A DNA stretch of 32,071 nt, taken from an uncultured Ignavibacteria bacterium. GTDB taxonomy: Bacteria > Bacteroidota > Ignavibacteria > Kapaibacteriales > Kapaibacteriaceae. Location of the stretch: the NCBI GenBank assembly GCA_903939735.1, contig CAJAIA010000039.1:1-32071 (forward strand), read 5' to 3'. Position numbers and translations under genes: made by a program. This document shows positions 1 through 32,071 of the stretch, piece by piece (within the stretch, counting starts at the first letter, position 1; every line of letters begins with the position of its first letter). Under the pieces are notes generated by a model. The model saw only the letters and a list, made by a program, of their open reading frames with translations, was not told where the DNA came from and did no database searches.

Positions 1-122
1 AGAAAATTTGATTCTAGTTCTTGGTTGTTGTTCCGAATTGATCTCAATTAAGTCTGCCCAAGAGCAGACTCGTTTGACGGGGGTAGAACATATGTCCTAC
101 CCTTTTCGTTTACTGCTTGCTT

Positions 123-139
123 CCTGTTGTCAAAGAACA
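123..139 (-). promoter_or_regulatory. boxA-like antitermination element
   Basis: The minus strand reads TGTTCTTTGACAACAGG, close to the E. coli rrn boxA core (TGCTCTTTAACA). It sits about 50 bases after the predicted transcription start. BoxA binds NusB/NusE in rRNA antitermination. This is the main reason for calling the region an rRNA leader. Confidence 0.5.
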
Positions 140-158
140 TCAAATCCCGCCGTTGAGG

Positions 159-181
159 GCGGCCCGTTCGGCGTTGGCCGC
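159..181 (-). promoter_or_regulatory. boxB-like hairpin at the start of the putative rRNA leader
   Basis: GCGGCC (159-164) pairs with GGCCGC (176-181) around an 11-base loop, between the predicted transcription start and the boxA-like element. In rRNA antitermination leaders a boxB hairpin often precedes boxA. The role is inferred from position. Confidence 0.35.
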
Positions 182-193
182 GCGAAGGGGACA

Positions 194-225
194 CAAACAT
201 AGGGGCTTTCGGGGAAAAGACCAAA
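194..225 (-). promoter_or_regulatory. Bacteroidetes-type promoter for the putative rRNA operon
   Basis: On the minus strand TTTG (225-222) is followed after exactly 20 bases by TATGTTTG (201-194), an exact match to the TTTG / TAnnTTTG housekeeping promoter described for Bacteroidetes. A G/C-rich stretch follows, as expected of a discriminator, and a T6 tract (241-236) lies just upstream where an UP element would sit. The start of transcription would fall near 188-189. Confidence 0.6.
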
Positions 226-235
226 TGGTGTGGTG

Positions 236-261
236 AAAAAAGTTCGAGGGCGGTGCTCGAA
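236..261 (-). terminator. Hairpin plus T6 on the minus strand, upstream of the rRNA-type promoter
   Basis: TTCGAG and CTCGAA (243-248 / 256-261) form a 6-bp stem with a 7-base loop. On the minus strand it is followed after one base by six T residues (241-236). It could insulate the rRNA promoter from leftward read-through, or the T tract could simply be an UP-like element. A second perfect 8-bp inverted repeat, ACAGAACG..CGTTCTGT (267-274 / 286-293), lies beside it. From about 294 to 535 I see nothing convincing. Confidence 0.35.
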
Positions 262-535
262 TTCGGACAGAACGGCAATTAGAGGCGTTCTGTGCGTGCT
301 AAAGGCCAAAAAAAGTCTCCGCCAAGGGTCCTGCTCAACACGCGTCAGACCAGAGAAGGGGAAGATTCTGTCGTTGGTGTGGCGTTTGGACCGAACAACC
401 GGTGTGTGTTTGAGGCACTATCCCCGCACGAGGGGCGCGTTCGGAGACTGGGTGTTTCAGGTGGGAATCGGCGGAGTTAACGGTGACCCTGTGAAAATAC
501 CCGCGAACAAATGTGCGACGAGCCCACCAAAGCCG

Positions 536-543
536 TATTTTTG
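536..543 (+). promoter_or_regulatory. Promoter box for the glycogen synthase operon
   Basis: TATTTTTG is an exact TAnnTTTG box 41 bases upstream of the start codon at 585, giving a short leader of roughly 35 bases. No clear TTTG is seen at the -33 position. A 5-bp inverted repeat TGACA..TGTCA (552-566) lies just downstream, at or near the transcription start, and could be an operator. Confidence 0.35.
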
Positions 544-584
544 CCACTTGCTGACATTCTCTGTCAATTAGCGTCCGCACCTGT

Positions 585-2060
585 ATGGCCAAACCACTCA
601 GCATTCTTTTTGTTACGAGCGAGATCTATCCGTTCATAAAAACATCGGAACTGGCTGACCTGTGCTATGCACACTCACTCGGTGTCCGTGAGATCGGCCA
701 CGACATTCGTGCGATGATGCCGAAGTATGGATTCATCTCTGAACGTAAGAATCGCATTCACGAAATCAATCGCCTACGCGACATTCCGATTCCGATTGGC
801 ACCGATGCTCACCCGGCAACGGTGAAGTCGAGCTCGATTAATAATCCGCGCGTGAAGGTTCAGTCATACATCACGACGAACTCAAACTACCTCGATGTTA
901 ATAAGGGCGTTGAAGCTGACATCGCTACGGGCACTCCGTTTGCCAACAACGACGAACGCTTCATCTTCTACAACCGTACGGTGCTCGAAACGTGTTTGCT
1001 CCTCGGTTGGTTCCCAGACATCATCCATTGCGTTGGTTGGCAAACAGCATTGATACCGGCGTACATCCGCACACGCTATCCGCAAGAGTTTCGCAAAACA
1101 AAGATCGTGATGACGATTACCGACTTCGAACAGCAGGGCGTGTTCCCGCTGAAGTCGTTGCAGAAGACGGGCCTTACGGATGAGGCACTTGAGAAGGCGA
1201 AGTACAAGAACAAGATGAACTTCCTTCGTGCAGGCATGGCCTACGCCGACCGTGTGTCGACGTTCTCGCCAACGTATGCGAAGGAATTGATGGCTATGAA
1301 GGAGTTCAAGGACAACTGGGCTCCGCTTCTGGCGAAGAAGCCGTTGGTGGGCATCACACATGGCATCGATCTGTTGCACTGGAATCCGAAGACCGACGCA
1401 AACGTGCGCGCGAAGTTTGATGTAAAGGACACGTCCAACAAATCATCAGCACGCGAAGCACTGCAGAAGCTCAGTGGTCTTGCCGTTAATGGCGAGACAC
1501 CGGTTGCTGCGTTTGTAGGCCCCCTCACAGAAGAGCGCGGTGCTGATGCATTTATCGCCGCAGCGCCCGAGCTGGTGAAGGCGGGCATGCAGGTAATCAT
1601 CGCGTCGGATATGACCTCCCCTCTCAAGAAGAGTGCCGACGCGCTTGCGAAGAAGTTCCCGCAACAGGTATGCGTAACAGTTGGCTTCGATGAGGAATAT
1701 CTTCATCAGCTGATGGCTGGCGCAAGCGTCCTCGTGAAGCCGTCACGCCATGAGGTGTCGGGTCAGTTCCAACGCATCGCCTTGATCTATGGCACAATTC
1801 CTGTCGTGCGTGTTGTTGGCGGCATCGCCGAGGGCCTCACCGACGTAGATGAAAAGAAGAACACAGGAAATGCCTTCCTCATGAAGAAGGGCGACAGCGC
1901 CGATATCGTCAAGACACTCCAGCGCGTAGCTACTCTTCACGCTACACACGAAGTTTGGAATGGGATCGTCGCCAGAGCCATGACGTCGCCCGTGGGTTGG
2001 ACAGCATCAGCCCAATCGTACGACGAGTTCTATCGCACTCTGGTAAAGGAATCGAAGTAA
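585..2060 (+). CDS. Glycogen/starch synthase-like glycosyltransferase (GT5), Bacteroidetes type
   Basis: A 491-residue protein with the two-lobed architecture of GT5 glucan synthases, which transfer glucose from a nucleotide sugar onto alpha-1,4-glucan. The N-terminal lobe opens with a nucleotide-sugar fold (ILFVTSEIYPFIK) and has the HCVGWQTALIPAY segment (148-160) matching the family H-GW-TAL motif. The C-terminal lobe has the GITHGID (256-262) segment, and Glu390 in HEVSG corresponds to the catalytic Glu of the EPCG motif. The usual KxGGL ADP-glucose loop reads KTSEL (19-23), and the usual R-L-x-x-x-K-G reads PLTEERG. It is therefore a divergent, Bacteroidetes-type member and its donor or activity could differ. 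It is first in an operon with the next two genes. Confidence 0.8.
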   Translation: MAKPLSILFVTSEIYPFIKTSELADLCYAHSLGVREIGHDIRAMMPKYGFISERKNRIHEINRLRDIPIPIGTDAHPATVKSSSINNPRVKVQSYITTNSNYLDVNKGVEADIATGTPFANNDERFIFYNRTVLETCLLLGWFPDIIHCVGWQTALIPAYIRTRYPQEFRKTKIVMTITDFEQQGVFPLKSLQKTGLTDEALEKAKYKNKMNFLRAGMAYADRVSTFSPTYAKELMAMKEFKDNWAPLLAKKPLVGITHGIDLLHWNPKTDANVRAKFDVKDTSNKSSAREALQKLSGLAVNGETPVAAFVGPLTEERGADAFIAAAPELVKAGMQVIIASDMTSPLKKSADALAKKFPQQVCVTVGFDEEYLHQLMAGASVLVKPSRHEVSGQFQRIALIYGTIPVVRVVGGIAEGLTDVDEKKNTGNAFLMKKGDSADIVKTLQRVATLHATHEVWNGIVARAMTSPVGWTASAQSYDEFYRTLVKESK

Positions 2061-2062
2061 TC

Positions 2063-3274
2063 GTGCGCACTGTTCTGCGTGGTCGTCACACGCTTTCCTC
2101 CTGCATAGCGCTGCTCTGCATCGTGATGGTCGGTTGCAACGATCTGCCAACCGTTGTGGGAACCGACGTTGTTCCGGGTACAGACACGTTGTATGCATCG
2201 TCTTCCCTTGAACGTCCGTTCCTTCTCTCCGACAGCACCGTTCAGCGTCGGACACCGTTTGTGAATGGTGCGTTCTTCCTATTCGGAAACACAAGCACGG
2301 ATCAAGCACGCGTCTTTGTCGAGTTCATCAACTATCCCGACCTGGGTGATGGCTCGAATTATGATCTCGTGAGTGCAGACCTGATGATGATCCCTCAAGA
2401 CTATCGGTACGGCGATACCACCGACAAGTCACTGTCGCTTATGGCCTATGAGCTCAAGAAGTCTTGGTCGGCAGACGCAACGTGGGATTCGATCTGGAAC
2501 GCCTCTGGCGCAACTGACTATTACGCGGTCACCGATCGCCCGATGGCGCAGTTCTCAACGACCATCACCACAGGTGCCGATACCGCAGTTTACGTTCCAC
2601 TCGACACTGCACGCATTAAGCAGTGGTTGATCAAGGGGCGCGACTCTGCCGCCGTGAAGAGCATCTATGGCATGGTGTTGCTCTCGTCCTCAACGTCGTC
2701 GATACGCCAGTTCCGCAACCTCGAGGGTGTACGCCAACGCATGCAAATGCGCGTGGTGCGCCAACTCCGCGATACGTCGTCGAAGCGCGATACGTCGTTC
2801 GTTGAATGTGCCGTTGCCAACTTTATCTCTACCGCACAGCCTCGCACGGGTGAGGTGGTAATCCAAGGCGGACATATCCTCGACGCACGACTGGTGTGCT
2901 CGCTTGATTCGATTCCATCAAACGCAATCATTCTCGGTGGCACTCTGCGCGTCACGGTGAATACCACAGCATCAAGCATCGGGTCATTCGGACGTGACGA
3001 GATATTGAACCTCAACTACGTCCCTTCGTCGGGTCCGGTGATTAATCTCGCATCACGCGGTACAAGCACAGGCGAGTTTGTCTTCGAGAACATCGGACCG
3101 TTCCTCCAGCTGTTGCGAAAGAATGGCGGACGTGGCGAACTGTTCATTCAACCGACTGGTGTGTACGAATCCTGGCGCATGAATCGCCTGCATCTCTATA
3201 CGTTGGCAGACGACCCATTCAAACGCCCACGACTAACCGTTGCGTACACGATTCCGGGTGTATTCGTTAAATGA
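2063..3274 (+). CDS. DUF4270 family lipoprotein
   Basis: The start chosen is GTG at 2063, two bases after the glycogen synthase stop and preceded by AAGGA. The open frame continues upstream inside the previous gene, but this start alone places a lipoprotein signal at the N-terminus: a hydrophobic run ending IVMVGC, with the lipobox Cys at residue 25. The mature ~380 residues are rich in beta-type sequence and end [12 protein letters not shown], typical of the DUF4270 family of Bacteroidota surface lipoproteins. The molecular function of this family is unknown. From memory, a glycogen synthase next to DUF4270 is a recurring Bacteroidetes gene pair. The stop overlaps the next start (ATGA). Confidence 0.75.
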   Translation: MRTVLRGRHTLSSCIALLCIVMVGCNDLPTVVGTDVVPGTDTLYASSSLERPFLLSDSTVQRRTPFVNGAFFLFGNTSTDQARVFVEFINYPDLGDGSNYDLVSADLMMIPQDYRYGDTTDKSLSLMAYELKKSWSADATWDSIWNASGATDYYAVTDRPMAQFSTTITTGADTAVYVPLDTARIKQWLIKGRDSAAVKSIYGMVLLSSSTSSIRQFRNLEGVRQRMQMRVVRQLRDTSSKRDTSFVECAVANFISTAQPRTGEVVIQGGHILDARLVCSLDSIPSNAIILGGTLRVTVNTTASSIGSFGRDEILNLNYVPSSGPVINLASRGTSTGEFVFENIGPFLQLLRKNGGRGELFIQPTGVYESWRMNRLHLYTLADDPFKRPRLTVAYTIPGVFVK

Positions 3275-4491
3275 AATCCACCCTCATGCTTGTCTGTGCG
3301 CTGATGTGCACATGCGTTGCAGCCTTCGCACAAGGCGGTTCGAATTATTCAGCGATCGGTCTCGGCGATATGCGCCGATCGGTTGGCGCACTCTATGATG
3401 GTATGGCGGGTACGGCTATCGCTATGCCGAGTGATCATGGTATTAACATCGTGAATCCAGCTCTGCTTGGGATGTCGCCGTTTACACGTCTCCAAGCTGG
3501 ATATAAGTTCAATCAGCAGTTCACGTCGCAAGACCAACTCTCAACCCGTCAGAACAATGGCGAGATCGACGGACTGATGGTGCTCTTCGCAGTGGATACA
3601 CTCCGCGGATTTGGCGTGTCTGTTGGCGTGATCCCCTATTCATCAGTCAACTACCTTACAGAACGCCCCCTGTCAACACTTGTTGATGGCACACCTCTCA
3701 CTGGACGTGCATTGCAACAAGGCAGCGGAGGAACATCGGCGATTCAAATCGGTGCGTCTGGTCGTATCGGTAACCTGTACGCTGGCGTCTCGATGCAGGC
3801 GTTGTTTGGTGTAATCTCGATGTCGGAGTTTCTCTACGTCGATGCGATCAACGAACGCGTTCAGTCATCAACATCCTACGACGTTCGCGGTATGTTACTC
3901 CGCGCAGGACTCTTCTATCGAACATCATCGGTCTCACTCGGCGGCTTCGTCTCGGCTGGTCCTCGCGGATCAATGAACACCGTCTATCGCGCTGCGGGCT
4001 TACTCGGTAGCAGCGTCTATATTGATTCAACACTCTCGGTTGCTGGCGTCACGGACTTTCCCGTTTCTGTTGGCATAGGTGCTTCGACTTCACTTGGTCG
4101 TTCGACAGTTGGTGCTGATCTCGAGTTTTCGGATCACTCGGGCGTCGATGTGAATCCACGTGCAGATGCTGCCTACGACCGTTCACTTCGCGCATCGGTT
4201 GGATATAGCCTTCAGGCTGCACACTATGCGCCAACGTTCTGGGATAAATGGGGCTTCCGCGCCGGACTGTCCTATCAGCGGATGTACTATACGTTCAAGG
4301 GTTCACCAATTCACGAGTATGCGGCAGCTGCGGGATTTGACTTCCCTCTCGGACAAAGTGCGACGGTTGATGCGGCAGTGCAGGCGGGCTATCGTGGACC
4401 TGCCACTGGAAGCGTCTCGGAGTACTTTACGCGTCTCACTGTTACCGTGAGCATTGGCGAATTGTGGTTTAGACCGTTCGCGCGCGATTGA
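3271..4491 (+). CDS. Outer-membrane beta-barrel protein (FadL/PorV-like)
   Basis: A 406-residue secreted protein with a clear signal peptide (residues 1-20, cleavage after AFA or AFAQ). The mature start [20 protein letters not shown] and the nearby [21 protein letters not shown] resemble Bacteroidota FadL-like barrels. Alternating hydrophobic beta strands follow to the end. The protein likely sits in the outer membrane; its substrate is unknown. The start overlaps the DUF4270 stop by ATGA, so the lipoprotein and barrel are probably co-translated and may work together. Its last 23 bases overlap the end of the convergent gene at 4469. Confidence 0.7.
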
Positions 4492-4939
4492 TGATGGCGG
4501 TTGTCGACCGCCCCTCAACCAATGGTATCGTGCACACAACGCCACCGCGCGCTTCAACAACATCAGCGCCAACTATTGTGTCGCGTGTGTAATCCCCGCC
4601 CTTAACGAGCACGTCCGGCATGAGCGCCGTGATGATGTCGATCGGTGTATCATCACCGAAGAGGATAACGTGGCCAACGGCGCGAAGCGCTGCCAGAACA
4701 CAGGCACGATCAGCTTCCGTGTTGATCGGTCGCTCGGGTCCTTTGAGACGTCGCACCGACGCGTCTGTGTTGAGTCCGACCACGAGCACGTCGCCAAGCG
4801 CACGTGCCTCTTCTAGATACGTTACATGACCAGCGTGGAGGATGTCGAACACACCATTCGTGAACACAACGCGCTGCCCTGCTTCTCGAAGCGATGCTCC
4901 AAGCGCTGCAACACTGTCCTGATCGGCGAGGAGAATCAT
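4469..4939 (-). CDS. rfaE2: D-glycero-beta-D-manno-heptose 1-phosphate adenylyltransferase
   Basis: A 156-residue nucleotidyltransferase that makes ADP-heptose for the LPS inner core. The sequence has the family signature [21 protein letters not shown] (near 25-45, containing the HxGH adenylylation motif as HAGH), then [23 protein letters not shown] and a C-terminal RSTTAIINR. This matches the C-terminal half of E. coli HldE as a free-standing enzyme. It starts one base after the kinase stop (TAA-C-ATG), so the two are co-transcribed and probably coupled. Its 3' end overlaps the convergent barrel gene. Confidence 0.92.
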
Positions 4940-4940
4940 G

Positions 4941-5924
4941 TTACTCGCTCACCGCATGAAGAAGCATGTCGGGTGTTACCGCAACTATTCCGGGCTCGGC
5001 AACCACACATCCTGCTGCGACATTTGCAAGCGCAGCAGCTTCACGCACCGTGGCTCCAGCAGACATCATAGCGGCAAGCGTGGCCACAACTGTATCGCCA
5101 GCACCAGAAACATCGGCAACATTCTTCGCGCGCGTCGGTACGGTACTCACTGCACCACCACGCTCGATGAGCATCATGCCTTCGGCACCAAGCGTTAACA
5201 AGACAGCTTTGCAGCGCAGACGCTGCAACAGCTGCTCGCCGGCCGCGCGTGCGTCGTCGAGTGTTGCAATCTTCATCTGCAATGCGTCAGCAGCTTCCTT
5301 ACGATTGGGCTTAAACACCGTGCACTCTGTATAGTCGAAGAAGTGCCGATACTTAGGATCGACAAACACAGGGATACCGCGATCATGGGCCACGGAGATC
5401 ACCGAAGTAATCAGACGTGGCGAGAGAAAGCCTTTGTCGTAGTCTTCAAGCACAATTGCAGACAGATTCGTGCGCGAACGCAGGAATGCCGCAAGGTTCG
5501 CAACGACGTCCGGCGACACGTGATCGCGCGTCTCACGATCCAGTCGCACGATGTGTTGATTATTCCCAATCACGCGCGTCTTCACCGTCGTTGGGCGTCC
5601 AGGGATCGTCACAAGACCATCACGTAGCAACCCGAGATCATCGCAGATCTCGCCTATCATCCGTCCTGAGAAATCATCTCCGATGGCACCACACAGCAAC
5701 GGCGTCACACCAAGTGCGCGCAGATTGCTCGCCACGTTTGCTGCGCCGCCAAGGTGGAAGCTCTCGTTGTCGATATCAACGACGGGAACAGGTGCCTCCG
5801 GCGAAACACGATGCACGCTTCCCCAGAAATACCGGTCGAGCATAACATCGCCCACGACGGCAATCTCTGTTGAGCGGCACCCATCAAGCAGTTCACTGGT
5901 GCGTTCGCGACTTGTCTCAATCAT
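4941..5924 (-). CDS. rfaE1: D-glycero-beta-D-manno-heptose 7-phosphate kinase
   Basis: A 327-residue PfkB/ribokinase-family kinase that phosphorylates heptose 7-phosphate at C1 in ADP-heptose synthesis. The sequence shows the [16 protein letters not shown] substrate segment near 57-72, [12 protein letters not shown] and FKPNRKEA in the middle, and the catalytic GAGDT anion-hole motif near the C-terminus. It corresponds to the N-terminal half of E. coli HldE, split here from the adenylyltransferase. The start has AAGGA eight bases upstream. It lies 17 bases downstream of the ferritin stop, so the three genes may form one transcript. Confidence 0.92.
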
Positions 5925-5941
5925 GCGTGCTATCCTTAGGC

Positions 5942-6451
5942 TTAGGCACCTGCTGTTGGAGCCGGACGTTCGGCCATTTGCCGATCCATGAGGTAGATAG
6001 AAGGTCCGTCAGAACCAACCAACTTCAAGCGCTCGATAATTTCCATCACTTGCGCTTCTTCCTCAACTTGCTCGTTGATGAACCACTGCAGAACGATCTG
6101 CGATGGTAGATCCTTCTCCTTCAGCGCGAGCTCATAGAGATCGTTAATGCTCTTGGTGATCATCTGTTCGTGCTTCCGCACGTTCTCGAAGACGTTCACC
6201 GCTGTGGTGTACTTCTTCGATGGAGCTGCAACAGCACGGAGCGCGACTTGCTCTCCACGATTGTGCAGGAAGTCATACAGCTTCATAGCGTGCAAGGTTT
6301 CTTCTTCCCACTGAAAACGCATCCACTGGGCAAATCCTGGGAGATTGTTCTCCATGAACCACGCAGCCATACCGAGATAGGTATAGGCACTTTGGAACTC
6401 TGCCTGAATTTGAGCGTGGAAGGCCTCGACGAGCTTTGGCTTCATTGGCAT
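5942..6451 (-). CDS. ftnA: Ferritin (bacterial non-haem type)
   Basis: A 169-residue four-helix ferritin that oxidises and stores iron. Ferroxidase ligands are visible: Glu18 with Tyr25 (AEFQSAYTYLGMA), Glu51 and His54 (EEETLHAMK), and the later QWFINEQVEEE segment with Gln and Glu at the expected spacing. Length fits the bacterial FtnA family. The start at 6451 has AAGGA seven bases upstream; a second Met two codons later is possible. It heads a minus-strand cluster with heptose genes, an unusual pairing. A TAATTTTG promoter box lies about 55 bases upstream. Confidence 0.93.
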   Translation of the reverse strand: MPMKPKLVEAFHAQIQAEFQSAYTYLGMAAWFMENNLPGFAQWMRFQWEEETLHAMKLYDFLHNRGEQVALRAVAAPSKKYTTAVNVFENVRKHEQMITKSINDLYELALKEKDLPSQIVLQWFINEQVEEEAQVMEIIERLKLVGSDGPSIYLMDRQMAERPAPTAGA

Positions 6452-6504
6452 ACCAAAATCCTTGTGGTAGTGATGGTTTGGTGATGTACGCGAAAAGCGT
6501 CGAA

Positions 6505-6512
6505 CAAAATTA
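6505..6512 (-). promoter_or_regulatory. Promoter box for ferritin
   Basis: The minus strand reads TAATTTTG, an exact TAnnTTTG match 53 bases upstream of the ferritin start. No good -33 TTTG is seen. The stretch 6452-6577 is the divergent control region between ferritin and folB; no iron-box-like palindrome was recognised. Confidence 0.35.
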
Positions 6513-6520
6513 CCTATTTC

Positions 6521-6573
6521 GGGGCTAGTTTCGGGTCAGGTACGTCTTCGATTCTATCAACTTCCCTAGCCCC
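6521..6573 (+). repeat. 8-bp inverted repeat in the folB leader
   Basis: GGGGCTAG (6521-6528) and CTAGCCCC (6566-6573) are perfect inverted copies separated by 37 bases; the second copy ends four bases before the folB start. No Shine-Dalgarno sequence is seen for folB, so a folded leader could affect its translation. The function is not known. Confidence 0.35.
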
Positions 6574-6577
6574 AACC

Positions 6578-6961
6578 ATGAAACGCCAAACGACTCTTAC
6601 GCGCGTGTCCGTTGTCAATGCCGAGTTCTATGCCTTCCACGGTGTTCGTGACGAAGAGCGGAGCTTGGGTGGTCGGTATCAGGTGGACGTTGATGTGTGG
6701 TACGATACGGTGAAGGCTGTCGTGAGCGATGATGTGGGCGATAGCGTGAATTACGAAGAAGTTCTCTTCATCGTGAACGAACACATGAACGGCGAACCAT
6801 GCGAGTTGATCGAAACGCTGGCATTCGACATGGCATCGTCGATCATCGATCGATTTGCCGCTATCCGTCAGACCACCGTCCGTGTTCGCAAGGTTAGCGT
6901 CCCGATTCAACAGGTGATGGACTACGTCGAGACTGAGATCACTGTTAGTCACGAGGCCTGA
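6578..6961 (+). CDS. folB: Dihydroneopterin aldolase
   Basis: A 127-residue FolB-family protein. It cleaves 7,8-dihydroneopterin to 6-hydroxymethyl-dihydropterin and glycolaldehyde in folate synthesis. Characteristic segments are AEFYAFHGVRDEERSLGGRYQVDVDVW near the N-terminus (active-site YAFHGV..E), DSVNYEEV in the middle and a C-terminal VRVRKVSVPI. Length is normal. No Shine-Dalgarno is seen before the ATG. It is followed after two bases by folK, the next enzyme in the pathway. Confidence 0.9.
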   Translation: MKRQTTLTRVSVVNAEFYAFHGVRDEERSLGGRYQVDVDVWYDTVKAVVSDDVGDSVNYEEVLFIVNEHMNGEPCELIETLAFDMASSIIDRFAAIRQTTVRVRKVSVPIQQVMDYVETEITVSHEA

Positions 6962-6963
6962 TC

Positions 6964-7449
6964 GTGCACCGACGCGTCCTGATCGGTCTTGGATCCAACA
7001 TCGGTGATTCAGCAGCAATGGTACACCGTGCCATGCTCGAGCTCGAGCGATCATTTCTTGCACGACCTCAGCGGTCGCGCCTCTGGAAGACCGAGCCGGT
7101 TGGGTTTCTCGATCAACCAGCATTTGTAAACGCAGCCATCATCGGCACCAGCGACTTGAGCGCGCGTGCAATTCATGACCGCTGCAAAGAGATCGAACAG
7201 CTGCTTGGACGCACACAACGCGAGCGTTGGCGTGAGCGTGAGATTGACATCGACGTAATCATGATCGAGAACGAAGTCTTCGACGAGGACGAGATTCATA
7301 TTCCTCATGCCCGTATGGCCGACCGACGCTTTGTGCTGGTACCATGCTTTGAAATTGCCTCGTCTCTGGTCTGCCCGCGCTCGGGAATCACGATCGATAA
7401 ACTCTTGAGCTCGTGTCCCGATACATCAACTGTTGACGTTCTTCCTTAG
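6964..7449 (+). CDS. folK: 2-amino-4-hydroxy-6-hydroxymethyldihydropteridine diphosphokinase
   Basis: A 161-residue HPPK that pyrophosphorylates 6-hydroxymethyl-dihydropterin using ATP. The sequence has the family start LIGLGSNIGDS, then KTEPVGFLDQPAFVNA (pterin loop), EQLLGRTQRERWREREIDIDVIMI and IPHARMADRRFVLVP. It starts at GTG, two bases after the folB stop. FolP is encoded elsewhere in the window on the other strand. Confidence 0.93.
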   Translation: MHRRVLIGLGSNIGDSAAMVHRAMLELERSFLARPQRSRLWKTEPVGFLDQPAFVNAAIIGTSDLSARAIHDRCKEIEQLLGRTQRERWREREIDIDVIMIENEVFDEDEIHIPHARMADRRFVLVPCFEIASSLVCPRSGITIDKLLSSCPDTSTVDVLP

Positions 7450-7454
7450 TAGCT

Positions 7455-9386
7455 GTGCGCATCCCTCAACATATCATCGATCAGGTTCGATCACAGTCAG
7501 ACATTGTCGATGTGATTGGCGAGCACGTGCAGCTTAAGCGCTCCACAAAGAACTATCTCGGGCTGTGTCCATTCCACAAGGAGAAGACGCCGTCGTTCAA
7601 CGTCAATTCTGAACGTGGTATCTACAAGTGCTTCGGATGTGGTAAGGCGGGGAACGTGATCACGTTCGTTGAAGAGCACCTCCACATGGGCTTTGTGGAT
7701 GCGATCAAGCATCTGGCCCAGCGTGCTGGCATCGATATCCCCGAGGAAGAGCGCGACGATCCAACGGGTGAACTCGCCCGCAAAGATGCGGCTCTCCGCG
7801 CACTACGCGAGGCAAGCATCTTCTATCAAGAGACTCTCGCTTCGTCCGATGGCGCAACAGCTCGCGCCTACTTTGCGAAGCGCGGCTTTGGTGCCGACAT
7901 TACGTCGTCGTTTGCACTGGGTGCAGCACCGGCTGCATGGGACTCTACAATGAATGTGCTTCTGACAAGGGGCTTTTCAATCGAGCACTTAGTCGATGCT
8001 GGACTTGTCATCACTCGCGAGGATGGCAAGACATACGATCGATTCCGTGGTCGGGCGATGTTCGCCATCACCGATGAGTCAGGTCGCGTTGTCGGCTTCA
8101 GCGCTCGCACGATCGTTGACGATCCAGGATCGCCGAAGTACATCAACTCACCCCAGAGCCTTGTCTTCGATAAGAGTCGTGTTCTCTACGGACTCTCCCA
8201 AGCAAAGCGTTCGATCAGCGAACATCGCACGGCGATCCTCGTGGAGGGTCAGGCAGACGTTATTACGCTCCACCAAGCTGGATTCACCAATACGGTGGCC
8301 AGTTCCGGCACTGCACTTACCACCGATCAGTTGCGCCGCGTACAACGCTACGCCGACACAATCGTGCTCGTCTTCGATAGTGATGAAGCCGGACAAAAGG
8401 CGATTACGCGCGGTATCGAGCTTGGCCTCGCTGTTGGCTTCGATGTGAAATGCGTCGTGCTTCCACCAGGAAGCGATCCGGATTCTCTCGTGCGTGAGGT
8501 CGGACCCGATGCGTTGCGTTCGATGATCGCAACGGCACCGTCGTGGTTGGTACATCAGACCGAGCGCTACAAACGCCAGGGTCTGCTCAACGACCCCGTA
8601 CAGCAGGCTAAGGCGGTACGTACGATGCTCGAATGGATCGCCTCAGTGCCAGATACGCTTCGCCATCAGTTCCTCCTACGTGATCTGTCAGAGATGTTCC
8701 GGCTCGATGAAGCCTATCTGGCAGCAGAGCTCCGCTCAGTTGTCCAGCGAGGTCCGTCAGCTCCACGGATGTCGTCTTCCACGCAGCAGCGTACGTCGGC
8801 CGCATCTACACCTGCTGAAACACCAATCATCGATGCTCCGCCTCGCATCGTTGCAGTCCTGCTCCCACCCGAGCGCGAGTTGCTTCGCGTGGCCCTGACA
8901 CTCAGCGATGGTCTTGCAATGCTCCTCAACACCTACCACGTATCCGATGAGACGTTCTGGAGCGAGGGAGGACGACGCATTTTTCGTCGCATGATGATCG
9001 CTGAAGAAGAGCACGGTGAACTCACCCAACCGCTGCTCAACGACGAAGAACTCTCGACCGATGAACGTCGTGAAATCGCGGATATTCTCTTCGCAACATC
9101 ATCACCAAGTGAATCGTGGGGCCGCTTCAATATCGACATGCCGGAGTACGACATGCGGAAACCGATCCGCGATGCACTCCTGAGCATTGAGATCCACCGT
9201 CTGCACCAACGCATCGACGAGATGACGCAGCGTATCGAGACGACGATCGACATCGATGAACGAAAACGCTATATCTTTCAGATCACATCGATGATTGCAC
9301 GTCGCGAAAATCTGCGCCGTCGCTTCGATGATCCTGCAACTGACCTCTCATGGCTCAACGACGATTCAGCATCAGCACACTCCTGA
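7455..9386 (+). CDS. dnaG: DNA primase
   Basis: A 643-residue DnaG that makes RNA primers for replication. The N-terminal CHC2 zinc domain shows Cys38, His41, Cys59 and Cys62 (LCPFHKEKTPSFNV..YKCFGCGKAGN). The catalytic core shows YINSPQSLVFDKSR and the TOPRIM motifs VEGQADV with its Glu and VFDSDEAG with its acidic pair. The last ~200 residues are a helical helicase-binding region with a Ser/Ala/Pro-rich linker near 435-460. It starts at GTG five bases after folK, and the next gene starts inside its last 37 bases. Confidence 0.95.
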   Translation: MRIPQHIIDQVRSQSDIVDVIGEHVQLKRSTKNYLGLCPFHKEKTPSFNVNSERGIYKCFGCGKAGNVITFVEEHLHMGFVDAIKHLAQRAGIDIPEEERDDPTGELARKDAALRALREASIFYQETLASSDGATARAYFAKRGFGADITSSFALGAAPAAWDSTMNVLLTRGFSIEHLVDAGLVITREDGKTYDRFRGRAMFAITDESGRVVGFSARTIVDDPGSPKYINSPQSLVFDKSRVLYGLSQAKRSISEHRTAILVEGQADVITLHQAGFTNTVASSGTALTTDQLRRVQRYADTIVLVFDSDEAGQKAITRGIELGLAVGFDVKCVVLPPGSDPDSLVREVGPDALRSMIATAPSWLVHQTERYKRQGLLNDPVQQAKAVRTMLEWIASVPDTLRHQFLLRDLSEMFRLDEAYLAAELRSVVQRGPSAPRMSSSTQQRTSAASTPAETPIIDAPPRIVAVLLPPERELLRVALTLSDGLAMLLNTYHVSDETFWSEGGRRIFRRMMIAEEEHGELTQPLLNDEELSTDERREIADILFATSSPSESWGRFNIDMPEYDMRKPIRDALLSIEIHRLHQRIDEMTQRIETTIDIDERKRYIFQITSMIARRENLRRRFDDPATDLSWLNDDSASAHS

Positions 9387-10258
9387 TCGCAATCTTTGGT
9401 GCGGTCGCCCTCTGGACGTACGTGTCGTTGACACGCACGTATGAGGATGATCTGGATGTGCCTCTCGTTGTGATCTCTCCGCCGAATCAGGCGATGCTCT
9501 CCACTGTGCCATCAACGGTCCGCATTCGCATTCGTGCGACGGGGCTCCAGATTCTCAATGCGTTGTACTTCACAAAGTCTGTAGCATGCACGTTGGATCT
9601 TGCCTCAATGCAGAGTGATCAACCCTCGACGTACATCGCTGAGATCTCCGACTTGTTGAGTGGCGTTACGACGACGATTCCTATGCGCACACTCTCTGTG
9701 CAGCCCGAACGCATTACCCTCACGACAGGCGACCTCGCCGTAAAGCGCGTTCCTTTGCGCGTTACCTACTCACTGGCGTGCCGTCCAGGATTCATGCTCA
9801 CCGCTGAGCCACGCACGGATGTGATCAATGTGGAGGTTCGTGGATCTCGGAACGTTGTAGAAGGTCTCACGCATTGGAGTACCGAGCCAATCTTCCTCGA
9901 CGATGTGCACGAGACGCGCGTTGTCGATATTCCTGTGTCTGATTCTCTGCAATCGCTCATCAACATCCAACCGTCGCGCGTTCGCGTGACATTCTCCGTG
10001 CAGCAGGCTGCAGATCGGACGATCGCTGATGTTCCTGTTGGGTTTGGTGTTGCTGTCGACTCACTCCTTACACTCTCGCCACGGCGCATCTCAGTGGTGA
10101 TCCGTGGTGGTGTCGAAGACATTGCATCGATTACAGCGCGTGATCTCCGCGCTGAAATCAGCGAACTGTCACCCTCCGGCATCGTCCGACCTCGCGTTAT
10201 TGCCCCACCATCAGTAACGGTGATTTCGACATCACCGGCGTTCGTACGCGTCCGTTAA
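9350..10258 (+). CDS. YbbR-domain protein (CdaR-like)
   Basis: A 302-residue protein with one N-terminal membrane segment (about 9-27, STLLIAIFGAVALWTYVSL) and an extracytoplasmic part built of repeats of the YbbR type. Examples are PSTVRIRIRATGLQILNAL, DVINVEVRGSRNVVEGL and RISVVIRGGVEDIASI. In Firmicutes, CdaR with such repeats regulates the c-di-AMP cyclase CdaA; no cyclase gene is present here, so the role is unknown. The start ATG lies 37 bases inside dnaG, implying translational coupling. The stop overlaps the convergent queA stop by four bases. Confidence 0.75.
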   Translation: MAQRRFSISTLLIAIFGAVALWTYVSLTRTYEDDLDVPLVVISPPNQAMLSTVPSTVRIRIRATGLQILNALYFTKSVACTLDLASMQSDQPSTYIAEISDLLSGVTTTIPMRTLSVQPERITLTTGDLAVKRVPLRVTYSLACRPGFMLTAEPRTDVINVEVRGSRNVVEGLTHWSTEPIFLDDVHETRVVDIPVSDSLQSLINIQPSRVRVTFSVQQAADRTIADVPVGFGVAVDSLLTLSPRRISVVIRGGVEDIASITARDLRAEISELSPSGIVRPRVIAPPSVTVISTSPAFVRVR

Positions 10259-11490
10259 GGCTTGCGGCAGAAGAGCAACGACGAGTCTCCGTAGCTCAAG
10301 AAGCGATAGTCGTTGGCGAGTGCTTCGGCATAGATGTCTCTCCATGCATCTTCTCCAACGACACCAGCAACAAGGAGGAGCAGGGTGTTACCTGGTTGAT
10401 GGAAGTTGGTGATCAATGCATCGGTAAAGCCGAAGCGCGCGCCGGGAGCGATCATGAGTCGTGTCTCACCCCAGAGCGTATCAACGTTGTAGTAATCTGT
10501 CATGGCTAGCAACGCGCGCACGACATCAGCACGTGGCGTGCCGTGCAACGTGGGATCAAACGCCTCCCATTGTCCGACATACATCGATTGCTCTGCTGAT
10601 CCATCACGCACGCTACGCGCACCGACAGCATAGAGTGATTCAAGGGTTCGGATGGACGTTGTTCCAACGGCGGTAATCCACGGATGATCAGACGTCGCAT
10701 TTTGAAGCATTGCCTCCAATGCGGCGCGACCAATCCCATACCGTTCCTGATGCATTACATGCTCGCGCACGTCTGTGGCTTCGACCGGACGGAATGTACC
10801 CATGCCGACGTGCAGCGTGAGCGTCGCGCGGTGAATCCCACGTGCATCGCAAGCCGCAAAGACGCGGTCGGTAAAGTGCAAGCCAGCTGTAGGCGCCGCA
10901 ACGGAGCCCGACTCCGTCGCGTAGACAGTTTGGTATCGTTCGCGGTCCGAATCGTCTGCTTCACGATGCAGATACGGCGGCAGCGGCAGACGTCCGATCT
11001 CATCAAGTAGATCTCCCAACAGCCGATCATCTGACCACGAGAGCATCACGGAACCTTCAGCACCATCACGACGCTGAACAGTTGCCTGCAAACCGGATGT
11101 TGGCTCAACAAGGACCATGCCCTCGCGGACATTCTTGCCCCCTATCAGACATCGCCACTGTGATGTTTCGCGCGACGCAAGCACCACCGCTGGATCACGC
11201 GAGGGTGCCTCAGGATCGGTCAGCAGAACTTCGACCATTCCACCCGTGGCCTTTTGCATCGCTATCCGCGCACAAATCACCCGGGTATGGTTGACCACCA
11301 GGAGCGAGTCGGATGGCAGCAGCTCGGACACATCCCGGAATGTGCGATGCTCGATCTGGCCGGGGCCACGCCACACAAGCAGCTTGCTGGCGTCCCGCTC
11401 TTCACGTGGGTGAATCGCAATACGATCTGCGGGAAGGTCGTAAACGTACCGTTCCAGTGGGAATTCGGTCGATGGGACGTGGGTCGACAT
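10255..11490 (-). CDS. queA: S-adenosylmethionine:tRNA ribosyltransferase-isomerase
   Basis: A 411-residue QueA that transfers the ribosyl moiety of SAM to preQ1 at tRNA position 34, giving epoxyqueuosine. Family segments are visible: DLPADRIAIHPREERDASKLLV at the N-terminus, LPSDSLLVVNHTRVICARI, LPLPPYLHREADDSDRERYQTVYA, GSVAAPTAGLHFT, LHVGMGTFRPV and the C-terminal TNFHQPGNTLLLLVAG. It is a monocistronic unit facing sppA across a short divergent region. QueF and QueD, which act earlier in the same pathway, are encoded about 2 kb away. Confidence 0.94.
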   Translation of the reverse strand: MSTHVPSTEFPLERYVYDLPADRIAIHPREERDASKLLVWRGPGQIEHRTFRDVSELLPSDSLLVVNHTRVICARIAMQKATGGMVEVLLTDPEAPSRDPAVVLASRETSQWRCLIGGKNVREGMVLVEPTSGLQATVQRRDGAEGSVMLSWSDDRLLGDLLDEIGRLPLPPYLHREADDSDRERYQTVYATESGSVAAPTAGLHFTDRVFAACDARGIHRATLTLHVGMGTFRPVEATDVREHVMHQERYGIGRAALEAMLQNATSDHPWITAVGTTSIRTLESLYAVGARSVRDGSAEQSMYVGQWEAFDPTLHGTPRADVVRALLAMTDYYNVDTLWGETRLMIAPGARFGFTDALITNFHQPGNTLLLLVAGVVGEDAWRDIYAEALANDYRFLSYGDSSLLFCRKP

Positions 11491-11502
11491 TTCGATGCAC
11501 TG

Positions 11503-11510
11503 TACTTTTG
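11503..11510 (+). promoter_or_regulatory. Promoter box for sppA
   Basis: TACTTTTG is an exact TAnnTTTG box in the 90-base divergent region between queA and sppA, about 70 bases before the sppA start. No clear -33 partner was seen. Confidence 0.4.
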
Positions 11511-11580
11511 TGGAACTGCAACCTTCGGACGATGGCTGCGTACTGCGGCAATCGTTTTGAACTCACCGAAAGGCATGAAC

Positions 11581-13518
11581 ATGCAAGATAACCCTACGCC
11601 TACCCCTAACCCGATTCCACCGCCGCCTATCGCAGGCATGCCAATGCAACGTCGTCGCTCACGCGGCTGGATCATTGCTGGCGTGATTGTTGGCCTGCTG
11701 GTGGTGATTATCGGCGTCTTTGCTCTCTTCGTAGGAATGTTCCTATCGAGCTTTGAGTCGGAACACAAGGTCGACGTCACCGACAAGACAGTACTTGTTC
11801 TCGACTTGTCGAAGGGGGTCCCGGAGTACGAACCTCCGATGGCGCTCAGCTTTAGCGGCGACGAATCAGGTCCGTCGTTGCGCGACATTGTTCTGTCCAT
11901 CGACCACGCAGCGACTGATGATAAGATTCATGGCATCTACATTCGCTCGGGTATCGCCGGGGCGGGCATGGCAAAGCTTAACGAGATCCGTGAAGCGTTG
12001 ATTGACTTCAAACGCTCTGGCAAGTTCATCTATGCGTACATGGAGATGGGCACCAAGGGCGGCTACTATCTCGCAACGGTTGCCGACTCCATCATCATGC
12101 CGCAAGAGGGCATGATGGAGTTCAACGCCTTCGGTGTGTCAGCGCCGTTCATGCGAGGCATGTTTGAGAAGCTTGGCGTTTCCTTCCATGTAGAGCAGTT
12201 CGAAGAATACAAGTCCGCTGCCGAAACAATGAACCGCGACAATTGGTCGGAACCGGCGAAGGAAGAACTTCGCGCGCTGTTGCAGCAACGCTCGTCAATG
12301 TTTGTCGATGCCGTCGCGAGCAGTCGCAAGCTGAATCCGGAACGTGTCGTAGCTCTCATGGATGCGGGCGTCTACATCCCGGATTCTCTGCTGACGCATG
12401 GACTGATCGATGCCATGATGCGCGAAGCCGAACTCAAGAAACGCATCCATCGGCGCATGAATCCTGATGATACGAGTGCGCATCCCTCACTCAAGACAAT
12501 CTCATTGGCGAAGTACGCACAGTCGTTCGATGCCACGAATGAAGAAGATCCTTCAGCAAAGAGCATCGCTATCGTCTACGCTTCTGGTGCAATCAGCCCA
12601 GGTACAAAGTCCGATCCGTTCAGCTCCGAAGGCATCTATGCGCGGACGCTTATCCGCGATCTCCGTGCAGCCCGCGATAATGACGATGTCTCGGCTATCG
12701 TGCTCCGCATTGATAGTCCAGGGGGCTCTGCATTCGCATCAGATGAGATCTGGGCAGAGATTCTCGAAGTGCGCAAGACGAAGCCTGTCTATGCTTCGAT
12801 GAGCGACGTCGCCGCATCCGGTGGCTACTACATCGCGATGGCATGCGACACAATCATTGCACACCCATCAACGATTACCGGCTCTATCGGAGTCATCATG
12901 TCGATCCCGAACTTCACGGGTTCCATCGCGAAGGTTGGCATTACGATCGATACTGTATCGCTCGGACCATCTGCGTCGTTCATGAACGCTGGATTGCCGT
13001 TGACTGACGGAGATAAGAAAACACTGCGTGCGTTCGGACAAGGCATCTATTCACGCTTTGTTCAAAAGGTTGCTCAGTCGCGAAAGATGGATACCGCCGC
13101 AGCACGGAAGCTCGCGCGGGGTCGTGTATGGACTGGTGCCGCAGCAAAGGATGCTGGCTTGGTCGACATGCTTGGTGGACTGGACGTGGCGGTCGCAACG
13201 GCAAAGAAGCGTATCGGCCTGGCAGCAACAGACGATGTGAATATCGTGCTCTATCCGAAGAAGATCGACAACCTCTCGGCCCTCCTGAAGCTGTTGGGTA
13301 TCGACAACGGGGAAGATGATGAAGATGCCGAGGTTCGTACCGCTCTGCGTTCAATCCTCATGGCCAAGATCACGGGCAACCTTCCTGCCGCTGAGCAGAT
13401 TTACCGCTCACTCCCAGCCGGTACCCGCAGTCAAGTCCAGCACACACTCCAACTCACCCAGCTTGGCGTTACCGAGCGTGCACTCATGATGCTCCCGATG
13501 ACCGTCCCCATGGACTAA
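11581..13518 (+). CDS. sppA: Signal peptide peptidase SppA (67 kDa type)
   Basis: A ~645-residue long-form SppA, a membrane serine protease of the S49 family that digests cleaved signal peptides. After a Pro-rich cytoplasmic tail (MQDNPTPTPNPIPPPP) there is one membrane anchor (about 30-54), then two tandem S49 halves. The proposed catalytic Lys is Lys159 (GTKGGYYLA) in the first half and the Ser is Ser413 (DVAASGGYYIA) in the second, matching the Lys/Ser dyad split in E. coli SppA. The start at 11581 has GAAAGG seven bases upstream; ATG 11575 is in frame but too close to it, and longer frames run into queA. It is followed by a strong hairpin. Confidence 0.93.
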   Translation: MQDNPTPTPNPIPPPPIAGMPMQRRRSRGWIIAGVIVGLLVVIIGVFALFVGMFLSSFESEHKVDVTDKTVLVLDLSKGVPEYEPPMALSFSGDESGPSLRDIVLSIDHAATDDKIHGIYIRSGIAGAGMAKLNEIREALIDFKRSGKFIYAYMEMGTKGGYYLATVADSIIMPQEGMMEFNAFGVSAPFMRGMFEKLGVSFHVEQFEEYKSAAETMNRDNWSEPAKEELRALLQQRSSMFVDAVASSRKLNPERVVALMDAGVYIPDSLLTHGLIDAMMREAELKKRIHRRMNPDDTSAHPSLKTISLAKYAQSFDATNEEDPSAKSIAIVYASGAISPGTKSDPFSSEGIYARTLIRDLRAARDNDDVSAIVLRIDSPGGSAFASDEIWAEILEVRKTKPVYASMSDVAASGGYYIAMACDTIIAHPSTITGSIGVIMSIPNFTGSIAKVGITIDTVSLGPSASFMNAGLPLTDGDKKTLRAFGQGIYSRFVQKVAQSRKMDTAAARKLARGRVWTGAAAKDAGLVDMLGGLDVAVATAKKRIGLAATDDVNIVLYPKKIDNLSALLKLLGIDNGEDDEDAEVRTALRSILMAKITGNLPAAEQIYRSLPAGTRSQVQHTLQLTQLGVTERALMMLPMTVPMD

Positions 13519-13546
13519 GTCTGCATTTTCAGATACAACAAACCAC

Positions 13547-13583
13547 GAGAGCGCACAACGGCCCGCCGCCGTTGTGCGCTCTC
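13547..13583 (+). terminator. 15-bp hairpin between sppA and queF (probable sppA terminator)
   Basis: GAGAGCGCACAACGG (13547-13561) pairs perfectly with 13569-13583 around a 7-base loop CCCGCCG. A weak T-rich tail (TAATTTT) follows four bases later. It lies 28 bases after the sppA stop and ends 16 bases before the queF start. It is most likely a rho-independent terminator and could act in both directions. The tail doubles as a promoter-like box for queF. Confidence 0.7.
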
Positions 13584-13587
13584 TGCG

Positions 13588-13595
13588 TAATTTTG
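13588..13595 (+). promoter_or_regulatory. Promoter box directly before queF
   Basis: TAATTTTG is an exact TAnnTTTG box ending five bases before the queF ATG at 13600. If it is used, transcription would begin at or next to the start codon, giving a leaderless mRNA; no Shine-Dalgarno is present. The same bases could serve as the U-tract of the preceding terminator. Confidence 0.35.
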
Positions 13596-13599
13596 CACC

Positions 13600-13938
13600 A
13601 TGCAACTTGAAACATTCCCGAATCCGCGTCCAGGACGTCGGTTCACGATCACTCACGTCAACCCAGAGTTCACATCTGTCTGTCCAAAGACGGGCCTGCC
13701 CGACTTCGGGACAATCACCGTTGAGTACATCCCGAACGATGTATGCGTTGAACTCAAGGCGTTGAAGTACTATTACCTCGACTTCCGCAATCGTGGCATC
13801 TTCTACGAAGCTGTGACCAACCAGATCCTCGATGATCTCGTTGCATGCTGCGACCCGATCTACATGAAGGTCACAGCAGATTGGAAAGCACGCGGCGGCA
13901 TCAACAGTGTGATCGTCGTCGAACACACGAAGGCGTAA
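13600..13938 (+). CDS. queF: NADPH-dependent preQ0 reductase
   Basis: A 112-residue short-form (YkvM-type) QueF that reduces the nitrile of 7-cyano-7-deazaguanine to preQ1 in queuosine synthesis. The catalytic Cys28 and Asp35 lie in SVCPKTGLPDFGTI, and the substrate-binding ELKALKYYYLDFRN matches the family ExKSLKxY..SFRN motif. Length is typical. It is first in a run with queD and gltX; queA is nearby on the other strand. Confidence 0.95.
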   Translation: MQLETFPNPRPGRRFTITHVNPEFTSVCPKTGLPDFGTITVEYIPNDVCVELKALKYYYLDFRNRGIFYEAVTNQILDDLVACCDPIYMKVTADWKARGGINSVIVVEHTKA

Positions 13939-13940
13939 TC

Positions 13941-14363
13941 ATGCGTACCACGATTTCGAAGCAGTTCCGCTGGGAGATGGGGCATCGCCTTCCCTTCCAT
14001 GAGGGTCTGTGCAAGAATATTCATGGTCACTCGTACGAAGCACACGTGATCCTCACCGGTGAGCCTGATGCCAACGGCATGGTGATGGATTACTACGACA
14101 TGAAGCTGTTGATTCAAGACAAGTTGGATGAACTCGACCACTGCTTCCTGTGCGATGCGTCGGACATGGTCGTGCGGGAGTTTCTCGAGCGCAACGCGAT
14201 GAAGACAGTACTCGTGAATGTTCCGACAACTGCCGAGAACATCGCACGCATGTTGCTGACGCACGTCGTGTCGAAGCTTCCAGCAGGACATCGCATCGAC
14301 AACGTGCGCTTGCGCGTGTTTGAAACGGAAAAGACATTTGCCGAAGTGGAGATCTCCCTATGA
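13941..14363 (+). CDS. queD: 6-carboxytetrahydropterin synthase (QueD/PTPS family)
   Basis: A 140-residue enzyme of the 6-pyruvoyltetrahydropterin synthase family. QueD converts dihydroneopterin triphosphate to 6-carboxytetrahydropterin for queuosine. Zinc-ligand histidines are visible as His15 (EMGHRL) and His28/His30 (NIHGHSYE), with Cys24 as the catalytic Cys. DELDHCFL and PTTAENIARML are also typical. The start at 13941 follows the queF stop by two bases; the longer frame upstream is inside queF. The stop overlaps the gltX start. A biopterin-type PTPS is possible from sequence alone, but the queF neighbour favours QueD. Confidence 0.9.
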   Translation: MRTTISKQFRWEMGHRLPFHEGLCKNIHGHSYEAHVILTGEPDANGMVMDYYDMKLLIQDKLDELDHCFLCDASDMVVREFLERNAMKTVLVNVPTTAENIARMLLTHVVSKLPAGHRIDNVRLRVFETEKTFAEVEISL

Positions 14364-15808
14364 GTGTTCGCGTCCGATTTGCCCCCTCACCGACGGGCTT
14401 CCTGCATATCGGAAGCTTACGCACGGCGTTGTACAACTACTTGTTTGCGAAGCATCACGGCGGCACGTGTATTCTGCGCATTGAGGATACCGACCGTACA
14501 CGACTTGTTGACGGCGCAATCGAAGAGCAAATCTCGTCGCTTGCATGGGCTGGTGTTGTCTTCGATGAAGGCCCCCACGTAGGCGGTAATTATGGTCCGT
14601 ACACCCAGAGTGAGCGTTTCGACCTCTATCGTACCTACGGCATGCAGCTGGTCGACAACGGCACAGCATACTATGCCTTCGACACATCGGAAGAGCTCGA
14701 CGCCATGCGTCAGCGTCAGCAAGCAGCGGGCATCGCGCCGAAGTACGACCGTTCGAGCATGCGCAACCAATACACGCTCGGAGAGCAAGAAACTGCTCGA
14801 CTACTCGCTGATGGTGCGGCACACGTCATTCGCTTGAAGGTGCCACTGACCACCGATGTGCGGTTCCATGATGAGATTCGTGGCGACGTGGTCGTGAATG
14901 GTCGCGAGATCGATGATCAGATTCTCCTGAAGAGCGATGGATTCCCAACGTACCACTTGGCGAATGTTGTTGATGACCACTTGATGGAAATCACGCACGT
15001 GATTCGTGCTGAGGAGTGGTTGCCGTCAACACCAAAGCACGTGTTGCTGTACGAGGCATTTGGTTGGAAAGCACCAACCTTTGCGCACGTTCCCCTGTTG
15101 CTGAATCCCGATCGTTCCAAGATGAGCAAGCGCCATGGCGACGTCATGGTGCGTGACTTTGCAGCGAAGGGATATTTCCCTGACGCACTGGTGAACTTCG
15201 TTGCGCTCTGCGGCTGGCATCCAGGCGGCGACAACGAGAAGTTCTCGATGGAAGATCTGATCGCAGCCTTCTCGCTCGAGCGCGTCAATAAGGCCGGTGC
15301 GGTCTTCGACTACAAGAAGCTCGAGTGGATGAATGGCGAGTACTTGAAGTCGCGCGATCCACACGAGCTTGCAACTGCCCTCATGCCAACGCTCGAACAG
15401 CGTGGCTTTGTGTACATCGAACCATCATTTGTGGCCGATGTCATCACATTGCTCCGTGAGCGTGTGACATTCCTCAAGGATATCGCTGAGTTCGGAGACT
15501 ACCTCTTTGGCGACACATTGTGTGAGCTCACCAGCGATCAGGTAGCGACTATCACAGGCAATGAATCTGTTCTCGCTGCACTTCGTGCGTTTCACGCCGG
15601 ATTTAGCGCGGCCACACTTACCGATGAAGCAACCTTCAAGGCACATGCACAGGCATCGGCGGAACACGCCGGTATCAAGATGGGCGCAATGATGAAGCCA
15701 CTGCGTCTTGTGCTTTCGCATCGCGACGTCGGTGCTGATTTGTATCGTACACTACAGTTGATTGGAGCTGAACGATGTTCGCAGCGACTCGCCTCGTTCC
15801 TGTCGTAA
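14360..15808 (+). CDS. gltX: Glutamyl-tRNA synthetase
   Basis: A 482-residue class I synthetase that charges tRNA-Glu. The HIGH-type motif is PTGFLHIGSLRTALYNYLF (11-29), and the second signature is KMSKRHGD (254-261). In between are LRIEDTDRTR and GFPTYHLANVVDDHLM, all standard for GluRS. The ATG overlaps the queD stop as ATGA. The next gene starts 34 bases before the gltX stop, in another frame. Whether it also charges tRNA-Gln cannot be told from this window. Confidence 0.95.
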   Translation: MSVRVRFAPSPTGFLHIGSLRTALYNYLFAKHHGGTCILRIEDTDRTRLVDGAIEEQISSLAWAGVVFDEGPHVGGNYGPYTQSERFDLYRTYGMQLVDNGTAYYAFDTSEELDAMRQRQQAAGIAPKYDRSSMRNQYTLGEQETARLLADGAAHVIRLKVPLTTDVRFHDEIRGDVVVNGREIDDQILLKSDGFPTYHLANVVDDHLMEITHVIRAEEWLPSTPKHVLLYEAFGWKAPTFAHVPLLLNPDRSKMSKRHGDVMVRDFAAKGYFPDALVNFVALCGWHPGGDNEKFSMEDLIAAFSLERVNKAGAVFDYKKLEWMNGEYLKSRDPHELATALMPTLEQRGFVYIEPSFVADVITLLRERVTFLKDIAEFGDYLFGDTLCELTSDQVATITGNESVLAALRAFHAGFSAATLTDEATFKAHAQASAEHAGIKMGAMMKPLRLVLSHRDVGADLYRTLQLIGAERCSQRLASFLS

Positions 15809-16251
15809 TTAGTGCAATCATTGTGATTGCTGTTGGATGCGGTACACCACGTCCAACGGAGCCCTATGCCTGTGTTGCAGCAAATCAAGCCGAGCTCATG
15901 ATTCGCTGGGGCACTCAAAATGATTCAACGAACATGCTCGAACAGTACTCAATGAACACCAAGGGCGAGGTCTTCCGATATGTCGGCGCACCTGCCACCC
16001 GTTCCGATGGCGAGTTTCTGCTCGTTGTTGACGGACCTACGTATTGTGCTTCGGCCAAAACGACCATGAGTGCCTTCCTGAAAATTCAAGCGTTGAATAC
16101 TGGCGCTCGTAAGCAGCGATTCATTGACTATCGCAACACGCGAACCGACGTATATTTACGTGCCGTATGGAATCCCGACCTTCAGACATTTCAGAGTCGC
16201 GATATGCGCGAGCTCTACGATGAACTGATGCTGCTGGTGACGCAGGACTGA
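15775..16251 (+). CDS. Small lipoprotein of unknown function
   Basis: A 158-residue protein with a lipoprotein signal: a hydrophobic run followed by IAVGC, with lipobox Cys22. I do not recognise the mature part; it contains MIRWGTQNDSTNMLEQYSMN, a VFRYVGAPA segment and DMRELYDELMLLV at the C-terminus. The start lies 34 bases inside gltX with GGAG seven bases upstream, so it is probably coupled to gltX translation. Eight bases later a response-regulator gene begins. It should reside in the periplasm, anchored to a membrane. Confidence 0.6.
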   Translation: MFAATRLVPVVISAIIVIAVGCGTPRPTEPYACVAANQAELMIRWGTQNDSTNMLEQYSMNTKGEVFRYVGAPATRSDGEFLLVVDGPTYCASAKTTMSAFLKIQALNTGARKQRFIDYRNTRTDVYLRAVWNPDLQTFQSRDMRELYDELMLLVTQD

Positions 16252-16259
16252 CCCCCGAT

Positions 16260-17714
16260 ATGAAAATCCTCATCGTTGATGACAACCGTGACTTCTCCGC
16301 AACCATCGCTGATGTGGTGCGTGGCGAGGGCTTTAATGCGGAAGTCCGTAACAGTCCCGAGCAGGCACTCGCCTTCTTAGAGGACCATCACCGCGATGTC
16401 GGACTGATGCTTCTCGATATTGAGTTCGGAAGCGAATCGTCAATGACGGGCATTGACGTCCTTGGACGTTCCATCCGCGAATACCCATCGATTCCGGTGA
16501 TTATGATCTCCGGTAAGGGTACAATCGAGACAGCCGTCAAGGCAACGAAGCTTGGTGCTCTCAACTTCATCGATAAGTCATCGCTGACAAATGAGCGTCT
16601 CATCGGTGTTCTCCATAGTGCGATGGAACGCGTTAAAACGGATTCGTCCAACGACGAGCTCCGACGCGTCATGGAAGCCCAAGGGATCATCGGGAAAAGC
16701 GCAGCGATGATGGATGTGGCCGACAAGGTGATGCGGTACGGTCGTACCGACCTTAACGTGCTCATCACCGGCGAAACGGGTACCGGAAAGAAGCTTGTGG
16801 CGCATGCGCTGCATAACGTGAGCCGCCGAACAAAGCATCCTTTCATTACCGTCGACATTCCCAACATCCCACGCGACCTCTTCCAAAGCGAGTTGTTTGG
16901 TCACATGAAGGGGGCCTTCTCTGGCGCAATGGAAACGCGCAAGGGGTTGTTCCACCAGGCGAACAAGGGTTCACTCTTCATGGATGAGATTGGCGACATG
17001 CCTCTCGACCTGCAAGCGAATCTCTTGCTCCCAATGGAACAAAAGGCGGTCCGCCGTGTTGGTTCGGTCGAGACGGATGATGTGGACATACGCTTCATTA
17101 GCGCTACCGACCGCGATCTTATCGCATCGATGGCCGAAGGACGATTCCGCGAACAGCTCTACCATCGTCTGCGCGAATGCGAAGTGTACATCCCGGCGTT
17201 GCGTGAACGCATGGAGGATATCCCTGTCATCGTCGAACATTATATCGCCAAGCATAACAAGGAAATGGGCGATCGTAAGACGGTATCAGCCGCAGCAATC
17301 GAATACTTGCAACAGTATCCATGGCCGGGCAACGTACGGGAATTGTCGAGCGTTCTACGCGTCGCACTGCAGACGATGTCGTCTGACGAACTCGAAGTTG
17401 CGGACGTGCATCGCAATCTGCATCGGTCAGCGTCGCAGTCGAGCACACGTATCGTCGTCGCTCAGCCAGCCTACCCTGTGCAGTCGACAGTAGCTGATCA
17501 ACCAGCAAAATCATCAGGCGATATCGACCTCGATGAAGATCGCTCGCTGAAGGACGATTTGGCGATGGTTGACAAGATGAAAATCGAGAAGACGCTTGAG
17601 CGCACGAAGGGAAATGTCTCAAAGGCAGCGGCTATCCTTGATGTTAGCCGTGAGACCCTTCACAACAAGATTCGCAAATACGAGATCGACGTCGCAGCCT
17701 TCCGGACGAAGTAG
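16260..17714 (+). CDS. Sigma-54-type response regulator (NtrC family)
   Basis: A 484-residue regulator with three domains. The receiver domain shows Asp7/Asp8, phospho-acceptor Asp53, Ser84 and Lys106. An AAA+ domain shows Walker A GETGTGKK (171-178), Walker B SLFMDEIGD (238-246) and arginine-finger FREQLYHRL. A C-terminal Fis-type HTH (about 448-475, GNVSKAAAILDVSRETLHNKI) binds DNA. The sigma-54 contact loop reads GAFSGA (218-223) instead of GAFTGA, and sensor I reads SATDRD instead of ATNRD. No histidine kinase is adjacent, so its signal is unknown. A variable linker (about 385-430) separates AAA+ from HTH. Confidence 0.9.
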   Translation: MKILIVDDNRDFSATIADVVRGEGFNAEVRNSPEQALAFLEDHHRDVGLMLLDIEFGSESSMTGIDVLGRSIREYPSIPVIMISGKGTIETAVKATKLGALNFIDKSSLTNERLIGVLHSAMERVKTDSSNDELRRVMEAQGIIGKSAAMMDVADKVMRYGRTDLNVLITGETGTGKKLVAHALHNVSRRTKHPFITVDIPNIPRDLFQSELFGHMKGAFSGAMETRKGLFHQANKGSLFMDEIGDMPLDLQANLLLPMEQKAVRRVGSVETDDVDIRFISATDRDLIASMAEGRFREQLYHRLRECEVYIPALRERMEDIPVIVEHYIAKHNKEMGDRKTVSAAAIEYLQQYPWPGNVRELSSVLRVALQTMSSDELEVADVHRNLHRSASQSSTRIVVAQPAYPVQSTVADQPAKSSGDIDLDEDRSLKDDLAMVDKMKIEKTLERTKGNVSKAAAILDVSRETLHNKIRKYEIDVAAFRTK

Positions 17715-17733
17715 ACGTGCGATTCTTAATCGC

Positions 17734-18885
17734 TCACTCGTAGGAAAGGAGCATGCTCGTTACCGGTCCCGGCACGCCTCGTGCATTCACGGCACGCACG
17801 CGCAGATCATTGCGCCCAGGCTGAACTACGAATGGCAACATCGCACCCTTCACCCGTGTCCAAGCCTGATCATTGACAGCGTATTCGTAGTGCGAAAACC
17901 ACGGCATGTTATTGTCGAGCCTGACGTCAAACTTTGGTCCGAGTGCGAACAGCGGCATGTACCGTAGATACTCGTTGGCATCATCAATCTGATACTTCGC
18001 CATGATCGAATCAAAGTTCACCTTACTCTTCGAATAGAAGGTCAAGGATACTTCGTTCACCTGCATGTAGAGGTGGTTCGGATTATTGGTAAAGACCGTA
18101 CCGTCTGCTGGCATGCCCTGAAACGAGAGGTACTGCGTAGCCATTGAGTCTATCGGCATGGAGACGAAGCGAAACGAGTCTCCAATCTTCATCAACGAGC
18201 TAACGAAACCATCAAACGTCGGCACGAAGCTGCGGAACTGCTCGTTTCCTCCCGACATCACGACGAATTCGCAGGTGTCGCGCTGCGCAACACCGTGTGC
18301 CATTTCCATGAACGACTGCGGAACGCCAGACTTCATCAGGTATCCGCCAAATTGTGGATCGAGATAGATCCATTTGCGGTGCTCGTTCGACCACGCAGAC
18401 ACCGCGACGTGAGCAGCACCTATCCCAGCGTACTCGGAATCCTTCTTTCGCAGAAAGACCATGCGCGCTACGTACCCGTGCGCACTGAGTGCATCGAACA
18501 GCACACGTGCATAGCCTTCACAGTTGTACCGCATTCCACGCTTGACGTTTGCTAGCATGTCGATCGCAGATACAGACATCGGCGGCACATATCGGCCGTC
18601 GTGATTCCACAACGTGCTCACCCATTTGGTGAGTGCCTTCATTGCATCGAATTCAGCAAGTCGCGAAACGTCGATGTCCTTGCGGACAATATCTCGCATC
18701 TGCTTGAAATACTGAACGTTGCAGTCCGGCGGCAGCATCAATGTTTTGTATCGCTCGCCTAGCAAGTGATTATTGGATGCTACGATGGTGATCTTGCGGA
18801 GTGGTGGTATCGAGTCAGTATCGTTACTGACTGCTCGTGTGCTCGTCAAGCACACGCACAAAACGAACGCGAAAAGAGTCTTCAT
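17734..18885 (-). CDS. Secreted transglutaminase-like domain protein
   Basis: A 383-residue protein with a signal peptide (about 1-18). It has a papain-like transglutaminase fold with a full triad: Cys122 (MRYNCEGYARVLFDAL), His159 (AAHVAVSAW) and Asp176 (WIYLDPQFGG). Such domains act as transferases or proteases on extracytoplasmic proteins; the substrate is unknown. The C-terminal ~100 residues end in a beta-rich segment (FVVQPGRNDLRVRAVNARG) reminiscent of an Ig-like/Y_Y_Y type extension. The start has a strong GAGGGGA just upstream. It stands alone, convergent with the response-regulator gene. Confidence 0.75.
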   Translation of the reverse strand: MKTLFAFVLCVCLTSTRAVSNDTDSIPPLRKITIVASNNHLLGERYKTLMLPPDCNVQYFKQMRDIVRKDIDVSRLAEFDAMKALTKWVSTLWNHDGRYVPPMSVSAIDMLANVKRGMRYNCEGYARVLFDALSAHGYVARMVFLRKKDSEYAGIGAAHVAVSAWSNEHRKWIYLDPQFGGYLMKSGVPQSFMEMAHGVAQRDTCEFVVMSGGNEQFRSFVPTFDGFVSSLMKIGDSFRFVSMPIDSMATQYLSFQGMPADGTVFTNNPNHLYMQVNEVSLTFYSKSKVNFDSIMAKYQIDDANEYLRYMPLFALGPKFDVRLDNNMPWFSHYEYAVNDQAWTRVKGAMLPFVVQPGRNDLRVRAVNARGVPGPVTSMLLSYE

Positions 18886-18926
18886 TCCCCTCAGTCTGTC
18901 TGTAGATCGTCACTATTGTCGAGTGA

Positions 18927-18958
18927 GAAACGTAGTAGCGTGTCATGCTTGCTACTAC
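18927..18958 (-). terminator. Hairpin between folP and the transglutaminase-like gene, with promoter-like box
   Basis: GTAGTAGC (18932-18939) pairs with GCTACTAC (18951-18958) around an 11-base loop. On the minus strand it comes 25 bases after the folP stop and is followed by c-TTTC, so it may end the folP transcript, although the T tract is weak. The minus-strand arm also contains TACGTTTC (18934-18927), a 7-of-8 match to TAnnTTTG about 42 bases before the next gene's start. Confidence 0.4.
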
Positions 18959-18982
18959 TTTCTTCACAAATTTACGACAGTT

Positions 18983-19774
18983 TCATGACAGCATTGCGAC
19001 AGCGAGAGTGCGTAACTGTGCGTGTAACGTAATGTTATGTACTCGAATCATCGATACTGGTGCGTTCCACAACAATGCGTGGACAAATGCCGTAGCTACA
19101 TCGCGATCATCCGGTGATTGCACACCTGTGATGTCGCCGATGAATCTCTTGCGTGATACACCGAGCACAACTCCATCTGCAAGTGATGCAAATGCATCGA
19201 GATTTCGCAGCAGCTCGAGATTGTGATCACGCGTCTTTCCAAAACCTATGCCGGGATCAACGAGTACTCGTGTGATTCCGGCAGCACGTGCTGATGCTAC
19301 ACGTTCGGCAAGTATCTCGGTTACCTCACGAACGACATCGCTATAGGTTGGCTGCACTTGCATTGTTTGTGGATCGCCTTGCATGTGCATGAGGACAATT
19401 GGTGCGGAGTGCGCTGCAACAACGCTAAACATGTGAGGGTCGTGACGTCCCGCCGACACGTCGTTAATCATATGAGCACCTGCTTCGAGTGCCTGCTGTG
19501 CGACAATCGACTTCGACGTATCTACCGATATGCGAACAGAAGGGTCTGCCGCAGCAAGATCACGAACAACTGGAAGGACGCGCGAACACTCGAGATCAAC
19601 CGGCACGGGAGTCGCACCAGGACGTGTACTTTCACCACCGATGTCGATCCAGTCGGCCCCCTGCGCGCGTAGCATGCATGCATGCTGCACAGCCTGCTCA
19701 CAGACGTCATAACGTCCACCATCAGAGAACGAATCCGGCGTCACGTTAAGGACGCCCATCAGGAGTGGATGCAT
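18983..19774 (-). CDS. folP: Dihydropteroate synthase
   Basis: A 263-residue DHPS that joins p-aminobenzoate to hydroxymethyl-dihydropterin pyrophosphate, completing dihydropteroate. Signatures are MGVLNVTPDSFSDGGRY (6-22), WIDIGGESTRPGATPV, ISVDTSK, INDVSAG, IVLMHMQGDP, VLVDPGIGFGKTRDHNLELL and LGVSRKRFIG. Length is normal. It is the last gene of the minus-strand cluster and begins two bases after the dapA stop. FolB and FolK come from the plus-strand operon at 6578-7449. Confidence 0.95.
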   Translation of the reverse strand: MHPLLMGVLNVTPDSFSDGGRYDVCEQAVQHACMLRAQGADWIDIGGESTRPGATPVPVDLECSRVLPVVRDLAAADPSVRISVDTSKSIVAQQALEAGAHMINDVSAGRHDPHMFSVVAAHSAPIVLMHMQGDPQTMQVQPTYSDVVREVTEILAERVASARAAGITRVLVDPGIGFGKTRDHNLELLRNLDAFASLADGVVLGVSRKRFIGDITGVQSPDDRDVATAFVHALLWNAPVSMIRVHNITLHAQLRTLAVAMLS

Positions 19775-19776
19775 AT

Positions 19777-20670
19777 TCAGCTCACAAGACGAAGGTCGTC
19801 GATCGTTGCGACGAGGTCATCCAAGGCATGTGCTGATGCATCGGTAACCGGCACGAGTGGCAGCCGGAGGACATTTGCGCAATAGCCGAGCTTGTGCATG
19901 ATGTACTTTACTGGCAACGGATTGGTTTCGATGAAGTTCGCAGCGAAGTACGGCAGCAGTGCGTCTTGCAATTCGCGAGCAGTTGCAATGTCGCTTTGCA
20001 TAGCTGCGCGAATGAGCGCACCATAGGTGCGCGGGAAGTAGTTGGAGATCACGGCAATCACACCGCGGCCTCCAGATGCAATGATCGGGAGAGCGAGTAC
20101 ATCGTCACCTGCGAGCAACGCAAAGTGATCGGGAGCATGCGCAATGATCTCGCCCATTTGTTCGAGGTTAGCGCTGGCTTCTTTGGTTGCAATGATGTTT
20201 GGACATGCTTCAGCAATTGCAAGCTGCGTCTGTGCCGACATGTTCTGTCCGGTACGGCCAGGCACGTTGTAGATGATCTGCGGAGTCGTCACGGCGTCAT
20301 GCACAGCACGGAAGTGTGCAAGCAGTCCCGATGTTGACGGCTTGTTGTAGTACGGCGACACGATGAGCAGTGCATCGACGCCGGCTTGCTGCGCGGCCCG
20401 TGCATTCTCAATTGTTGATCGCGTGTCGTTGGTGCCAATGCCCGCAGTAACAGTCACACGTCCTGCGCAATGCTCCACGGCAGCGCGCCAGAGGAGTGTA
20501 CGTTCATCAAGCGAGAGCGTCGCTGCCTCCCCCGTCGAACCGGTCACCACAACACCATCGACACCGCCTGCAATCTGCATATCGAGCAAGCGAAGGAATG
20601 CCGTGTGATCAACGTCGCCATCAGGATGAAAGGGTGTTACGACAGCCGTGTGAAGTCCAGAAATCTGCAT
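19777..20670 (-). CDS. dapA: 4-hydroxy-tetrahydrodipicolinate synthase
   Basis: A 297-residue DapA that condenses aspartate semialdehyde and pyruvate on the diaminopimelate/lysine pathway. Lys163 (IIATKEAS) is the Schiff-base lysine. Tyr134 and Arg139 lie in YNVPGRTGQN, the GSTGEA loop (44-49) binds pyruvate, and YYNKP is present. The start at 20670 (MQISGLHTAVVTPF) matches the family N-terminus. The frame is open for 71 more codons upstream, but those overlap the DUF58 gene and do not look like DapA. It lies 10 bases after the DUF58 stop. Confidence 0.95.
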   Translation of the reverse strand: MQISGLHTAVVTPFHPDGDVDHTAFLRLLDMQIAGGVDGVVVTGSTGEAATLSLDERTLLWRAAVEHCAGRVTVTAGIGTNDTRSTIENARAAQQAGVDALLIVSPYYNKPSTSGLLAHFRAVHDAVTTPQIIYNVPGRTGQNMSAQTQLAIAEACPNIIATKEASANLEQMGEIIAHAPDHFALLAGDDVLALPIIASGGRGVIAVISNYFPRTYGALIRAAMQSDIATARELQDALLPYFAANFIETNPLPVKYIMHKLGYCANVLRLPLVPVTDASAHALDDLVATIDDLRLVS

Positions 20671-20680
20671 ATGCGTTCGC

Positions 20681-21580
20681 TTAGCCTCGAATCGATTGAC
20701 GTTTGACAAGATATTCGCGGAGTGCCGCGTCGAACGGCTGGTCTGTCGTGATACGAACGTAGTCGATGTTCTGTGCGTGACACCCGTGCTTGATGCGCTG
20801 ACAGAACTCATCAACTGCCGCTTGATAGCTTCGCTGGAGTTGCTGCGGATGCGTCGTGAGCTCCTGACCTGTTTCCATGTCACGAAAGACGGCCGCCGAA
20901 CCTAGGTGGAAGTCTACTTCACGAGGATCCAGCACATGAAGCATGAGTACTTCGTGCTGATCATGACGGAAGTGACGTAATGCATGAAGTATCGAATCTG
21001 GCTGATCAAGACAATCGCTGATTATGATCACCAATCCCCGGCGTCCAAGCTTCTCGGCCACATGATGCAGCGCAACGGACGTACCGGTACCATTCGATGG
21101 TACGGCACCCTCGAGTGCACGAATCAGCTCGCGCACGTAGGATTGTTTTGAGCGTGGCGGGAGGAACGTCTGCACATCGGTGTTGTACAGCACCAGCCCT
21201 GCGGCATCCCGTTGTTGCAACACGAGGTACGACAACGCAGCTGCGAGGAACGTTGCGTATTGGAACTTCGTGACGTTGCCTTCGGATGCGTAGTTCATCG
21301 AAGCACTCATATCCACGCAGACCGTTGCACGGAGATTGGTCTCGTCCTCGTACTGCTTTACATAGTACCGGTCGGACCTCCCATAGATCTTCCAGTCGAT
21401 ATGTTTGAGTTCGTCACCGTGACGATACTGGCGATGCTCGGAGAATTCCGCACTGAAGCCATGAAACGGCGAACGATGGAGTCCGGTGATGAAACCTTCC
21501 ACGACGAGGCGGGCCCGAAGCTCCATGCTTCCGAGCTTTGCAACAGTCTCAGGTGTAAGGTATGTCGATGTGGGCTTCAT
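20681..21580 (-). CDS. DUF58 / von Willebrand A-like protein
   Basis: A 299-residue DUF58 protein. The first part has the family signature GFSAEFSEHRQYRHGDELKHIDWKIYGRSDRYYVKQYEDETNL. It is followed by a vWA-like domain whose metal site is DMSAS (90-94), and IIISDCLDQPDS further on. In other bacteria DUF58 genes sit beside MoxR ATPases and BatA-type proteins; no MoxR gene is present here. It is probably cytoplasmic, with no membrane segment. It lies between nadE and dapA with short gaps, so it is co-transcribed with them, although a functional link is not obvious. Confidence 0.85.
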   Translation of the reverse strand: MKPTSTYLTPETVAKLGSMELRARLVVEGFITGLHRSPFHGFSAEFSEHRQYRHGDELKHIDWKIYGRSDRYYVKQYEDETNLRATVCVDMSASMNYASEGNVTKFQYATFLAAALSYLVLQQRDAAGLVLYNTDVQTFLPPRSKQSYVRELIRALEGAVPSNGTGTSVALHHVAEKLGRRGLVIIISDCLDQPDSILHALRHFRHDQHEVLMLHVLDPREVDFHLGSAAVFRDMETGQELTTHPQQLQRSYQAAVDEFCQRIKHGCHAQNIDYVRITTDQPFDAALREYLVKRQSIRG

Positions 21581-21604
21581 GGTGGTGTGACTATACTATG
21601 AACT

Positions 21605-23575
21605 TTATGAATCTTGCGTCACCCCAGCCAACTCGGCAATTCGGCGAAGTCCGTCGCGCCACGGTTGATCCGCGGCATCACTTGGCATGCGCCAATCTGC
21701 CCGCGGCGACAAGCTCACAGATCCGATCTTGGGTCCGTCGGGCATAGCCGAACGCTTAAACTGCGCTGCTACGAATCTGCGATAGAACGTGTCGACCCAG
21801 TGCAGGATCTGTGCATCGCGGTAGCGATCACCGAACGCCAACATGGCGAGGATGGCTACGTGCTCGGCAGAACAGCGTTTGCGGATCACGTGATAGAGCA
21901 CAAAGTCGTGTACTTCGTACGGACCCAGCACGTCTTCCGTGCGCTGATGCTGCACGCCATCTGCTGTGGTCGGCAGAAGCTCAGGTGAAATTGGCGTATC
22001 GAGCACATCATCAAGCACGACGCGCAGATCCGTGAGACGTTCAGCTTCGCTGCGAATCAGTTCGCGTACGAGCGTCTTCGGAACGCCGGCATTCGGATTG
22101 TACATCGACATGTGGTCGGCGTTGAAGGTGCTCCATCCGAGAGCTATCTCGGATAGATCACCTGTTCCTACAACGATGCCATGTTCCATGTTGGCAATAT
22201 CCATGAGGATGGTGGTGCGCATACGTGCTTGCGCATTCTCATACACCACATCATGCGTATCCGGGTTATGTCCGATATCAGCGAAGTGCTGCAGAACGCT
22301 CGGCGTGATATCTATCTCGCGGAACTGTGCACCCAGCGCATGGGCAAGCTGTTGCGCATTCGACCGGGTACGTTGTGTTGTACCAAAACCTGGGAGCGAC
22401 ACCGTATGGATCGACGTTAGTGGCAGTGCAAGGATCTCGCAAGCACGGCGACACACCAACACAGCTAGCGTACTATCGAGTCCACCCGACAACCCAAGGA
22501 CCAACGCCTTCGCATGCGAGCGCTGTGCTCGCACGGCGAGGCCCATCGCTTGGAGTTCGAGAATCTCCGTACAACGTTCGGTGCGTTCCGACGCACCATG
22601 CGGGACAAACGGATGCGGATCGATGCGACGCCGCACGTCGTGCTTCACCGAGTGGCGAAGCGCAAGGTGCACAACACGCATCGTACCCTCGTGATGATCC
22701 ATCGACCACGAAGCAGCGGCCATGCGTTCGCGTGCGCAACGATGAAGGTCTACGTCGACCGTAATCGATGTACCATTGAGTTGAAGACGCTGAGATTCGG
22801 CAAGCACGTCTCCACATTCCGCCACACAGCAATGTCCACTGAAGACGGTGTCTGTCGTCGATTCACCGGGACCGCTTGATGCATACACGTAGGCCGTATA
22901 CGTGCGTGCTGATTGCATGCGAATCAGATCACGACGATACTGCGGCTTACCTACGAGGTCGTTACTCGCCGAGAGATTCAGGATCAGTGTTGCACCTTCG
23001 CGTGCGAGCGGACCCGATGGTGGTTCGACCGACCAGAGGTCCTGACAGATTTCAATCCCAAACGTCACGCACGGATCGGCATCATCGACGAGCAGAATAT
23101 CTGCGCCGAAAGGAACATCATCGTCGCCGATGCGCACCATATCGTCGTAGACATCCGTCCCGCGTGTAAACCAACGTGCTTCATAGAACTCCTGCGTCGC
23201 TGCCAGATGCGTCTTCGGCACGCAGGCATGCACACGTCCGCCATGCACCACAGCGGCTACATTGTACAAGCGACCTTGAACAGCCAGTGGTAATCCCACA
23301 ACGACAACAACATCATGCTTCGACGTCTCACGGCAAACCGTTGCTAGCCCCCTCAACGCCTCCTGAAGGAGTGATTCCTGCATGAAGAGATCGCCGCAGG
23401 TATAGCCGGTGATCGACAGTTCCGGAAACACAACCAGTTCGGCATTGTCATGCGCAGCCTCGTCGACATGGCGAATGATGTCGGCAACGTTATTCGCGAC
23501 ATCAGCAGGCCGGACGCGCGGTGCGGCAGCCACAACGCGGAGGTATCCAAGTTCCGTAAGCAATGCGGGATTCAT
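21605..23575 (-). CDS. nadE: Glutamine-dependent NAD+ synthetase
   Basis: A 656-residue two-domain enzyme. The N-terminal nitrilase-like glutaminase has the Glu52/Lys121/Cys177 triad (VFPELSITGY, VPKTHLAATQEFYE, FGIEICQDLW). The C-terminal ATP-pyrophosphatase domain has the SGGLDS loop (363-368). It amidates nicotinate adenine dinucleotide with ammonia from glutamine. The start at 23575 overlaps the marR-like stop as ATGA; an in-frame start seven codons earlier would overlap further and was not chosen. The long fused form is typical of aerobes and Actinobacteria and also occurs in Bacteroidota. Confidence 0.94.
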   Translation of the reverse strand: MNPALLTELGYLRVVAAAPRVRPADVANNVADIIRHVDEAAHDNAELVVFPELSITGYTCGDLFMQESLLQEALRGLATVCRETSKHDVVVVVGLPLAVQGRLYNVAAVVHGGRVHACVPKTHLAATQEFYEARWFTRGTDVYDDMVRIGDDDVPFGADILLVDDADPCVTFGIEICQDLWSVEPPSGPLAREGATLILNLSASNDLVGKPQYRRDLIRMQSARTYTAYVYASSGPGESTTDTVFSGHCCVAECGDVLAESQRLQLNGTSITVDVDLHRCARERMAAASWSMDHHEGTMRVVHLALRHSVKHDVRRRIDPHPFVPHGASERTERCTEILELQAMGLAVRAQRSHAKALVLGLSGGLDSTLAVLVCRRACEILALPLTSIHTVSLPGFGTTQRTRSNAQQLAHALGAQFREIDITPSVLQHFADIGHNPDTHDVVYENAQARMRTTILMDIANMEHGIVVGTGDLSEIALGWSTFNADHMSMYNPNAGVPKTLVRELIRSEAERLTDLRVVLDDVLDTPISPELLPTTADGVQHQRTEDVLGPYEVHDFVLYHVIRKRCSAEHVAILAMLAFGDRYRDAQILHWVDTFYRRFVAAQFKRSAMPDGPKIGSVSLSPRADWRMPSDAADQPWRDGLRRIAELAGVTQDS

Positions 23576-23991
23576 GCGGTTGTATCCTCTACGCAAGTCG
23601 TGAGTATATGTCGCAACGCAGTACGACGATCGTCATTGGGAAACACCACAGCATCAGCCTTGAAGAGTCCTTCGCGTACTGTTGCCAGGAGTTGGCTCCC
23701 CTGTTCAGTGAGTTCGACGAAAACGCGTCGCGCATCATGTGGTCGCGTATGGCGTGCAATCAGTTCACGTTCCGTCAGTGCTCGCACATTGATCGAGAGC
23801 GTCATCACATCGATACCCGTGTACCGGGACACATCCGCCTGGTGCGGTGCTGTGCCTCGTTTGCACAGCGTATCGATCGCCTCCAGGAGCTGCACGTGCA
23901 GGAGCGAAACGCCGTGTTCCTGCAACACAGGTTCCACGGCCCGATGCCAGCGTGAGGCCGTCATCGCAAGAAGCAGTCCGGTAGGCTCCAT
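23572..23991 (-). CDS. MarR-family transcriptional regulator
   Basis: A ~139-residue winged-helix regulator. The core LLHVQLLEAIDTL, APHQADVSRYTGIDVMTLSINVRALTERELIARHTRPHDARRVFVELTEQG matches the MarR recognition helix and wing. The start is taken at ATG 23991; a GTG two codons earlier (23997) is possible but would sit one base after the promoter-like box. It is first in the cluster with nadE (ATGA overlap), DUF58, dapA and folP. It diverges from the large outer-membrane gene, so it may control itself and either side. The ligand is unknown. Confidence 0.8.
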   Translation of the reverse strand: MEPTGLLLAMTASRWHRAVEPVLQEHGVSLLHVQLLEAIDTLCKRGTAPHQADVSRYTGIDVMTLSINVRALTERELIARHTRPHDARRVFVELTEQGSQLLATVREGLFKADAVVFPNDDRRTALRHILTTCVEDTTA

Positions 23992-23998
23992 AGACACG

Positions 23999-24031
23999 CA
24001 AACCTATGGCTTTTTTCGCCCCAGGTGTAAA
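23999..24031 (-). promoter_or_regulatory. Promoter for the marR-nadE-DUF58-dapA-folP cluster
   Basis: The minus strand reads TTTA (24031-24028), a 21-base spacer, then TAGGTTTG (24006-23999), an exact TAnnTTTG box. It ends eight bases before the ATG at 23991, so the mRNA would be leaderless or nearly so. No Shine-Dalgarno is seen. Confidence 0.45.
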
Positions 24032-24065
24032 CCTTTTGCGAGATTTGTACGTTATAGGCACACTT

Positions 24066-26903
24066 ATGCTCCGCATCCTCCTCCTCTGCACTGGCCTTCT
24101 GGCCGCCACAGCGCTTTTTGCGCAAGATCCACTCACCCTCCGCGGTTCCGTGCTCGACGCCACCGATGATGCCCCACTCGTGGGTGCTACCATTCGGTTG
24201 ACCTCAGCAAAGGACTCAACCGTCGTGAAAGGCGCATTCGCCGAGCGCGATGGCGGCTTCCGTGTAAAGGACGTACCTCCGGGGCCCTACCGGATGACGA
24301 TCACGTATGTGGGGTTTAAGAAGCTGGAGCAGACGGTCTTCGCGCGGGAGTCGCGCACGAACCTCGGGACCTTCAAACTCCAGCGCGATACCGTGAAGAA
24401 CCGCGAGGTCAATGTCGAAGGCATGGCTGTCCGCGTCGAAGTCAAAGGTGACACCACCGAATACAATGCAGCGGCCTTTAAGACGAATCCGAACGCAAGC
24501 GCCGAAGACCTTGTAAAGAAGATGCCTGGCATCACGGTTGAAAATGGCACCATCAAGGCGCAGGGCGAGGAGCTTCGTCGCGTTACGGTTGACGGACGTG
24601 AATTCTTTGGTGATGATGCGTCGGCGACGCTCAAGAACCTGCCGGCCGACATGGTTGATCGTGTGCAGGTGTTCGACCGTGGGAGTGATCTATCGATGTT
24701 CAGCGGGTTCGACGATGGCAACACGCAGAAGACGATGAACATCACGACGAAGAAGGACAGGCGCAGTGGCTCGTTTGGTCGCGCCTATGGTGGGTATGGT
24801 CTCGACAACCGCTACAATGCCGGTGTTACGCTCAACGACTTCCGCGAGGCGCAGCGAATCTCTGTGTTGGGTCTGTCGAACAACGTGAACCAGCAGAACT
24901 TTGCCTTTCAAGACATTCTCGGTGCAACGGGCGGTGGCGGCATGATGGGACGTATGATGTCGCGCTTTGCCGGTTCCGCGGGCAGCGTTGCGATGTCGCG
25001 CATGGGTGGCGGCGGCTTTGGTGGCGGCGGTGGAGGCAGCTTCTCGAATTTCTTCTCGGGTCAGCAAGGGGGCATCAGCACCACTAATGCACTCGGCATG
25101 AACTACTCTGACGTCGTTGGACGCACGAACATTTCGTCGAGCTACTTCTTCAACTACGCCGACAATGCGCGTGAGACGCAGCTCGACCGACAGTACATCA
25201 CGCCATCGATTGCAAGTCAGCGCTATAGCGAGCTCAACACATCGACGTCTATCAACCGCAACCACCGCTTCAACGCGCGCATCGAGTCGTTTATCGATTC
25301 AGCGAATGCACTCATTATTACTCCGCGTGTAGTGTATCAAGCGTCGAACTCAAACAGTCTCGTTGACGGAATTACATCAACAACGCTCGACACGTTAAAC
25401 ACAACCACAACAGACAACCTCGGCACGAACGGTGGATACACTGCCTCGGTGGGCACAACGTACCGACGCCTGTTTGAAACACGAGGTCGCACACTTGCAG
25501 CCACGCTCAACGTTGACGGCTCAAACCGTTGGAATGGCAACAACCTTCTTGCGACGAACGCCTTCTCCACAGGTATCGACAGCACCTTCCGTCTCGATCA
25601 GCGTGCAGATGGTGGTTCAACCAGTTTGGGCGTGGGCGGACAGATCGCATGGACAGAGCCTATTGGCGAGAGCGATATGATTCAGTTCTCGTACGAACCG
25701 AATATCACGCGCAACACCTCACGTCGTGTCACCAACGATTTCGATGCAACCTCATCGCAATACTCTGTGCTCGATTCCTTGCTGAGCAACACCTTCGAGA
25801 ACACCTATCAAACGCACCGTGCAGGAGCGCTCTACCGCTGGCGCATGGAGAACACGATTGTCACCCTCGGTGGCAACTACCAATACGCGCTGCTCACAGG
25901 CGATCAGCTCTTCCCGCGCACCGACAACATCACGCGGACCTTCCAGAACGTGTTGCCGACGTTAATGATTCAGCACAAGTTCTCGCAGCAAAGCAACATT
26001 CGGATGTTCTATCGCACCAGCACCAATGCTCCATCGATCTCGCAGTTGCAGAACGTTGTCGACAACTCGAATCCTGTGCAGTTGCGTGTGGGCAATCCCA
26101 ACCTTGTGCAGGAGTATTCGCACTCGTTCAACGCACGCCTTGTGAATTCCAACTGGATGATGGGACGGACGATGTTCGGCGTGCTCAACGTGAGCTACAC
26201 ATCCAACTACATCGGTTCGTCGAACATCATCACACGTCGCGACACCGTCATTGGCGACAACGTGGTTGTCGGCCCGGGCACGCAGATCACGACCAATGAG
26301 AATTTCGAAGGCATGTGGAATGCACGCGCATTCTTCACGCACGGCTTCCCTCTCCTGGGCACTAACTTCAACCTCAACGGTGCGCTCGTGTATTCGCGCA
26401 CGCCAGGTCGGATCAACTCCGACATCAACTACGCAAACTCAACGACAGGATCCGCTGGATTCTTCATTGGTTCATCCAACTCCGAAGATCTCGACGTATC
26501 GCTCTCGTACAACGGTATGTACACGTGGGTTGCCAACACGCTGCAGCGTAGTGCTGATGACAACTACTTCACGCACATCGCAACAGCCCGCGTGATCTGG
26601 AACTTCGGTCCACTCGCCTGCAGCACCGATGTCGCCAACTCTCTGTACCAAGGACTTGGCACCGACTTCAATCGCATGTTCACTGTATGGAACGCCGGCA
26701 TTGGCTATCGCTTCCCTGAAGACACGCGTGCATTCGAAGTACGTCTGTCGATCTACGACATCCTCAATCAGAACGACGCCATCAACCGCAGCATCAACGA
26801 CATCTCCATCGAAGACACCCGCACCAACGCGCTCCGTCAGTACGCGCTCCTCACGATCAGCTACGATCTCAAAGCCTTCGGCGCAGGCGGACCAAAGCAA
26901 TAG
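24066..26903 (+). CDS. Large outer-membrane beta-barrel protein (TonB-receptor-like, CarboxypepD_reg N-domain)
   Basis: A 945-residue outer-membrane protein. A signal peptide (1-18, ending ALFA) is followed by a CarboxypepD_reg-like beta sandwich (about 21-90, GSVLDATDDAPLVGATIRL..GFRVKDVPPGPYRMTITYVGF). A plug-like segment comes next (EDLVKKMPGITVENG..VTVDGREFFGDD), then a long beta barrel to the end. No TonB box is apparent. Unusual is a Gly/Met/Ser-rich insert around 295-345 containing GGGGFGGGGGGSF. The start at 24066 begins the signal peptide; the frame is open 20 codons further upstream without one. The substrate is unknown. Confidence 0.8.
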   Translation: MLRILLLCTGLLAATALFAQDPLTLRGSVLDATDDAPLVGATIRLTSAKDSTVVKGAFAERDGGFRVKDVPPGPYRMTITYVGFKKLEQTVFARESRTNLGTFKLQRDTVKNREVNVEGMAVRVEVKGDTTEYNAAAFKTNPNASAEDLVKKMPGITVENGTIKAQGEELRRVTVDGREFFGDDASATLKNLPADMVDRVQVFDRGSDLSMFSGFDDGNTQKTMNITTKKDRRSGSFGRAYGGYGLDNRYNAGVTLNDFREAQRISVLGLSNNVNQQNFAFQDILGATGGGGMMGRMMSRFAGSAGSVAMSRMGGGGFGGGGGGSFSNFFSGQQGGISTTNALGMNYSDVVGRTNISSSYFFNYADNARETQLDRQYITPSIASQRYSELNTSTSINRNHRFNARIESFIDSANALIITPRVVYQASNSNSLVDGITSTTLDTLNTTTTDNLGTNGGYTASVGTTYRRLFETRGRTLAATLNVDGSNRWNGNNLLATNAFSTGIDSTFRLDQRADGGSTSLGVGGQIAWTEPIGESDMIQFSYEPNITRNTSRRVTNDFDATSSQYSVLDSLLSNTFENTYQTHRAGALYRWRMENTIVTLGGNYQYALLTGDQLFPRTDNITRTFQNVLPTLMIQHKFSQQSNIRMFYRTSTNAPSISQLQNVVDNSNPVQLRVGNPNLVQEYSHSFNARLVNSNWMMGRTMFGVLNVSYTSNYIGSSNIITRRDTVIGDNVVVGPGTQITTNENFEGMWNARAFFTHGFPLLGTNFNLNGALVYSRTPGRINSDINYANSTTGSAGFFIGSSNSEDLDVSLSYNGMYTWVANTLQRSADDNYFTHIATARVIWNFGPLACSTDVANSLYQGLGTDFNRMFTVWNAGIGYRFPEDTRAFEVRLSIYDILNQNDAINRSINDISIEDTRTNALRQYALLTISYDLKAFGAGGPKQ

Positions 26904-26960
26904 TAGGGGCGAGACGGTAACGGGCCGACCCAATGTAGTCGCCATAATCAAGGAATCCCA

Positions 26961-27218
26961 ATGTTTACCATCATCGCCTACGCAGAAGTCATTTCGTACG
27001 TGTTGTTGCTTGCAGTGGCTGTGCCGCTCAAGTATCTCGGTGATGAGCCTCGTGGAGTAAAGATCCTCGGACCAATTCACGGTGCGTTAGTGATAGCCTA
27101 CTTCTTCATGGTGATCCACCGTGCGAACGCTGAGTCGTGGTCATGGAAGCGCACAGCATGGGCCCTCTTCGCCGCCTTCCTGCCGCTGGGCCCAATTGGC
27201 GTCACGAAAACCAGGTAG
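26961..27218 (+). CDS. DUF3817 family small membrane protein
   Basis: An 85-residue protein with three hydrophobic stretches (about 3-24, 33-52 and 62-79), including GVKILGPIHGALVIAYFFMVI, typical of DUF3817 integral membrane proteins. AAGGA precedes the ATG by six bases. The function of the family is unknown. The 3' end overlaps the stop of the convergent small gene by 17 bases. The 57 bases after the outer-membrane gene show only a weak 5-bp inverted repeat. Confidence 0.75.
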   Translation: MFTIIAYAEVISYVLLLAVAVPLKYLGDEPRGVKILGPIHGALVIAYFFMVIHRANAESWSWKRTAWALFAAFLPLGPIGVTKTR

Positions 27219-27474
27219 CCCTTCGCCACACCACCTTCATCACGCGCCAGATGCGGCGCACCTCGCTCTTACCGATGAGGGCGATGCCGAGAAGGATACC
27301 GATCTCAGGAATCCCCAGCGCCAGCGCTGCCGACAACGTCGTCTGCACCCACGTAGACCAGTCAGTCGTCCACACCCAGGGAATTGCCAGCGGCGCGCAT
27401 TGAAACAGCACCACGACTGCCAATCCGCTTGCATAGCGTACTCCACGTCGGCGTGGCTGGGAAGGGGCGCTCAT
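27202..27474 (-). CDS. Small two-span membrane protein of unknown function
   Basis: A 90-residue protein starting MSAPSQPRRRGVRYASG, with two hydrophobic segments: GLAVVVLFQCAPLAIPWVW, and LSAALALGIPEIGILLGIALIG followed by the basic tail RRIWRVMKVVWRR. The shape resembles small 'transporter suffix domain' proteins, but I am not certain. The frame is open further upstream to 27558, but that part runs through a tRNA-like sequence and is not protein-like, so ATG 27474 is preferred. Confidence 0.5.
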   Translation of the reverse strand: MSAPSQPRRRGVRYASGLAVVVLFQCAPLAIPWVWTTDWSTWVQTTLSAALALGIPEIGILLGIALIGKSEVRRIWRVMKVVWRRATWFS

Positions 27475-27500
27475 GAGGGTATCATTGGTGCAGGGAATAG

Positions 27501-27540
27501 TCAGCGTAGCGGGATTTGAACCCAGAATCCAATGCGTGCA
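27501..27540 (-). tRNA. tRNA 3' fragment (putative attachment site of the integrated element)
   Basis: The minus strand contains GGGTTCAAATCCC (27523-27511), the canonical TpsiC stem-loop. It is followed by an acceptor-like CGCTGAC (27508-27502) and preceded by a possible anticodon-loop 3' half TTTGCACGCATT. Counting back 17 bases from the T-loop, the anticodon would be TGC (Ala), but the acceptor does not show the Ala G3-U70 sign and one T-stem pair is mismatched, so identity is open. The 5' half of a tRNA is missing: the bases upstream (27545-27600) do not pair. A tRNA 3' fragment next to an integrase is the classic scar of site-specific integration. Confidence 0.55.
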
Positions 27541-27545
27541 AAATA

Positions 27546-27573
27546 CATCGAAGCACATCTAACTCCATCGAAG
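27546..27573. repeat. Direct repeat CATCGAAG beside the tRNA fragment
   Basis: CATCGAAG occurs at 27546-27553 and 27566-27573, 20 bases apart. GCACAT (27553-27558) and ATGTGC (27575-27580) form an inverted repeat across it. They may be integrase or excisionase binding sites next to the attachment core. The assignment rests on position only. Confidence 0.35.
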
Positions 27574-27610
27574 TATGTGCATAAATACCAACATGTTACA
27601 GAGATGCTGA

Positions 27611-27652
27611 TTTGTATTTGTTACGAGCTGGTTTGCTACATTTGATGCAAAT
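27611..27652 (+). promoter_or_regulatory. Integrase promoter and overlapping palindrome
   Basis: TACATTTG (27637-27644) is an exact TAnnTTTG box; TTTG at 27611-27614 lies 22 bases upstream (a second TTTG at 27617 is 16 bases away). The palindrome ATTTG-ATG-CAAAT (27640-27652) overlaps the box and could be an operator. The integrase starts at 27676. Confidence 0.45.
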
Positions 27653-27675
27653 CTGTCACATTTCTGGCACAAAGA

Positions 27676-28740
27676 ATGGCCAAGCGCACAATCAAGTCGA
27701 AGTCGACATCCATTGGTGTCACCATACGTGTGCGTAAGGGCAAGAATGCAAACGCGCTCGTACTCGATATCGTTGATCGCGGAGCCCGCAATCGCGAACA
27801 TCTCGGACTCTATCTAACTGGTGATCGTGATAAAGACCGGGAAGCAATGCTTCTCGCCGAACAAATACGAGCGAAACGATTGCGTGAACGATCGTTGCGA
27901 CGTGCGGGCATTCAAGAACTGCAACTCAGACCTGAGGAAGATTTTCTAACCTTCTTCGATGAAGCGGCGGCCGATCGTGGCAAGACATGGCGGAACGTTC
28001 GACACCACCTATCGAGCTACATTCATGTACGGCCTCGGTTTGGAGACATAGATGAGAAATGGGTAGATGGGTTCCGAAGGTACCTCGAGAAGCAAGACCT
28101 AAAACAGAATAGCGTCGCTACCTATCTCGATATTCTGAAGACTGCATTCAACTTGGCTATCAGACGGAAGATTGTCGGCATCAACCCTTTTGTCTTCGCA
28201 AGGCAAATCAAGCGAGTCCGCACAAGTAGAGAGTATCTCACTCTGGACGAACTACGAGCACTTAAGGCTACGCCAGCAAAACATGAGATGGTGAAATGCT
28301 CATTCCTCTTTGCCTGTATGACAGGTCTACGGATAAGTGACTTACGTCAACTCTCATGGAAGAACATCCAAGGAACTGAGCTCAGGGTGTATCAGAAGAA
28401 GACCGGCGATCATGTCTCAATCCCAATATCGGATCAAGCACGTGCACTTCTCCCAGAACGAGGGGCTGCTAGTGCGACAGATGCGATTTTCGAATTCCCG
28501 AGTCGTGACGATGTCTACAATCGCCGCTTAAAATGGTGGGCAAATGACGCTGGTATCGAGAAGCATGTAACATCGCATGTCGCTCGGCATACGTTTGCAA
28601 CGCTGCTGGTCACGCAAGGGAACGACCTGTATGCCGTCCAGCATCTGCTCGGTCATCGTGACATAAAGGTGACGCAGATTTATGCGAAGCTCGTAGATAG
28701 ACGTAAACAGCAAGCAATCGAATCACTACCAATACTATAG
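27676..28740 (+). CDS. Tyrosine recombinase / integrase
   Basis: A 354-residue site-specific recombinase. The N-terminal part (1-90) is a basic arm-binding region, followed by a SAM-like core-binding domain (about 90-180). The catalytic domain shows the full set Arg219 (TGLRISDL), Lys242 (KKTG), His301 and Arg304 (HVARHTF), His327 (LLGHRD) and the nucleophile Tyr336 (QIYAKL). It lies about 135 bases from a tRNA 3' fragment, on the side expected for an integrated phage, satellite or integrative element. The region appears more AT-rich than the chromosomal genes to its left. The next gene starts ten bases after its stop. Confidence 0.93.
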   Translation: MAKRTIKSKSTSIGVTIRVRKGKNANALVLDIVDRGARNREHLGLYLTGDRDKDREAMLLAEQIRAKRLRERSLRRAGIQELQLRPEEDFLTFFDEAAADRGKTWRNVRHHLSSYIHVRPRFGDIDEKWVDGFRRYLEKQDLKQNSVATYLDILKTAFNLAIRRKIVGINPFVFARQIKRVRTSREYLTLDELRALKATPAKHEMVKCSFLFACMTGLRISDLRQLSWKNIQGTELRVYQKKTGDHVSIPISDQARALLPERGAASATDAIFEFPSRDDVYNRRLKWWANDAGIEKHVTSHVARHTFATLLVTQGNDLYAVQHLLGHRDIKVTQIYAKLVDRRKQQAIESLPIL

Positions 28741-28749
28741 AATAACACG

Positions 28750-29628
28750 ATGCCAACGAAACGAACATCAAAGACCACTTCGTTTGCCGACTTGGTTGAG
28801 AAAGCCTATCTGGAAATGAGGAGGCTTTATGACGATTACATTACCAAACACTCAGACCGTAATGAGGATTCGCGCCGTGCTGGTGCTAAGAGAACGGCTC
28901 AGGAGTTACTTGAAGGTAAACACAGGCTGGCGCAGAGCCGTAAAGGTGGCATCAACCCGGTATTAAGTGGGATGAAGCGTAGATACGACAAATTCGTAGC
29001 AATGCACTATTCGCTTGGTGAATACCGCATAGCTGAATGGTTCGATTCTGACTGGGAGATATATCTCAGAGATGAGCATCATGTCGGTGACCCCGATTGG
29101 AATCAACGTGACATTAACAAGGATGTGTTACGTGCCTCCGAGCTCAAGCTCAAGGATGTTGAACGAATACTATCATACGATTTTGCCTATCGTAAAATTT
29201 ACACTGAACATATCGCGTCACTAAACCAATCTGAACCAGAGATTGAGGAGAATGAGCCCAATCATTACGTCACAGAGAATGTGCGAGTTCGACGTAAAGA
29301 TGCTTTTGATCGCTGGCAATGCACAGCATTCATCCTCACGCTTATAGATGCACTCACTAATCACACCCTCGCACACGACTTTACACCTTCGGATTTCTCG
29401 AGCACTGCAAACATCCACAACCTAAACGTTATGAAGTTCGCAACGTCTATCTCTCTTGTAACAGGTCTCAATGCTGACAACATCAAGAAAGACATCTACA
29501 AGTTGCGGAATGGCAGTGCAATGGACAGCGATGGAAGACTCTTAATAGTGCGCGAGTCATTACGTTCATTTGGCGTGAACATTGATACATCGTTGCTAGA
29601 TGAAGCAATCAATAGATCCGAGATCTAA
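28750..29628 (+). CDS. Unrecognised protein of the mobile element (292 aa)
   Basis: I do not recognise a family. The 292-residue protein is highly charged, with a basic N-terminus (MPTKRTSKTTSF). A long helical stretch follows (LVEKAYLEMRRLYDDYITKH, then RRAGAKRTAQELLEGKHRLAQ), then an acidic linker SEPEIEENEPNHY. The C-terminal part contains NVMKFATSISLVTGLNADNIKKDIYKLRNG. No signal peptide, membrane segment or catalytic motif is visible. It starts ten bases after the integrase and is probably co-transcribed with it, so a role in integration, excision or element control is possible. The C-terminal part faintly recalls regulators of Bacteroides mobile elements, but that is not established. 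Confidence 0.6.
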   Translation: MPTKRTSKTTSFADLVEKAYLEMRRLYDDYITKHSDRNEDSRRAGAKRTAQELLEGKHRLAQSRKGGINPVLSGMKRRYDKFVAMHYSLGEYRIAEWFDSDWEIYLRDEHHVGDPDWNQRDINKDVLRASELKLKDVERILSYDFAYRKIYTEHIASLNQSEPEIEENEPNHYVTENVRVRRKDAFDRWQCTAFILTLIDALTNHTLAHDFTPSDFSSTANIHNLNVMKFATSISLVTGLNADNIKKDIYKLRNGSAMDSDGRLLIVRESLRSFGVNIDTSLLDEAINRSEI

Positions 29629-29646
29629 CTACTCGTCAAAATTGGG

Positions 29647-29650
29647 GTAC
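29647..29650. repeat. Target-site duplication GTAC, left copy
   Basis: GTAC directly precedes the left inverted repeat and recurs directly after the right one at 30842-30845. GTAC is itself a palindrome, so the exact element edge could shift slightly. Confidence 0.7.
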
Positions 29651-29711
29651 TGGAGTGGGATGAAAAAATAGGACCAGTCGTAAGTTGAGGTATTCACCTC
29701 AAGGAGGACCG

Positions 29712-29975
29712 GTGAGAAAGAGTCAATACAGCGATGAGCAGATCGTAAAGATCGTGCGCGAATCGCATGCCCAGGGCGTAGCAGAGACTGCCAAGAAGTA
29801 CAAGGTCTCTGAGAATGCCATCTACATCTGGCGCCGCAAGTTCGGCGGCATGGAGCCGAATCAGGTTTCAGAGCTGAAGCGCATTATGCAGGAGAACGCC
29901 CGTCTGAAGAAGATCGTGGCCGAGCGTGATCTTGAGATCGAAGTGATGAAAGAGATCGCAGCAAAAAAATGGTAG
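29712..29975 (+). CDS. IS3-family transposase OrfA
   Basis: An 87-residue HTH protein (KSQYSDEQIVKIVRE..GVAETAKKYKVSENAIYIWRRKFGG), followed by a leucine-zipper-like helix (LKRIMQENARLKKIVAERDLEIEVMKEI) as in IS3-family OrfA proteins. It binds the inverted repeats. The start is GTG 29712 with a perfect AAGGAGG four bases before it; a TTG 27 bases upstream (29685) lacks such a signal. Its last codons run through seven A residues (29963-29969), where -1 slippage would fuse it to OrfB. Confidence 0.88.
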   Translation: MRKSQYSDEQIVKIVRESHAQGVAETAKKYKVSENAIYIWRRKFGGMEPNQVSELKRIMQENARLKKIVAERDLEIEVMKEIAAKKW

Positions 29976-30010
29976 GCGTATCTCAGCGAACGCAGGCCGT
30001 GAGATACGCC
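29963..30010 (+). promoter_or_regulatory. Programmed -1 frameshift signal of the IS element
   Basis: The zero frame reads A-AAA-AAA (29963-29969), a slippery heptamer. After a 5-base spacer, GGCGTATCTCA (29975-29985) pairs perfectly with TGAGATACGCC (30000-30010) around a 14-base loop. Slippage by -1 leads directly into the OrfB frame, whose first ATG begins on the last A of the heptamer. Confidence 0.8.
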
Positions 30011-30793
30011 ACAAGCCGGGGATTAAGCCAGCGACGGGCCTGCCAGCTGCTGGCGCTCACGCGAGCCCTGCTGACGTATGCCTATCGTATGCCTGAGCGT
30101 GATGCGCCATTGCAACAGGCCATAGCCGGCGTGGTTGCAGCACATCCTACGTGGGGCATACGCCTGATCCACGGCTGGTTGTGCGGGCAAGGCATGGTCG
30201 TGCCGTTCTCGCGCCTGCGACGCGTCTACAGGCAAGCTGGATACGCTGCCCAGTGGCGTAAGCGTCGCAAGAAGATTCGTCGTCAACAGCGGGTCAACCC
30301 TGTAGCCCAACAGCCGCACGATGTCTGGTGCATGGACTTTGCCGAAGACCGCCTGATCAACGGCAGACGCTTCATGGCACTGCTTGTCAAGGACGAGGCA
30401 ACGGCCTACGGCCTGGCTATTCGTGTTGCGCCATCGTTCAAGTCGATTGACGTCGAGAGCATCCTTGATGAACTCGTGGCCAAGCATGGTTGTCCTCAGT
30501 TCATTCGATCAGACAATGGCGGCCAGTTCATCTCCTTCGCTATTCAACGCTGGGCTCAAACTCGCAACATCAGCCTGGCATACATCCAACCCGGCAAGCC
30601 ATGGCAGAATGGTTTCGCAGAGAGCTTCGTCGGAACCTATCGCACAGAAGTTCTCAATGCCGATGTGTTCCATTCGATCGATGAGTCGGTTGTTGTCTCA
30701 TCTGCTTGGCTTCACATGTACAACCACGAGCGTCCGCACAGCAAGCATAACTATCAACCACCTGTGTCTGCGTTCACAAAGAATGCTGCATGA
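29969..30793 (+). CDS. IS3-family transposase OrfB (DDE integrase core)
   Basis: A 274-residue rve-type catalytic domain. The DDE triad is Asp123 (WCMDFAED), Asp182 (FIRSDNGGQF) and Glu218 (NGFAESFVG), giving D-x58-D-x35-E spacing. An N-terminal HTH_21-like region (TWGIRLIHGWLCGQGMVV) and a C-terminal YNHERPHSKHNYQPP complete the family pattern. It is in the -1 frame relative to OrfA and probably translated mainly as the OrfAB fusion; the ATG at 29969 could also give free OrfB. The frame is intact. Confidence 0.92.
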   Translation: MVGVSQRTQAVRYATSRGLSQRRACQLLALTRALLTYAYRMPERDAPLQQAIAGVVAAHPTWGIRLIHGWLCGQGMVVPFSRLRRVYRQAGYAAQWRKRRKKIRRQQRVNPVAQQPHDVWCMDFAEDRLINGRRFMALLVKDEATAYGLAIRVAPSFKSIDVESILDELVAKHGCPQFIRSDNGGQFISFAIQRWAQTRNISLAYIQPGKPWQNGFAESFVGTYRTEVLNADVFHSIDESVVVSSAWLHMYNHERPHSKHNYQPPVSAFTKNAA

Positions 30794-30869
30794 TCACTAT
30801 TTTCTAAACATTGAACTGGTCTAAATATTCGACCCTACTCAGTACCACCCCTAGGGTTACCCCTGGATT

Positions 30870-30905
30870 ATATCGCAGCATAACTTTTTAGAGGTAATGC
30901 GATAT
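30870..30905. repeat. Inverted repeat flanking the HTH gene start
   Basis: ATATCGC (30870-30876) and GCGATAT (30899-30905) are perfect inverted copies 22 bases apart; the second overlaps the start codon of the HTH gene. Between them lie TAACTTTT (7 of 8 to TAnnTTTG) and the AGAGG ribosome site. It may be an operator for the encoded HTH protein or a translation-blocking fold. Just upstream, ACCCCT is repeated at 30847 and 30859. Confidence 0.4.
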
Positions 30906-31158
30906 GTCCAGTTCTTCTCTTGCTCTTCAAATTGAAGAGCCCCTCATCGGGATCGATGAGGCTGCCTTGATAGTCGGGTTAAAGCGATCAACGCTTTACG
31001 CACTGACATCTAATCGGCAAATCCCCCATTTCAAGCGCGGCCGGAAGCTCTATTTCCGCCGCTCAGAGCTGATCGTTTGGATCACACAAGGCCGTCGTTC
31101 GGTCATCGATGGCTCAACCGCAGATAGCCACCTCTTGAAGCAGCGAGGTGGCAAATGA
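30904..31158 (+). CDS. AlpA/excisionase-like helix-turn-helix protein
   Basis: An 84-residue DNA-binding protein with a MerR/excisionase-type winged helix: IGIDEAALIVGLKRSTLYALTSNRQIPHFKRGRKLYFRRSELIVWI. Such proteins in mobile elements act as excisionases or activators of integrase genes (AlpA type). AGAGG lies nine bases before the ATG. The stop overlaps the start of a 33-codon ORF (ATGA). It lies just beyond the IS3 insertion and is probably part of the same element as the integrase. Confidence 0.8.
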   Translation: MSSSSLALQIEEPLIGIDEAALIVGLKRSTLYALTSNRQIPHFKRGRKLYFRRSELIVWITQGRRSVIDGSTADSHLLKQRGGK

Positions 31159-31256
31159 GTCACTTCAGACAAGAGTCCCTGCACGGGACGGGCTTCGCTA
31201 TCACTATGAGCCCTCGGGTGCAGATGTTTCACGGTGCCTGCCTGGGGCACCCATGA
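31155..31256 (+). CDS. 33-codon overlapping ORF of unknown function
   Basis: ATG 31155 overlaps the HTH stop (ATGA) and has GAGGTGG four bases upstream. The frame encodes 33 residues (starting MSHFRQESLHGTGF, ending FHGACLGHP), and its TGA overlaps the ATG of the next gene at 31253. The product matches nothing I know. The position with ATGA junctions at both ends and two hairpins inside suggests either a real small protein or a leader that couples translation of the primase-like gene to the HTH gene. Confidence 0.45.
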   Translation: MSHFRQESLHGTGFAITMSPRVQMFHGACLGHP

Positions 31257-31258
31257 AA
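31227..31258 (+). promoter_or_regulatory. Hairpin covering the start codon of the primase-like gene
   Basis: TTTCA (31227-31231) pairs with TGAAA (31254-31258), and GGTGCC (31233-31238) pairs with GGCACC (31246-31251) around a 7-base loop. The ATG at 31253 and the weak GGGG ribosome site are within the fold, so the start would be hidden until ribosomes reading the 33-codon ORF open it. A second imperfect stem, CTGCAC/GTGCAG with GGGCT/AGCCC, spans 31179-31223. Confidence 0.45.
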
Positions 31259-32071
31259 CACAAGAAAGCAGAATACGGCAAGAGGCAAAAATGCCCGTGC
31301 CACCGCATGAAACTCAATTATCATCCTTTGCTTGACGACCAAGGTCTTCCAACCGACGGCGGGAAGTGCTTCAGCCGTGCGTGTGGTGAACAATTCTTTC
31401 CTCCCACCAAGCCAGAGAGTAAATCAATGTTGACGAATCAAAACACAACGCAGCGCCGAGAGCACGTTTACCATAAAGCTTCGGGCGAACCGCATATGCA
31501 AGTCGTCGTTCTCAAGCACGCCGACGGAAGTAAAGAGGTTTTCGCAGAAAGGTGGGAAGGAGGCAGCTGGCAGAAAGGCGTAGGAGGCGTCGAGCGATTG
31601 CTTTACAAGCTACCACAGGTGCTCGAGCGCATGGCACAAGGTGGGACAATTTGCATCTGTGAGGGTGAGAAGGACTGCGACAATGCCGATTCTATTGGTA
31701 TTACAGCCACTTGCAATCCCTTTGGTGCAGAGAAGTGGACAGACGAAATGTCTGTGTTCCTAACAGGTGCACGCGTTGTGATTATTCCTGATCTCGACGA
31801 ACCTGGATGGTGCCACGCAAGAATGGTTGAGAAATCGCTGTTAGATGCTGGGGTTGCAAGCGTCGGCACACTTGATCTTCGCACGCTAATGCCAGATCTC
31901 CCAAACAAGGGCGATCTGAGCGACTATCTCGATCGAGGCGGTGACCCCGAGCTACTGCGGTCGGCTATCGAACAGACTGCCTCGCGCTGTGAGGACGTTA
32001 CTGACGAGTCGCCCCTCCCGCCGTGTCCACAGATTTTGTGGGAGACACTACCACGTCCACTTTGGGAGCTC
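31253..32071 (+). CDS. Zinc-ribbon and TOPRIM primase-like protein of the mobile element (partial, cut by window end)
   Basis: The frame is open from ATG 31253 to the last base (273 codons, no stop). The N-terminus has a zinc-ribbon pattern, Cys14-x-Cys16 and Cys39-x4-Cys44 (KCPCHRMKLNYH..GKCFSRACGEQFF). A TOPRIM domain follows: Glu137 in ICICEGEKDCDNA, then VVIIPDLDEPGW with Asp180/Asp182, and KGDLSDYLDRGGD near 220-235. Phage and plasmid primase-helicases have this order, with a RecA/AAA helicase domain next, expected beyond the window. An upstream GTG (31148) is in frame, but the zinc ribbon fits a start at 31253. It would initiate element replication. Confidence 0.75.
   Translation, partial: MKHKKAEYGKRQKCPCHRMKLNYHPLLDDQGLPTDGGKCFSRACGEQFFPPTKPESKSMLTNQNTTQRREHVYHKASGEPHMQVVVLKHADGSKEVFAERWEGGSWQKGVGGVERLLYKLPQVLERMAQGGTICICEGEKDCDNADSIGITATCNPFGAEKWTDEMSVFLTGARVVIIPDLDEPGWCHARMVEKSLLDAGVASVGTLDLRTLMPDLPNKGDLSDYLDRGGDPELLRSAIEQTASRCEDVTDESPLPPCPQILWETLPRPLWEL

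Follow-up and report, generated by a model that had tools for sequence, protein, structure and literature searches.

A 33-codon open reading frame (ORF) lies between a DNA-binding (HTH) gene and a replication-primase gene in the last part of the window, the whole stretch of 32,071 nucleotides that was analysed. Does this small ORF encode a protein, control the translation of the primase, or simply accompany an insertion? As read from the sequence, about 98 extra bases appear to separate the two genes in this one mobile element, and we investigated where these bases come from and what they may do.

Overlaps and hairpins at the HTH-primase joint

The HTH ORF ends with a TGA at 31156-31158 and the small ORF begins with the ATG at 31155. 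In the same way, the stop of the small ORF (TGA, 31254-31256) shares its bases with the ATG of the primase frame at 31253. The chain of HTH stop, small ORF and primase start through two ATGA overlaps, claimed in the original prediction, is thereby confirmed (Table 1), and both joints present the stop/start overlap of co-directed genes that is looked for in translational coupling. The extra stretch counts 94 nt between both ATGA, or 98 nt when one ATGA is included. The primase frame runs open up to the contig end, which cuts it off. A promoter and terminator scan of 30600-31500 gave no signal above chance bearing on the joint.

Table 1. Features of the HTH / small ORF / primase joint in the window
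Feature	Position	Strand	Evidence
HTH_17 / excisionase-like DNA-binding protein, 84 aa	30904..31158	+	PF12728 E 2.7e-13; TIGR01764 above cut-off
Hairpin 1, HTH 3' end, over the small-ORF ribosome site (GAGGTGG)	31127..31152	+	-14.4 kcal/mol alone; inverted pair I9
ATGA overlap 1: HTH stop / small-ORF start	31155..31158	+	sequence
33-codon ORF, proposed coupling leader	31155..31256	+	ORF list; no family or relative found in the searches made
Putative inserted stretch, 62% G+C, two hairpins	31159..31252	+	missing in 12/13 readable relatives
Middle hairpin CTGCAC...GTGCAG	31179..31223	+	weak alone, z -1.45
Hairpin 2, over small-ORF stop and primase start	31225..31260	+	-18.9 kcal/mol; z -3.36
ATGA overlap 2: small-ORF stop / primase start	31253..31256	+	sequence
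Primase: zinc-binding N-terminus and Toprim-like part	31253..32071	+	phrog_6088, phrog_239

The hairpin proposed over the primase start was also borne out. Hairpin 2, with arms of 7 bp + 7 bp, folds alone at -18.9 kcal/mol. For scale, 248 gene starts were drawn from about 371 kb of the same genome, taking the longest ORFs (150 aa or more) and letting the ribosome site decide the start; a local 36-nt fold as strong was found at 2 of them and at 0.5% of 2,880 random positions. These background rates, like those for chains and open frames below, carry no correction for the joint having first been picked by eye. In a 46-nt stretch its z value was -3.36, with 1 of 200 shuffles as good, whereas in a 96-nt stretch it was merely -1.62 (16/200 shuffles as good). 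The mean accessibility of the primase ribosome site and start was low (7.7th percentile), but the fold energy over -40..+36, at the 29th percentile, and the accessibility of the start codon, at the 41st, are ordinary and speak against a strongly masked start. Hairpin 2 is unusual locally, though some measures do not show it as extreme.

Hairpin 1, missing from the original prediction, has the arms GCCACCTC/GAGGTGGC and a z value of -3.90 in 37 nt. The best local fold at the small-ORF start was -16.1, which is matched by 4.0% of gene starts, and the whole insert (31159-31262) presented a z value of -2.78 and beat 199/200 shuffles. The predicted ribosome-site pairing was -7.8 for the small ORF and -4.7 for the primase, the gene median being -5.6.

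In the same 371 kb, neighbouring genes on one strand were screened for chains in which each of the two overlaps is -4 or -1, and 6 of 197 pairs showed one. Four of these six chains have -4 at both ends, one of them being literally ATGA at both. As an earlier start is available to the downstream gene in 4/6, some of these chains may be spurious. The window ORF gave zero matches at E 1 to the six other chains. With 6 of 197 pairs showing it, a chain by itself says little, and more weight falls on the hairpin that covers the primase start.

Several features were seen around the joint. A 292-aa hypothetical ORF follows the integrase (28750-29628) and has no Pfam or NCBIfam match; between it and the HTH gene lies an IS3-family element (transposase) at 29651-30841. 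The element has GTAC on each side, which by eye looks like a target duplication; its left end was not found by a pattern search with 3 mismatches, so that the left boundary is putative, and a related end is present on another contig of the same genome (G000:C41, about 9412-9469). Close to the HTH start there is a perfect 9-bp inverted repeat, GCTCTTCAA/TTGAAGAGC, at 30922-30940. In the second copy of this element, on contig C18 (L018, 1306-1427), the HTH gene is preceded by three 19-nt direct repeats with a CCCGACTATAATCGGA core, which are spaced 51-52 nt and may be likened to iterons or HTH binding sites. The window has no such excess of direct repeats.

The joint in related elements

An alignment of seven primase sequences was used as query against family, class and order genome sets, and matched 6/23, 10/391 and 12/123 genomes, respectively. 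The sets overlap, and together they hold 14 matching genomes, leaving out G005, a weak match that resembles a host DnaG-type match and was dropped. Also dropped were G002 (primase cut by the contig end), G354 (upstream HTH ORF not seen), two places of G413 (one with a broken frame, one without adjacent HTH), G084 (without adjacent HTH) and two places of G081, one of them a more distant long frame where about 1 nt separates the HTH stop from an ATG that follows. There remained, besides the window, 13 readable HTH-primase joints from nine genomes.

In 12 of these 13 joints the distance from the HTH stop to the next start is -8 to +2 nt and there is no extra ORF. The closest comparison is the C18 copy of the same genome (G000), whose primase is 77% identical and whose joint is -4 (TTGA). 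The joint is likewise -4 in both copies of G017, both copies of G379, G033, G004, G018 on contig C2 and, provided that GTG is the start, G407 (GTGA); it is -8 in G018 on contig C15 and +2 in both copies of G406. The 13th joint, in G408, has a gap of 164 to 176 nt between HTH and primase, with a 43-aa ORF that begins 11 nt within the HTH gene, ends 43-55 nt before the primase starts and is unchained. The small ORF of the window was found in none of the 13, and at the primase start of the six relatives that were folded the energy was -2.4 to -10.3 kcal/mol, compared to -18.9 in the window.

The original prediction had named homologous elements without the ORF or without the hairpin as a result that would refute it, and such elements were found. 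Since 12 of the 13 readable relatives lack the extra ORF and the six folded ones fold weakly at the primase start, the arrangement is not a conserved control device of these elements; such a device is at most a feature of the window copy.

Because HTH and primase join directly in 12 of the 13 readable relatives, we infer that a gain of 98 nt in the window is simpler than a loss elsewhere. GAGGTG, spacing and TTGAGTC in C18 line up with GAGGTG, spacing and ATGAGTC in the window, so that the start of the small ORF corresponds to that of the C18 primase, and ATGA overlap 1 has the same placement relative to the ribosome site as the C18 primase start. In the simplest history, about 98 nt would have entered the old joint and left an ATGA on both sides, the second ATGA being the old HTH/primase overlap. 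The insert with hairpin 2 is known from one assembled sequence.

The inserted DNA was then searched for elsewhere. The own genome holds no second copy, the sole other match being of 14 nt at E 2.9; phage and plasmid DNA collections gave no match, and two exact insert patterns did not match in viral contigs. Against 391 class genomes, four other genomes matched over 26 to 38 nt (E 0.001-0.007), where chance alone would give about 4 at E 0.01 per genome. These searches bear on the possibility that the insert works at the DNA level, with inverted repeats that form an HTH operator, a recombination or replication site, or a single-strand transposon end, and with an incidental RNA hairpin. Two adjoining inverted repeats do occupy most of the insert, and MIRU-like or hairpin-ended small mobile elements would resemble such an insert. 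The lack of a second copy in the own genome and of phage, plasmid or viral-contig pattern matches argues against it, as does the Rfam search of 30750-31500, which gave zero matches up to E 5, and we consider a role as a DNA site most improbable.

Wider scans were also made. No relative turned up in viral contigs when either the primase or the HTH protein served as query. With the alignment as query, 80 loci out of 142 were kept, six of which, when frame-translated, are zinc-type primases with no HTH neighbour visible. In genome contigs the first scan gave zero loci and the second 11. Of the HTH relatives (29 loci, L170-L198), one gave no match and the others are followed by varied neighbours; the overlap to the next ORF is -4 in L173, L175, L181, L185, L187, L193 and L194. 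In L194 this next ORF is 48 aa long and is unchained.

Coding capacity of the small ORF and start of the primase

The codon score of the small ORF, -0.139, is below that of 98.5% of 1,488 real-gene stretches; among 814 off-frame stretches free of stops it ranks at the 76th percentile. The ORF has no Pfam or PHROG family and no plasmid match. Neither homologues nor gene-like codon usage, by which a conserved small protein family would be recognised, were found.

A functional micro-protein, the second possibility raised in the original prediction, is consistent with the good ribosome site and the ATGA coupling. Short zinc-binding ORFs of 70-109 aa between HTH and primase in G018 (two copies) and G407 might also be taken as its counterparts. 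These, however, are the primase's own zinc-binding N-terminus, which the window primase retains, and the small ORF has a single cysteine. Together with the codon usage and the absence of Pfam, PHROG, plasmid or own-genome DNA matches, this makes a micro-protein hardly credible; as a main reading it was rejected, given this codon usage and given that the searches made returned no relative. The peptide itself probably has no role.

In the two G018 copies and G407, the zinc-binding part was observed as a separate ORF of 70, 72 and 109 aa (L021, L022 and L209, respectively), and in L022 and L209 the primase start overlaps it by -4 and -1 nt.

The position of the primase start was examined through the distance to the first CP cysteine. 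From ATG 31253 it is 13 residues, within the 12-16 found in nine relatives, while from GTG 31148 it is 48; this distance places the start of the window primase at 31253 rather than at GTG 31148. A start at 31148, named in the original prediction as a result that would count against it, would give the primase a 35-residue N-terminal extension and make the small ORF accidental. The primase frame is indeed open from 31148, and the upstream part of this frame has a codon score of 0.002 (6.9% of real-gene stretches, 93rd percentile of off-frame stretches) compared to -0.139 for the small ORF at the 76th, which points mildly to a coding past of the upstream frame and against a leader. The primase's own first 65 codons likewise score low (4.8% of real), so that the codon scale is weak for this element. 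The GTG lies inside hairpin 1, with a poor ribosome site (-1.5) and a start accessibility of 0.00, and the extension has no PHROG family match. We consider this start very unlikely; it was rejected on cysteine distance and ribosome site, despite the better codon score of its frame.

The window primase matches PHROG DNA primases, and a Pfam search of the part of the primase present in the window gave zero matches. The primase of one relative (L020) runs on into DUF3987. The last bases of the window (31945-32071) share a 126-nt identical run with the start of C18 (L018 from 121), which is probably an assembly break at a shared word; the remaining part of the window primase was not found in the same bin.

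A putative coupling leader and its parallels

The reading that we favour, with a modest preponderance of probability, is an insertion, specific to this lineage, at an ATGA junction; the ORF within it would serve as a coupling leader and open hairpin 2. In the family, HTH stop and primase start normally overlap directly; in the window copy about 98 nt would have been inserted at this joint, with ATGA on either side. A ribosome finishing the HTH gene would restart on the small ORF at the first ATGA and, in crossing it, would melt hairpin 2, which otherwise may block entry at the primase start. It would then stop at the second ATGA and restart on the primase. The small ORF would keep the old HTH-to-primase coupling and would probably make it obligatory. 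The good ribosome site of the small ORF (-7.8), the weaker one of the primase (-4.7) and the hairpin on the start are in favour of such a leader.

A neutral or damaging insertion would explain much of the same layout. The ORF and the second ATGA would then be by-products of the old overlap and of a frame-keeping length, and primase output would merely be lowered. The old HTH/primase overlap accounts for the second ATGA, and 24% and 31% of the off-frame 33-codon stretches taken from host genes contain no stop; with chains in 6/197 pairs, the small ORF could therefore be a by-product. Its codon usage is not gene-like, and the IS3-family element lies just upstream. Decay also seems common in this primase family, since related primase genes are broken in G004, G017 and G413. 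Against such an insertion stand a hairpin exactly on the start, rare at gene starts (2/248), a small-ORF start with a good ribosome site and a primase frame open to the contig end, and we regard this explanation as unlikely, though not negligible.

The broken genes were observed as primase genes seemingly interrupted by stops or sequence loss in L019 (G017), L023 (G004) and L207 (G413).

The leader reading draws on systems in which coupling occurs through an opened structure or through restarting ribosomes, as described in parts of the reviews PMC12548453 and PMC6728339. The nearest is the S004 leader of SGI1, which, in the passages of PMC7826253 devoted to it, shares its end with the start of repA inside a stem-loop. 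When S004 carries a stop codon, RepA synthesis is abolished, the reporter dropping from 118.8 to 0.7 units uninduced and from 1612.7 to 2.2 units induced, and S004 protein supplied in trans does not rescue RepA synthesis, according to the same passages (PMC7826253). The likeness lies in an integrative element whose leader ORF overlaps the replication gene, with an inverted repeat over the leader stop and the replication-gene start (PMC7826253); in the window, hairpin 2 is such a stem-loop. For S004-repA, leader translation in cis is required by experiment in these passages (PMC7826253), whereas for the window it is proposed from sequence. In that account, moreover, the overlap covers the last four codons of S004, compared to 4 nt in the window, the Rep is of IncN2 type and the leader comes first among the genes, while the window leader is itself overlapped by the HTH gene. 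ORF and structure kept in related elements, as an S004-repA-type system would have them, were not found for the window.

Translational control from HTH to primase, as put forward in the original prediction, thus stands as plausible for the window copy, given the masked start, the ATGA joints and the SGI1 precedent, and falls as a conserved property, since the relatives do not share it.

Within the same element family, short overlaps also link HTH, small ORF and primase in G018 and G407. The difference is that their small ORF is the zinc-binding part of the primase, while the window keeps that part fused to the primase. In phage f1, gene VII encodes a phage protein. The VII/IX pair presents a -4 overlap and a predicted hairpin near the downstream start that is opened by translation of the short upstream gene, in the section of PMC12548453 that treats it. 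Unlike the window joint, the f1 system is conserved and tested.

Mycobacterial MIRUs, with which Supply et al. 1997 is said to be concerned, offer a further parallel. According to the part of PMC12548453 on MIRUs, these short mobile repeats integrate at start codons, with coupling through a -4 overlap. The likeness consists of a short start-codon insertion with its own ORF coupled by -4 overlap and expression little disturbed (PMC12548453). Compared to its insert-free relatives, the window joint shows this start-codon insertion with its own ORF coupled by -4 overlap. MIRUs are repeated genome-wide, and no dispersed copies of the window insert were found in the own-genome search; therefore the insert is not filed as a MIRU, and its likeness to MIRUs is one of layout. 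A MIRU-like insertion outside mycobacteria, entering ATGA joints, carrying ribosomes through its own stop-free frame and forming a two-hairpin relay, is quite unlikely. If this were true, primase output would be strictly proportional to HTH translation.

The window joint is made of known kinds of parts in a one-off arrangement. A small ORF overlapped at both ends need not be a gene, as the comparison explains both ATGA sites here. If the coupling by the proposed leader is real, a single insertion between two adjoining genes can give rise to a leader ORF and a masked start together, and the amount of primase would be tied to HTH translation more tightly in this element than in its relatives.
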